A DNA stretch of 52,380 bases from Acidobacteriota bacterium (lineage in GTDB: Bacteria > Acidobacteriota > Terriglobia > Bryobacterales > Bryobacteraceae). The DNA lies in assembly GCA_016213775.1 (NCBI GenBank), contig JACQZR010000204.1:1-52380 (forward strand), written 5' to 3'. The position numbers and the translations under genes were made by a program. Shown here in pieces: positions 1 to 52,380 of this stretch. Below the pieces are notes generated by a model. That model was not told where the DNA came from. It saw only the letters and a list, made by a program, of their open reading frames with translations, and made no database searches. Numbering within the stretch: the first letter of the stretch is position 1; each line of letters begins with the position of its first letter.

Positions 1-356
1 GCGGCGCGATGACCGGCGCCTCATTGGCGTTTCTCTGGTACAACTGCCATCCGGCGGAGATTTTTATGGGCGATGTCGGCTCGCTCGCCTTGGGCGGCGG
101 GCTGGGCACCATCGCGGTACTGATCAAGCAGGAGATCCTGCTGCTATTTGTTGGCGGCGTCTTTGTCATCGAGTGCCTGTCAGTGATTTTGCAGGTGGGC
201 AGTTTCCAGTTGCGCGGGAAGCGGATTTTCAAAATGTCGCCGCTGCATCATCACTTCGAGGCAATTGGCTGGCATGAATCGAAGGTAGTGGTACGGTTCT
301 GGATTGCCGGTCTGGTGATGGCGCTGTTCGCGCTGACGACTTTGAAGTTGAGGTAA
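1..356 (+). CDS. mraY: MraY, phospho-N-acetylmuramoyl-pentapeptide-transferase (C-terminal part)
   Basis: Only the last roughly 117 codons are in the window; the frame is open from base 3. MraY transfers phospho-MurNAc-pentapeptide from UDP to undecaprenyl phosphate, giving lipid I at the inner membrane. The fragment holds the family's [12 protein letters not shown] signature (metal/substrate-binding loop), the ILQVGSF segment and the HHHFE motif followed by a last membrane helix ending in TLKLR, all close to the E. coli protein. The stop codon is followed two bases later by the murD start, so the two are almost certainly translated from one message. Confidence 0.95.
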
Positions 357-358
357 CC

Positions 359-1702
359 ATGCAGTTGCAGGGCTTGAAGGTGCTGGTGGCAGGACTTGGC
401 AAATCGGGCCAGGCCGCCATCAAACTCCTGGTCGAGAAGGGGGCGCACCCTCGCGGGACCGACTCCCGGCCGCTCACTGAGCTGCCTGGAGTTGGTCCCA
501 TTCTTGAGCGATGGAAGGTGCCTTTTCTGGAGCAGAACGCGGCTGCGTTCGACGATTGCGATCTGATCGTCCTGTCTCCCGGCGTGCCGTTGGATCTGCC
601 GGAGTTAAACGCCGCGCGCGCCCGGGGAACCAGGATCATCGGCGAGGTGGAGCTGGCTTCGTACTTTCTGCGCGGGCCGGTGATCGGCATCACAGGCGCG
701 AATGGCAAGACCACGACAACAGCGCTCGTGGGGCACCTGCTGAAGGAATGCGGAATTGCCTGCCAGGTGGGCGGTAACATCGGACTGCCGCCGACTGCAA
801 TGGTGGCCACTTCGCGCGAAGGGCAATGGAATGACCTGGAGCTGTCGTCGTTTCAGTTGGAGACGATTTCGAATTTCCGCGCGGAAGTAGGTGTTTGTTT
901 GAACGTGTCGCCCGATCATCTGGACCGGCACAAGACGATGGAAGCCTATGTGGCGGCTAAGCGTCGATTGTTTGAATCGCAGCGCGCTGGTGATTGGGCT
1001 GTGTTGAATGCCGATGATGCCATCACGGCCGGCTTTGCGGAAGCGATCCCGTCGACTCCGGTATGGTTCAGTCAGAAAGCGCGGGTCTCGCGCGGGCTGT
1101 GGATGGAAGGCGATGACATCCTGCTCGATGGCGAGTTTCTGATGCCCGCATTGGAGATTCCGTTGCGAGGACGGCACAACATCGACAACGTTATGGGCGC
1201 GGCGGCCGCGGCCCGGTTGGCCGGAGCGGCTCTGGCCGGGATTCGCGCGGCCGTGCGGACATTCCCGGGCGTCGAGCATCGCATCGAGTTTGTGCGGGAG
1301 TTGGACGGAGTGAAGTATTACAACGACTCAAAAGCGACCAATGTCGATGCGGCGCTGAAGGCGGTCGACGCCTTTGATGGCGGGTTGTGGATGATTCTCG
1401 GAGGCAAAGACAAGGGAAGCGATTATGCCCCTCTGGCGGAGGCTCTGCGGAAGAAGGCGAAGGCCGTGCTGTTGATTGGCGCGGCGGCGGAAAAGATTGG
1501 CGCGGCTTTGGCAGGTGCGGTGCCGCTGGTGCGGTGCGGCACTCTGGAGAACGCCGTGAAAGAGGCGGCGGCGAATGCCAAGCCGGGAGACACCGTCCTG
1601 CTGGCGCCGGCGTGCGCAAGCTTCGACCAGTTCCGCAGCTACGAAGAACGCGGTAAATTGTTTAAAACATTTGTTGGTAATCTTGTAACCAAGGATTTGT
1701 AG
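359..1702 (+). CDS. murD: MurD, UDP-N-acetylmuramoyl-L-alanine--D-glutamate ligase
   Basis: Adds D-glutamate to UDP-MurNAc-L-Ala in the cytoplasm, an ATP-dependent step of peptidoglycan precursor synthesis. The 447-residue protein has the usual three-domain Mur ligase layout: an N-terminal nucleotide-sugar domain, the central ATPase with P-loop GITGANGKTTTT (about residues 110-121) and ELSSFQLE, and a C-terminal domain with YNDSKATNVDA and the GGKDKG loop. LNVSPDHLDRH matches the metal/ATP-binding part of the family. The ATG lies two bases after the mraY stop. Length is normal. It is the second visible gene of the dcw operon. Confidence 0.97.
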   Translation: MQLQGLKVLVAGLGKSGQAAIKLLVEKGAHPRGTDSRPLTELPGVGPILERWKVPFLEQNAAAFDDCDLIVLSPGVPLDLPELNAARARGTRIIGEVELASYFLRGPVIGITGANGKTTTTALVGHLLKECGIACQVGGNIGLPPTAMVATSREGQWNDLELSSFQLETISNFRAEVGVCLNVSPDHLDRHKTMEAYVAAKRRLFESQRAGDWAVLNADDAITAGFAEAIPSTPVWFSQKARVSRGLWMEGDDILLDGEFLMPALEIPLRGRHNIDNVMGAAAAARLAGAALAGIRAAVRTFPGVEHRIEFVRELDGVKYYNDSKATNVDAALKAVDAFDGGLWMILGGKDKGSDYAPLAEALRKKAKAVLLIGAAAEKIGAALAGAVPLVRCGTLENAVKEAAANAKPGDTVLLAPACASFDQFRSYEERGKLFKTFVGNLVTKDL

Positions 1703-1715
1703 AGGTAGCAGTAAA

Positions 1716-2936
1716 ATGGCCCAGGTTCTGAAGACCGATCAACCTCTGTTTCTCACCGTTGTGCTCATGGCAGCCTTCGGCATGGTGATGGTGTACAGCT
1801 CGTCCAGCGTGAACGTGTCGAGTTCACAGGACCGGCAGGCAAAGCTCGATCTGGCCACTGCGGTGAACGCCGCGGACACCGTGCCGCAAAAGAAGGACGA
1901 CAATCCCTACCACCCCAACTATCATTTCCTCTTCCGGCAAATGGGCTGGGCCGCGGTGTCGCTGCTCGTGATGATGTGTTTGAAGCGCTGCGATTACAAG
2001 AGATTCGAATCCTCGACCTGGGCGTTCGCCCCGTTGGGCATTGTGATGGCGCTGCTCGTGCTCGTGTATTTCCTCGACGGGAGCGGTCACCGTTGGCTGC
2101 GCATGGGCGGGTTCGGTATCCAACCGGCGGAGTTCGCCCGCCCAGCGCTGATCGTGTTTCTCGCATGGTTTGTGACGCGGCGCGCAAATAAGATCAACAC
2201 GCCCGGAACGTGGGCGCCGGCCGCGCTGGCTCTGGGTGTTCTGGCTGCCTGCGTCATCATCGCCGACATCGGAACGGCCGCGGTATTGATGTGCACCGCG
2301 GGAGCCGTCTTCTATGTCGCCGGGCTGGACAAGCGGTATTTTCTTGCGGCGGTGGCGGCATGCGTTCTGATGATGCCGGTGGCGATTCTCTCCAAGCCGT
2401 ACCGGGTGCATCGCGTCATCGCCTTCCTCGATCCGGATGACTACTGGCTGGACAAGCTCGACTCGAAGGGAGTGATCAAGAACTGGGCCAACCAGTCGAT
2501 TACGACGCGCGACGCGGGTTACCACGTGCGGCAATCCAAGATCGCGGTGGCCACCGGAGGCGTGTTCGGGCTCGGCTTGAACGAGAGTAAGCAAAAGCTG
2601 CGCTTTCTCCCCGAAGCACACAACGACTTCATCTACGCGATTATCTGCGAGGAGTTGGGGTTGTGGGGCGCCACCGCGGTGCTTGCCGGCTACCTGATCA
2701 TTTTATGGCGCGGGCTTCGGCTCTACTGGCTGGTGCCGGATGATTTCGGCCGATACCTCGCACTTGGCGTATGCGTGGCCGTTGTCAGCCAGGCGTTGAT
2801 GAACATGAGCGTGGTGCTGGACATCGCTCCCGCAAAGGGATTCACGTTGCCGCTGATCAGCTACGGCGGGAGTTCGCTGTTGAGTTCGATGACATCGTTG
2901 GGTTTGCTGTTGAGCGTAAGCGATCACGCCGCATGA
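1716..2936 (+). CDS. ftsW: FtsW, SEDS-family septal peptidoglycan polymerase
   Basis: Polytopic membrane protein of the SEDS family (FtsW/RodA) which polymerises lipid II glycan strands at the division septum together with a class B PBP. The 406 residues are mostly hydrophobic helices. Family features are visible: GSGHRWLRMGGFGIQPAEFARPALI, the EELGLWG segment and the C-terminal LPLISYGGSSLL. The dcw context favours FtsW over RodA. A hydrophilic stretch of about 45 residues (roughly 30-75, rich in D, Q, K, S) separates the first two membrane helices and looks long for this loop. It starts 13 bases after murD; its stop is followed directly by the murG leader. Confidence 0.93.
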   Translation: MAQVLKTDQPLFLTVVLMAAFGMVMVYSSSSVNVSSSQDRQAKLDLATAVNAADTVPQKKDDNPYHPNYHFLFRQMGWAAVSLLVMMCLKRCDYKRFESSTWAFAPLGIVMALLVLVYFLDGSGHRWLRMGGFGIQPAEFARPALIVFLAWFVTRRANKINTPGTWAPAALALGVLAACVIIADIGTAAVLMCTAGAVFYVAGLDKRYFLAAVAACVLMMPVAILSKPYRVHRVIAFLDPDDYWLDKLDSKGVIKNWANQSITTRDAGYHVRQSKIAVATGGVFGLGLNESKQKLRFLPEAHNDFIYAIICEELGLWGATAVLAGYLIILWRGLRLYWLVPDDFGRYLALGVCVAVVSQALMNMSVVLDIAPAKGFTLPLISYGGSSLLSSMTSLGLLLSVSDHAA

Positions 2937-3023
2937 TTGGCAAGGAGGCCTGATCGGAAAGGAGAATTGTTGCGCGTTAAGATTCGCCAAACCTACCGGA
3001 AGGAGGTGACTCCGGCCGGCATT

Positions 3024-4130
3024 GTGAAGAAGTTGAATTTCCTGATGACCGGCGGCGGCACCGGGGGACATGTGATCCCGGCGATCGCCGTGGCGCGCGA
3101 GTTGCGAAGACGCGGGCATTCGGTGTTCTTCATCGGGACGCGCGAGGGGTTGGAGAGCAGGTTGGTTCCGCCGGAGAATTTTCCGATTGACTACATTTCC
3201 ATCGGCGGATTGAAGCGTGTTGGGTGGAAGCGGACGATGAAGACGCTGTGGCAACTGCCACTGGCGGTGATGCGATGCATAGGATTGATTCGCGAAAGGA
3301 AACCGGCGGCAGTGTTCAGCATGGGTGGATTTGTGGCGGGACCAGCGACCATCGCCGCGTGGCTGATGCGCAAGCCCATCGTGCTGATGGAACCGAACGC
3401 GATTCCGGGAATGGTGAACCGGCGCATCGGAAGAATTGCCCGCCGTGCGTTGTTGAGCTTCGCGGAAGCCGCACCATTCTTTCCGGCGGATCGACTGGAG
3501 ATGACCGGACTGCCGGTGCGCAGCGAGTTCTTTCAGTTGGAGCCGCGCGCACCTGGACGCTTGACAGTGTTGGTCACTGGCGGCAGCCGCGGATCGCAAC
3601 GCCTGAACGCCGCTGGAAAGAAGTGCTGGCCGTTGTTCCTCGCTCGAAAGATCCCGGTGAAGTGGATCCATCAGACAGGAACGGCGGAGTTCGCGGAGAT
3701 GTCGGCGGAGTTCGCCGCATGTGGAGCGGAAGGCCAGGTGGTGCCGTTCCTCCAGGACATGCCGAAGGCGTTCGCCCAGGCGGATTTGATTGTGTGCCGC
3801 GCCGGCGCCGGCGCGGTTTCGGAGTTGGCCGCCGCGGGCAAGCCGTCGATACTGGTCCCCTTCCCTTTTGCGGCGGATCAACACCAGTTGCGCAACGCCG
3901 AGGCAATGGCGAAGGCCGGCGCGGCGAAGGTGGTTCTCGACAAAGAACTGACTGCCGAAGAGATGTTTCACGCGATTCAATCGCTTGCTTCGGAGCCGGG
4001 ACTGCTGGCGAAGATGGGACAGAGTGCGCGGCAGTTCGCGCGCCCCGGCGCGGCACAGCGTGCGGCGGAAGTGTTGGAAGAAGAAGCGGCGCGTGCGTTG
4101 GGTTGGAAAAAGTTGGCAAAACAGGGTTGA
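3024..4130 (+). CDS. murG: MurG, UDP-GlcNAc:lipid I N-acetylglucosaminyltransferase
   Basis: Adds GlcNAc to lipid I on the inner face of the membrane, giving lipid II. GT28 family: the N-terminal GGGTGGHVIPA loop that binds the lipid-phosphate, a C-terminal Rossmann half with VTGGSRGSQRLN, and the donor-binding segment CRAGAGAVSELAAAGKPSILVPFPFAADQHQ (its core residues are all present). I chose the GTG at 3024, 20 residues before the GGH motif, because the family starts close to that motif. A strong AAGGAGGTGA lies at 3000-3009 but about 15 bases away, so a TTG at 3033 is also possible. The reading frame is open back to a TTG at 2937, which would add an atypical basic extension. Confidence 0.93.
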   Translation: MKKLNFLMTGGGTGGHVIPAIAVARELRRRGHSVFFIGTREGLESRLVPPENFPIDYISIGGLKRVGWKRTMKTLWQLPLAVMRCIGLIRERKPAAVFSMGGFVAGPATIAAWLMRKPIVLMEPNAIPGMVNRRIGRIARRALLSFAEAAPFFPADRLEMTGLPVRSEFFQLEPRAPGRLTVLVTGGSRGSQRLNAAGKKCWPLFLARKIPVKWIHQTGTAEFAEMSAEFAACGAEGQVVPFLQDMPKAFAQADLIVCRAGAGAVSELAAAGKPSILVPFPFAADQHQLRNAEAMAKAGAAKVVLDKELTAEEMFHAIQSLASEPGLLAKMGQSARQFARPGAAQRAAEVLEEEAARALGWKKLAKQG

Positions 4131-4166
4131 CAGAAGCTTTCAAAGCCGAAACAATTAGTACGAAAA

Positions 4167-5573
<1,407 letters not shown>

Positions 5574-5574
5574 C

Positions 5575-6531
5575 ATGGCTCGTAGAGGCGTGACGGACGA
5601 ATTGGAATACCCGCTGCTGCAGCAGGGTATCGAAGAGGAATCGCGCGAGGCCGTTCGATCCGATTCCAGGGATGAAGAATCGCGCCCGCGCCGCCGCGCG
5701 CGTGTCGGAAAGGATCGCGACGAGACCCAGGGCGCAGTCAAGCGCCGGAAGATGCCTTGGTATTACTGGCTGCTTCCCGTAGCGGCGTTGCTGGTGGCGT
5801 TCCTGTTGGTAGCCGCCTTCCACCGCGTGGAAGCATTTCTCATCGCCGACGACCGGTTTCATCTGCCGGCTCCGGCCGATTCGAGCGAGGATCCTCCCGG
5901 GATGACCTTGCAGGGGTTGCAGCGTGCCAACAAATCGCAAGTGCTGCGCGTGTTCGAGCAGGATTTGGGACGCAGCCTCTACCTGTTTTCCGTGGCCGAA
6001 CGGCGGCGGAATCTGTTGGCGGTGGACTGGATCAAGGACGCAACCGTTTCGCGCCGCTGGCCAAATCATGTGCATGTGACCGTGGTGGAGCGGCAGCCGG
6101 CGGCCTTTGTGCAGTTGCCGGGCGACTCGGCGCCGGAGTTCAAGGTGATCGACATCGATGGCGTGCTGATGCCGATTCCGAGCGGCGAACGGCTGTCGAA
6201 TCTTCTCGTCCTGACCGGAATGTCGGCTTCGGATACCGAAGCATCGCGCAGGATTCGTGTGCGCGAAGCAATGGTTATGCAGCGCGAGATTGGTGCGCTG
6301 GCCAGCCGTCTCAGCGAGGCGGATGTACGGGACCCGGGCAATCTGCGCGTGACGATGCGCATCGACGACGCTTCGCTGCTGTTGAAAATCGGAAACAAGA
6401 ACTACAAAAAACGTTTGGAGAACTTTCTACAGCATTATGCCGGCATCTACAATGTGAAGCCGAACGCGAAGACCTTCGATTTGCGGATTGACGGGCGGAT
6501 CACCGCGGTGGAGGAAGGCCGTGGCGAATAG
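5575..6531 (+). CDS. ftsQ: FtsQ/DivIB cell-division protein
   Basis: Single-pass divisome protein which links early cytoplasmic division proteins with the septal synthase complex. The 318 residues comprise a charged cytoplasmic N-terminus of about 60 residues (very Arg-rich near 35-60), one membrane helix (about 61-82, WYYWLLPVAALLVAFLLVA), a POTRA domain beginning near LQGLQRANKSQVLRVFEQD, and the FtsQ-like beta domain with RRWPNHVHVTVVERQPAAF and DIDGVLMPIP. The start follows the murC stop by one base. Its end overlaps the ftsA start. Confidence 0.92.
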   Translation: MARRGVTDELEYPLLQQGIEEESREAVRSDSRDEESRPRRRARVGKDRDETQGAVKRRKMPWYYWLLPVAALLVAFLLVAAFHRVEAFLIADDRFHLPAPADSSEDPPGMTLQGLQRANKSQVLRVFEQDLGRSLYLFSVAERRRNLLAVDWIKDATVSRRWPNHVHVTVVERQPAAFVQLPGDSAPEFKVIDIDGVLMPIPSGERLSNLLVLTGMSASDTEASRRIRVREAMVMQREIGALASRLSEADVRDPGNLRVTMRIDDASLLLKIGNKNYKKRLENFLQHYAGIYNVKPNAKTFDLRIDGRITAVEEGRGE

Positions 6532-7726
6532 TCAAAAGCAACATCTGGCGGTCGGCGTCGATCTCGGCGCCGGGCGGACGCGTTGCGTCATTCTCTCTGT
6601 AGAACACGGCGAGCTGCGCTTTCTTGGCTGTGGAGAAGCGCCGGCCAAAGGCTGGTTGAAGGGCCGCGTGGCCGATCCACAGGCAATTTCGGAGAGCGTT
6701 CAGTATGCCGTGCGCGCTGCGGAACGTATGGCCGGCGTGGCGGTAGAAGCGGTGGTGGCGGGCATCGGCGGAGGCACCGTACAGGGCTTCTCCAGCCGTG
6801 GAGTCTACGAGTTTGGACGGCCCCGGCATATCGACCAGAGCGATATGAGCTATGCGGTTCATCTGGCGAGCCGCGTGCGGCTGGAGGACGACCGCCTCGT
6901 CTTGCAGATGCTGCCTCTCGATTTCACACTGGACGGCCGCGCGGGTTTCCGCAACCCGAAGGGCGCGGTGTGCTCCCGGCTGGAATCGAACGTCTACGTG
7001 GTGACGTGCAGCGCGCGCGAACATCAGGCGCTGATCGGGGCGATTCATCAAGCTCATCTGGCAGTGGAGGAGACGGTGTTTGAGCCCGTAGCGGCTGCCT
7101 ATGCCTGCATTCTGCCGGAGGATCGCAACCGCGGCGTGGCGCTCATCGACATCGGCGCGCAGGGCACGAGCGTGGTGGTGTATGAAGGCGATTCGTTGTT
7201 GCGCGCGGGCGGCGTGCAGATTGGTGGCGATCACTTCACGCGCGACCTGTCGCAGGTGTTGAAGGTGTCCTACGAAGACGCTGAACAGTTGAAGGAAGAG
7301 TACGGCTGCGCGATCCTCGGTCTCACTTCGGATTCGAGCTACATCGAGTTGCCTTCGCCGGAAGGACGGGCACTGCGCGAGACGCCGCGCAAGTATCTGA
7401 ACGAGATTCTCGAAGCGCGTGCCGAGGAATTGTTCCATCACGTAGCCCATGAAGTAGCCAAGACGGGGATGGAACAGTCGTTGTTTGAAGGCGTGATTCT
7501 CACCGGCGGCGGCGCACTGTTGCACGGCATGTGCGACATGGCTGAAGCGGTGTTGAATTGCCCGGCGCGGATCGGCCTGGTGCTGGGCGTCGAGAAGTGG
7601 CCCGGAGATTTGGACAACTCGGCTTGGTCGACGGCCGGAGGCTTGGCAATGTACTCCGCCCGGCTCAAGTCGCACAAGGAACCGAAACGGAAAGTGCCCA
7701 GTCTTGTGGGATTGGTTTTCAAATAG
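6521..7726 (+). CDS. ftsA: FtsA, actin-like division protein
   Basis: Actin/Hsp70-fold ATPase that anchors FtsZ filaments to the membrane. Visible are the phosphate-1 motif VGVDLGAGRTRCVIL at the N-terminus, the ALIDIGAQGTSVVVYE phosphate-2 region, the GGDHFTRDLS segment and the adenosine motif ILTGGGALLHGM. The C-terminal KRKVPSLVGLVFK resembles the amphipathic membrane-targeting helix. I chose GTG at 6521: it leaves a normal N-terminus, overlaps ftsQ by 11 bases and has GGAGG at 6510-6514. The frame is open further upstream to 6488 but would add 11 atypical residues. 401 aa. Confidence 0.93.
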   Translation: MANSQKQHLAVGVDLGAGRTRCVILSVEHGELRFLGCGEAPAKGWLKGRVADPQAISESVQYAVRAAERMAGVAVEAVVAGIGGGTVQGFSSRGVYEFGRPRHIDQSDMSYAVHLASRVRLEDDRLVLQMLPLDFTLDGRAGFRNPKGAVCSRLESNVYVVTCSAREHQALIGAIHQAHLAVEETVFEPVAAAYACILPEDRNRGVALIDIGAQGTSVVVYEGDSLLRAGGVQIGGDHFTRDLSQVLKVSYEDAEQLKEEYGCAILGLTSDSSYIELPSPEGRALRETPRKYLNEILEARAEELFHHVAHEVAKTGMEQSLFEGVILTGGGALLHGMCDMAEAVLNCPARIGLVLGVEKWPGDLDNSAWSTAGGLAMYSARLKSHKEPKRKVPSLVGLVFK

Positions 7727-7740
7727 AGGGGGACGCGAAA

Positions 7741-9171
7741 ATGCTATTCGACGACCTGAGCGATCGCACGGACGAATTTGCTCCGAAAGCGCAAGAGGAA
7801 ACGGCCAAGATGCCTGTTAAACATGTGCCTGAGAAACAGGCGGAACCGGGAATGGAAATGAAGATCGAACAGAAATCCGAACAGAGGCTCGAACAGAAGC
7901 TGGATTCGTTCCGCTTCGACGTGAAGGACGATTTCTCCACCGGCACGCGGATCAAGGTGATCGGTGTCGGCGGCGGCGGATCGAACGCCGTGGCGCGGAT
8001 GTACCGCGAAGGTGTGGGCGGAGTGGAGTTCTACGCCGTCAACACCGATAAGCAGGCGCTCCACATATCGCCGCTCCCCAATAAGCTATTAATCGGCCAC
8101 AAGGTGACCGCCGGTCTTGGCGCGGGCGCTGATCCCAACATGGGAAAGGAAGCGGCGCTGGAGGACACCGAACGCATCATCGAGATCCTGGAAGGAGCCG
8201 ACATGGTGTTCGTGGCCGCCGGATTGGGCGGCGGCACAGGCACCGGCGCGGCTCCGGTAATTGCGTCCCTGGCGAAGGAATTGAACGCCCTCACCGTGGC
8301 GATCGTCACAAAGCCGTTCGCATTTGAAGGGTCGCGGCGGATGAAGGCGGCTGACCGCGGCCTGGAAGATCTGGCCGGCACGGTGGACACCCTCATTCAG
8401 ATTCCCAATCAGCGTCTGACGTCGCTGGTCCCTAAGGGAACGCCGTTGATGGAATCGTTCCGCGTCGCCGACGACGTGTTGCGCCAGGCCGTCGTGGGAA
8501 TCTCGGACATTATGAACACGCCGGGTCTGATCAACCGCGACTTCTCGGACATCAAAGCGATTATGTCGGGGATGGGTCACGCGATGATGGGCACGGCATC
8601 CGCTCGTGGCGAGAACGCGGCGGTGGAGGCGGCGAAGCAGGCCATCAACTGCCCGATGCTGGAAGAGGGCGAGTTCAGTGGCGCGCGCGGGATTCTCATC
8701 AACATCACGGCGTCGAACGGGATCTCACTCCATCAAGTGGATGAAGCCTGCACGCTGATTCAACAGGCAGCAAACAATGACGATTGCATGGTGAACTTCG
8801 GCATTGTCTTGGATGACCGGATGGGCGATGAAGTGAAGGTCACCGTGATTGCCACCGGGTTCCCGCGTGCATCGGAGAAGGCTGCGGCCAAGGTGGAAGC
8901 GGCCGAGGAAAGCACGCGCGTTGCGTTCTTTAGCCCGTCGGCAGGCGTCAGCGCGCCCGCGGAGTATGACGAATTCGCAGCCCGGCATGCGGAACAGGAA
9001 CCTGCTGCGACCCAGATTGAGCCGCTGCGCGATTTACAGCATGAACCCGCGCTCGTGGGCGCCGGCGTTGTGGCCACAAATGGCCACGCGCACGATGAGC
9101 CGGTAAAGATTGTGGATGAGCTGGAAGTGCCGGCGTTCCTGCGGCGCGAACGGCGCGGGTTCTCCTCTTAG
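7741..9171 (+). CDS. ftsZ: FtsZ, tubulin-like division GTPase, with an N-terminal extension
   Basis: Forms the GTP-dependent Z-ring. Core signatures: IKVIGVGGGGSNAV (about 71-84), the tubulin signature GGGTGTG (163-169), and the T7 loop region ADRGLEDLAGTVD/NRDFSDIKAIM. The C-terminus has a variable acidic/Ala-rich linker and the conserved FtsA-binding peptide ending VPAFLRRERR. The ATG at 7741 is preceded by GAGGGGGA at 7727-7734; the frame is open back to 7558 inside ftsA, which is ignored. At 476 residues it is longer than usual, mainly because about 57 extra charged residues (K/E/Q-rich) precede the GTPase core. It is the last gene of the cluster. Confidence 0.96.
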   Translation: MLFDDLSDRTDEFAPKAQEETAKMPVKHVPEKQAEPGMEMKIEQKSEQRLEQKLDSFRFDVKDDFSTGTRIKVIGVGGGGSNAVARMYREGVGGVEFYAVNTDKQALHISPLPNKLLIGHKVTAGLGAGADPNMGKEAALEDTERIIEILEGADMVFVAAGLGGGTGTGAAPVIASLAKELNALTVAIVTKPFAFEGSRRMKAADRGLEDLAGTVDTLIQIPNQRLTSLVPKGTPLMESFRVADDVLRQAVVGISDIMNTPGLINRDFSDIKAIMSGMGHAMMGTASARGENAAVEAAKQAINCPMLEEGEFSGARGILINITASNGISLHQVDEACTLIQQAANNDDCMVNFGIVLDDRMGDEVKVTVIATGFPRASEKAAAKVEAAEESTRVAFFSPSAGVSAPAEYDEFAARHAEQEPAATQIEPLRDLQHEPALVGAGVVATNGHAHDEPVKIVDELEVPAFLRRERRGFSS

Positions 9172-9187
9172 ACGCGCCGCCGGGCAA

Positions 9188-9538
9188 TCATAAGGGAAGA
9201 AAGCTGACGTGATCCCGCCATTCCACCGCATCGGAAGCTGTCCAGACGATAAGAAGGTCGTCGATAGCGGCCCCTAAGGGGAGGCGCTGCGGGACAATAA
9301 TCACGCCAGGGCTGGACTGCGAGCGAAGGAACCGCGAGAGATGACCGGGCATCGTTTTTTCATCGTGTGAGACGAGGATGAGGCCCGTGTTCGCGGCATG
9401 CTTGAGTACATCCGGATCGGAGAGACCTAGGATGCGGCTTTCACGAGCGGTTCTGAACTCGACGTTCGACTCACGAAGACGGAGACCGGTAACGATCTTC
9501 ATGCTGAGATCGGCATCCGCCTGAAATCGAGGCCTCAT
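9188..9538 (-). CDS. DUF5615-type PIN-like toxin of a toxin-antitoxin pair
   Basis: 116-residue protein whose body (DADLSMKIVTGLR..., SDPDVLKHAANTGLILVSHDEKTMPGHL, GVIIVPQRLPLGAAIDDLLIVW) matches the DUF5615 PIN-like family in layout: an early Asp, the VSHDEKTMP acidic segment and a C-terminal helix. Such proteins are predicted RNases paired with DUF433 proteins. Its ATG overlaps the stop of the upstream DUF433 gene as ATGA, so the two are translationally coupled. The toxic activity is inferred from the family, not seen. Confidence 0.85.
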   Translation of the reverse strand: MRPRFQADADLSMKIVTGLRLRESNVEFRTARESRILGLSDPDVLKHAANTGLILVSHDEKTMPGHLSRFLRSQSSPGVIIVPQRLPLGAAIDDLLIVWTASDAVEWRDHVSFLPL

Positions 9539-9852
9539 GCACCTCTTGTTGGCGTTCCTTGGCGCGCGCGTTCCAGTTTGGCATACAGTTCCGGTCTCTC
9601 CAGGCGCGAGATGGCGCGCTTTCTCTCATACTCCGCCTCTGCACTGGCAATGTACTCGTCAACCTGGCGCTTGTGGGACTCGTAGTATTTCAAGGCTCCG
9701 CACACCTGCTCGCGACTCAAGGCAGGAAAATTCTCAACAATGCCTTCCACTGAGACCCCTTGGTTGTGTTGATAAACGACGGAATCAAGGGACACACGGG
9801 CACCGGTGAGCTTGTATGCTCCGTCCACGATGGTCACGAACTGCTTCGCCAT
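9535..9852 (-). CDS. DUF433 antitoxin-like protein
   Basis: 105 residues from the ATG at 9852 (an in-frame ATG at 9864 is also possible). The N-terminal half has the DUF433 pattern: GAYKLTGARVSLDSVVYQHNQGVSVEGIVENFPALSREQV, a winged-helix-like DNA-binding module common in antitoxins. The C-terminal half is charged and helical, probably the toxin-binding tail. It precedes and overlaps the DUF5615 gene, the standard antitoxin-first order. The pair lies between the dcw cluster and the rimP operon, pointing tail-to-tail at ftsZ. Confidence 0.85.
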   Translation of the reverse strand: MAKQFVTIVDGAYKLTGARVSLDSVVYQHNQGVSVEGIVENFPALSREQVCGALKYYESHKRQVDEYIASAEAEYERKRAISRLERPELYAKLERARQGTPTRGA

Positions 9853-9885
9853 AACTGATTCCATCGTCGCACATGTTCCCGCCCG

Positions 9886-10824
9886 TCATGCGATGCGGCG
9901 CAGCGTTTCGATGGCGACGTTGCGACCGCAGATAAGCGCGCAGACTGGTCCGTGAAAGCGGTGAGCTTTGTTGGCGAGCAGCGCGGCAACGGCTACCGCG
10001 GCCGAGGGTTCGATCAGGTATTGATGCTCTTCCAGCATCCAGCGCGTGGCGTGGATGATTTCTGCTTCGGTGACTAGCGCGACCTCGTGAATGTGGCGCC
10101 GTATGATCTCGAAGGGTCCGGCGCCGATGCCACCTTCCAGTCCACGAGCAAGGGTCTCGACGGCCGGCAGTGCAGTGACGGCGTGACCACGTTGCAACGA
10201 TAGCGCGAGGGCGGGGCTGGCCTGCAGTTGACAGCCGATCGCACGGGCTCCCTTGGGCATCGCGGATACAAAGCCGGCAGCGAGTCCACCGCCTCCCACC
10301 GGGACGAGGAACTCTCTCACATCGGGCAGTTGTTCCGTGACCTCCAGTGCGAGAGTGCCGCCGTTGCCTGCCATCACGTAAGGGTCATCAAATGCCGAGA
10401 TGAATGGAAGGCCTTCGGCTTCAGCCACGGATCGAGCCCAGATTTCCGTGTCATCGTAGCCGGGGAAACTCGACACGCGCACCTCTGCTCCCATCGATTG
10501 CATGCCGGACAATTTGGCCTTGTCGACGCTGGAGGGAACGCAGATGACCGCACGGATTCCGAGTTCGCGAGACGCGTAAGCGACGCCTTTGCCGTGATTG
10601 CCGGCAGAGCAGGTGAGGACGCCTTTCGCGCGTTCCCCGGGCGGGATTTGCGCGAGACGGAACCATGCGCCTCGAAGCTTGAAGGAGCCGGTGCGCTGAA
10701 GGTGTTCGAGTTTCAGCCAGACGGGGACTCCGGCGATGCCGGACAGGGGGGCGGAGTGTTCCACCGGCGTGGTGAGGATCTTGCCTTTGAGGTAGTCCTG
10801 GGCATCGAGGATCAACTGATGCAT
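9886..10824 (-). CDS. Threonine dehydratase-like PLP enzyme without ACT domain
   Basis: Fold-type II PLP enzyme, 312 residues. The PLP lysine is in GSFKLRGAWFR. SAGNHGKGVAYASRELG is the substrate-binding loop and VPVGGGGLAAGF is the glycine-rich phosphate loop, as in threonine dehydratases (IlvA/TdcB) and serine racemases. There is no C-terminal regulatory (ACT-like) domain, so it resembles the short catabolic/racemase types more than biosynthetic IlvA. Substrate (Thr, Ser or hydroxyaspartate) cannot be decided from sequence. The ATG at 10824 is four bases after the MFS stop, so the genes are co-transcribed. An in-frame GTG-type start further upstream would run into the MFS gene. Confidence 0.85.
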   Translation of the reverse strand: MHQLILDAQDYLKGKILTTPVEHSAPLSGIAGVPVWLKLEHLQRTGSFKLRGAWFRLAQIPPGERAKGVLTCSAGNHGKGVAYASRELGIRAVICVPSSVDKAKLSGMQSMGAEVRVSSFPGYDDTEIWARSVAEAEGLPFISAFDDPYVMAGNGGTLALEVTEQLPDVREFLVPVGGGGLAAGFVSAMPKGARAIGCQLQASPALALSLQRGHAVTALPAVETLARGLEGGIGAGPFEIIRRHIHEVALVTEAEIIHATRWMLEEHQYLIEPSAAVAVAALLANKAHRFHGPVCALICGRNVAIETLRRIA

Positions 10825-10828
10825 AATT

Positions 10829-12022
10829 CTATTCTCTCGTCGCGCCGTACCACGTGAGCACGAGCGCAACAGTCAGCCATATGGCCCCCGTCCAATAAGG
10901 CGCGCCGGGGGAGATCAGATCAAAAACAGCACCGGCATATAACGGCCCGGCTACCCGAGTCAAGCTGAGAAACGACTGCATCGATCCAAGCAGCCAGCCC
11001 TGCTCACGGGCACTCACACGATGGGACAACATGGCGGTTTGCGCCGTACTCGCGAAGCCCACTCCGGAAACCAGAAGCACGGCAACGTACAGATGCCACG
11101 GCACGGTGGAAAACGCGATTCCGATGAAGCCCGCCACCATCAAGCCTATCCCCATGACGGCCATTTTTCTCTCACCCAATATCGGGTTCAGGCGGCGCAC
11201 CAGATAGCCCTGCACGATAGCGGCGGTCAGTCCGATGAAGGCGAAAAGGATGGCGTTCTGTTGCGGCGTGTATTGAAATCGCGTCAGCGTAAACAGCGAA
11301 AAATTGCTTGGCAGGGAACTGAAGGCGAAGTTCAGAACGAACACCGCCATTAACAGCATGTGCAGGTTCTTGCGTTCCCACACCTGCCGCAAAGGCCGCA
11401 CCGGGCTCAGATCCAACCAGTGGAATGGCTTCGTTTCGCGCTGCTGCGCGGGGAGCGATTCGGGCAGCACGAAGTATGCCAGAACCGCGGTGAAGAGCGA
11501 TAGGACCCCAGCCGCGAACGCTGGCGCATGCACGCTGATATTGGCGAGCGCCCCGCCGATCGCAGGCCCGAGAATGAAGCCGAGTCCAAAGGCCATCCCG
11601 ATTAGCCCGAAGCTTTTCGCGCGATCGGCCGGCGGAGTGATATCGGCGATGTAGGCTTGCGCGGTGGAGATGTTGCCACCTGTGAAGCCGTCCAGCAGGC
11701 GCGAGAAGAACATCATCGGCAGTGACGTCGCGGTGGCAAAGAGGAAGTAGCCCACCGAGGTCCCAAAGATGCTGAGCAGCAACACGGGACGCCGTCCGAA
11801 GCGATCCGAAAGGACACCGAGCACCGGGCTCGCGACAAACTGCGCGCCGGAGAACGCCATCGACAGAACACCGAGCGTTGTCGCATCGGCGCGAAACTGC
11901 CGTACGAGATAGGGAATGATGGGCAGCAGAATCCCGGCCCCCAGCAGGTCGAGAAACACAGTCAGGAATATGACAACCAGCGGCTTGCGTGACGCGCCTG
12001 GATTGTCGGGGTTCGACTGCAT
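10829..12022 (-). CDS. MFS transporter, TetA/multidrug-resistance type
   Basis: 397 residues with about 12 membrane helices. The MFS motif A between helices 2 and 3 is clear (GVLSDRFGRRPVLL). The N-terminal DLLGAGILLPIIPYLVRQF and RLLDGFTGGNISTAQAYIADITPP segments are typical of drug:H+ antiporters related to TetA. The substrate is unknown. It begins nine bases after the infB stop and ends four bases before the dehydratase start, an unusual position: rbfA is commonly found after infB. It is probably transcribed at least partly by read-through from the rimP-nusA-infB promoter. Confidence 0.85.
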   Translation of the reverse strand: MQSNPDNPGASRKPLVVIFLTVFLDLLGAGILLPIIPYLVRQFRADATTLGVLSMAFSGAQFVASPVLGVLSDRFGRRPVLLLSIFGTSVGYFLFATATSLPMMFFSRLLDGFTGGNISTAQAYIADITPPADRAKSFGLIGMAFGLGFILGPAIGGALANISVHAPAFAAGVLSLFTAVLAYFVLPESLPAQQRETKPFHWLDLSPVRPLRQVWERKNLHMLLMAVFVLNFAFSSLPSNFSLFTLTRFQYTPQQNAILFAFIGLTAAIVQGYLVRRLNPILGERKMAVMGIGLMVAGFIGIAFSTVPWHLYVAVLLVSGVGFASTAQTAMLSHRVSAREQGWLLGSMQSFLSLTRVAGPLYAGAVFDLISPGAPYWTGAIWLTVALVLTWYGATRE

Positions 12023-12031
12023 GCCGTCGAG

Positions 12032-14992
12032 TTATATCGTCGCGGCGTGCTTTTCCATGATGAAGCCTTCAATGATGTCGCCAGGCTTGATGTCGTTGTA
12101 GCCGGCGATGCTGATACCGCACTCGAAGCCGGCCTTCACTTCGCTGACGTCATCCTTGAAGCGGCGCAGACCACTGATCCTGCCGGTGTGAACGACGATG
12201 TTGTCGCGGAGGAGGCGCGTCTGGCAATCACGAGTGAAAACGCCGTCCTGCACGTAGCAGCCGGCAACGGTGCCGATTTTGCTGATGCGGAACGTGTCGC
12301 GAACCTCGGCACGGCCCTTGAACAGCTCCTTGAAGACAGGAGCAAGCAGGCCAGCCATGGCTTTCTTAATCTCGTCGGTGAGCTCGTAAATGATGGTGTG
12401 GAGGCGGATCTCGACGCCTTCCTGCTCCGCAAGCGAGACAGCATTCTTCTCCGGGCGGATGTTGAAGCCGACAATGACACCGTTGGACGCAGACGCGAGC
12501 AACACATCGGTTTCGGTGATAGCGCCGACACCAGTGTGAAGAACCCGGACTTTCACCTTCGGCGTGGTGAGCTTCTGGAGCGCATCGGAGAGCACTTCGC
12601 ACGTACCGCCCACGTCGGCCTTGAGGATGATGTTGAGTTCCTTGACCTCGCCCTCTTTGAGCGATTTGGCGAGCGTCTCAAGGGTGACGCGAGCACCCTT
12701 CTTCATCTGCTCTTCACGTGTCTTAGCTTCGCGATACAGCACAATCTGTTTGGCTTTGGCGGTATCGGTAACCACCTGGAAGGTATCGCCAACCTCAGGC
12801 ACTTCATCGAGACCGAGCACTTCGACAGGGATGGACGGACCCGCTTCCTTGAGCGCGTCGCCACGATCGTCGAACATGGCCCGGACGCGCGAAAAGACCG
12901 AGCCGCAGATGAAGTAATCGCCGACTCGCAGCGTTCCCTTGCGGACGAGCACTGTCGCCACTGGACCACGGCCGCGATCGAGTTGGGCTTCGAGCACCGT
13001 TCCCACCGCCGGGCGATTGGGATTGGCCTTGAAGGCCTGAATATCGGTGACGAGAAGAATCATCTCCAACAGCAGGTCGAGGTTCTGTTTGGTCTTGGCG
13101 GAGAGCGGCACCATTACGGTGTCTCCACCCCAATCCTCGGGCATCAGACCGAGATCGGTAAGCTGTTGCTTGATCCGATCCACCTGCGCGTCCGGTTTGT
13201 CGATTTTGTTGATCGCGACAATGATTGGAACCTTGGCTGCGCGGGCATGGTCAATCGCTTCGCGCGTCTGCGGCATGACACCATCATCAGCGGCGATGAC
13301 GAGGATCACAATATCTGTGACCTTGGCGCCGCGGGCGCGCATGCGCGTAAACGCCGCATGGCCGGGGGTGTCGATGAAAACGATCTTGCGGTTGTTCTTT
13401 TCGACGTAATACGCGCCGATGTGCTGCGTAATACCGCCGAACTCGCCTTCCACAACATTGGACAAACGGATAGCATCGAGCAGCGACGTCTTGCCATGGT
13501 CGACGTGACCCATGATTGTTACCACTGGCGGGCGCGGCGTCATTACGGCCGTGTCTTCCGCCATTTCGAGGTCGAAAGTGGACTCCTCCTCGAACGTCAT
13601 CTGCGTTGTGGTAGCGCCGAAATCGCGGGCGAGGTCTTCGGCCATCTTCATATCGAGGGTCTGGTTGATAGTGGCGAAGATCTTGCGATCCACCAGTTTC
13701 TTGATCACCAGATTGGCTTTGATGCCGAGCTTCTCGGAAAGTTCTTTTACCGTGAGCCCCTCAGAGATCGTGATTTCGCGATTGACTGCCTGCACCTGCT
13801 CCGGCTCATGGCGGCGGCTGAGATGCAGATCTTTTTCAACAACCTCCACCTCGCGGTGACGTTCGCGGGCGCGCTTGCTGGCATCGCGACGGGTATCCGC
13901 CGGAGCGGGCACTGGCGCGGGCGGCACCGGAGCGGTGGGATGCATCGGCCGGGAGCCCGGTCGTAACGGGCGCTGGCCCGGTCCGCCTGGCCCAGTGCCG
14001 GGGCGAACAATAGGTTGACCGGGGCGAAGCGGACCGCGGTATGAAGAGGGTGGCTGGCCGGGAGAAGGTCCGCCAGAGGGCGGACGTCCTGGCATCGGTG
14101 GCCGCGCGATAGGCTGACCCGGGCTGGCCTTCGGCTGCGTCTGCTGTTGCTGCAAACGCGCAACCAGATCGGGACGCGGCGGAACCACGGGCCGCGCTGC
14201 CGGCTGGGCAGCCAGCGGACGTGCAACTCCTGGCTGTTGTTGGCGCGGGGGCGGCTGGATCGGCCTGCCGGGAGAAGGCGCCTGAATCGGTGAACCGGGC
14301 GCGGCTGCCGGAGCCGGACGCGGACGCGGCGGTGGCGCGGCACCGGGCATCGGTGGCCCTGGAGTCGGCGCCTGCGCACGCGGAGCATCTGGAGCGTTTG
14401 GCGGCAGAGGCTGGCGTGGACCGGTGAGAATCTGTCCAGGCCGGGGTGATGGAACCGGCTTGGCGGGAATAGCGATGGTGCGCGGGGTCGGAGCGGGCAA
14501 AGGAATAGTCGGAGTCACGGCGGGAGCCGGCGGCGGCGCGGCTGGTGTTTCTTTCGTGGAAGGTGGTGCACTGACAAGTCCAGCCAACGGGGGCCGGAGT
14601 GGCATGGCGCGAGGCGGGGCAGCAGGTGAGGCCGGAGCGGCAGGCTGAGCCGCCGCCTGCACGTCCGAAGCTTCCGCCACCGGCTCGGGAGCCTGTGGCG
14701 CAGCGGCTACCGCGGGTTTGACAGGTTCTACTGGTGGAGGCGCCTCTGCGGCTTCTTCCTCCACATTCGTATCCAATTCCTGCTCGGAATCGGATACCGA
14801 TGGGCGCGCGTAACGGTCGAACTCACCGGCTTCAGAGCGTAGGATGCTCCGGATTTTGAGTGCGACGTCTTCATCAATCGAGCTGGAGTGGGTCTTCTTC
14901 TCCGCGACACCAAACTCAGGGAGCAGGTCGAGAATGCGGGTAGGTTTAACCTCCAGCTCTCGCGCCAGCTCGTTGATTCGAATTTTACTCAT
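12032..14992 (-). CDS. infB: Translation initiation factor IF-2
   Basis: GTPase that brings fMet-tRNA to the 30S subunit. 986 residues. The first 50 form the IF2_N helical module ([24 protein letters not shown]). Residues about 65-390 are a very long low-complexity linker rich in Pro, Ala, Gly and Gln. A second IF2_N module follows ([38 protein letters not shown]). The G domain starts at about 490 with G1 GHVDHGKT (495-502), then DTPGHAAF and NKIDKPD. Domains II, III and IV fill the rest. Third gene after rimP and nusA. No SD is obvious right before the ATG. Confidence 0.97.
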
Positions 14993-15158
14993 ACTTTGCG
15001 TTACCGCGAGCCTACCTTCCCACCGCCGAGTCGAATTTGCGATTCTCCAGTTGCGGCGCCGTTGCCTGGCACAAGAGTGCTTCCTGCCGCGTCCAGCTCA
15101 AGCGTTGGACAAGGCACAATGCGACGGTCCGCTTTCGCTCGCGCAGACGAATAGTCAA
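14993..15158 (-). other. nusA-infB intergenic gap with no recognised gene
   Basis: In many bacteria ylxR (rnpM) and sometimes an L7Ae-family gene lie between nusA and infB. This gap is only 166 bases and none of its frames shows the YlxR CVGCR-like signature. I see no terminator, so nusA and infB are probably on one transcript. Confidence 0.5.
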
Positions 15159-16751
15159 TCAATCTTCAGATTTAATGGTAACAGATTCATCCTCGGGTTT
15201 CGTGCCGGGGGGGTTCTCAGCCACCGTCTCCGCTTCGGGCTCATCTGTTACTTCTCCTACGTCCGGTGCACTTTCGGTCTCCGCACCATCCACATCCACC
15301 GCGGGAGCTTCTTCCGCCACGGGTTCGGAAGGTTCCGGTTGCGGTTCGGGAGCGACTGCATCTTGCGCCATATCTTCTGCAACAGGCTCTTCTGCAACAG
15401 GCTCTTCCGCAACGGGCTCTTCCGCAACGGGCTCTTCCGCAACGGGCTCGGCCGAAACCTCCGCCGCCGGCTCCGTCGCATTGTCGTAGTGGCCGTAGAA
15501 TGCGTTCACAGCCGTTTGAATATCGCCTACCATTTCACTGGTAATTCCAGCCGCATCAAGATCTTCCTGCGTTGCATTGGTCAAGCGCTCCACCGTGGCG
15601 ATACCGCCTTGCAGCAGTTTTTCCGCAACGGACTCGTGCAGACCATGGTCAATCAACACAGAAACAGGAGAGCCAGGAACCTGCAGCGCAGCCATCTGCG
15701 ATTCCACTTCCTGACGCTTCTCCTCTTCACTCTTGATGTCGATGCGCCAACCGAGCAGTTTCGAGGCGAGGCGGACGTTCTGGCCCTTCTTCCCAATGGC
15801 CAAGGAAAGCTGACTGTCATCGACAATCACTTCCATATGCCGGTCCTGGCTGCTCAACACGGTGACGCGAGTAATCTTGGCTGGGCTCAGCGAGTGGGTG
15901 GCGAACACCACGGGATCTTCTGAGAACTCGATGATGTCGATCTTTTCACCGCGCAATTCGCGGATGATAGATTGGACACGCATACCCTTCATACCGACAC
16001 AGGCACCGACACTATCGACATCGCGATCACGGCTGTAGACTGCGATTTTGGTGCGCTCACCAGCCTCGCGCGCGCATCCCTTGATCTGCACAGTGCCGTC
16101 GTAGATTTCCGGAACTTCCTGTTCAAAGAGGCGCTCCACCAGTTCGGGGGCGCCGCGAGAAACAATCACGCCGGCGTTCTTGCCGGTCTTCTCTACGGTC
16201 TTGATTACGCAGCGGGCACGGTCCCCAATGGAGTAATTCTCCAGCCGCGATTGTTCCTTCTTGGGCAACCGGGCTTCGGTCTTTCCGAGGTCACACATCA
16301 TGTCCTGGCCTTCAATACGCTTGATGACGCAATTCACCAGTTCCCCAACCCGGTTGGCGTATTCAGAGTAAACGGTCTCGCGTTCGGCCTCGCGCACCTT
16401 CTGGAGAATCACCTGCTTGGCAGTCTGCGCGGAGATGCGGCCGAGGGATTCGGTCGAACGGTAGATGCGGATCTCGGCGCCGACTTCGGCAGCCGGATCC
16501 TGGCGGGCAGCCTGGTCGAGGGTCATCTCGCGGATGGGGTCTGCTACTTGCTCTACCACTTTGTAGATCGCGAAGATCTTGACGCCGCCGCCCTTTTCAT
16601 CCATTTCGGCTATGAGGTCTTCGCTACTGCGGAAGTGCTTGCGCGCGGCAACGAGCATGGCGTCTTTCACCGCGTCAAAGACGATCTGCGGGTCGATGCC
16701 CTTCTCTTTGCTCAGCAACTCGATGGACTGAAAAATTGTATCCAAAGCCAT
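15159..16751 (-). CDS. nusA: Transcription termination/antitermination factor NusA
   Basis: RNA-polymerase-binding factor. Order of domains: N-terminal domain ([21 protein letters not shown]...), S1 ([22 protein letters not shown]...), two KH domains ([15 protein letters not shown] and [20 protein letters not shown]), then one helix-hairpin-helix-like repeat ([25 protein letters not shown]). The last roughly 105 residues are an acidic Pro/Val/Ala/Glu tail, including five in-register PVAEE-type repeats. Such a tail is not part of the E. coli protein, which instead has two acidic repeat domains. The gene lies 69 bases after rimP and 166 bases before infB; no YlxR-like gene fits in the latter gap. 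Confidence 0.96.
15379..15453 (-). repeat. Five tandem 15-bp repeats inside nusA
   Basis: Five consecutive 15-base units of the type gcaacgggctcttcc (plus strand), at 15379, 15394, 15409, 15424 and 15439, encode repeated PVAEE units in the acidic C-terminal tail of NusA. The last units are nearly identical, which points to recent expansion by slippage; copy number is likely to vary between strains. Confidence 0.9.
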
Positions 16752-16820
16752 ACTCTTTACCCCAAACTCCGTTCCATGTTTTCTCTTAGATTGGATGAAT
16801 CAAACCGAAGGCGTGGACCG

Positions 16821-17297
16821 CTACCACTCGAACTTAAGGTTGGCCCGTTCCACCTGCCCCAGTGGAAACTCGACGGCCTTGCCGGGAGAGGCCTCCAGGT
16901 GAATGACGCCGTCTTTCACCTCGGCGATGGTGCCTTCCCATTGACGCCGGTTCTCCAGAGGATCGCGCAGCAGGACCTTTGCACGCTTACCAATGAAGCG
17001 TTCGAAGTCCTTTTGTGACTTCAGCTTGCGCTCGACACCGGGCGAAGAAACCTCCAGCGTGTAAGTACCCCCATCGATCGCATCCTCAGCATCGAGGATG
17101 GTGCCCACCTGTTCGGAGACAGACTCGCAATCGGCGTGGGTCACGCCGCCGGGCTTGTCGATATAAATACGCAGCACGCGGTTTCTTCCGCCTCCGAGGA
17201 GTTCGACATCTACTATCTCGATACCTTCAGACGCACCAACCCGGTTTGCGATTTCAACAACCTTTTCCAGCGCCGCCTGTTTTGCTACCGAAGCCAT
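16821..17297 (-). CDS. rimP: Ribosome maturation factor RimP
   Basis: Needed for 30S subunit maturation. 158 residues with the family pattern: GIEIVDVELLGGGRNRVLRIYIDKPGGVTHADCESVSEQVG in the N-terminal domain, LEVSSPGVERKLKSQKDFERFIGKRAKV in the middle, and an SH3-like C-terminal part ending VERANLKFEW. First gene of the rimP-nusA-infB operon. The ATG at 17297 has no evident SD: the bases just upstream are the U-tract of a terminator-like hairpin, so translation initiation and attenuation share the same short leader. Confidence 0.95.
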   Translation of the reverse strand: MASVAKQAALEKVVEIANRVGASEGIEIVDVELLGGGRNRVLRIYIDKPGGVTHADCESVSEQVGTILDAEDAIDGGTYTLEVSSPGVERKLKSQKDFERFIGKRAKVLLRDPLENRRQWEGTIAEVKDGVIHLEASPGKAVEFPLGQVERANLKFEW

Positions 17298-17306
17298 ATA
17301 GAGAAT

Positions 17307-17341
17307 AAAAAAGTGGGCTTGGAGCCCACTTTCGAAAGTGC
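17307..17341 (-). terminator. Terminator-like hairpin (attenuator) in the rimP leader
   Basis: On the minus strand a perfect 10-bp stem with a 3-base loop (arms at 17323-17332 and 17310-17319) is followed by a run of Ts, the classic intrinsic terminator shape, only about 10 bases before the rimP start. Its 5' arm overlaps a palindrome, CACTTTCGAAAGTG (17328-17341), so a small competing hairpin would break the terminator. GUGGGC-stem terminators before rimP are known from other bacteria as rimP leaders; regulation here is inferred. Confidence 0.75.
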
Positions 17342-17353
17342 CAATCTACCTAC

Positions 17354-17382
17354 AGTATACATGACGGCTTGGTGGACGCCAA
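17354..17382 (-). promoter_or_regulatory. Sigma-70-type promoter of rimP-nusA-infB
   Basis: Reading the minus strand, TTGGCG (17382-17377) and TATACT (17359-17354) are separated by exactly 17 bases. The predicted transcription start near 17347 gives a leader of only about 50 bases that contains little besides the attenuator hairpin and the rimP start codon. Confidence 0.75.
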
Positions 17383-17433
17383 TGTCACGATAAATTTGCG
17401 CGATGTAAACTTCACTAGTCCGCATCTCGTGGC

Positions 17434-17566
17434 GCATGCTCTTAGCATGCCGTCTCGACACTCGTGTCGAGATCTAGAGTTTGGACATTCCGCCGTCGTG
17501 TGGGGCGGCCAATCCTGGCCGCGGCTGGCCTTTCAGGCCAGCCTTGTCTCGACACTCGTGTCGAGA
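17434..17566. repeat. Array of five perfect palindromic hairpins, one duplicated
   Basis: Within 133 bases lie gcatgc/gcatgc with a 5-base loop (17434-17450), a 20-base palindrome tctcgacactcgtgtcgaga (17453-17472), gcggcca/tggccgc (17505-17522), ggctggcct/aggccagcc (17523-17543), and an exact second copy of the 20-base palindrome (17547-17566). The array lies between the 3' end of the HEAT-repeat gene and the rimP promoter. It may be a REP-like element, a multi-hairpin transcript end or a protein-binding array. None of the hairpins is followed by a clear T-run. Confidence 0.75.
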
Positions 17567-17657
17567 TGCGTTTGTCCAATTCCACCAGCGCGGTTCGACC
17601 TTCCAACGGTTTGCCCCCGACATTGCTCTCTGGCGTGAGAACGTCCGGCTGGCGTTT

Positions 17658-19442
17658 TCAGGCCGCGGATTGCGATGCGGGCTGCAACCCAGCGTCAACC
17701 GTCAGGTTGGAAGGTTGCGTATCCGGAGCGGCAATGGCATATACCGCTTCGCCGATGCCGGTTGGCGAGTGAACCATTATACGCACCTGACCATGAAGAG
17801 TCTGCTTGGAGAACCCCCAGTAGCGAATATGGTGCGACGGGACCGGTGTAGATAGCAACGACTCGAGCACCGAAACCGCCGTGGATTCGCTTTCCGCCGG
17901 GTGCAACACGCCACCTGTTGCGGCGCAGAGATCTCTGAGCGCAGTACGCAGCAGAGGTGGACACTGTTGCGGCACGATGGCCTGCACTGAGATACCAGCA
18001 TCGTTCAGGCGGCTGGTTACACTCTGCATCTGGTGTTGCCGCAACAACACGATCGAGGTGTTTTCCGGCAACGGGCTGGCAAACAGAATGAGCGACTGTG
18101 CGCGCTTGACGTTGGACGGAACGGCGAGGAACGCGAGCACGGCCGGAAGAAAGCCAGCAGCCGGGGCGGATCCGGCGGCAGCCAATGCCTCCGAGATCGC
18201 CGCCGGGGCGGCGTGATAGCCTCGCACTGAGACTGTTGCGGACGGAGGTGTGGCGACGTCGCAGTGAGTATGCGAAACAACCGCCCAATGATCGCCGCTG
18301 GATTTCGTCTGCGCCACCGACCGCAGCATTGTGTCCAGCGCCGCGGCTGTTTCCCGCGCGACGTCAGCGGCGGCCGGCAGAATGATGCCAAAATGCCGCT
18401 TCGGCGCACGAACCGCATCAGCTTCATATCTGGCCACCGGCACATTGTCCTCTTCCAATGCAAAAGACAACGGCGCCAGCGTCGGCGGTTCCCGTATGCC
18501 TGACTGTTTCAGAGAAATGTCGAGTGAGCGCATGCCCGAAGAGGTAATCTGTCCTCCGAGCACTTGAATCTGATAGCTGCCGGCGCTTTCGAGAATGGAC
18601 CGGTAGTTGCGAATACGCACCGTCGATCGCAACGCGGCCGCGCGTACCTTACTCTCCGCGTCGCGCGCCAGTTCCGTCAGCACGCGTAGAAACCGCGGAT
18701 CACCTGTGCGCCCCAGCCCCCAACTGGTGCTCAGCCGGAACGCCGGATCGGGGTGGCGGCTGAGCTCCAGAAACGATTCGATGCATTCTTTTTGCCCGGA
18801 CAGGTATAGGCCCAGCGCTGCATTGATCACCGTGCGTGGATGCGCATCCTGAACCGCTAACCGGAATACCTCGACGGCTTCCCTGGAAGTCGCCCCCCAC
18901 AGCGATTCTACAGCGTTCGCCCGAACGCGGGCGTCGGGATCGAACAGTTGCTGCGTCACCCACCGGGGATTCTGATTTCCTTTCCCCATCAACAAAGCGG
19001 CTTTAGAGCGAACCCGCTCGTCCGGGTGGCGCAACACGTGGCCGAGAATCGGCAGCAGGCTGGACACCTCCGCAACAGCTTCCAAAACTTCCAAAAGCCG
19101 CAGCGCCAGCGCAGGTTCCTCCCCCGAGGCTGACGCAACACGGTTGGCCAGTTTGATGTCCAGCGATGGGTCCACTCGCATCGCCAATCGGGCCAGTGTC
19201 ACCGACTCTTCGCGCGTCATTAGTTCCGGATTGCCTAGTTTGTCTTCAAGGCCGGCGTTTTGCGTCAGAAAACTGATGAGAAACCTCTGCCCCGTGCCAA
19301 GCCCCTGCTTGCACAGCACCTCCACTGCCTTCGCGAAGAACTTTTCCGGCGAGGAGGCCCATGCGTCCTGGCAGGATCGCCGCGCCAATACCGGATTCGT
19401 CTCGAATTGGGCTACCAGACGTTCAATAGAGAGCGACAGCAC
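17658..19442 (-). CDS. HEAT-repeat protein with degenerate VWA-like C-terminal domain
   Basis: 594 residues, no signal peptide seen. Residues about 85-270 contain repeated helical pairs of HEAT type (HPDERVRSKAALLMGKGNQNP, DPDARVRANAVESLWG, HPRTVINAALGLYLSGQ, HPDPAFRLSTSWGLGRTGDP, DAESKVRAAALRST). From about 335 the sequence alternates beta and alpha like a von Willebrand A domain (RHFGIILPAAADVARETAAALDTML ... RAQSLILFASPLPENTSIV ... VQAIVPQQCPPLLRTALRDLCAATGG), but the metal-binding DxSxS motif is absent. Start: GTG at 19442 with GGAGG six bases upstream. A scaffold role is likely; the exact function is unknown. Confidence 0.75.
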   Translation of the reverse strand: MLSLSIERLVAQFETNPVLARRSCQDAWASSPEKFFAKAVEVLCKQGLGTGQRFLISFLTQNAGLEDKLGNPELMTREESVTLARLAMRVDPSLDIKLANRVASASGEEPALALRLLEVLEAVAEVSSLLPILGHVLRHPDERVRSKAALLMGKGNQNPRWVTQQLFDPDARVRANAVESLWGATSREAVEVFRLAVQDAHPRTVINAALGLYLSGQKECIESFLELSRHPDPAFRLSTSWGLGRTGDPRFLRVLTELARDAESKVRAAALRSTVRIRNYRSILESAGSYQIQVLGGQITSSGMRSLDISLKQSGIREPPTLAPLSFALEEDNVPVARYEADAVRAPKRHFGIILPAAADVARETAAALDTMLRSVAQTKSSGDHWAVVSHTHCDVATPPSATVSVRGYHAAPAAISEALAAAGSAPAAGFLPAVLAFLAVPSNVKRAQSLILFASPLPENTSIVLLRQHQMQSVTSRLNDAGISVQAIVPQQCPPLLRTALRDLCAATGGVLHPAESESTAVSVLESLLSTPVPSHHIRYWGFSKQTLHGQVRIMVHSPTGIGEAVYAIAAPDTQPSNLTVDAGLQPASQSAA

Positions 19443-19494
19443 ACAAACCTCCAGTCAGTCATATCGACAGATGGAGGCGAAATTTGCGAGGGAA

Positions 19495-21042
19495 TTACAG
19501 CTTCTCCGCGATGCTCTTGCTCTGCAGAAACTGCAGCAGGTAGTCCGGCCCACCCGCTTTGCTATCAGTGCCCGACATATTGAACCCGCCGAATGGATGA
19601 GCACCCACCATCGCACCCGTGCATTTACGATTGATGTACAGGTTGCCCACAAAGAAATGCTGCTTTGCCTTGCGAATCTTCTCCGGGTTGCCGCTGTAGA
19701 CGGCTCCCGTGAGACCGTACTCGGAGTCGTTGGCAAGCGAGAGTGCGTGATCGAAATCGCGCGCCTTTGTGATGGCGAGAACCGGTCCGAAGATTTCCTC
19801 CTGAAAGAGGCGTGCCTTCGAATCAATGTCCGCGAACACCGTAGGTTCGATGAAGTAGCCCTCGCCGGAAGATTTTCCACCCGCCAGCAGCCGCCCCTCC
19901 GACTTGCCGGCTTCAATGTAATCGACAATGGTTTTGCGGGCGCGGGCACTGATCACCGGGCCCACGTCGAAACCGAACTCTTCCGCGGGACCCATCTTGA
20001 GTTGCGCCACACGAGCCTGCACCTTTTCGCAGAAGGCATCGTAGAGCGATTGGTCCACGATGGCGCGCGAACACGCAGAGCATTTCTGCCCCTGGAATCC
20101 GAACGCCGACGCAACCACGCCGGCGACCGCGGCGTCGAGGTCCGCTTCCGCATCTACGACAATTGCGTCCTTGCCCCCCATCTCGGCGATTACGCGTTTG
20201 ATCCAGAGCTGCCGCTTCCGCGGTTTGGCGGCAAGTTCGTTGATGCGAAGACCAACGTCCCGCGAACCGGTGAAGCAGACGAACCGCGTGAGCGGGTGCT
20301 CCACCAGCGTATCGCCTACCTCGGCGCCGCTGCCGGGAAGGAAGGCAATGGAACGCGCTGGAAATCCCGCTTCCACCAGCACCTCGGCAACCTTGGCGGC
20401 GATGGTGGGGGTTTCCGAGGATGGTTTGATCACCACCGTGTTACCCGCAACCAGGGCCGCAGCCGTCATGCCCGTAAGAATCGCAAGCGGAAAATTCCAC
20501 GGCGGGATCACGATGCAGACGCCGAGCGGCAGGTAGACAAGCTCCCCGTGCTCACCAGGCATTTGCACGAGCGGGTCGGGCTTGGCGAGTTTCAGCATCA
20601 GCCGCGCGTAGTATTCGCAGAAGTCGATGGCTTCGGCGGTGTCCGCTTCCGCTTCCTGCCAATTCTTGCCTGATTCATAGATCAGCCACGCGTTGAACTC
20701 GGACTTGCGGCGGCGGAAAATCGCAGCCGCTTCCATCAGGATTGCAGCGCGGGTTTCGCCCGGGACCGCGGCCCATTCGGGGAAGTACGCGTGCACCGCT
20801 TCCACAGCTTCGCCGGCTTGTGTGGCAGTGGCACGCTGATGCACGCCGACGGTTTCCGATGGCCGCGAGGGATTCACGGACGCGAAGGTCCCGTTTCCTT
20901 TGCGCGCCACTCCGTCAATCAACAAATCGTACTCCTGCCCCAACTGCGAGCGGACCAGGGCGAGCGCGTCGAGCATCGACTGCCGGTGCGCGGGCTGCGT
21001 GAAGTCGCGATACGGCTCGTTGCGAAATGCGGCGGGGGTCAT
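19495..21042 (-). CDS. pruA: L-glutamate gamma-semialdehyde (1-pyrroline-5-carboxylate) dehydrogenase
   Basis: NAD-dependent aldehyde dehydrogenase, last step of proline (and arginine) catabolism to glutamate. 515 residues from the ATG at 21042; the frame is open upstream but only as low-complexity shadow of the next gene. Family landmarks: YLPLGVCIVIPPWNFPLAIL, NTVVIKPSSETP, the catalytic Glu in EMGGKDAIVVDAEADLD, the catalytic Cys in FQGQKCSACSR, and EEIFGPVLA. The monofunctional RocA/PruA-type length shows no fused proline dehydrogenase, and no putA-like gene lies nearby. Starts 16 bases after the YtxH gene. Confidence 0.9.
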   Translation of the reverse strand: MTPAAFRNEPYRDFTQPAHRQSMLDALALVRSQLGQEYDLLIDGVARKGNGTFASVNPSRPSETVGVHQRATATQAGEAVEAVHAYFPEWAAVPGETRAAILMEAAAIFRRRKSEFNAWLIYESGKNWQEAEADTAEAIDFCEYYARLMLKLAKPDPLVQMPGEHGELVYLPLGVCIVIPPWNFPLAILTGMTAAALVAGNTVVIKPSSETPTIAAKVAEVLVEAGFPARSIAFLPGSGAEVGDTLVEHPLTRFVCFTGSRDVGLRINELAAKPRKRQLWIKRVIAEMGGKDAIVVDAEADLDAAVAGVVASAFGFQGQKCSACSRAIVDQSLYDAFCEKVQARVAQLKMGPAEEFGFDVGPVISARARKTIVDYIEAGKSEGRLLAGGKSSGEGYFIEPTVFADIDSKARLFQEEIFGPVLAITKARDFDHALSLANDSEYGLTGAVYSGNPEKIRKAKQHFFVGNLYINRKCTGAMVGAHPFGGFNMSGTDSKAGGPDYLLQFLQSKSIAEKL

Positions 21043-21058
21043 GTTCGATTGGCCCGGG

Positions 21059-21322
21059 TTAGCCTTGGACGAGTTTGCGGCCGCTTTCGAAGAGCTCCCC
21101 CGCTTCCTCGGCCATTTTGCGGCCGCGGTCGTAAATCTCTTTGCCCTTTTCGACAAGGTCGCGGGAGCGCTCCCCGAGTTTCTCTTTGCCACGGTTGGCG
21201 GTATCGCCGATCTTGCGGCGCGTTTCCTCTCCTGAGGCGGGTGCGTACAAAAGGGCAATGGCGGCGCCAATGGCGGCTCCGGCAAAAAACCATGCGACTT
21301 TACTCGTGTTGTCTTCGGACAT
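21059..21322 (-). CDS. YtxH-domain membrane-anchored small protein
   Basis: 87 residues: a short N-terminus, one membrane helix with small residues (VAWFFAGAAIGAAIALLYAPASGEETRRKI is the YtxH signature region) and a charged helical tail of KEKLGERSRDLVEKGKEIYDRGR type, likely amphipathic or coiled-coil. YtxH proteins are linked to general stress in Bacillus; the role here is unknown. It precedes pruA on the same strand, with a divergent DUF2007 gene on the other side. AGGAG lies 13 bases upstream of the ATG, and a -10-like TAGAAT at 21351-21346. Confidence 0.85.
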   Translation of the reverse strand: MSEDNTSKVAWFFAGAAIGAAIALLYAPASGEETRRKIGDTANRGKEKLGERSRDLVEKGKEIYDRGRKMAEEAGELFESGRKLVQG

Positions 21323-21384
21323 GTAGGTTCGTTCTCCTGTTTTTTATTCTATCGGGCGCGGCGATTCCGCGCTATGTTAGAGGC

Positions 21385-21696
21385 ATGGAACCCCCAGAAG
21401 AAGTCCTTCCTGAATCCGGTAAACCGGAAGTCGGCGACCCGTCGCACGAGTTGGATTTGGAGGCAGTCTTTGAGGCAGTAGGAACAGAGGCGGAAATGGA
21501 AGCCATCGCGGTGCAGAGCGTGTTGGAGGCGAACGGCATTGAAGCGGTGCTCATGGGATCTTCGTCCTTGCCGACGTTTCCCTTTGAGGTGCGGGTGCCC
21601 CACGATCAGGCCGGGGAAGCCCGTAAGTTGATTGACGAAGCGCGGGCTTCGGGCCCGGCTGGGGCTGAAGAGGCGGAACGGGCGACGGAAGCGTAA
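21385..21696 (+). CDS. DUF2007-type small protein
   Basis: 103 residues. After an acidic N-terminal stretch of about 30 residues comes EAVGTEAEMEAIAVQSVLEANGIEAVLMGSSSLPTFPFEVRVPHDQAGEARKLIDEA, which fits the DUF2007 (putative signal-transducing) ferredoxin-like fold in length and spacing. The ATG at 21385 has no SD but lies six bases after TATGTT (21373-21378), a possible -10, so the mRNA may be leaderless. The frame is open far upstream, where it is only a shadow of pruA. Confidence 0.75.
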   Translation: MEPPEEVLPESGKPEVGDPSHELDLEAVFEAVGTEAEMEAIAVQSVLEANGIEAVLMGSSSLPTFPFEVRVPHDQAGEARKLIDEARASGPAGAEEAERATEA

Positions 21697-21774
21697 GCAA
21701 ATTTTCCGCCTCAGTATCCCGCGGCGCGAAGCAAATTGGAGCCCGTGCCATATTTGGCGTTTGCCTTGGCGAGC

Positions 21775-21780
21775 TAGAAT
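21775..21780 (+). promoter_or_regulatory. -10 box of hicBA, seven bases before the start codon
   Basis: TAGAAT at 21775-21780 with a weak TTTGGC at 21753-21758 (16-base spacer). The start codon of hicB begins at 21788, about where transcription would start, so a leaderless message is likely. Confidence 0.5.
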
Positions 21781-21787
21781 GGGAACC

Positions 21788-22009
21788 ATGAAGAGTAAGG
21801 TTAGCGTCGTGATTGAGCAGGATGAACATGGGTACTACGCTTGGTGCCCGGAACTGAAGGGCTGCCAATCACAAGGAGGGACTTTAGACGAAGTGCTCGC
21901 GAACATGCGCGAGGCAGTGGAGTTGTTTCTCGAAACCCTTTCCCCGGAGGAACGATCTGCCGCGCTCAGTCAGGTGATTCTGACAACCGCGCTTGAAGTC
22001 CATGCCTAA
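21788..22009 (+). CDS. hicB: HicB-family antitoxin
   Basis: 73 residues beginning MKSKVSVVIEQDEHGYYAWCPELKGCQSQGGTLDEVLANMREAVELFLE, the typical HicB partial RNase H-like fold (xEQDExGYYAxCPELxGC). It is a short form without a separate C-terminal DNA-binding domain. Chosen start: ATG 21788; the upstream open frame is not HicB-like. It comes before the toxin gene and its stop overlaps the hicA start region. Confidence 0.9.
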   Translation: MKSKVSVVIEQDEHGYYAWCPELKGCQSQGGTLDEVLANMREAVELFLETLSPEERSAALSQVILTTALEVHA

Positions 22010-22211
22010 GTCGCCGCGATTCACTGCCATTGAGGCTGAGTCGCTATTGCAGAAGTCCGGGTTCGAATGGATTCGCTCCAGGGGAAGCCACAGGATTTAC
22101 AAGAAGGACGGCAGGAGGGTCGTCGTACCTTTCCATAGAGAGGCTGTACTTCATCCGAAGATCGTCCGGCAGATTCTGGATGCAATTGCGGACACAAGCG
22201 CTGTTCAATAG
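22002..22211 (+). CDS. hicA: HicA-family mRNA interferase toxin
   Basis: 69 residues from ATG 22002, overlapping the hicB stop by eight bases. It has the compact double-stranded RNA-binding fold pattern and the catalytic-His motif in RSRGSHRIYKKDGRRVVVPFHREAVLHPKIVRQILDAI. HicA cleaves mRNA without the ribosome; HicB blocks it. This pair looks intact, unlike the hicBA remnant at 35998-36380. Confidence 0.9.
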   Translation: MPKSPRFTAIEAESLLQKSGFEWIRSRGSHRIYKKDGRRVVVPFHREAVLHPKIVRQILDAIADTSAVQ

Positions 22212-22232
22212 GCCGACCAGGACTGAGGCACC

Positions 22233-23018
22233 TCACCGCACTGGTGAAAACGCCAGCGGACGCAACAGCATGTTGGAGATATTCGACACGACCTCGGGAT
22301 CGCTCAGCCCCGGCGTGCCGCGCAGTTTCAACCACTCCGCATCAGACACGAACGCCGCCCAATTCTTCTCCCGCGCGGACAGACTGTCATAGCAGAGCAT
22401 GTAAGTAAGATTCGGCATGTGGCTGCCTGCGATCGCCTCGGCGAAGAACACAGGCTGCAAACCAACGCGGCGGAAAATCGCAATCTCGCCGCCGGTCTCA
22501 AACATCGCGATCTTGCGCTTGAGTGTCACCGGGTTGTTCGATTCGTAGGTGCGCAACTCAAAGATGCGGGCGGCGCGCTTAGGCTCAGTGGAAGGCACTT
22601 CCACTTCCGGCATGGTGGGGAATGCGCGCAGCAGGTTCGTCTCAAAGCGGACATAACTCAGTCCGCCCTTCGACTCGAGCGCCTCCAGTTCCTTCTGATA
22701 CTGCTTGTCCGAAGCGATCTTCTGTAACGCCTCATCCATGGCGCCGAGACTTGCGAAGCTCGACAGCGCGAGCACGAACGGACCATTGGGCGCGATCAGA
22801 TTGGCGAACGCTCCCTGCAGTTTTCCTCCCGCGCGTTGGAGCGCCGGCATGTGGATCTGCCGGAGAAAGTCACTGGTGCGCTGCATCTGGCCATCGGCCG
22901 AATTGCGAAGTTGGAAGTAGCGCAATTCGAGTATGGCGGGGGATTTCCCGGGAGGCATGGCGGAAACCGCGGAAGCTGCTGCGGCCGGGACGCTGAGGAG
23001 AGAACGGCGGCGTGTCAT
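22233..23018 (-). CDS. Exported NIPSNAP-family protein
   Basis: 261 residues from the ATG at 23018. The N-terminus MTRRRSLLSVPAAAASAVSA is an Arg-rich export signal (possibly Tat-like, though only the RR context is seen). Two NIPSNAP-type ferredoxin-like halves follow: ILELRYFQLRNSADGQMQRTSDFLRQIHMPALQRAG and IFELRTYESNNPVTLKRKIAMFETGGEIAIFRRVGLQPVFFAEAIAGSHMPNLTYMLCYDSL. Function is unknown. It is divergent from the marR-yceI pair, which shares the same upstream region. Confidence 0.8.
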   Translation of the reverse strand: MTRRRSLLSVPAAAASAVSAMPPGKSPAILELRYFQLRNSADGQMQRTSDFLRQIHMPALQRAGGKLQGAFANLIAPNGPFVLALSSFASLGAMDEALQKIASDKQYQKELEALESKGGLSYVRFETNLLRAFPTMPEVEVPSTEPKRAARIFELRTYESNNPVTLKRKIAMFETGGEIAIFRRVGLQPVFFAEAIAGSHMPNLTYMLCYDSLSAREKNWAAFVSDAEWLKLRGTPGLSDPEVVSNISNMLLRPLAFSPVR

Positions 23019-23063
23019 GAGAATCAGCGTAGCGTGAGCGGCGGGCGATGCGATATATCCCAA

Positions 23064-23092
23064 TTGACAGTATTCGTTGGAACAAGTAGTAT
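23064..23092 (+). promoter_or_regulatory. Consensus promoter of marR-yceI, overlapping the translation start
   Basis: TTGACA (23064-23069), a 17-base spacer, and TAGTAT (23087-23092). The GTG start codon begins at 23099, six bases after the -10 box, which is where transcription should begin. The CGGAGG at 23093-23098 touches the start codon and lies before the expected transcript start, so it cannot act as an SD. Confidence 0.8.
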
Positions 23093-23098
23093 CGGAGG

Positions 23099-23575
23099 GT
23101 GCCGGGGAAACTTGCCACTGACATCAAACAGACGCGTCCCTTCCAACATGCGGAAGAGGAAGCCTATCTGAATCTGCTGCGTACTACCGACTCTATCGAA
23201 AACACGCTGCTCCTCACGCTCGCCCGCTACGATCTGTCGCAGTCCCAGTACAATGTGCTGCGCATCCTCCGCGGCGCTGGGTTGGAAGGATTGCCCTGCG
23301 GCGAGATCGGGAGCCGCATGATCACCCGCGACCCCGACATCACCCGCCTCCTCGACCGTCTGGAGAAGCGCGGGCTCACTTCCCGTTCCCGCGAAGCCAA
23401 GGACCGCCGCGTCGTCACCGTCCGCATCACCCGCTCCGGGCTTGATATGCTGGCCTTATTGGACAAGCCCGTGATCGACACTCTGAAGTCGGCGCTCACG
23501 CACCTGGGCGAGCGCGATTTGAGGAAGCTGATTGAACTGTTGGAGCGTGTTCGCGACAAACCCCCTCTGCCATGA
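23099..23575 (+). CDS. MarR-family transcriptional regulator
   Basis: 158 residues with the MarR winged helix: an N-terminal dimerisation helix (HAEEEAYLNLLRTTDSIENTLLLTLARYDLSQSQYNVLRILRGAG), the recognition region PCGEIGSRMITRDPDITRLLDRLEKRGLTSRSREAKDRRVVTVRITRSG and a C-terminal helix. The DRR wing motif is intact. The GTG start is the only reasonable one, since no other start codon precedes the fold. The downstream yceI overlaps its stop as ATGA, so the regulator and the YceI protein are co-expressed; it probably regulates its own promoter. Confidence 0.9.
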   Translation: MPGKLATDIKQTRPFQHAEEEAYLNLLRTTDSIENTLLLTLARYDLSQSQYNVLRILRGAGLEGLPCGEIGSRMITRDPDITRLLDRLEKRGLTSRSREAKDRRVVTVRITRSGLDMLALLDKPVIDTLKSALTHLGERDLRKLIELLERVRDKPPLP

Positions 23576-24150
23576 CTCGATTCTTACCACTCCTGATTCT
23601 GGCCGCGACACTACAGGCCGAACCCATCACCTATTCGATCGACGGCGCGCATACCAACGTGCAGTTTACGGTGCGGCACATGGGCATCTCCAACGTCAAA
23701 GGAACCTTTCAAAAGGTGACCGGGCAGTTGGTGTGGGATCCGGCCAACCTGCCCGCATCCAAGCTGGAGGCCACCATCGATATCAACTCCATTGACACGC
23801 GCCAAGCGAAGCGCGATGCGCATCTCAAGAGCGCCGATTTCTTTGATGCAGCCAAGTTCCCCACAATGACGTTTCAGTCAAAGGCCTTTCGCAAGACCGC
23901 CAGCGGTCTCAATATGTCCGGCGATCTGACAATCCGCGGCGTCACCAAACCGGTAACCTTCGCCGTGGACGGCCCTTCTCCGGAGGTGAAAGATCAAATG
24001 GGTTCGTTCCGGATGGGCGCCTCCGCCACAGCGAAGATTAACCGTAAGGACTTCGGCCTCAGCTACAATGCCGTCCTGGAGACGGGCGGTTTTGTGGTGG
24101 GAGATGAGGTCACCATCACAATTGACGTTGAGCTCGTCCGCAGGAAATAA
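23572..24150 (+). CDS. YceI-family secreted lipocalin-like protein
   Basis: 192 residues with a short signal peptide (MTRFLPLLILAATLQA) followed by the YceI beta-barrel: YSIDGAHTNVQFTVRHMGISNVKGTF, KLEATIDINSIDTRQAKRDAHLKSADFFDAAKFPTMTFQS, GDLTIRGVTKPVTF. The family binds long-chain isoprenoids or similar lipids in the periplasm. The start overlaps the marR stop by four bases (ATGA). Confidence 0.9.
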   Translation: MTRFLPLLILAATLQAEPITYSIDGAHTNVQFTVRHMGISNVKGTFQKVTGQLVWDPANLPASKLEATIDINSIDTRQAKRDAHLKSADFFDAAKFPTMTFQSKAFRKTASGLNMSGDLTIRGVTKPVTFAVDGPSPEVKDQMGSFRMGASATAKINRKDFGLSYNAVLETGGFVVGDEVTITIDVELVRRK

Positions 24151-24264
24151 ACCATTCACAACGACCGCGATCGTGGACAGAAGAGTCCTGAATCGTTGAA
24201 ATTACATAACTCTTACATTTCTCCGCCACCTTTACCTTTACTGTGGATAGTGGAGACTTCATTC

Positions 24265-25101
<837 letters not shown>

Positions 25102-25115
25102 TCTCCGGCCGCGTA

Positions 25116-25154
25116 TTCTGGCTTCTGGCTTCTGGCTTCTGGCTCCTGACTTCT
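25116..25154 (+). repeat. Heptanucleotide tandem repeat (ttctggc) upstream of the histidine kinase
   Basis: Four exact copies of ttctggc (from 25116), a diverged fifth (tcctgac) and a partial sixth. It lies between the desaturase stop and the sensor kinase gene, followed by a small imperfect hairpin (25155-25172) and a perfect 7-bp hairpin at 25172-25188. Confidence 0.85.
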
Positions 25155-25171
25155 ATATCCTGAAGGGATAT

Positions 25172-25188
25172 CAAGGGCGAAGCCCTTG
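25172..25188. repeat. Short perfect hairpin caagggc-gaa-gcccttg
   Basis: A 7-bp stem with a 3-base loop, no T-run after it on the plus strand. It ends seven bases before the kinase start codon, so as RNA it could mask or position the ribosome. It could equally be the end of a repetitive element that includes the adjacent heptamer repeats. Confidence 0.5.
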
Positions 25189-25194
25189 ACTGCC

Positions 25195-26100
25195 ATGGTC
25201 CTGCCCGGCCAATCCCGATCCACGGCTCTTTTCGTCGCGCTTGGCGCGGTGGTAGTCACGCTGACCATCGCGATTCAGCTTGGTTGGATCCTGAACTGGC
25301 GAACTGGCGTCCTGCTGCTTTTGGGTGTCCTCTTTTCCGCGGTTATCATCACCGGGGTAGTTCTGAATACGGTATTCCTTGTGCGCGCCATCCGCCGAAA
25401 CGAACAACACAACGCCTTCATCAACGCGGTGACCCACGAGTTGAAAACTCCGGTCGCCTCCATCCGGCTTTTCCTGGAAACCATGCAGACACGTCAGGTG
25501 GACGAGGCCAAGCGCCGCGAGTTTCAGTCAGTGATGATCCAGGATTGCGACCGGCTCCTCCACACCATCGATCAAGTGCTGCGTGCAGGCGCGGCCGGCG
25601 CATCCACCAAACGCGTGAAAGGCGGCCGAGTCAACCTCACCGAAGTGGTCACTGACTGCCTGAACACCGCACGCACGCGGCATCATCTAACGCCCGATGC
25701 ACTGCGCTTTTCCAACCGGCTCACGGATTCGGCCACAGTGATGGGAGACCCCGAAGAGTTGCGAACCGCAATCACGAATCTCATCGACAACGCCGTGAAG
25801 TACTCGGGCGGCAAGGTGGATGTCGTCGTGGCGATGGAAGAGGATGCCAAAGGCAACGTTCTGGTACGCGTCCAGGACAAGGGCGTCGGCGTTCCCACCG
25901 AAGAGCTTCCCCACATCTTTAAACGCTTCTACCGTGTACCGGAAGTGGTAGCCAGCCGCGTCAAGGGCCTGGGCCTCGGACTGTACATCGTTTCCGCCGT
26001 GGCCAAACGGCATGGCGGCAAAGTCTACGCCGAGAGCCTCGGAAAAGGACACGGCAGCACGTTCACTCTGCAACTGCCGGCTATCAAGGATGCGGCCTGA
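25195..26100 (+). CDS. Two-component sensor histidine kinase with minimal sensor region
   Basis: 301 residues. Two membrane helices (about 10-31 and 37-63) are separated by only about five residues, so there is practically no periplasmic sensor domain. The DHp domain follows directly with the phospho-acceptor in FINAVTHELKTPVASIR (His about 81), without an evident HAMP domain. The ATPase domain has N box LIDNAVKYSGG, VRVQDKGVGVP, FKRFYR and GLGLGLYIV. ATG 25195 is chosen. The stop overlaps the response-regulator ATG (TGATG). Confidence 0.92.
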   Translation: MVLPGQSRSTALFVALGAVVVTLTIAIQLGWILNWRTGVLLLLGVLFSAVIITGVVLNTVFLVRAIRRNEQHNAFINAVTHELKTPVASIRLFLETMQTRQVDEAKRREFQSVMIQDCDRLLHTIDQVLRAGAAGASTKRVKGGRVNLTEVVTDCLNTARTRHHLTPDALRFSNRLTDSATVMGDPEELRTAITNLIDNAVKYSGGKVDVVVAMEEDAKGNVLVRVQDKGVGVPTEELPHIFKRFYRVPEVVASRVKGLGLGLYIVSAVAKRHGGKVYAESLGKGHGSTFTLQLPAIKDAA

Positions 26101-26810
26101 TGCGGCTCCTGATCATCGAAGACGAGGCGCACCTGGCAGAGGGCCTTCGCTTCAATCTGGAAGCCGAAGGCTATGAAGTGGAAGTGGTGGACAGCGGCGA
26201 ACGCGGTTTGGAGCGCATTCATGCCCAGCCCTCGTTCGACTTGCTGATTCTCGATGTGATGCTCCCGGGTATCGACGGCTTCTCGGTAGCGAACCAGCTA
26301 CGCAAGGAAGAGAAGTTCCTCCCGATCCTGATGTTGACGGCGCGCGGCCGCCCGCAGGATGTGCTGCTCGGTTTCGAGGCCGGTGCCGACGACTACCTGG
26401 CCAAGCCCTTTGAACTGGCCATCCTGTTGGCGCGAATCAAAGGCCTGTTGCGCCGCACGCAATGGCAAGCGATCGCCTCCCGGCCACGCAATGTCTTCTC
26501 GTTCGCCGGCAAACGCATCGACTTCGACAACCTCGAGCTCAAAGCCGGCGACCGGACGCTGCGCCTCACTTTGATGGAAGCGAACCTGCTTCGCTATTTT
26601 GTGCAGCATCAAGGGGAAGTGGTTTCGCGTAAGATGATCCTCGATGATGTTTGGGATGTCCATGAGGACACCGACACCCGAGCCATCGACAACTTCATCG
26701 CGCGCTTGCGGAAATATATTGAAGAGGAACCGTCGCAGCCCCGCCATTTGCTGACAGTGCGCGGTGTCGGCTACCGGTTCTTCCCCGAACCGCCGGCGGG
26801 CGGCGAGTGA
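26100..26810 (+). CDS. OmpR/PhoB-family response regulator
   Basis: 236 residues. The receiver domain has the acidic pair (IIEDEAHLAEGL), the phospho-acceptor Asp52 in LLILDVMLPGIDGF, TAR and the AKPFE lysine. The C-terminal winged helix has LTLMEANLLRYFVQHQGEVVSRKMILDDVWD, DNFIARLRKYIEE and TVRGVGYRF, typical of OmpR/PhoB DNA-binding domains. Its start overlaps the kinase stop by one base, so it is the cognate partner. Target genes are unknown; the convergent efflux adaptor gene lies downstream on the other strand. Confidence 0.95.
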   Translation: MRLLIIEDEAHLAEGLRFNLEAEGYEVEVVDSGERGLERIHAQPSFDLLILDVMLPGIDGFSVANQLRKEEKFLPILMLTARGRPQDVLLGFEAGADDYLAKPFELAILLARIKGLLRRTQWQAIASRPRNVFSFAGKRIDFDNLELKAGDRTLRLTLMEANLLRYFVQHQGEVVSRKMILDDVWDVHEDTDTRAIDNFIARLRKYIEEEPSQPRHLLTVRGVGYRFFPEPPAGGE

Positions 26811-26962
26811 AGCCTCGCGCGAGAACCGCAACACTTACACAGGCTAAGAATGGCCGCCATCACACGAGGGCTGCGATGGCCATGCAGGACATCCGAGTAC
26901 AGGATTACCCGATCGCGTACGCACCTGATGAGAAGCCGCTATGGTGATTGCCGTACAGGATA

Positions 26963-28186
26963 CTAGTTCTCCGTCGCCGGCACTGGCTTTACTTTCGTGC
27001 CGTCACGCAACGGCGAATCGGTGGGCAATGCCACCTGATCGCCTTCCTGCAGACCCTCTTTCACTTCAATGCGCGTGACGCTGGCCGCACCAGTGACGAT
27101 CTTCCGGAAGGCCACCGTGCCATCGGGTTGTAGAACAATCACACCCGCTTCTGTTTTTTCGCGCCGCAGGACTTCCTTGGGAATCGTAAGCGCGTTCTCC
27201 ACCGCCTGCGTTTGGATCTCCGCGTTGATGTTCGTCTGCGCCAGCAAACGGCCATCGCGATTGTCTATGATGCACACCACCTCGCCCACCTGCCGCGAAT
27301 TCAACGCGGTGATCTGCGAAGGCAGCTTCTCCACCGAGCCGGTCCAGGCCGCGCCGGGCAGCGCGTCCCAAGTGATAGTGACCGTCTGTCCCACTTTGAT
27401 GGCCCCGAGCTCCGGTTCATCAATGAACACCGCCACCCGCACGCGGTCCAGTTTGCCAATGGAGGCAATGGCATCGCCAGGCCGCAAATAGGCGCCCTTG
27501 CGAACGTCCACCTGATAGACCGTTCCCGAGGCGGGCGCAACCACTGTCGCATGGGAAATACGGCGGCGCGCCGCGTCGGCCGTGGTTTCGGCCTCCTGCA
27601 AACGGGCCTGCGCCGATGCCCGGTCCGGCGCGGTCACCAGCGAAGCGCGCTGTTTCTCCAATGACGCGATGTTCGCCGTCGCCGTGCGGATGCGCTCAGC
27701 CGCCTGATCGAGTTCCACACGCGGGGCTGCATTCTTGGCTACCAGCCGTTGCAGTGATTCGTGCAGTTTCTGGGCCGCCGCCAACTCCAGCCGCGCCCGG
27801 TCGAGGTCGCCGTCAATTGTCGCCATGTCGCGCGCCCGCCCGCCTTGGTTGAGCACCGCGAGTTCCGCCTTGGCCTGGGCAATCTTCGCTTCGGCGGTAC
27901 GAAGCTCGGTTTGCGCTTCTGAGGAATCCAACTCCGCGATCACCGCACCCTGCGCCACATGCTGCCCCTTCTCCAGGGCGAATCGCAGCAACGCGCCTTC
28001 CCGCGGCGACCGGATCACGTGCCATTCAATCGGTTCCACTTTGCCGTTGGTGGATACCTTGGAAACAAGCCGCTCGCGGCGAGGCTTGGTGAATGCGACC
28101 TCGGGCGGCGCATTGCGCACCCTCTGCACATACCATGCGCCGTATCCAATCAGCCCGAGTGCGATCAGCCACAGCAACCGTTTCAT
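26963..28186 (-). CDS. HlyD/RND-type periplasmic adaptor (membrane fusion protein)
   Basis: 407 residues: an N-terminal membrane anchor (KRLLWLIALGLIGYGAW), a lipoyl half (ALEKGQHVAQGAVIAELDSSEAQ), a long alpha-hairpin coiled coil (about 95-190, Ala/Glu/Arg-rich), the second lipoyl half (VVAPASGTVYQVDVRKGAYLRPGDAIASIGKL), a beta barrel and a membrane-proximal domain. It bridges an inner-membrane pump to an outer-membrane channel. No pump (ABC or RND) or TolC-like gene is next to it, so the partners must be elsewhere. The ATG at 28186 overlaps the upstream stop as ATGA. Confidence 0.88.
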   Translation of the reverse strand: MKRLLWLIALGLIGYGAWYVQRVRNAPPEVAFTKPRRERLVSKVSTNGKVEPIEWHVIRSPREGALLRFALEKGQHVAQGAVIAELDSSEAQTELRTAEAKIAQAKAELAVLNQGGRARDMATIDGDLDRARLELAAAQKLHESLQRLVAKNAAPRVELDQAAERIRTATANIASLEKQRASLVTAPDRASAQARLQEAETTADAARRRISHATVVAPASGTVYQVDVRKGAYLRPGDAIASIGKLDRVRVAVFIDEPELGAIKVGQTVTITWDALPGAAWTGSVEKLPSQITALNSRQVGEVVCIIDNRDGRLLAQTNINAEIQTQAVENALTIPKEVLRREKTEAGVIVLQPDGTVAFRKIVTGAASVTRIEVKEGLQEGDQVALPTDSPLRDGTKVKPVPATEN

Positions 28187-28734
28187 GCCGCCGGACTCGC
28201 ACAGTAGTCGAAAAGAATCTGCCACTCGGCGCGCTGTATGCGGAGGGCCAGTTGTTCGGAATCGGAGCCTGGACGCCGGCGCGCCTGCTCGCAGAAATCA
28301 ATGAAGGCGAATGGGTCCCATTTGCTCCCACCGGCAAAGCCGGCTTTGGGGTAGGCATTTGCCAGTTCGGCAGCGGCATCGGCCAGTTGCGGGAATACAG
28401 CGTGCTGACCCACGCGCCTGAACCAGTAGCCTGAGTTGCCGGCGTCAGGCTCCTGGCGGTGCATAATGCCGTGCCAGAAGCTTCCGTCCACGGTGTGGAT
28501 CTCCTGCGACAGCCGGTGCGATTCGTCGAGGCAGGAAAAGTAGAGCCACAATCCATTGAGCGCGGCTTCTGGTGCTCGCGCCCCAGTGAACAATCCGCCG
28601 GCGGCGCGCAACGCCGCGGGCGCCTCCCCTGCGCTGCACGACCCTTCTGCCAGAGGCATCAACCTCTCTCCATTACCATCGAGCGCGAGTATTTTCGACA
28701 CGGCCTCGCCGTACTTGCCCGGATCAAACTGCAT
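28183..28734 (-). CDS. Conserved hypothetical protein
   Basis: 183 residues from ATG 28734, soluble, no signal peptide. Not assigned to a named family. Well-ordered features suggest a real enzyme-like protein: LWLYFSCLDESHRLSQEIHTVDGSFWHGIMHRQEPDAGNSGYWFRRVGQHAVF with conserved-looking His, Glu, Asp and Trp residues, then KWDPFAFIDFCEQA. Located between an amidohydrolase (16 bases upstream) and an HlyD adaptor (ATGA overlap), so it belongs to the thiC operon. Function unknown. Confidence 0.75.
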   Translation of the reverse strand: MQFDPGKYGEAVSKILALDGNGERLMPLAEGSCSAGEAPAALRAAGGLFTGARAPEAALNGLWLYFSCLDESHRLSQEIHTVDGSFWHGIMHRQEPDAGNSGYWFRRVGQHAVFPQLADAAAELANAYPKAGFAGGSKWDPFAFIDFCEQARRRPGSDSEQLALRIQRAEWQILFDYCASPAA

Positions 28735-28750
28735 ACGAACTTCTATTGTC

Positions 28751-29575
28751 TCACTTGCGCGTGAACCACAGCTTCTGCGCGGTGCCGCCGAGAATCTGCG
28801 CACGGTCCGCATCCTTCAGCGGAAGGTCCTTTTGAAAGATCCGCAGATGCTCGGCATAGCTGACCTTCGGGGTCCATAGTTCGCAGGGAAAATCACTGCC
28901 CCAGACACATCGCGACGAGCCGTAGGCCTCAATCACCTTCAGACACGCCGCATGCATGTCCGCGCAAGGATAGCCGCCGGCGCTGCCGGTGGGCAGGAAC
29001 GTCAGCTTGGCGTTCAGATTGCGGAATCGCGCCAGACGGACCACCTTGTCCAGGACGGTCTGCATCCCGGCCCCGGCCTTGATGTTCATGCAATGATCCA
29101 GCACTACTGCGAGCGTGCGAAACGCCGCCAGCATCGTTTCCAGCTCAGCGGCCTTCTCGTGGCCGATCAGAACATTGATCACGATGCCTGCTTCAGTGGC
29201 AGCCTTCCAGAGCGCGCGCACGCCGGGATGGTCCAGGCGCCCGTTCTTTGCCGGGATGCTCCGCATGCCCCGCAGCCCGTACTTCTCCGCGTAGTGCTTC
29301 AACAGGCCGGGACTGTGCGGGTCGTCCGGATCGAGCGTGCACACACCGGCAGTCCATTTCGGATTCGCCGCCGCCGAATCGCAGATGTAGCGGTTGTCGA
29401 AACGATAGAACGTGCTCACCTGAATCAGACACGCGCCCTCCACGCCATTCGCCGCCATCTCCTGCCGAAGGTGCTCCAGCGAGCCTTTGCCAGCCGGCGG
29501 ACGCAACGGTTTCTCAATTACCGGATACTTCTTCTCGTCCGGCGAGTAGATGTGGGCGTGCGTGTCAATTACCAT
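28751..29575 (-). CDS. Amidohydrolase (metal-dependent TIM-barrel hydrolase)
   Basis: 274 residues of the Amidohydrolase_2 type: the N-terminal metal motif DTHAHIYS (HxH), GLRGMRSIPAKNG, VVLDHCMNI (His) and the C-terminal WGSDFPCEL (catalytic Asp). Members include decarboxylases and lactonases; the substrate cannot be read from sequence. It starts seven bases after the thiC stop and is most likely in its operon. Confidence 0.85.
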   Translation of the reverse strand: MVIDTHAHIYSPDEKKYPVIEKPLRPPAGKGSLEHLRQEMAANGVEGACLIQVSTFYRFDNRYICDSAAANPKWTAGVCTLDPDDPHSPGLLKHYAEKYGLRGMRSIPAKNGRLDHPGVRALWKAATEAGIVINVLIGHEKAAELETMLAAFRTLAVVLDHCMNIKAGAGMQTVLDKVVRLARFRNLNAKLTFLPTGSAGGYPCADMHAACLKVIEAYGSSRCVWGSDFPCELWTPKVSYAEHLRIFQKDLPLKDADRAQILGGTAQKLWFTRK

Positions 29576-29581
29576 GCAGGC

Positions 29582-30991
<1,410 letters not shown>

Positions 30992-31039
30992 TTATTGCAT
31001 CGAGTGGACGGTGTGGCAACAAAACGGCTATGCAGCCAG

Positions 31040-31312
31040 CTATGCAGCCAGAGTCTCTGATGGTCCCGCAGCATCCACATAGGCAAACAGCAATTCCCGA
31101 AATTCTGGATCTTCGAGGTGGCGGGCAACTGGTCCCTGGCGCGGCACACTCATCCCGTTTTCCTGATAAGCCGTGAGGTTGATTCGGATAGCCTCGCACG
31201 CAGCCCGCTTCGCGGACTCGATACTCTCTCCAAATGTCGCAATCGCCAGATCGGGCACCTGGACCGCGAAACCACCTTCCGTCTGTTCCAGCATGATCAG
31301 AAAGCGCATCAT
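31040..31312 (-). CDS. HicB-like antitoxin-type protein without a partner
   Basis: 90 residues. MMRFLIMLEQTEGGFAVQVPDLAIATFGESIESAKRAACEAIRINL fits the HicB/HicB-like fold (short beta strands, then an A-rich helix), with a roughly 30-residue tail. Start: two consecutive ATGs (31312 and 31309) after a strong GGAGGTGAG. No HicA-like reading frame lies on either side; the 130 bases upstream give only weak open frames. It may be an orphan antitoxin or a HicB-fold protein of other use. Confidence 0.7.
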   Translation of the reverse strand: MMRFLIMLEQTEGGFAVQVPDLAIATFGESIESAKRAACEAIRINLTAYQENGMSVPRQGPVARHLEDPEFRELLFAYVDAAGPSETLAA

Positions 31313-31502
31313 CTCACCTCCAGTTTGATCTTGTTCACCGTGTCCACCGCTCTTCCAACCGGAACGTCCGTCTGCGGATGGACGATCGTGACGATGTACC
31401 CAACCCGCCGCTTCCGCCATCTTCACAAGTTCCCGGTTCTAGAGGGACCCTGACTCGAAAAACAACCCTGCCACGCAATGAACCGCAGGCAGGGGAGTGA
31501 GG

Positions 31503-31732
31503 TCAATACTCCTCCGGCAAAAGGAGCCTGGCTCCGGAGCGGTCGGCAGTAGACGGCAGCCGCACTGAAGCGACCGCTCATTCTCTGCGCGGTCGTGATC
31601 GTCGAGTTCTCCCCAGTCGCCGATGATGTGCCGCCGGATGAACTCCTGCGGCGTCTGGCCGGCCTCGGCCCAAGCGGCCAGCGCGCCAGGCGTGGCCACT
31701 ACTTGGCCAAGAGGCAATTTCGGTAGTGTCAC
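31503..31732 (-). pseudogene. Disrupted small conserved gene (internal deletion)
   Basis: The 5' part (MTLPKLPLGQVVATPGALAAWAEAGQ..., GDWGELDDHDRAENERSLQCGCRLL) resembles a widespread family of about 90-residue accessory-region proteins. After CRLL the frame runs into unrelated residues. In another frame the expected family end, DRSGARLLLPEEY and a stop at 31503-31505, follows almost immediately. The missing middle (about 17 residues in homologues as I recall them) indicates an internal deletion with a frame change. If expressed as it stands, the original frame would give a 97-residue protein ending at 31439. Confidence 0.65.
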
Positions 31733-31845
31733 TGTTCCTCCCGTTTTGTGGTGTCCTGTGCCAGAAGCCCCCCGCGGCAGTGCCCGAGTGTTCGGGCTCT
31801 ATCGCGGAGGTTCAGTGAGAGGATGTTGTTTGGAGGGGAACGAAC

Positions 31846-31870
31846 AAAAACCGGCTCTTTGGGGAGCCGG
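31846..31870 (-). terminator. Intrinsic terminator after the RelE/Phd module
   Basis: On the minus strand a 7-bp CCGGCTC/GAGCCGG stem with a 6-base loop (31870-31851) is followed by five Ts (31850-31846). It begins two bases after the toxin stop codon, giving the module its own transcript end. Confidence 0.85.
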
Positions 31871-31871
31871 A

Positions 31872-32165
31872 TCAGTAGGTGTCTTCTCGGCGCAGACCGC
31901 AGGCCTTGAGGTGGACGGTCTGGGTCTTGGAATCCACATCGTATCGGAAGCGAAAGCGTCCGGAGCGTAGGCGATACTGGCCCTCACCGGCTGCTACATC
32001 GATCAGCTTCTTGATGGAATGGAGCCGGCTGACATTGTAAGGGTCGCCGGAGAGCACCTGGGTGGCATAAGCCACGTGCTCGTCAAAATCAGGATGGGCA
32101 CGCAAAAGTTTGCCGCTCTCGCGATCAAATTGGCGGGTGGTAATAACAGTGAACCTGGCCGTCAT
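31872..32165 (-). CDS. RelE/ParE-superfamily toxin
   Basis: 97 residues with the RelE-type layout: TARFTVITTRQFDRESGKLLRAHPDFDEHVAYATQVLSGDPYNVSRLHSIKKLIDVAAGEGQYRLRSGRFRFRYDVDSKTQTVHLKACGLRREDTY. The GQYRLRSGRFRFRYDVD strand pair and the basic C-terminus (GLRREDTY, like the catalytic region of RelE proteins) support an mRNA-interferase role. The ATG overlaps the antitoxin stop as ATGA. Confidence 0.85.
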   Translation of the reverse strand: MTARFTVITTRQFDRESGKLLRAHPDFDEHVAYATQVLSGDPYNVSRLHSIKKLIDVAAGEGQYRLRSGRFRFRYDVDSKTQTVHLKACGLRREDTY

Positions 32166-32479
32166 GCCTTTCGGGATACTTTGGCTTGCGACCTTTGTTT
32201 TTGCTGCCGTAGTTCGGCCAGCAACTCTCCTGCAGGACGAACGCGCCCGGCGCGAATGTCTTCATTGCTCTGCTGAATTTGCCGCTTTACTTTGGGATCT
32301 TTAAGCTCCAGATAGTCTTCAAGCTCGTCAGCGGCCATTATGCCGATGACGGGGATGCCATCTTTTTCCAGGATGAAGTACTCGCCTTTGATGTGGGCGC
32401 GTTTGGCCAGTTGGCCGAGGTTTATGCGCGCCTTCGTGATGGGCAGGTGGTTGACCATAGGTGTAGTGGGTTTTCTCAA
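32162..32479 (-). CDS. Phd/YefM-family antitoxin
   Basis: 105 residues. The N-terminal part LPITKARINLGQLAKRAHIKGEYFILEKDGIPVIGIMAADELEDYLEL is the Phd/YefM DNA-binding fold; the charged C-terminal tail (QQSNEDIRAGRVRPAGELLAEL) would wrap the toxin. A TTG at 32479 has AAGGAG at 8 bases, better placed than the ATG at 32458. It overlaps the toxin gene by four bases. A promoter and a double operator-like repeat lie just upstream. Confidence 0.85.
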   Translation of the reverse strand: MRKPTTPMVNHLPITKARINLGQLAKRAHIKGEYFILEKDGIPVIGIMAADELEDYLELKDPKVKRQIQQSNEDIRAGRVRPAGELLAELRQQKQRSQAKVSRKA

Positions 32480-32500
32480 AGAGAGGACTCCTTGCGTAGA

Positions 32501-32546
32501 TTGATTAACGTTGATTAAAGTATAGCGGTTCTGCGGAATCCGTCAA
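32501..32546 (-). promoter_or_regulatory. Promoter and direct-repeat operator of the RelE/Phd module
   Basis: On the minus strand TTGACG (32546-32541), a 16-base spacer and TATACT (32524-32519) form a good promoter. Directly after the -10 box, TTAATCAA occurs twice (32518-32511 and 32508-32501) with a 10-base period, i.e. on one face of the helix and covering the expected transcription start. This arrangement suits autorepression by the antitoxin. Confidence 0.75.
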
Positions 32547-32893
32547 GGCGAGGTGACCACGGACAACGCGCGGCTGCTTTTTTCGTAGCCCCGTTTGGCC
32601 GGTGTGCCAGGAGTTCTCTTCGCCGTGGTAGCAGCCTCCTTCTCCGCCCACCGCTTCTTGAGCGCGGCCACGATGTTCGCGCGGCCTTCTGCAGAGAGCT
32701 TCAGTTTACGCCGTTTCGGCTTCGGCGCCGGAGTCGCCGAAGATGCCGCAGTGGCCGCAGCCGCTGGGCGGCCGAGCCCACGCTTTCCCAACTGGGCACG
32801 GACAGCAGCGATGTGCTCGTCAATGCGCACCTTCTGGGCCTCCAGGCCGACAAGGGCGACGGCGAGGATGTCCGGTGAGATTGGGAGTGCCAT
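32543..32893 (-). CDS. Hypothetical protein with basic KRRKLKLSAEGRANI motif
   Basis: 116 residues from ATG 32893. A helical N-terminus (LPISPDILAVALVGLEAQKVRIDEHIAAVRAQLG), an Ala/Pro linker, then a very basic segment KRRKLKLSAEGRANIVAALKKRWAEKEA resembling short DNA-binding-like motifs seen in many small accessory proteins. No family assigned. The first possible start in this frame (32932) overlaps the neighbouring disrupted gene; ATG 32893 is more plausible. Confidence 0.55.
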   Translation of the reverse strand: MALPISPDILAVALVGLEAQKVRIDEHIAAVRAQLGKRGLGRPAAAATAASSATPAPKPKRRKLKLSAEGRANIVAALKKRWAEKEAATTAKRTPGTPAKRGYEKSSRALSVVTSP

Positions 32894-32935
32894 TCTGGCC
32901 CATGGTGCCCCAGCGCCGGTGGGGGGAGTCAATAG

Positions 32936-33381
32936 TTACCGAGGTGCGGTGCGCCAGCTAATGTCGGCCTTCTGCCGCTCTTTCCACACGGCCGTCTCAT
33001 GCCCATCCTCGGTGCACTCAATGACGAGGTCGTCCACCAAGCGCCCAAACAAATACGGGTTGAGCCCACAGATGATTTGTCTCTGCCATGGTTGGCCGTC
33101 CAGTGTTCCAAATTGCGCGGGGTATGGGTTCCTCTTCCTATCCACTGCGCAGGCAAGGCGCTCGCTCAACGTGTAGAATTTGGTCAGAAATAAAAACTCA
33201 ATGAGCTCGCGCACCCGCTGGCTTGAACGCCGAGGATTGAGTACTGCTGCCACCTGTCTTCACATTGTGCATGATCGCCAGCCCATTCCCATGTGACGAG
33301 CCAAGCCTTCAGTTTGCGTCCCCTCCGCAGCACCTGTAAGGACTCCTTTCCCATTAGTTTCTGAAGTTGAACGTTAAGCAT
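32936..33381 (-). pseudogene. Frameshifted gene of unknown function
   Basis: Two overlapping minus-strand frames read as one protein. The first (from about 33381) gives LQKLMGKESLQVLRRGRKLKAWLVTWEWAGDHAQCEDR and then becomes nonsense. The second takes over at 33253 with VAAVLNPRRSSQRVRELIEFLF... and ends EDGHETAVWKERQKADISW. The join CEDR-VAAVLNPR needs one extra G in the run agg(g)tgg around 33253-33256, so a single-base deletion (or a sequencing error) splits the gene. The intact product would be about 148 residues, with a Trp-rich N-terminal part; no known family is assigned. Confidence 0.65.
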
Positions 33382-33588
33382 CTCGCAGTGCCGGTCGGGA
33401 GTCAAGGATCAAGACGATTTAGAATGTACCGAGAATGTGGTGAAGGAAAAGCAGCCTGACGGTCCTGAAAATCAGGATTTTCGAGATGTCGGGTGATAGA
33501 TAGCTGACGGGCACAACAAGTCGGGCTCGCCTCGCGGCGTCGATACGCTCACCAAATGTTAGTGATCGCTGCGTCGGACCTTTGCTGG

Positions 33589-33870
33589 TCAGACCAGTTC
33601 CAGCCGGAGTTCGCGACCTACCGCCTCGGCGGCCTTCTGCAGAGTCGAAAGGGTGACCGCATCATTATTGGGATCAAGCAGCCGATCAAGTGCGGAGCGG
33701 CTGGTGTGCATTCGCCGTGCCATCTCGGCCTTACTGACGTTCTGTGCCTTCATCGTGGCTTCCACCTGACGCGCAAGGACACGCTTGATGGCCGATGAAG
33801 TTGTCTCCTCGTAGATACCTTCTTCGCGAAGCCAGCTATCAAAGGACGATCCAATATTCTTCTTGTTCAT
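33589..33870 (-). CDS. XRE-type helix-turn-helix antitoxin (HigA-like)
   Basis: 93 residues. HTH core: RQVEATMKAQNVSKAEMARRMHTSRSALDRLLDPNNDAVTLSTLQKAAEAVGRELRLEL, matching the antitoxin class paired with Gp49-like/HigB toxins. It follows the toxin gene and its ATG overlaps the toxin stop (ATGA). The toxin-first order is the usual one for HigBA. It probably represses its own promoter. Confidence 0.88.
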   Translation of the reverse strand: MNKKNIGSSFDSWLREEGIYEETTSSAIKRVLARQVEATMKAQNVSKAEMARRMHTSRSALDRLLDPNNDAVTLSTLQKAAEAVGRELRLELV

Positions 33871-34232
33871 GAGACACCTCCCGCTGTGCGTTGCCTTGCC
33901 AACTCCAAATCCCTCTTTGGGGTCTTTTGTGTCTTCTTTATGAAGCCGTGCAAGAGCACCATTGCGCCATGTTCAACAGTGAAGATCACACGAGCAATCT
34001 TGCCGCTCTTCAACTTGCTGCGAACTTCCCAAAGGCCACCGCCCAAGTTGCCAACAACCGGCATCCCAATGGGCCAGGAGAATTCCACATCCCGAATGTC
34101 GTCGCCAATGGTTCTGCGATCTTCGGGGGCCAGACTCTTCAACCACACCCGCACTGGCTCGCGTCCGCTGTCCAAGCGGAAAAACCGAGCGGGCAATCTT
34201 TTGAGACCAAGGCTCAAAGACGACAGTACCAT
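33867..34232 (-). CDS. HigB/Gp49-family RelE-like toxin
   Basis: 121 residues. LPARFFRLDSGREPVRVWLKSLAPEDRRTIGDDIRDVEFSWPIGMPVVGNLGGGLWEVRSKLKSGKIARVIFTVEHGAMVLLHGFIKKTQKTPKRDLELARQR follows the phage-derived Gp49-like (HigB) family closely, including GGGLWEVRSKL, ARVIF and LLHGFIKKTQKTP. It is a ribosome-dependent mRNA interferase in characterised relatives. The N-terminal dozen residues before LKRLPARF are uncertain, so a later start is possible. Confidence 0.88.
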   Translation of the reverse strand: MVLSSLSLGLKRLPARFFRLDSGREPVRVWLKSLAPEDRRTIGDDIRDVEFSWPIGMPVVGNLGGGLWEVRSKLKSGKIARVIFTVEHGAMVLLHGFIKKTQKTPKRDLELARQRTAGGVS

Positions 34233-34261
34233 TTGTGGTACTCAACGTCAATCGTGGTGAG

Positions 34262-34834
34262 CTATCGCGGCAACTCCCGGCCGCCGTAGAATGACGAAAA
34301 TCGAAGACGCCCCACAACAAGAGCGCCAACTAACAACAGCCAGACCGCCGCACCACCGATCCGCATCGCAATCCCGGGAGAAAAGCCGGCGACACGCAAG
34401 ACAAGGGGCCCAAAACTTACCAAGAGTACGCAGCAAAGGAGCGATGCCGCGATTCTCCGATTGGCCATGCGTCGCATGCCCACTCCAACCAAGAACCATA
34501 TTGGCGCAACCAGGCAGGCCGCTATAACATGGCAGCGGACCGCCAGAATCTCAGCGGAACATGACACTTGACCAGTCATAAGGAAATGCAGCAACGAGGC
34601 GGCCTGGTAGGCGGGCAGATCGACGCCGTATGTCAGAGACAACTCGCCGCCAAACACCCTGGCTGTGTCCGCACACAAAGCATAAGGAGCGAATAGGGGC
34701 TGCGCCAAATCCGCTCGCGCCCAGGGGATGAGATGATGTGCCCAATATCCCGCGATAACGACCACCAAATGCCGAAGCGTCTGCAGCAAAGCAAACAAGT
34801 AGGGGAACCACGGAATCGCCACGAGCCGAACCAT
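34262..34834 (-). CDS. Putative membrane protein of unknown function
   Basis: 190 residues from ATG 34834. Hydrophobic segments: FPYLFALLQTLRHLVVVIAGYW, AACLVAPIWFLVGVGM, IAASLLCCVLLVSFGPLVLRVAG and AAVWLLLVGALVVGRL, so about four membrane helices with a longer polar loop after the first. No family recognised. An ATG at 34894 lies inside the terminator of the upstream gene, so 34834 is preferred. A promoter-like TTGCTA-N16-TAGATT ends eight bases before it. It could be a real lineage-specific gene or a chance open frame. Confidence 0.45.
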   Translation of the reverse strand: MVRLVAIPWFPYLFALLQTLRHLVVVIAGYWAHHLIPWARADLAQPLFAPYALCADTARVFGGELSLTYGVDLPAYQAASLLHFLMTGQVSCSAEILAVRCHVIAACLVAPIWFLVGVGMRRMANRRIAASLLCCVLLVSFGPLVLRVAGFSPGIAMRIGGAAVWLLLVGALVVGRLRFSSFYGGRELPR

Positions 34835-34866
34835 TTCGATCCAATCTACAACAAAAATTTCTAATA

Positions 34867-34902
34867 GCAAAAGGCCCGCGACATCCGTAGACATCGCGGG
34901 CC
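34867..34902 (-). terminator. Intrinsic terminator after the secreted 158-residue protein gene
   Basis: Minus-strand 9-bp GC-rich stem (arms 34902-34894 and 34881-34873) with a 12-base loop, followed by TTTTGC. It lies about 23 bases after the stop codon at 34925. Confidence 0.85.
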
Positions 34903-34924
34903 CCTTGGAAATTCCGTTGGAATC

Positions 34925-35401
34925 TTACTGCTTCGCGAGCACGATCTTCTGCTCCAACTCCCCCATCGGCGAGTTGATCTTCCGCGTGATCGTCACCGTC
35001 TTGCCGTCCTCGGCAAGCACCCACGCGTCGCTGAGCGTGATCTCGTTGCCCTGGAAATCAATCTTCGAATTGATCACCATCTTGTCGCCATCCCACTTGG
35101 TGGTACTCTTTACCGGGTTGCCGCGCAGGGTGTTCGTCGTTTCCTTGCCATCGGTGCTATAGGTCTGTTCGACGGTCGCTTCGCCCTGCTGGTTGGCCTG
35201 CGTCACCTTAGCCTTCACCTCGGGATCCTTGTGTTCGATAGCGTACTCCATCTTGTCCGGCACCGGCATCGGGCCGAAGTCGCTCTTGTCAGCCACCAGT
35301 TTCCAGCTTCCCGAAAAATCCGGCTTGGCGGCGGCGGGGGTTGCGGTGAGTGCCACTGCGGTCACAGCGGCCAATGCGAGCAGAAGATTCTTGCGTGTCA
35401 T
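34925..35401 (-). CDS. Secreted small protein of the DFSGSW type (paralogue 1)
   Basis: 158 residues with a signal peptide (MTRKNLLLALAAVTAVALTATPAAA). The mature part PDFSGSWKLVADKSDFGPMPVPDKMEYAIEHKDPEVKAKV... alternates beta strands, with KWDGDKMVINSKIDFQGNEITLSDAWVLAEDGKTVTITRKINSPMGELEQKIVLAK, suggesting a lipocalin-like barrel. Function unknown. It is clearly paralogous to the next gene upstream (same DFSG/NFSG start, same KW-G--L-V-S-ID-QGNE motif and C-terminal PxGE). An intrinsic terminator follows. Confidence 0.8.
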   Translation of the reverse strand: MTRKNLLLALAAVTAVALTATPAAAKPDFSGSWKLVADKSDFGPMPVPDKMEYAIEHKDPEVKAKVTQANQQGEATVEQTYSTDGKETTNTLRGNPVKSTTKWDGDKMVINSKIDFQGNEITLSDAWVLAEDGKTVTITRKINSPMGELEQKIVLAKQ

Positions 35402-35426
35402 TTCTTTAGGTCACTCCCAGATGGCT

Positions 35427-35888
35427 TCATTGTTTGTCGAGGAAGAGAATCATTCGCGTCTCTCCCTGCGGCGACTTCAAGCTCACAACCACCGTCATGC
35501 TCTTGCCGTCTTCCGATGCGGTCCAGCGGTTAATCTCTTTCAATTCGTTTCCTTGCACATCGCGCGTCGATTCGACAACCAGGCTCTCACCCTCCCACTT
35601 GGCAACAATCCTGACGTCTCCGGTGGGCGTCTTGGATACAGTCTCTTTCCCGTCAGTGGTGTAGGTAAACGAAGCGGTCGTCTCTTTTCCTTGACGCGTT
35701 TGTTTCGTCGACACGCTGATGTTCGGATCATTGTGCTTCACCGTCCGGATCAAGGTCTGCGGCGGCGGAAGCCGTCCGTAATCACTCTTGGGAAGGTTGA
35801 TCTGCCATACCCCGCTGAAATTCACTTTCGCGGAGCAAACACCCGTGGCAAGGAGCACTGTTAGGCTGAGAAATACAAGGCGAGACAT
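35427..35888 (-). CDS. Secreted small protein of the DFSGSW type (paralogue 2)
   Basis: 153 residues from ATG 35888 with signal peptide MSRLVFLSLTVLLATGVCSA. The mature sequence NFSGVWQINLPKSDYGRLPPPQTLIRTVKHNDPNISVSTKQTRQGKETTASFTYTTDGKET, AKWEGESLVVESTRDVQGNELKEINRW and MTVVVSLKSPQGETRMILFLDK matches the downstream gene element by element, so the pair arose by tandem duplication. They are 25 bases apart and probably co-transcribed from a -10-like TATACT at 35922-35917. Confidence 0.8.
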   Translation of the reverse strand: MSRLVFLSLTVLLATGVCSAKVNFSGVWQINLPKSDYGRLPPPQTLIRTVKHNDPNISVSTKQTRQGKETTASFTYTTDGKETVSKTPTGDVRIVAKWEGESLVVESTRDVQGNELKEINRWTASEDGKSMTVVVSLKSPQGETRMILFLDKQ

Positions 35889-35997
35889 AGGGCTTTGCAG
35901 CTTGCGGCTAGAGGCGAGTATAGCATTCACACTGGGAGTGAGTGGCCGCGGACCGCCGGGCTTTCCCCGAGGCCAGACTTGGTGGCAGGATAGAGGC

Positions 35998-36231
35998 ATG
36001 CCGAAGACGCCTTCCTCGGAGAGCTTTTCCTTGGCGATTGAGTTTTATCGTGAAGAGGACGGCCGTTGGCTCGCCGACATAGCCGCTCTCCCGGGCGTGA
36101 CCGCCTACGGCCGCACGAAGAATCAAGCAACAGCCGCCGTTCAGGCGCTGGCGCTAAGACTGATAGCCGATCGACTTGAGCACGGAGAAGCGCTTCCGGG
36201 ACCGCTGAACGTTTCCTTCATCGCCGCCTAA
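35998..36231 (+). CDS. HicB-family antitoxin next to a broken hicA
   Basis: 77 residues from ATG 35998. SFSLAIEFYREEDGRWLADIAALPGVTAYGRTKNQATAAVQALALRLIADRLEHGE is HicB-like (REEDGRWLADIAALPGVTAYG is the usual loop region). The gene appears intact while the following hicA is disrupted, the survival pattern expected when a toxin-antitoxin locus decays. Confidence 0.75.
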   Translation: MPKTPSSESFSLAIEFYREEDGRWLADIAALPGVTAYGRTKNQATAAVQALALRLIADRLEHGEALPGPLNVSFIAA

Positions 36232-36247
36232 ACCGAGATTCCCGAAT

Positions 36248-36380
36248 TGGTCATCAGTCAAAGCCCCAATGGCCCTGGCCACCCTCGTGCGCATCGGCTG
36301 GAGGATCAAGCGCCAAGGTGGGGCCGACGGCGATGAAAGTCCTCGGCAAGAAGAGCGGGTTGACTCCGAACGACCTTTAG
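36248..36380 (+). pseudogene. hicA: hicA remnant with internal deletion
   Basis: Directly after the hicB-like gene, one frame gives LATLVRIGWRIKRQGG, the N-terminal helix region of a HicA subfamily. After a jump to another frame, GPTAMKVLGKKSGLTPNDL and a stop at 36378-36380 give the expected C-terminus. The segment between, which should contain the catalytic His strand, is missing (roughly 30 codons by family knowledge). The toxin is therefore inactive. Confidence 0.65.
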
Positions 36381-36424
36381 CCAAACACCCGCCACCGGCT
36401 CCAAATCCACGCTAATCTATCGGA

Positions 36425-38065
36425 TTGCCCCCCGTGCGCCAGTCTCAGTCCATCTCCCGTTGGGAAGCGGTTTCCATGACCATCGGACTTGGCGTCTACT
36501 TGTTGGTCCTTTCCGCATTGGCCGCTCGCACCGGCGTCACCATCGACGAGCCCAGTCACATCCTTTCCTCCATCCTCTATTGGGAAGGCAACGACCGTCT
36601 TCCTCCGCGCGACATGCCGCCGCTGATCAAAATCGTGGGCGGTTGGGCCGCCGCCGAAGCCGGCTTCCGAATCCCGGAAGAATCCGCGCCAGTCTGGCAG
36701 AAATATCACGAGTGGGACATCTCGATGGACATGATGCGGCGAATGAGCGAGCGTACCATTCGCACAGCCATGTTCCGCGCCCGTCTGCCGCTGCTCATCT
36801 TCCCTGCCCTCACCGCTCTGCTGCTGTGGTGGTGGGGCCGCCAGCTCTTTACGCCACTCGTGGGTGTGCTCTGCGCGGGGCTTTGGATGATGGAGCCTAC
36901 GTCGTTGGGCCACGCACCGCTATTCAAAAACGACCATGCCAGTGCGTTCGGTTACCTGCTGTTCGCCTACACTGCGTGGCGATTCTGGCGAGCGCCGTCG
37001 TGGGGCACGCTCACGATGATGTCGGCGGCATGCGGCGTGGCGATCCTGACAAAACTGTCGATGCTGATTCTGCTGCCCGTGGCGCCGGCAATCGCGATTC
37101 TGCGCCTGCGAAAGCACGCTTGGGGCAAGGTCGCCGGGGCGGCCGTTCTCACGATGCTGATCCCGTATTGCATCGCCTTCGCCGCCTGCCAGTTCGAAAT
37201 CACCCGCCGCGAGCACATGCTCATCGACTATCCCTGGATGCCCATCCCCGCGCCCTACTGGGTTGGCGTGCAGGCTCTGCTCTGGAACACCGGCAAGGAG
37301 AACGCGGTCTATCTGCTGGGCCAGCGCGAACCGTGGGGCAGCCCGGCCTACTTCGTCATCGCCTCCGCCGTCAAGACACCGGAAGTGCTCCTCCTGCTGA
37401 TCGTCGCGGGCATCGGGGTCCAACTCACACGGGCCGCACGCAGGCAAACCGCATTCGTGGATCTGTTCTGGCTCCTCCCCGGCCTCGCCTATCTCACGCT
37501 GGCTTCGCGCTCGCCTCTCCAACTCGGATTCCGGCTGGTGATGCCCTGCCTCCCGTTCGCCATCCTCCTATGCGGGCCTGTCCTCAACTGGCTCCTGCAA
37601 GGACGCCGGCGTGCGCTCGTGCCAGTCCTCTACGCGGCGCTGTTCGCTCCGCTGACGATCTACTACCCCCTCTACCTCTCGTACTTCAACCGCGTCTCCG
37701 GCGGCCCTGAGAACGGCCTCCGCTACCTCGCCGACAGCAATCTCGATTGGGGCCAGGACCTGCGTGAACTCCGCAACTATGTCAATCGCAACCAACTCCC
37801 CAGGATCCACCTCGCCTACTTCGGCTCGGATAATCCGTTCGCCTACTTCGGCCACGGCCGTGTCAACTGGATTGAACCCCCTTTCACCGATGTGGGCAAA
37901 CGCATCCGCACCTTCCAGCCCTCCCCCGGCATCTATGCAATTAGTGCGAACCTGTTAGGAGGTCAGTTCTTCGAACCTGCCTACCGCGACTATTTCCATG
38001 CATTTCGTAAAATGAGGCCGATGGGCTATGCGGGCTATTCGATCTACATCTATCGGGTCCGGTGA
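36425..38065 (+). CDS. GT39-like membrane glycosyltransferase (PMT/ArnT superfamily)
   Basis: 546 residues, about 10-12 membrane helices. The first loop has the TIDEPSHI acidic motif of GT-C enzymes that use polyprenyl-phosphate sugars, followed by a long non-membrane loop. A soluble C-terminal segment (SGGPENGLRYLADSNLDWGQDLRELRNYVNRN...) is typical of bacterial relatives. Start options: TTG 36425, GTG 36434, ATG 36476. TTG is listed because TAATCT ends six bases before it. The end overlaps the ABC transporter gene by 38 bases, suggesting a common cell-surface glycan task. Confidence 0.8.
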   Translation: MPPVRQSQSISRWEAVSMTIGLGVYLLVLSALAARTGVTIDEPSHILSSILYWEGNDRLPPRDMPPLIKIVGGWAAAEAGFRIPEESAPVWQKYHEWDISMDMMRRMSERTIRTAMFRARLPLLIFPALTALLLWWWGRQLFTPLVGVLCAGLWMMEPTSLGHAPLFKNDHASAFGYLLFAYTAWRFWRAPSWGTLTMMSAACGVAILTKLSMLILLPVAPAIAILRLRKHAWGKVAGAAVLTMLIPYCIAFAACQFEITRREHMLIDYPWMPIPAPYWVGVQALLWNTGKENAVYLLGQREPWGSPAYFVIASAVKTPEVLLLLIVAGIGVQLTRAARRQTAFVDLFWLLPGLAYLTLASRSPLQLGFRLVMPCLPFAILLCGPVLNWLLQGRRRALVPVLYAALFAPLTIYYPLYLSYFNRVSGGPENGLRYLADSNLDWGQDLRELRNYVNRNQLPRIHLAYFGSDNPFAYFGHGRVNWIEPPFTDVGKRIRTFQPSPGIYAISANLLGGQFFEPAYRDYFHAFRKMRPMGYAGYSIYIYRVR

Positions 38066-39953
38066 ACGGACACATGCGCGCCACAAGGGCGCTGAGCGCA
38101 TCGAGAAGAAAGGCGCCACCAACTGGAAGCTGGTGTGGCCGGAAGTGTGGGCGCTCGTCAAACCGCGCCGCACCACATTGGCTATAGGTCTCGTGCTGAT
38201 CGTCATCAGCCGCGTCGCCGGTCTGGTGCTGCCCGCTTCCACCAAGTACCTGATCGACGACGTGATCGGCAAACGGCAAGCGGAAATGTTGCTCCCGCTG
38301 TTCTTCGCGATTCTCGGAGCCACTGCCATCCAGGCAGCCGCCTCGTTCTCCCTCTCGCAACTGCTCTCCAAGTCCGCCCAGCGGCTGATCGCCGAAATGC
38401 GCCGCAAGGTCCAGATCCACGTAGGCCGTCTTCCGGTCTCCTACTACGACGACAACAAAACAGGCGTGCTTGTCTCGCGCATCATGAACGATGTCGAAGG
38501 AGTGCGCAATCTTGTCGGAACCGGGCTCGTGGAGTTCCTCGGTGGCTTGCTCACCGCGGTGCTCGCGCTCTTCATGTTGCTCCGCATCAGCCCACTGCTC
38601 ACAGGAATCGCCCTCGGCGTGATGCTCGTCACCTCGGTCTTGCTGCAAAAGGCCTTCTCGACACTGCGCCCCATCTTCCGCGAGCGGGGCAAGATTACCG
38701 CGGAGGTTACCGGCCGTCTTACCGAATCGCTTGCCGGCGTGCGTGTGGTAAAGGGCTATCACGCGGAAGCGCGCGAGGAGAACGTCTTTGCCCAGGGCGT
38801 GCAGCGCCTGCTCGACAACGTACTCAAGTCCCTCACCGGGGTTTCGCTGATGAGCCTCTCGGCAACAGTATTGCTCGGTCTGGTGGGCGGCATCGTGATG
38901 TTCCTCGGCGCTCGCCAGATCCTCGCCGGCGAACTGACACTCGGCGGCTTCATGACGTTCACCGCGTTTCTTGCTTTCCTCGTTGCGCCGGTGTTCCAGA
39001 TCGTCGGCATCGGCACGCAACTGACTGAAGCGCTGGCCGGCCTGGAGCGCACGCGCGAGATCATGCAGGAAATGCGCGAAGACGAAGACCCGCAACGGAC
39101 TGCTTCGCTCGGCCCCATTCGCGGCGAGGTGCGCTTCGACAATGTCCACTTCGAATACGAAGCAGGCAAGCCGGTCTTGAACGATGTGTCCTTCCTCGCG
39201 AAACCCGGCACCGTCACCGCTCTGGTAGGCTCTTCGGGTTCCGGCAAGTCCACCTCAATCGGCTTGGTGGCCGCATTTCACAAACCGACGCAAGGCCAGG
39301 TCACCGTGGATGGCATCGACCTCTCGGTCATTCGATTGAACGCTTACCGCACGCAGCTCGGCGTCGTCCTCCAGGACACCTTCCTCTTCGATGGCAACAT
39401 CCGCGAAAACGTCGCTTTCGCCAGGCCTGACTCCACTGAGGAGCAGATCCGGGAGGCATGCCGCATCGCGCGCGTGGATGAATTCGCCGAGCGCTTCAGC
39501 GAAGGTTACTCGACCATCATCGGTGAGCGCGGGGTCAAGCTCTCCGGCGGCCAGCGCCAGCGGCTGTCGATCGCCCGAGCCATCCTCGCCGACCCGCGAA
39601 TCCTCATCCTGGACGAAGCCACCTCCAGCCTCGATTCCGAATCCGAGCAGCTCATCCAGCACGGTCTGGCGCATTTGATGAAAGGCCGCACGACATTCGT
39701 CATCGCCCACCGCCTCTCCACAATCCGGCGCGCGGATCAGATCCTGGTGATGGAAGAAGGACGCATTGTCGAGCGTGGATCTCACGAAGAGTTATATGCC
39801 GCCGATGGCCGCTACCGCGAGTTGTACGATAAGCAGCATGGGCTCGAAGCCAACCTCTTCCTCGCGCCCGGTGAAGGTGACACCGTGGACGAAACCACGC
39901 CAGATGCCCCGCCGCGGGCACGCCAGGTAGGAGAGCCGGTCCGGTTCATGTGA
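38028..39953 (+). CDS. ABC exporter (fused membrane and ATPase domains, MsbA-like)
   Basis: 641 residues. The membrane domain (about 45-345) has six helices with RPIFRERGKITAEVTGRLTESLAGVRVVKGYHAE as the coupling-helix region. The ATPase domain has Walker A GSSGSGKST, Q-loop LQDTFLF, signature LSGGQRQRLS, Walker B ILILDEATSSLDSES and the H-loop AHRLS. It works as a dimer, moving lipids, glycolipids or drugs; MsbA-like lipid-linked glycan export would fit its GT39 neighbour. The ATG at 38028 lies inside the preceding gene; about 45 charged residues precede the first helix, so a later start is possible. Confidence 0.88.
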   Translation: MRAIRSTSIGSGERTHARHKGAERIEKKGATNWKLVWPEVWALVKPRRTTLAIGLVLIVISRVAGLVLPASTKYLIDDVIGKRQAEMLLPLFFAILGATAIQAAASFSLSQLLSKSAQRLIAEMRRKVQIHVGRLPVSYYDDNKTGVLVSRIMNDVEGVRNLVGTGLVEFLGGLLTAVLALFMLLRISPLLTGIALGVMLVTSVLLQKAFSTLRPIFRERGKITAEVTGRLTESLAGVRVVKGYHAEAREENVFAQGVQRLLDNVLKSLTGVSLMSLSATVLLGLVGGIVMFLGARQILAGELTLGGFMTFTAFLAFLVAPVFQIVGIGTQLTEALAGLERTREIMQEMREDEDPQRTASLGPIRGEVRFDNVHFEYEAGKPVLNDVSFLAKPGTVTALVGSSGSGKSTSIGLVAAFHKPTQGQVTVDGIDLSVIRLNAYRTQLGVVLQDTFLFDGNIRENVAFARPDSTEEQIREACRIARVDEFAERFSEGYSTIIGERGVKLSGGQRQRLSIARAILADPRILILDEATSSLDSESEQLIQHGLAHLMKGRTTFVIAHRLSTIRRADQILVMEEGRIVERGSHEELYAADGRYRELYDKQHGLEANLFLAPGEGDTVDETTPDAPPRARQVGEPVRFM

Positions 39954-40564
39954 TGATTGCCGAGATCTTCAACAAGCAGGAGCAGCGTGTCATGCGCACC
40001 CTCCGCACGCCCGGGCGGATCCAGCATTTTCTCGATCACGAAATCGGCTACAACAAGGAACCGGACGGCCCCACCTGCCGGTCCGCCCGCCGCGTTCTTC
40101 GCGACCGCATCGCCCACTGCTTGGAAGGGGCGTTCCTCGCTGCTGCCGCCCTCGCCTTTCACGCCCACGAGCCGATGCTGGTGGACCTCGAAGCTGTGCG
40201 CGACGACGACCACGTTCTCGCCGTTTACCGCCAGCGCGGACACTGGGGCGCCGTCGCCAAATCCAACTATGCCAGTCTCCGCTTCCGCGAGCCGGTCTAC
40301 CGCACGGTTCGCGAATTAGTAATGTCCTACTTTGAGCACTATCACAATCTCAAAGGTGAGAAGTCGTTGCGCAACTTCTCCCGCCCCGTCAAGCTCAGCC
40401 GCTTCTCCAACGCCTGGCTCATCGGCGAGGACGACGCCTGGGAAGTCCCCGAATACCTCTGTTCCATCCCCCATTACCCCATCATCACACCTGAAATGGA
40501 ACGCCGGCTAAACCGTGTCGACGACCGCCTCCGCGCCTCCGAACAAGTCGGGATGAAGCTGTAG
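39953..40564 (+). CDS. Transglutaminase-like/papain-fold hypothetical protein
   Basis: 203 residues. IAHCLEGAFLAAAALAFHAHEPMLVDLEAVRDDDHVLAVYRQRGHWGAVAKSNYASLRFREPVYRTVRELVMSYFEHYHN contains a Cys at a helix start, then DDDHV and a later Asp/Glu-rich part, the order expected for a Cys-His-Asp transglutaminase-like fold. Activity is inferred only. The ATG overlaps the ABC exporter stop (TGATG), so it is the third gene of that operon. Confidence 0.65.
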   Translation: MIAEIFNKQEQRVMRTLRTPGRIQHFLDHEIGYNKEPDGPTCRSARRVLRDRIAHCLEGAFLAAAALAFHAHEPMLVDLEAVRDDDHVLAVYRQRGHWGAVAKSNYASLRFREPVYRTVRELVMSYFEHYHNLKGEKSLRNFSRPVKLSRFSNAWLIGEDDAWEVPEYLCSIPHYPIITPEMERRLNRVDDRLRASEQVGMKL

Positions 40565-40674
40565 TTAAGAACACACAATGCTTTGCGTCTTACCTTTGCG
40601 CCTTTGCGAGCCCTTCACCCCTCTGCCCAAACCAGAGGAAACTCTCCCGAACCGTTACACAAAGCAAGTCTTTG

Positions 40675-43600
40675 TCAAAAATGAATCCGAGCACTCAACT
40701 GCATGGAGCGTGAGGCGGCCGCTCCCAGCACCCGCCCAAAGTTTATGTTCGAAACATCAGCGACGGGAGCATTGTAAGTCACCGTGTTAAGCACGTTATA
40801 CGCCTCCGCCCGAAACTCCGCATAGATGCGTTCGCGGATCGGGAACTTGCGAAACGCCGACATATCGAACCGATGCACGCTCTGCGACCGCAGAATATTG
40901 CGCCCCGCGCTCCCGAACGTGAACGCCGCCGGGGCTTTGAACGCCGCGGTGTTGAACCACCTTTGAGGCGTCGGGTTGTCGATCCGCCAGTCACCCACCA
41001 CATCGGGGCGCATATAGTTGACGTTCCCGGTATTGGCGATATCTCCGGCCACCGTCACGTTCACCGGCACCCCAGAGCGCAGATCGGCAATGCCATTCAC
41101 TTGCCAGTTCCCAGTGATGTAATCAACGATGCGATTGCCGCTCTGGATCGCTTTGCCTTTCCCAAAAGGCAGATCGTACACCCAGCTCAGCACCGAATTG
41201 TGAGTGACATCGTAACTACTGATACTTCGATCGGCGTGCATGTCGTAAGGATTCTGAATCGAGTTCCCTTCGACACCGAAAAAGCCTGACGAGCCCGGGT
41301 CGATCGCCTTCGAATACGTATACGTGGCGGTGAAGGCGAGCCCATTGCCGAAACGCCGTTCCAGCGAGGTTTGCAGCCCGTGATAGTTGGAGTTCCCCCA
41401 ACTGCGGTCCCACGAAACCGGAACGCTCATGTAAGGAAAGGGCATGCGCTCGCGGAAGTTGCCGGGACCCGGCCTAACCGCCATTCCGTAACGCCCTCCG
41501 ACATCCGTACGATGGCTGCCGGAGCCGACGTAATTCACCGTTGTCAGGATTCGCGACCCAATCTGCCGCTGCACTCCAATGTTCCACTGAAGCGAGTAGG
41601 CGTTCTTCCAGTTCGGATCGAAGAAGTAGGCCGATTGCGCGAACGGATCGGCGAGCGGCAATGACGCTGACGGCAGCGGATTGGTGGCCGGCACCGACGG
41701 CAGCACCTGCGTGGCTGTCGGATAGTTCAGGTTCGCCGCCGATTGAAATCCCAACGAAGGCCATGTGCCAATCGGATTCCGGGCAATCTGCGTCACTCCC
41801 GAATAGTTATCAAAGAAGATGCCCGACGACGCACGAATCGCCGTCTTCGGCCCCATGCGGTAAGCCAGCCCCAAACGCGGCTGGAAATTCAACGTCGTGT
41901 CCTGCAAGATCTTCCCATTCGGCGAAACGCGCACGTTCGCTGGCAGCCACCCCGCCGCCGCACCCGCCGGAGTAGGAATACAGGGGTACTTACCCACCTG
42001 CGAGCATGGCGGCGCCGTGGCCTGCAGGATGTATGTCCCGGTCTGGTAATCCATATCGCCGATCTTGTTGTTGTTGTATTTTTCTGTGCCCGCAGCGGGC
42101 GTGAACGTCCGGTCGTAGCGAAGCCCCAGATTGATCGTCAGGTTCGACGAAGCCTTCCACGAATCCTGGAAGTAGAATCCCATCACGCCGGCAAATCGCG
42201 GCATGCTCTCGACAATGTCACGGCGCGTGGCGCTATCGGGAATTCCCAGCAGGAACGAAGCAAGCGATCCACCCGTCTGCCCCAGGCGCGTCGGATCGGC
42301 CGTCTGCGCGTCAGCAAAACCAACCCCGCTGGTTTCGATCACCGAGTTCCAGCCCACTCTCGTGTACTCGCCGCCCATCTTGAAGTTGTGGCTCCGGAAC
42401 AGCTTCGAGAAATTCACTTTTCCCAGATAGGAATCGCTGTTCACCTGGTGAGTGAAATTCTCGGACGAGCTGTAATAGTTGGCAACATTCAGCCCGGGAA
42501 TCAGCTTCAGTCCATTCGAGTACGGCGTGAGCACATTGCTCGAATAGCCCACCTTGGATGTGAAGTCGGAGGGCAGAGACTTGTATTGGTCGTAACTTTC
42601 GGCCCACTGCACCACCCGGCCAAATTGCGATTGCAGCATCGCGCTGGGACCGAACGTATGCACCCAGCTCGCCGTCACGTTCACCGCGCGCGCTTCACTC
42701 GCCCGAGCCATTGCAGGAATGTTGATCGCCGCCTTGCCCGGACTGAAAGTGCCGGTGTAGCGCCCCGTAAGCGTATCGCGCGTGCTGAACTGATGATCAC
42801 CGCGAATGTTAAACGTTTGCGAATGGCTGGTGTTCGGCGCCCGGTTGATCGCATTCCGGTCAGCAACGGGAGTGGGCTCGGGCGCGGGCAGCACCGTCTT
42901 CGCGAAGTAAACCATTCCAGGATTCATCATGCTCACTGGAATCTGATTGCGCGGAAATGGATCGCGAAGAAATGTCCCGGCTTGGGCCGGATTCGCACGA
43001 GTGGTCAGCGGATTGTAGATCTGCTTCGGCCAGTCAGAGAGATCGCCATTCAGATTGGCGGGAGTGGGAACCCGGAAATAACTGAGCGCCGGAGAGTGGT
43101 TCTGCGTGTACTGATAGCCGAAGAAAAAGAACGTCCGGTTGCGCCCGTTGTAGACCTTCGGGACCCACACCGGCCCGCCCGCAACTCCGCCGAACGTGTG
43201 GACTTTGAGCGGGTTCACCGCGGCATTGAAAGTGTTTCGCGCGTTGAAGGCATCGTTCTGCACGATGTGCCACACCTGCCCGTGCAGCTCATTGGTGCCG
43301 GACTTGGTGGCCGTGTTGATGATACCGCCCATTACTCCACCGAATTCCGCCGAGTCGTTGTGCGACTGGACCTTGAACTCCTCCACCGTTTCCATAATCG
43401 GATTGAGAGCGAGATTGGAGAAGAACGTGGACTGGTTGGAAGCCCCATCCAGCATGTACATGCTGCTGCGGTTGATCTGCCCGTTCACCGAAGGAATGCT
43501 CGATTGCCCTGTAGCGACAGCCGTAACTCCCGGCGTGAGCCGCATCAGATTCTGAATATTGCGCCCGCTCGGCAGATCCACTACCTGCTTCGTGGTGAGC

Positions 43601-43995
43601 ACGCTGCCGAGCTCGGCGGTCGCGTTCTGCACCTGAGCGCCCACGGCTTCCACAGTGATCGAGTCCTGCACTTTTCCCGTGGCCAGCGCGAAGTCGAAGA
43701 CAGAGGATTGATTCACCACCAGGTCGAATTGGTCGAGCCGGCTGGTGGAGAAACCCTCCTTGGCAACCGCAAGCGTGTATGATCCCGGCAGAATGTTAAG
43801 CACGACGTAGATGCCGTTCTCATTGGTTTGCGTCCGCTTTTCCACGCCCGTCTGAAGGTTCTTCAGAACCACCTCGGCAGCCGGTACCACCGCCCCGGTG
43901 GCATCGCGCACGGTGCCGTTGATGGACGCAAAAGACAGTTGCGCGCGTAGCGGTAGAGCCATCGCGATTAGCAGCAAAAACGTTCCCAGGTTCAT
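40675..43995 (-). CDS. Oar-like TonB-dependent receptor with carboxypeptidase-regulatory domain
   Basis: 1106 residues. Signal peptide (MNLGTFLLLIAMALPLRAQ), then a CarboxypepD_reg beta-sandwich (ASINGTVRDATGAVVPAAEVVLKNLQTG...NENGIYVVLNILPGSYTLAVAKEGF), a plug domain (LTTKQVVDLPSGRNIQNLMRLTPGV...RSSMYMLDGASNQ...VEEFKVQSHNDSAEFG) and a large outer-membrane barrel ending MQLSARIHF with a terminal Phe. Acidobacteria carry many such receptors for oligosaccharide or peptide uptake; the ligand is unknown. ATG 43995 is chosen because a signal peptide follows directly. It is divergent from a GntR-family gene. Confidence 0.92.
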   Translation of the reverse strand: MNLGTFLLLIAMALPLRAQLSFASINGTVRDATGAVVPAAEVVLKNLQTGVEKRTQTNENGIYVVLNILPGSYTLAVAKEGFSTSRLDQFDLVVNQSSVFDFALATGKVQDSITVEAVGAQVQNATAELGSVLTTKQVVDLPSGRNIQNLMRLTPGVTAVATGQSSIPSVNGQINRSSMYMLDGASNQSTFFSNLALNPIMETVEEFKVQSHNDSAEFGGVMGGIINTATKSGTNELHGQVWHIVQNDAFNARNTFNAAVNPLKVHTFGGVAGGPVWVPKVYNGRNRTFFFFGYQYTQNHSPALSYFRVPTPANLNGDLSDWPKQIYNPLTTRANPAQAGTFLRDPFPRNQIPVSMMNPGMVYFAKTVLPAPEPTPVADRNAINRAPNTSHSQTFNIRGDHQFSTRDTLTGRYTGTFSPGKAAINIPAMARASEARAVNVTASWVHTFGPSAMLQSQFGRVVQWAESYDQYKSLPSDFTSKVGYSSNVLTPYSNGLKLIPGLNVANYYSSSENFTHQVNSDSYLGKVNFSKLFRSHNFKMGGEYTRVGWNSVIETSGVGFADAQTADPTRLGQTGGSLASFLLGIPDSATRRDIVESMPRFAGVMGFYFQDSWKASSNLTINLGLRYDRTFTPAAGTEKYNNNKIGDMDYQTGTYILQATAPPCSQVGKYPCIPTPAGAAAGWLPANVRVSPNGKILQDTTLNFQPRLGLAYRMGPKTAIRASSGIFFDNYSGVTQIARNPIGTWPSLGFQSAANLNYPTATQVLPSVPATNPLPSASLPLADPFAQSAYFFDPNWKNAYSLQWNIGVQRQIGSRILTTVNYVGSGSHRTDVGGRYGMAVRPGPGNFRERMPFPYMSVPVSWDRSWGNSNYHGLQTSLERRFGNGLAFTATYTYSKAIDPGSSGFFGVEGNSIQNPYDMHADRSISSYDVTHNSVLSWVYDLPFGKGKAIQSGNRIVDYITGNWQVNGIADLRSGVPVNVTVAGDIANTGNVNYMRPDVVGDWRIDNPTPQRWFNTAAFKAPAAFTFGSAGRNILRSQSVHRFDMSAFRKFPIRERIYAEFRAEAYNVLNTVTYNAPVADVSNINFGRVLGAAASRSMQLSARIHF

Positions 43996-44070
43996 AGCCA
44001 CTCCGTGGTTGGAATCCCAACATCTCAAGCGCTCATCCCACGTGATTCATGACAGTTTTGCGACAGAATG

Positions 44071-44092
44071 CCCAGTTGAGCGCTCAATTGGG
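44071..44092. promoter_or_regulatory. Operator-like 22-bp palindrome between the TonB receptor and the GntR gene
   Basis: A near-perfect inverted repeat (one mismatch per half) centred on TTGAGCGCTCAA, 76 bases from the receptor start and 77 bases from the regulator start. The size and position suit a GntR/FadR-family dimer site controlling both divergent genes. Binding is inferred. Confidence 0.65.
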
Positions 44093-44168
44093 TAGAGTAT
44101 ATCCATGTCTGCTGGCTACTGTCAAAAGAAAAACCGCTTGGTGCTAGGATAAGCTCGAAGGTTCCTCA

Positions 44169-44855
44169 ATGCCCTCTCCCGACAACGGATCGTTGGTGAA
44201 ACTGCGCCTGGCCGCGAAACTGGAACAAGCCATCGTGGAGCGGCGGCTGCACCCCGGCGAGCGCGTGGTGGAGGCGTACTGGGCCCGGGAATTCGGCGTC
44301 GCGCAAGCCTCAGTCCGCGAGGCCATCAACCTCCTGGTAGCCGATGGATTCCTAGTGAAGAACGCCGGACGCAGTGCCCGGGTTCCGGTCTACACGGAGG
44401 CCGACGTCGCCCGGATCTATGAAGTCCGCGGGGCGCTGGAAGGCTTGGCCGCGGAACTGGCGGCTGCCTCGTCCTCCGACCTCAGTGCCATGCAAACAGC
44501 TCTTTACGAGATGGAGAGCGCCGCGGCCGCGGGCGATTTGCGAAAGCTCATCGACAGTGACCTCGCCTTCCACCTCGCCTTGGCGGCGGCGTCCCGCAAT
44601 CCCGTTCTTGAAGAAATGCTCGCCCGGTTGTTGCGTCCGCTGTTCACCTTTGTGTTGGCGAGAATGGTGGAAATGCACGAAAGCGCCGAACGCTGGTCCG
44701 CTGTTCTCCCCACACACGCCCGCATTGTGGATTTGATACGCGAAGGCAATCCATCGCTTGCCGGACAATACGTGCGGCACTGCATCGGCCGCTTCGCCGA
44801 ATCGGCGCACACCGTGTGGAGTCCGGGAAAACGCCGCCCCAAGCCCCGCGGCTAA
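44169..44855 (+). CDS. GntR-family regulator, FadR/FCD subfamily
   Basis: 228 residues. N-terminal winged helix: LRLAAKLEQAIVERRLHPGERVVEAYWAREFGVAQASVREAINLLVADGFLVKNAGRSARVPVYT. C-terminal FCD ligand domain: ADVARIYEVRGALEGLAAELAAASSSDLSAMQ..., LIDSDLAFHLALAAASRNPVLEEML, and HARIVDLIREGNPSLAGQYVRHCIGR, with the His/Asp positions that usually bind a metal. FCD regulators commonly sense carboxylates or sugar acids. Divergence from a TonB receptor and closeness to a sugar-dehydrogenase-like gene suggest control of carbohydrate or sugar-acid uptake. Confidence 0.9.
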   Translation: MPSPDNGSLVKLRLAAKLEQAIVERRLHPGERVVEAYWAREFGVAQASVREAINLLVADGFLVKNAGRSARVPVYTEADVARIYEVRGALEGLAAELAAASSSDLSAMQTALYEMESAAAAGDLRKLIDSDLAFHLALAAASRNPVLEEMLARLLRPLFTFVLARMVEMHESAERWSAVLPTHARIVDLIREGNPSLAGQYVRHCIGRFAESAHTVWSPGKRRPKPRG

Positions 44856-44980
44856 GCGCCGGCGCAACAATAACTTCACATTTTGGTGGGTCCACCGGCG
44901 TGGCCCGCGAGCGAGGGTCTCGGCGCTGTACGCACGAGTGCGCGCGCCACGCTTGGATGCACAGTTACTCTTACGCGATA

Positions 44981-46306
44981 CTAAGGCACACCCACCACCG
45001 CACTATCCGCAGCCACTTCCGTCTGCACGGTGATCGTCACGTCCCCATGCAGATCACCGAGCACGAAATCAATCTGCTCCGCACTTGCATTCACCACCTC
45101 CACCGCCGTGTCATTGGCCAGCACTTGCGGCGGTGTATCGCCCATCAGCCTGCGTCCTTTGATCGACCACACGCCTGTTTCTTCGTTGTACGTGACACCG
45201 CCTTGGTTGATGCGCGGGCCCACATACTCCACCCGGTACACATTCAGCGCCGCATCGTCGGAAATGAAAATCGCACCGTCCGGCGCAGTCACGATGTGGA
45301 CCGGACGGCCAGACGTCGAGCGCCGTTCGGTGTTCAGAAAGCCAGTGAGGAAGTCCTCCAGGCCTGCGGCACGTCCGCCGGCGGCCCTGATGCGAACCAC
45401 TTTGTAGCCGGTCGGCGTCGACCGGTTCCAACTGCCGTGGAAGCTCAGGAAAGCATCATTCTTGTAGGACAGCGGAAAGCCATCGCCCGTATAGAACTCC
45501 AAACCCAGTGGTGCGGAATGAGCTTGCATCTCCAACTCCGGCGGCTTGGTTTCCCCGCACCTGTCCGGCCGGGCCTGCAATCCCCAACGCGCAGGCCGCT
45601 GCGCACCCACACAATCGGGCCAGCCGTAATCACCACCCTCGGTGAGGATGTTCACTTCCTCAGGCGGTTCGTTGTCGCCGAGGCTGTCGCCGCCGTTATC
45701 GGCACTCCAGAACTCGCCCGTCACCGGATGCCACGCAAACCCCACCGAATTCCGCAGCCCCTTGGCGAACACTGTCTGCCCGGTGCCATCCTCGTTGAAT
45801 CGCAGCATAGCGGCACGCCGGTTGTCCGCCTCAATACAGAAGTTGCATGACGATCCGACACTCACATACAAGCCGCCATCCGGCCCGAACCCCAACGTTC
45901 GAGTCGAGTGGCCTCCTGTCGGGAGTGACAGAACCCGCTCCGCCTGCGAGCGGATGAGATAGTCATCGGTCACCGCGTCGCGATACCGCAGGACCCCATT
46001 CGCAACCGCCACGTACAGAGTCCCTTCGCGAAACGCTATGCTGTGTGGGCCGCTCAATCCCCGCAGCACAGTGACAATCCTGTCTGCTTCCGGAATCGCC
46101 ACTACCGTCCCGTTCGAATAGCCGGTAACATACAGCACCCCGTTGGGTCCGATGGTCATGTGGCGGGGCGCGGCCGTCATCCGGGCAAACAACGAGACCC
46201 TAAACCCTGCTGGAACTGACAGCTCCTCCAGGACGAAGGGCCGGCGGCCAGCCTGTTGAGCCTGCGCTTGAATCAAACAAAAGGCGAACAGCAGAAGTCC
46301 CCTCAT
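44981..46306 (-). CDS. Secreted sorbosone/glucose dehydrogenase-like beta-propeller protein
   Basis: 441 residues from ATG 46306 (GGAGGAG just upstream; another ATG at 46318). Signal peptide MRGLLLFAFCLIQAQAQ. The propeller repeats include GPNGVLYVTGYSNGTVVAIPE, GGHSTRTLGFGPDGGLYVSVGSSCNFC, GLRNSVGFAWHPVTGEFWSADNGGDSLGDNEPPEEVN and GDYGWPDCVG, with FLSFHGSWNRSTPTGYKVVRI, all as in the PQQ-dependent sorbosone dehydrogenase family. Whether it uses PQQ is not shown. It acts outside the cytoplasm, probably on sugars. Confidence 0.85.
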   Translation of the reverse strand: MRGLLLFAFCLIQAQAQQAGRRPFVLEELSVPAGFRVSLFARMTAAPRHMTIGPNGVLYVTGYSNGTVVAIPEADRIVTVLRGLSGPHSIAFREGTLYVAVANGVLRYRDAVTDDYLIRSQAERVLSLPTGGHSTRTLGFGPDGGLYVSVGSSCNFCIEADNRRAAMLRFNEDGTGQTVFAKGLRNSVGFAWHPVTGEFWSADNGGDSLGDNEPPEEVNILTEGGDYGWPDCVGAQRPARWGLQARPDRCGETKPPELEMQAHSAPLGLEFYTGDGFPLSYKNDAFLSFHGSWNRSTPTGYKVVRIRAAGGRAAGLEDFLTGFLNTERRSTSGRPVHIVTAPDGAIFISDDAALNVYRVEYVGPRINQGGVTYNEETGVWSIKGRRLMGDTPPQVLANDTAVEVVNASAEQIDFVLGDLHGDVTITVQTEVAADSAVVGVP

Positions 46307-46388
46307 ACTCCTCCTCATCTTCCCCCTATTGAACACCAACGACGCATGAGAATCTTCGGTGGTTGCCGCCACTATCTCTCCAGAGGCG

Positions 46389-48830
46389 ATGTCCACGCGC
46401 AATCCCATCCTTCCGCCTGCCATTGGATTCGTTTTGGGAATCCTGCTGGGCGTCCGTCTGGACTTCCCCACCGCGCCGCTGGCCACCGGCCTCGCTGTCT
46501 TCTGTATTGCGCTGGCGGTTGCACGCAGAAAGGGCTGGCTTCTGAGCCCCGCGTTCGCGATGGCAGGGATGCTCTGGGCACAATGGCACCGTCCGGGACC
46601 GCCCCCAGTGCCGGATGTCGCCCTGGGTGAAGTGTCCACCGTGACCGGCTGCGTGGTGGAGCCTCCGTCGTTCTCGGAAACGAAGGAGACCTTCGTGATC
46701 GAAACGAAGCCATCCGCGCGAATGCGTGTGACAGCATACGCAAAGGACGATCACCCGCCGCCACGCCTCAACTACGGCCAGCAGGTGGTCTTCGAAGGCA
46801 AGGTTCGCGAACCACGCAACTTCGGCAACCCTGGCGCATTCGACTTTGCAGGGTTTCTCGCGCGCCGCCAGATCTACTGGACCGCCTCCGTTCGCAGCGG
46901 CACCCAGCCACTGATCACCGGCGAATGCGGCAACAAACACCTTGCACTGTTGTACGGCCTCCGCTCTCGCATTCTGGAACGAATCGAGTCCATGTATGCT
47001 GGTGACGATTACGCCATCGGCGTTCTGGAAGCACTGCTGGTAGGCGAGTCGGCGCGCTTTGAACGGGCCTGGTCGGAACAGTACCGCCGCACCGGAACCT
47101 ATCACGCCATCGTAGTCTCGGGCTTGCATGTCACCGTGATCGCCGCCTCCATCGTGACGCTTTTGAAGATTGCTCCCTTCAGCGGCCCCAGCGCACGCCT
47201 TCTCGCGGCGTTGCTCATCTGGATTTACGCGGGCATTTGTGGATGGCAGGCGCCAGTGGTTCGCTCAGCGGGCGGGTTTACGCTGTTCGCCATCGGCGGC
47301 TGGTTCTACCGGGATACCCGGCTGCTCAATCTGCTCGCGCTGCTCACCATCGGCTTCCTGTTCATGGACCCGCGTCAAATCGACGAGGCCAGTTTTCAGC
47401 TCACATTCCTTTGCGTGCTGCTGCTGGGGGCGCTGGCCGCGCCCGCCACGAAACGGCTCTCCGCATTGGCACGCGGGATTCGCGGGCTCCATCACCAGGG
47501 TCGCGACCTGCACGTGGAACCGCGCGTGGCCCAATTCCGCATTGAACTCCGTCTCATCGCCGAGACCCTAACGTTGCTCGTTCGCCTCCCCAACAAAGCG
47601 GCGGCACGGATTGTCGGTTGGACCTCCCGCTCCGCCCTCTGGATCGGCGAGACGTTCCTCGTCTCCGCCGCCATCCAATTCGGACTGGCGCTGCCGATGA
47701 TCTTTCTGTTCCACCGGCTTTCCGTGTCCGGCCTCACCGCAAACCTGATCGTGACGCCGCTTCTCACCACTGCCGTCCCCATCGGATTCCTCGCCGTGAT
47801 CACCGGTTGGCAGTGGGCCGCGTTCCTCACAAAGACGCTTGTGGCATGGTCGCAGGCCGCAGTCTCCTGGCATGCCGACTGGGATCCCAACTGGCGCATT
47901 CCCGACCCGCCACTGTGGGCCGCGGCGCTCCTCGCAGCCTCCCTCCTTGCGTTGATGTTGTTGCCGCGGCGCTGGCTGTTGCTTCCGGCCGCTTCGATGC
48001 TGGGTCTGCTGGCCTGGCACCCCTTTCCACCCGATGCCGTGCCCGGGACGCTGGAATTGACAATGATCGACGTAGGCCAGGGCGAATCGTTGCTGGTTGG
48101 TCTGCCCGATGGCCGCTGGATGTTGGTGGACGGCGGCGGAATTCCGGTCTTCGGCAATCGCCCCCGCACCTCGTCCATGGACATCGGCGAGGATGTCGTT
48201 TCCCCCTACCTCTGGTCGCGTGGCATTCGACGGATCGACATCATCGCCTCCACACACCAGCATGAAGATCACGCCGGTGGATTGGGCGCGCTCATCGAGA
48301 ACTTCCGCCCCAGTGAACTGTGGGCCGGGGCCACTCCGGACAGTCCCATCTGGAGTGCGATCATGAGCCGCGCCGCCGCGAACGGGACAAAAGTGCGGAA
48401 GATGCGCCGGGGAGATCGCGCACCGTTCATGGAAGTGCTGGGCCCTGCGGCTGATTACGTTCCCCGTGCCGCGCCCTCCAACAACGACTCGCTGGTGCTG
48501 CTGCTGCGACACGGCACGCATTCGTTCCTGCTCACTGGCGATACCGAGCGCGCCTCCGAATACGGCCTACTCGATGGACTACCGCATGTCGATGTCGTTA
48601 AGGTGGCGCACCACGGCAGCAAGACATCGACTACCGAAGCTTTCCTGGCGGCCACTACTCCGGTCTTTGGACTCATCTCCGCGGGCAAGGATAACCTGTT
48701 CCGCCACCCACATCCGGAAGTGGTCTCGCGGCTGCAAGAACGTCACGCCGGCATCTTCCGTACCGACCAGTCGGGCCTCATCACCATCCGCTCCGACGGT
48801 CGGCGCCTTACGGCTGAAACCTACCGCTAA
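46389..48830 (+). CDS. comEC: ComEC/Rec2 DNA-uptake channel protein
   Basis: 813 residues. N-terminal membrane helices and a soluble DUF4131-type domain (FVIETKPSARMRVTAYAK..., GQQVVFEGKVREPRNFGNPGAFDFAGFLARRQIYW) are followed by the Competence domain (GESARFERAWSEQYRRTGTYHAIVVSGLHVTVIAA...GWQAPVVRSAGGF...DPRQIDEASFQLTFL). The C-terminal metallo-beta-lactamase domain has STHQHEDHAGGLGAL, LLTGD and VAHHGSKTSTTEAFL. It carries DNA strands across the inner membrane during natural transformation; the MBL domain may degrade one strand. Start: ATG 46389; a GTG at 46359 is also in frame. No other com gene is adjacent. Confidence 0.93.
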   Translation: MSTRNPILPPAIGFVLGILLGVRLDFPTAPLATGLAVFCIALAVARRKGWLLSPAFAMAGMLWAQWHRPGPPPVPDVALGEVSTVTGCVVEPPSFSETKETFVIETKPSARMRVTAYAKDDHPPPRLNYGQQVVFEGKVREPRNFGNPGAFDFAGFLARRQIYWTASVRSGTQPLITGECGNKHLALLYGLRSRILERIESMYAGDDYAIGVLEALLVGESARFERAWSEQYRRTGTYHAIVVSGLHVTVIAASIVTLLKIAPFSGPSARLLAALLIWIYAGICGWQAPVVRSAGGFTLFAIGGWFYRDTRLLNLLALLTIGFLFMDPRQIDEASFQLTFLCVLLLGALAAPATKRLSALARGIRGLHHQGRDLHVEPRVAQFRIELRLIAETLTLLVRLPNKAAARIVGWTSRSALWIGETFLVSAAIQFGLALPMIFLFHRLSVSGLTANLIVTPLLTTAVPIGFLAVITGWQWAAFLTKTLVAWSQAAVSWHADWDPNWRIPDPPLWAAALLAASLLALMLLPRRWLLLPAASMLGLLAWHPFPPDAVPGTLELTMIDVGQGESLLVGLPDGRWMLVDGGGIPVFGNRPRTSSMDIGEDVVSPYLWSRGIRRIDIIASTHQHEDHAGGLGALIENFRPSELWAGATPDSPIWSAIMSRAAANGTKVRKMRRGDRAPFMEVLGPAADYVPRAAPSNNDSLVLLLRHGTHSFLLTGDTERASEYGLLDGLPHVDVVKVAHHGSKTSTTEAFLAATTPVFGLISAGKDNLFRHPHPEVVSRLQERHAGIFRTDQSGLITIRSDGRRLTAETYR

Positions 48831-50080
48831 ACCCGCTCCGGAACCACATACGGCTTCCGATACTCCCGCGTCAGCAATTTGTCCGCCTCAGAATCATTGA
48901 CGAACTTCACCCGCGCCGGATCAAACTTCAACTCGCGGCCCATCCGGTACGCAATGTTCCCCAAGTGGCAATGCGCCGTCGACAAATGCGTCTCCATAAT
49001 CTCCGCATGCAACAGCTTCGGATCCCGCGCGCGAATGGCCTCCGCGAAATTCTGAAAATGGCTCAAATTCGGCGGATACTCCACCTCCGGCTCCGGCTTC
49101 TTGCTGCGCCCCATGTAAACCTGAAACTTGCCATCGGCCATGATGTGCATGCTGCCTTTGGAGCCGAAGAAATCCCATGACATCGGCTCGCTGGTATACA
49201 ACCCGCGCAACTGCCCCACAATTACTGACCCGTCCGCATACGTCCACGTCACGTTCTGCGTATTCGGAGTCTGCGCCTGATCCTTGTATCCGTACCGGCC
49301 GCCGGTGCAGTGCACCTTCACCGGCCACGTTTTGTTCAGCCCCCACCGCGAAATGTCGATCAAGTGCGGACCGTTGTTTCCCAACTCGCCGTTGCCGAAA
49401 TCCCAGAACCAGTGCCAGTTATAGTGCACCAGATTCTCGTGATACGGCTGCATCGGCGCCGGACCCAGCCACAGGTCCCAGTTCAGCCATCCCGGCGGCT
49501 GTTTGGTCTCCTTGAACCCGATTGACTCGCGGTTGCCGGGGAAGAAGAAATTGCCCTGGTACACGTCGCCGATCGCGCCCCCATGGATCATCTCGATCGC
49601 TTTGCGCCAGCGACCCCACCAGCGCCGCTGGGTACCGCCGCAGCAAATGCGGTTGTATTTGCGCGCCGCCGCCACAATCTGCTGTCCTTCAAAAATGTTG
49701 TGCGATACCGGCTTCTCCACATAGGCGTCCTTGCCCGCCTGCATCGCCCAGATCGCCGACAGGGCGTGCCAGTGATTCGTCGTCGCGATCGTCACCGCGT
49801 CGATCTCTTTATCGTCGAAGATGGTCCGCATATCGGCCGTCTGTTTCGGCCGCTTGCCCGTCTTCTGTGCGATCATACCGGCGTTGGTTTCCACGCGGTT
49901 TCCATCGGGATCCACTAACGCTCCAATCTCCACATTCGCCACGGGCAGAATCTCGCGGATGTGCGCCGACCCGCGCGAGCCTACGCCAATAATGGCCACG
50001 CGAACCCGGTCGTTCGCGCCCGCCCAGCCCTGCGATGCCGCGGCCGTTGCGGCCGATACCAAAAAGTGACGCCGTTTCAT
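48827..50080 (-). CDS. Exported Gfo/Idh/MocA-family oxidoreductase
   Basis: 417 residues. The N-terminus MKRRHFLVSAATAAASQGWA is a twin-arginine-type leader (RRHFLVSA). NAD(P)-binding Rossmann fold: VRVAIIGVGSRGSAHIREI, ALVDPDGNR and the EKPVSHNIFEGQQI motif with the conserved Lys. The C-terminal GFO_IDH_MocA domain follows with FGNGELGNNGPHLIDISRWGL. Planctomycetes and Acidobacteria carry many exported members probably acting on sugar derivatives. It converges on comEC and overlaps its end by four bases. Confidence 0.88.
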   Translation of the reverse strand: MKRRHFLVSAATAAASQGWAGANDRVRVAIIGVGSRGSAHIREILPVANVEIGALVDPDGNRVETNAGMIAQKTGKRPKQTADMRTIFDDKEIDAVTIATTNHWHALSAIWAMQAGKDAYVEKPVSHNIFEGQQIVAAARKYNRICCGGTQRRWWGRWRKAIEMIHGGAIGDVYQGNFFFPGNRESIGFKETKQPPGWLNWDLWLGPAPMQPYHENLVHYNWHWFWDFGNGELGNNGPHLIDISRWGLNKTWPVKVHCTGGRYGYKDQAQTPNTQNVTWTYADGSVIVGQLRGLYTSEPMSWDFFGSKGSMHIMADGKFQVYMGRSKKPEPEVEYPPNLSHFQNFAEAIRARDPKLLHAEIMETHLSTAHCHLGNIAYRMGRELKFDPARVKFVNDSEADKLLTREYRKPYVVPERV

Positions 50081-50124
50081 GTTTGGGGAACCTCACTAAC
50101 AGTCTACACACCTGCCGGCCATCT

Positions 50125-50130
50125 TATGAT
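50125..50130 (+). promoter_or_regulatory. -10 box of the vapBC remnant, six bases before the start codon
   Basis: TATGAT at 50125-50130 followed by the GTG start at 50137. No good -35 hexamer is seen at 16-18 bases upstream. The spacing suggests a leaderless message. Confidence 0.45.
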
Positions 50131-50136
50131 GAGATA

Positions 50137-50379
50137 GTGCGAACAACAATCGACCTCGACGAAGATCTCCTCCGCACAGCCAAGGCTATCTCCGCTGTCC
50201 GTGGGCAGACTCTATCACGAGTGATTAACGACTTGGTGTGGCATGCGCTCCGTCGTGAATCAAATCAGGGCTCCACGAGGAACGGCTTTCCGATCCTGCC
50301 TTCTCGGCTTGGCGCCCAACCAGTGACACCGGACCACATCTCCGACCTTCTCGATCAGGCCTTCGGGAGTGAACCTTAA
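50137..50379 (+). CDS. vapB: VapB-type ribbon-helix-helix antitoxin
   Basis: 80 residues starting at GTG 50137: VRTTIDLDEDLLRTAKAISAVRGQTLSRVINDLVWHAL is a ribbon-helix-helix DNA-binding domain of VapB type. The tail NGFPILPSRLGAQPVTPDHISDLLDQAFG would bind the toxin. The stop overlaps the GTG start of the vapC-like frame by 11 bases, the usual coupling. The toxin partner is damaged. Confidence 0.85.
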   Translation: MRTTIDLDEDLLRTAKAISAVRGQTLSRVINDLVWHALRRESNQGSTRNGFPILPSRLGAQPVTPDHISDLLDQAFGSEP

Positions 50380-50683
50380 TCTGGCTGTTGACGTTAGCGT
50401 ATTGATTGCCATGGCCGACTCCAGTCACGTTTTCCATGACGCAATCCATGGGTGGCTGGCAGCCGCCACGGAAAAGTCATGGGGCCACCTGCCCGATTAC
50501 GGAAACGGCATGATCCGCGTGCTCACACAACCAGGCTACGGCGCTCCCGAAGGAAAGCAGGCTGGTGACTTTTTAATGCGGGTGCGGCATGGCAGGCTGT
50601 CCAGAGTGGCCTCAGTATCATGTAGTACCGTTCAGTCGAAAATAGTTCTTGACACTCGCGCACTCCTGATGCACCCTGGTTAA
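50369..50683 (+). pseudogene. vapC: Damaged vapC (PIN-domain toxin), scrambled motif and truncated end
   Basis: The frame starts like a VapC: LAVDVSVLIAMADSSHVFHDAIHGWL with the first PIN Asp. The region after KSW should read ATCPITENG in this subfamily; that text is present in the +1 frame (50484-50504), while the open frame reads GHLPDYGNG. One extra G in 50481-50484 and one missing A in 50503-50505 compensate each other, so the frame resumes with GMIRVLTQPGYG but the conserved Glu is lost. The frame stops at 50683, before the usual TDAYLL acidic motif. The toxin is probably inactive. Confidence 0.7.
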
Positions 50684-50685
50684 CG

Positions 50686-51687
50686 ATGACCGACGCGATC
50701 ATCATCCAGGGGCGCAATGTGGCCTATGCCCGCGGCGCGGTGCCCGTCGAGGACTGCATTCTCGACCCGCAAAACCCTCGGATCCAATTCATGGTCGGCC
50801 AAAGGGCCGGCCTGATCAGCGATGCCGAATTGGAGGACCTGATCTGGGATAAGGACGCCGTCAAGTCCCTCGGGCAGTCCATCCTGCAGAATGGTGGTGT
50901 CTTCGAGGCCGTAATCGTGCAGCGCCAGGGTTCCAAGTACCTCGTGCGGGAAGGCAATTGCCGAACCGTGGCCTGCCGCCGCCTACTTGCCCAATTCCCA
51001 CAGGACAATCGATTCCGGATGATGCCCGCCATGATCTTCGAGGTCGACCTGACCGAGGAAGACCTGGCGGTACTCCTCGCCGACATGCATGTCAGTGGGA
51101 AGATCCGCTGGGACGCCTATGAACAGGCCAAGCACGTCTCGGACCTGTTTCATGTCTATGGCAAGACCTACGAGTGGCTCAGTAATCACTTGCGGCTCAG
51201 CAAGGGGAAGATCCGTGAGTTGCTGGAGGCCTACCAGGCAACAACGGAGTACCTCAACCTGCACCCATCGCCACTCAACGTGAGGAAGTTCGCTGTCTTC
51301 CACGAGGTGATCAAGAAGAAGGAACTGCGGCAGCGGTTCAAGGAACTCCCAAGGTTTCGCGCATCGCTCCACCGGTGGGTTAACGAAGAGCGGATCAGCG
51401 ATTCCAGGCAGGTGAGGGAACTGCCGATGGTGCTCGCCAATCCGGAGGCTGCCAAGGCGCTGGAACAGATCGGCTTCGAGGAAGCGCAGCAGGTGCTGGT
51501 GCGCGAAGACCCTTCGCTGAAGAACGATGCCTTTCTCGCCATCAAGCAAGCGACCGAGAAGGTACGCAGCCTCCCGGCGGATGACATCCAGGACCTGAAG
51601 GCCGGCAATGCGCGTAAAATCGACATGATGCGCGATTTGTACCGCGCTATTGAAGAGGTGGCCGCATTGGCGGGCGTGAAATTCTAG
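50686..51687 (+). CDS. ParB/Srx-superfamily N-terminal domain protein, accessory type
   Basis: 333 residues. The N-terminal part (DCILDPQNPRIQF..., AVKSLGQSILQNGGVFEAVIVQRQGSKYLVREGNCRTVACRRLL) fits the ParB N-terminal (ParB/Srx) fold, with the nucleotide-binding box II read as REGNCRTVACRRL in place of GERRxRA. A helical DNA-binding-like middle follows (MHVSGKIRWDAYEQAKHVSDLFHVYGKTYEWLSNHLRLSKGKIRELLEAYQA) and then an alpha-helical C-terminus. No ParA lies beside it. It starts three bases after the broken vapC ends and is followed 13 bases later by the next gene. A partition or defence role is possible. Confidence 0.75.
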   Translation: MTDAIIIQGRNVAYARGAVPVEDCILDPQNPRIQFMVGQRAGLISDAELEDLIWDKDAVKSLGQSILQNGGVFEAVIVQRQGSKYLVREGNCRTVACRRLLAQFPQDNRFRMMPAMIFEVDLTEEDLAVLLADMHVSGKIRWDAYEQAKHVSDLFHVYGKTYEWLSNHLRLSKGKIRELLEAYQATTEYLNLHPSPLNVRKFAVFHEVIKKKELRQRFKELPRFRASLHRWVNEERISDSRQVRELPMVLANPEAAKALEQIGFEEAQQVLVREDPSLKNDAFLAIKQATEKVRSLPADDIQDLKAGNARKIDMMRDLYRAIEEVAALAGVKF

Positions 51688-51700
51688 GAGGAGACCGAAA

Positions 51701-52380
51701 TTGAAATTTGAGCAAGGGTTCGCGGATACCGAGCGCGCGGCCGTGGCGGCGGAAAAGGCAATCTCTCTGTTGTCATCGTCGGTGAAGCAACTGCACAAGG
51801 CCGCCGGAGAGGGCGACCTGCTAAAGATCAGGAAGCTGAGCGAGCGGCTCGGCGGCATTCTCGATTCCGCGCATCAGGAAGTGGCCAACGCGCAGACGGC
51901 CTGGCCCTTCACGCCGGCGGAGGAGGAAGCCTACCTCCGGGAGTCGTATGAAAGCGAACTCATCGCGGTGGCAGCGGCGGAGAACCTCCAGATCCAGAAA
52001 CGCGACGAAGGACTTGTGGTATTCCCTTCGATTGTGCGGATCTTGCCTGCCGAACTGACGGTGAAAATCAACAAGAAAAAGACAGCCGTTCGCCCCTCGC
52101 ATGTCGTAAGTATTTTGAAGGCCATACAGTCGAAGAAGCCGAAGGCACGGCCGGAGAGCTTTCTCGAAGTGCTGCATCGCGCCTACCGGCTGCTTGTAGG
52201 AAACGACTATGGCAAAACCGTGAAACTGGCGAGCATCTATGACGCGTTGACGATGCTGCCGGGGTCGTCGGCAAACTACGATCAGACCGAATTCGTCCGC
52301 GACCTGTACCTGCTCGACCGCAGCGGAGTCACGGAAACGCGATCGGGTGCGGTCTGTTCGCTCCCCGCCAGCACGGGGAC
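51701..52380 (+). CDS. Unrecognised protein paired with the ParB-like gene (runs off the window)
   Basis: TTG start at 51701 with a strong AGGAGGAGA at 51686-51694; open for at least 226 codons to the window end. The N-terminal part is helical (DTERAAVAAEKAISLLSSSVKQLHKAAGEGDLLKIRKLSERLGGIL). The middle has LVVFPSIVRILPAELTVKINKKKTAVRPSHVVSILKAIQ and ESFLEVLHRAYRLLVGND, and the end EFVRDLYLLDRSGV may be part of a winged-helix. No family assigned. The 13-base gap and strong SD say it forms an operon with the ParB-like gene, and more genes may follow. Confidence 0.7.
   Translation, partial: MKFEQGFADTERAAVAAEKAISLLSSSVKQLHKAAGEGDLLKIRKLSERLGGILDSAHQEVANAQTAWPFTPAEEEAYLRESYESELIAVAAAENLQIQKRDEGLVVFPSIVRILPAELTVKINKKKTAVRPSHVVSILKAIQSKKPKARPESFLEVLHRAYRLLVGNDYGKTVKLASIYDALTMLPGSSANYDQTEFVRDLYLLDRSGVTETRSGAVCSLPASTG

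Follow-up and report, generated by a model that had tools for sequence, protein, structure and literature searches.

In excerpts of Rakesh and Krishnan 2026 (PMC12839542), BrxD of BREX is described as an ORC-Cdc6 AAA+ ATPase that is suggested to load or activate BrxHI, its role in BREX being termed uncharacterized; inactive STAND/ORC partners are proposed there as sensors, and ParB/Srx proteins are credited with nicking single-stranded DNA. An anti-phage effect of Shango is reported in excerpted text of PMC10250203, and paired Orc/Cdc6 loci together with SspBC are presented as anti-invader loci in part of PMC10853773. Here we analyse an operon from a Bryobacteraceae genome in which a ParB-like gene and a gene named g2 precede two BrxD-like genes, A and B, and which we read as a defence operon of BrxD type, derived, lacking a helicase and furnished with a ParB module. 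No description of a ParB-g2-A-B operon was found in the literature searched, and we claim no absence beyond it.

Gene order and the contig join

The window (the whole stretch of DNA that was analysed, 52,380 nucleotides) is the entire contig C126 of a draft assembly of 11 Mb in 314 contigs, 98.5% complete. A sequence-only reading had placed two frames at the window edge, and both are present on the forward strand: a ParB-like frame from ATG at 50686 to TAG at 51687 (333 aa), and g2, which starts with TTG at 51701 and runs off the window end at 52380 after the first 226 of its 264 aa. The 13-base spacing between them was also read correctly, with AGGAGGAG at the start of the gap. Searches with the B protein and g2 of a related locus (L022) led to contig C124 of the same genome, whose initial 141 bases are identical to the final 141 of C126 (52240–52380) and whose start encodes the missing end of g2. 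Because this overlap is exact the operon can be read on into C124, the basis of the join in this draft assembly being the overlap and synteny with L022. The order is ParB-like (333 aa), g2 (264 aa), A (321 aa) and B (419 aa); numbered across the join, g2 runs to 52495, and A and B occupy 52498–53463 (C124 259–1224) and 53460–54719 (C124 1221–2480), respectively. Extension past 52380, which had been proposed as a way to find an undescribed system, thus brought two BrxD-like genes and then an ordinary ABC-transporter ATPase gene ∼660 bases 3′ of B, so that the island is only ∼4 kb, which counts against the earlier reading. Directly 3′ of B (∼2520–2860 of C124) we observed three tandem repeats of ∼100 bases each, two of which contain GTCCGATACGGAC; this stretch has matches at 17 places in the genome, its own copy counted.

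On the left flank, also on the forward strand, a VapB-like antitoxin frame (50137–50379; Pfam VapB_antitoxin E 3e-4, under its cut-off) is followed by a VapC-like frame (50369–50683) whose match to NCBIfam TIGR00028 (E 6e-9) covers only positions 3–75 of the 143 in the profile; hence vapC is truncated, as the earlier description of a damaged frame had it. Its stop ends two bases ahead of the ParB ATG, and no remainder of vapC was recognised 3′ of B when six frames were read by eye.

The ParB-like frame is not a chance ORF, since its relatives are 78, 61 and 54% identical and its pN is 0.135 versus a pS of 0.737 (comparison with the L068 copy, synonymous sites close to saturation). The L022 ParB, from a record titled Candidatus Solibacter, is 75% identical over the best segment. 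Among profile libraries the strongest matches are PADLOC PDC-M38A (E 3.8e-16) and PD-Lambda-5_A (E 4e-6), with NCBIfam parB_part at E 0.008 and Pfam ParB_N at only E 0.15. The unusual box II described earlier was borne out, EGNCR being invariant in the window protein and the three relatives aligned with it. A helix-turn-helix region is predicted in this putative ParB/Srx-type protein, and the top Foldseek rows for its model are KorB, ParB and Noc, at E 0.065 or worse; the helical part resembles their DNA-binding domains, and an unrelated protein equals the score by VIA. We take this likeness of a predicted model as support, not proof.

The g2 protein is 71% identical to its L022 counterpart and is predicted to be mostly helical, with no significant match in Pfam, NCBIfam or PADLOC. 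Searches of the PDB by sequence gave no convincing match for the ParB-like protein, g2, A or B. Of the structure predictions that had been advised for the first two proteins, the g2 model (pLDDT 48.6) is unusable. To that extent g2 remains the unrecognised helical protein of the sequence-only reading; what changes is its standing as a companion of ParB, as it is a subunit of a g2-A-B core that mostly occurs without one.

The BrxD-like pair and its wider family

PF10923 (BrxC_BrxD) matches A at 1.3e-12 (47.8 bits) and B at 7.7e-18 (65 bits), both above cut-off, and the L022 copies of both match PADLOC BrxD; the best NCBIfam match, the BrxD equivalog NF033438, gives 37 and 55 bits for A and B against a cut-off of 350, which is not reached. 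A aligns with the later part of the PF10923 profile and its P-loop is absent. The Walker A pattern GxxxxGK[ST] is found in B in 19/19 complete loci and in A in 0/19, and the DExE motif is likewise present in all 19 B proteins. In the tree, the P-loop-less A-core proteins form one clade with support 1.0. For both genes pN is well under pS, synonymous sites being close to saturation. By sequence, then, B is a BrxD-like ATPase with Walker motifs and A a P-loop-less relative of B. Distances among g2, A and B correlate (r 0.96–0.97), in a comparison made without control that may reflect merely shared ancestry.

A profile of A matched 18/396 genomes of the phylum sample; two of them, the source genome and G322, have the core form, which leaves 16 wider loci. 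Tandem BrxD-like genes occur in 11 of these 16, and the P-loop pattern is in the first gene in 11/11; eight have the order g2′-BrxD-BrxD-helicase (L162, L163, L169-L171, L173, L175, L177), and this four-gene form keeps both P-loops. Five of the 16, L178 among them, resemble Type-2 BREX in that a single BrxD is followed by a BrxHI-like helicase, which in one case is a short frame. The wider-form ATPases and helicase match SngB and SngC. No ParB matched in the 16 wider stretches, the ParB of G233 lying outside its stretch. The link between g2 and g2′ (hhalign E 0.011, probability 3.8%) has a weak score but is collinear, and the g2′ proteins of L162 and L163 gave nothing significant in Pfam, NCBIfam or PADLOC. 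The core thus leads to a four-gene relative in Acidobacteriota that opens with a protein unmatched in every library searched.

In the stretches fetched for the 20 core loci, phmmer detected no BrxHI-like helicase, and a profile of 12 BrxHI-like helicases reached at best 23.9 bits in core loci, to PbeA of L082; the three helicase matches of the source genome are all on other contigs. We infer that a single loss of the P-loop accompanied loss of the BrxHI-like helicase.

Distribution and neighbourhood

With a B profile built from the copies of the source genome, L022 and G322 (threshold E 1e-10), the g2-A-B core was found in 19/257 Bryobacterales genomes at varied places. The 20 core loci are these 19 and G322 from the phylum sample, L067 being L022 repeated. 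All three genes were recovered in 19 of the 20, as L070 begins inside A at a contig end, and in most loci they overlap by 4 bases or almost abut. In L022 the operon is ParB-HNH-g2-A-B, with an HNH gene that the operon here does not have. A ParB lies upstream of the core in 4/20 loci (the present one, L022, L068 and L074), being divided between two contigs in L074 (G523), and no ParB matched in 14/18 judged loci, with L070 and L072, which start at a contig end, excluded. Judged from their ORFs, core loci in the order mostly sit among ordinary genes, which counts against a defence role. The whole-genome searches covered Acidobacteriota, so a restriction to Bryobacterales is valid only for that sample. 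No relative of B, A or g2 was found in plasmid records, nor among the 21, 30 and 51 stretches of viral contigs that fit the respective patterns. Two core loci have other features upstream of g2: at ∼6500–8000 of L047 there are broken frames, which may be the remnant of a DUF499-like ATPase, and at 5317–6024 of L083 (G634) a ParA/MinD-family ATPase precedes g2-A-B.

The window ParB itself matched 9/257 Bryobacterales genomes at E 1e-10, six of them under 1e-90, and 4/6 of these have the core. In the phylum sample it matched 12/396 genomes at E 1e-3, and two besides the source genome fall under 1e-90 (G233 and G026), both without the core. Across both samples, 4/8 genomes with a close ParB thus have the core, those without it being G400, G608, G233 and G026. 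ParB relatives are on seven plasmid records, all at <60% identity, and on none of the phage records. Toxin–antitoxin genes adjoin a close ParB in three loci, namely vapBC here, HTH_3 and Gp49 in L022, and TacA and GNAT in L099, a count made without control. One short contig (L102, G426:C994) carries four ParB-like genes, three in tandem. Distant relatives recur in a cassette of ParB, small protein, helicase and ParB, also with a DGQHR/DpdB-like protein, a radical-SAM protein and a GHKL-type ATPase, in L026, L103 and L104 (Acidobacteriota) and L140, L141 and L142 (plasmids of Bradyrhizobium, Roseomonas and Rhizobium); profiles were run on L026 only, the other loci being read from annotation or sequence starts. 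This cassette has the look of a DNA-modification or defence system not yet described.

Two congeners, G524 and G523, carry ParB-g2-A-B at differing places: G524 has what is presumably a thrS-like gene on the left and a serA-like gene on the right, and G523 presumably a lipA-like gene on the left, all as read from sequence starts. An orthologue of the left-flank gfo gene (65–80% identical) is present in 10/11 congeners, and within ∼8–10 kb of it (∼3 kb for one) the island and the ABC genes of the right flank were both absent. The neighbourhood around gfo itself is not conserved among congeners, and no empty insertion site was found in the stretches fetched from the 11. Hence the comparison with relatives that the sequence-only reading had called for placed the left flank and yielded no uninterrupted site. 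Its mobile island finds backing in the truncated vapC and the different places in the two congeners, from which we consider the operon likely to be mobile; against it stand the missing empty site and a GC content of 0.602 for the island versus 0.601 for the window, the same as the genome.

Several relatives of ParB or of the core lie beside defence genes. In L082, PbeA (5e-207) comes right after B and is followed by PbeC (5e-116), with a RecB-like nuclease-helicase on the opposite side; in L079 a DpdE-like helicase (2e-175) precedes g2 and another SNF2 helicase follows B. In G233, ParB-HNH is transcribed away from PDC-M61AB and PglW, and the contig also has BrxD- and BrxHI-like genes ∼18 kb off, a Type-2-BREX-like island; in G026 the ParB is near a NotI-type gene, a methylase (PD-Lambda-5_B-like) and a DruE-like gene. 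The flanks scanned with PADLOC were chosen by eye, so we claim no enrichment. With the two further BrxD-like genes in the operon, these neighbours agree with the defence-type setting suggested earlier.

Proposed function and relation to known systems

From neighbours and homology, a role in defence is inferred. That the four genes make up an anti-invader operon built on BrxD-like (ORC/Cdc6-type AAA+) proteins, with ParB as a targeting or cutting module, is a proposition to which we give an even chance. A and B would form a mixed AAA+ assembly on DNA, in which A may have a structural or sensing part and g2 may bind DNA or act as an adaptor. Such an assembly would load a BrxHI-like helicase in the wider family; here the helicase is missing, and the ParB-like protein might instead target or cut DNA once foreign DNA is recognised, perhaps helped in one relative by a separate HNH nuclease. 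The ideas on BrxD, STAND/ORC partners and ParB in the excerpts of PMC12839542 are in this way mapped tentatively onto A, B and ParB. A more specific version seems doubtful at present: the operon would encode an immune complex of its own, distinct from both BREX and Shango, whose active and catalytically dead BrxD-type subunits patrol DNA together with g2 and license the ParB/Srx-type protein, in some strains along with HNH, to nick or cut invading DNA in exchange for the former helicase effector. In any case, a ParB-like protein stands beside a BrxD-type core where relatives have a helicase, and with its three genes, among them those for a live and a dead BrxD-type subunit, that core would offer a minimal setting for asking what such ATPases do.

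That ParB and the core act together is likely but not proven, given that half of the genomes with a close ParB have no core and 14 of the 18 judged core loci have no ParB. These counts also suit a rival of limited probability, namely that two units happen to adjoin: ParB, alone or together with HNH, would be an accessory restriction pair of Type-IV-like character that works independently of g2-A-B. ParB-HNH occurs without the core in G400 and G233 and ParB without it in G026, and the ParB-bearing loci do not form a single clade in the core tree. However, ParB precedes the core on the same strand in 4/6 order genomes with a close ParB (with HNH in between in G619 and a ParB divided between two contigs in G523), and the hypergeometric P is 3e-4 over 257 genomes, or 2.7e-3 with one of the two congeners dropped, which is the only correction for kinship, the ParB threshold having been chosen after seeing the list. 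Moreover, the five genes of L022 each overlap by 4 bases.

It is improbable, and more so than two separate units, that the proteins serve DNA repair or replication as a housekeeping complex resembling a helicase loader, and not defence. Their relatives are of the ORC/Cdc6 type, the wider-form helicase resembles the ligase-associated DNA-damage helicase TIGR04121 (6.5e-62, 209 bits versus a cut-off of 850), and in L175 and L177, from two genera of one family, the wider form is followed by the same gene, so that it could be a housekeeping system there; but the core occurs in no more than 19 of the 257 Bryobacterales genomes and lies at differing loci, once by PbeA/PbeC and once by DpdE, which argues against this reading. 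A remnant of a plasmid or integrative-element partition locus is hardly credible and was rejected: membership of the ParB family and a G203 frame that reads, from its start, like ParA near a ParB homologue would favour it, but the operon of four genes includes no ParA, as had been noted for the window, the partners are BrxD-like, and ParB_N finds its best match in this genome on another contig (C130, 110 bits).

Returning to the defence operon, its nearest named ParB-like profiles are PDC-M38A and PD-Lambda-5_A of PADLOC; these profiles are longer (428–715 positions), only their first part is matched, and the operon has no methylase. The paired Orc/Cdc6 loci and SspBC share with it, in the text excerpted from PMC10853773, an Orc/Cdc6 ATPase with a degenerate copy or a winged-helix subunit; in the paired loci, however, the second copy keeps Walker A and has Walker B disrupted, whereas here Walker A is lost, and the partners differ. 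Shango (SngABC) has an ATPase and a helicase of the same kind as the wider form, but the core has two ATPases and no helicase, plus a ParB. TerB profiles (SngA-like) in Pfam and PADLOC did not match g2, whose model is of too low confidence to add to this, and since the operon has no helicase and TerB was not found, it is not Shango as defined. With the BrxD-BrxHI pair of Type-2 BREX it shares two proteins of the BrxC/BrxD family (PF10923; best NCBIfam NF033438), but it has two BrxD-like proteins, one without a P-loop, no BrxHI-like helicase, and scores far from the BrxD cut-off. Nor is it BREX, as no PglZ (PF08665) was found in its own nearly complete genome, in a search whose control matched 2/14 genomes. 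The operon may nevertheless work like a module of the BrxD-BrxHI kind, as a variant of which we class it by analogy, and it is apparently a compact and undescribed variant of the BREX/Shango kind of defence.
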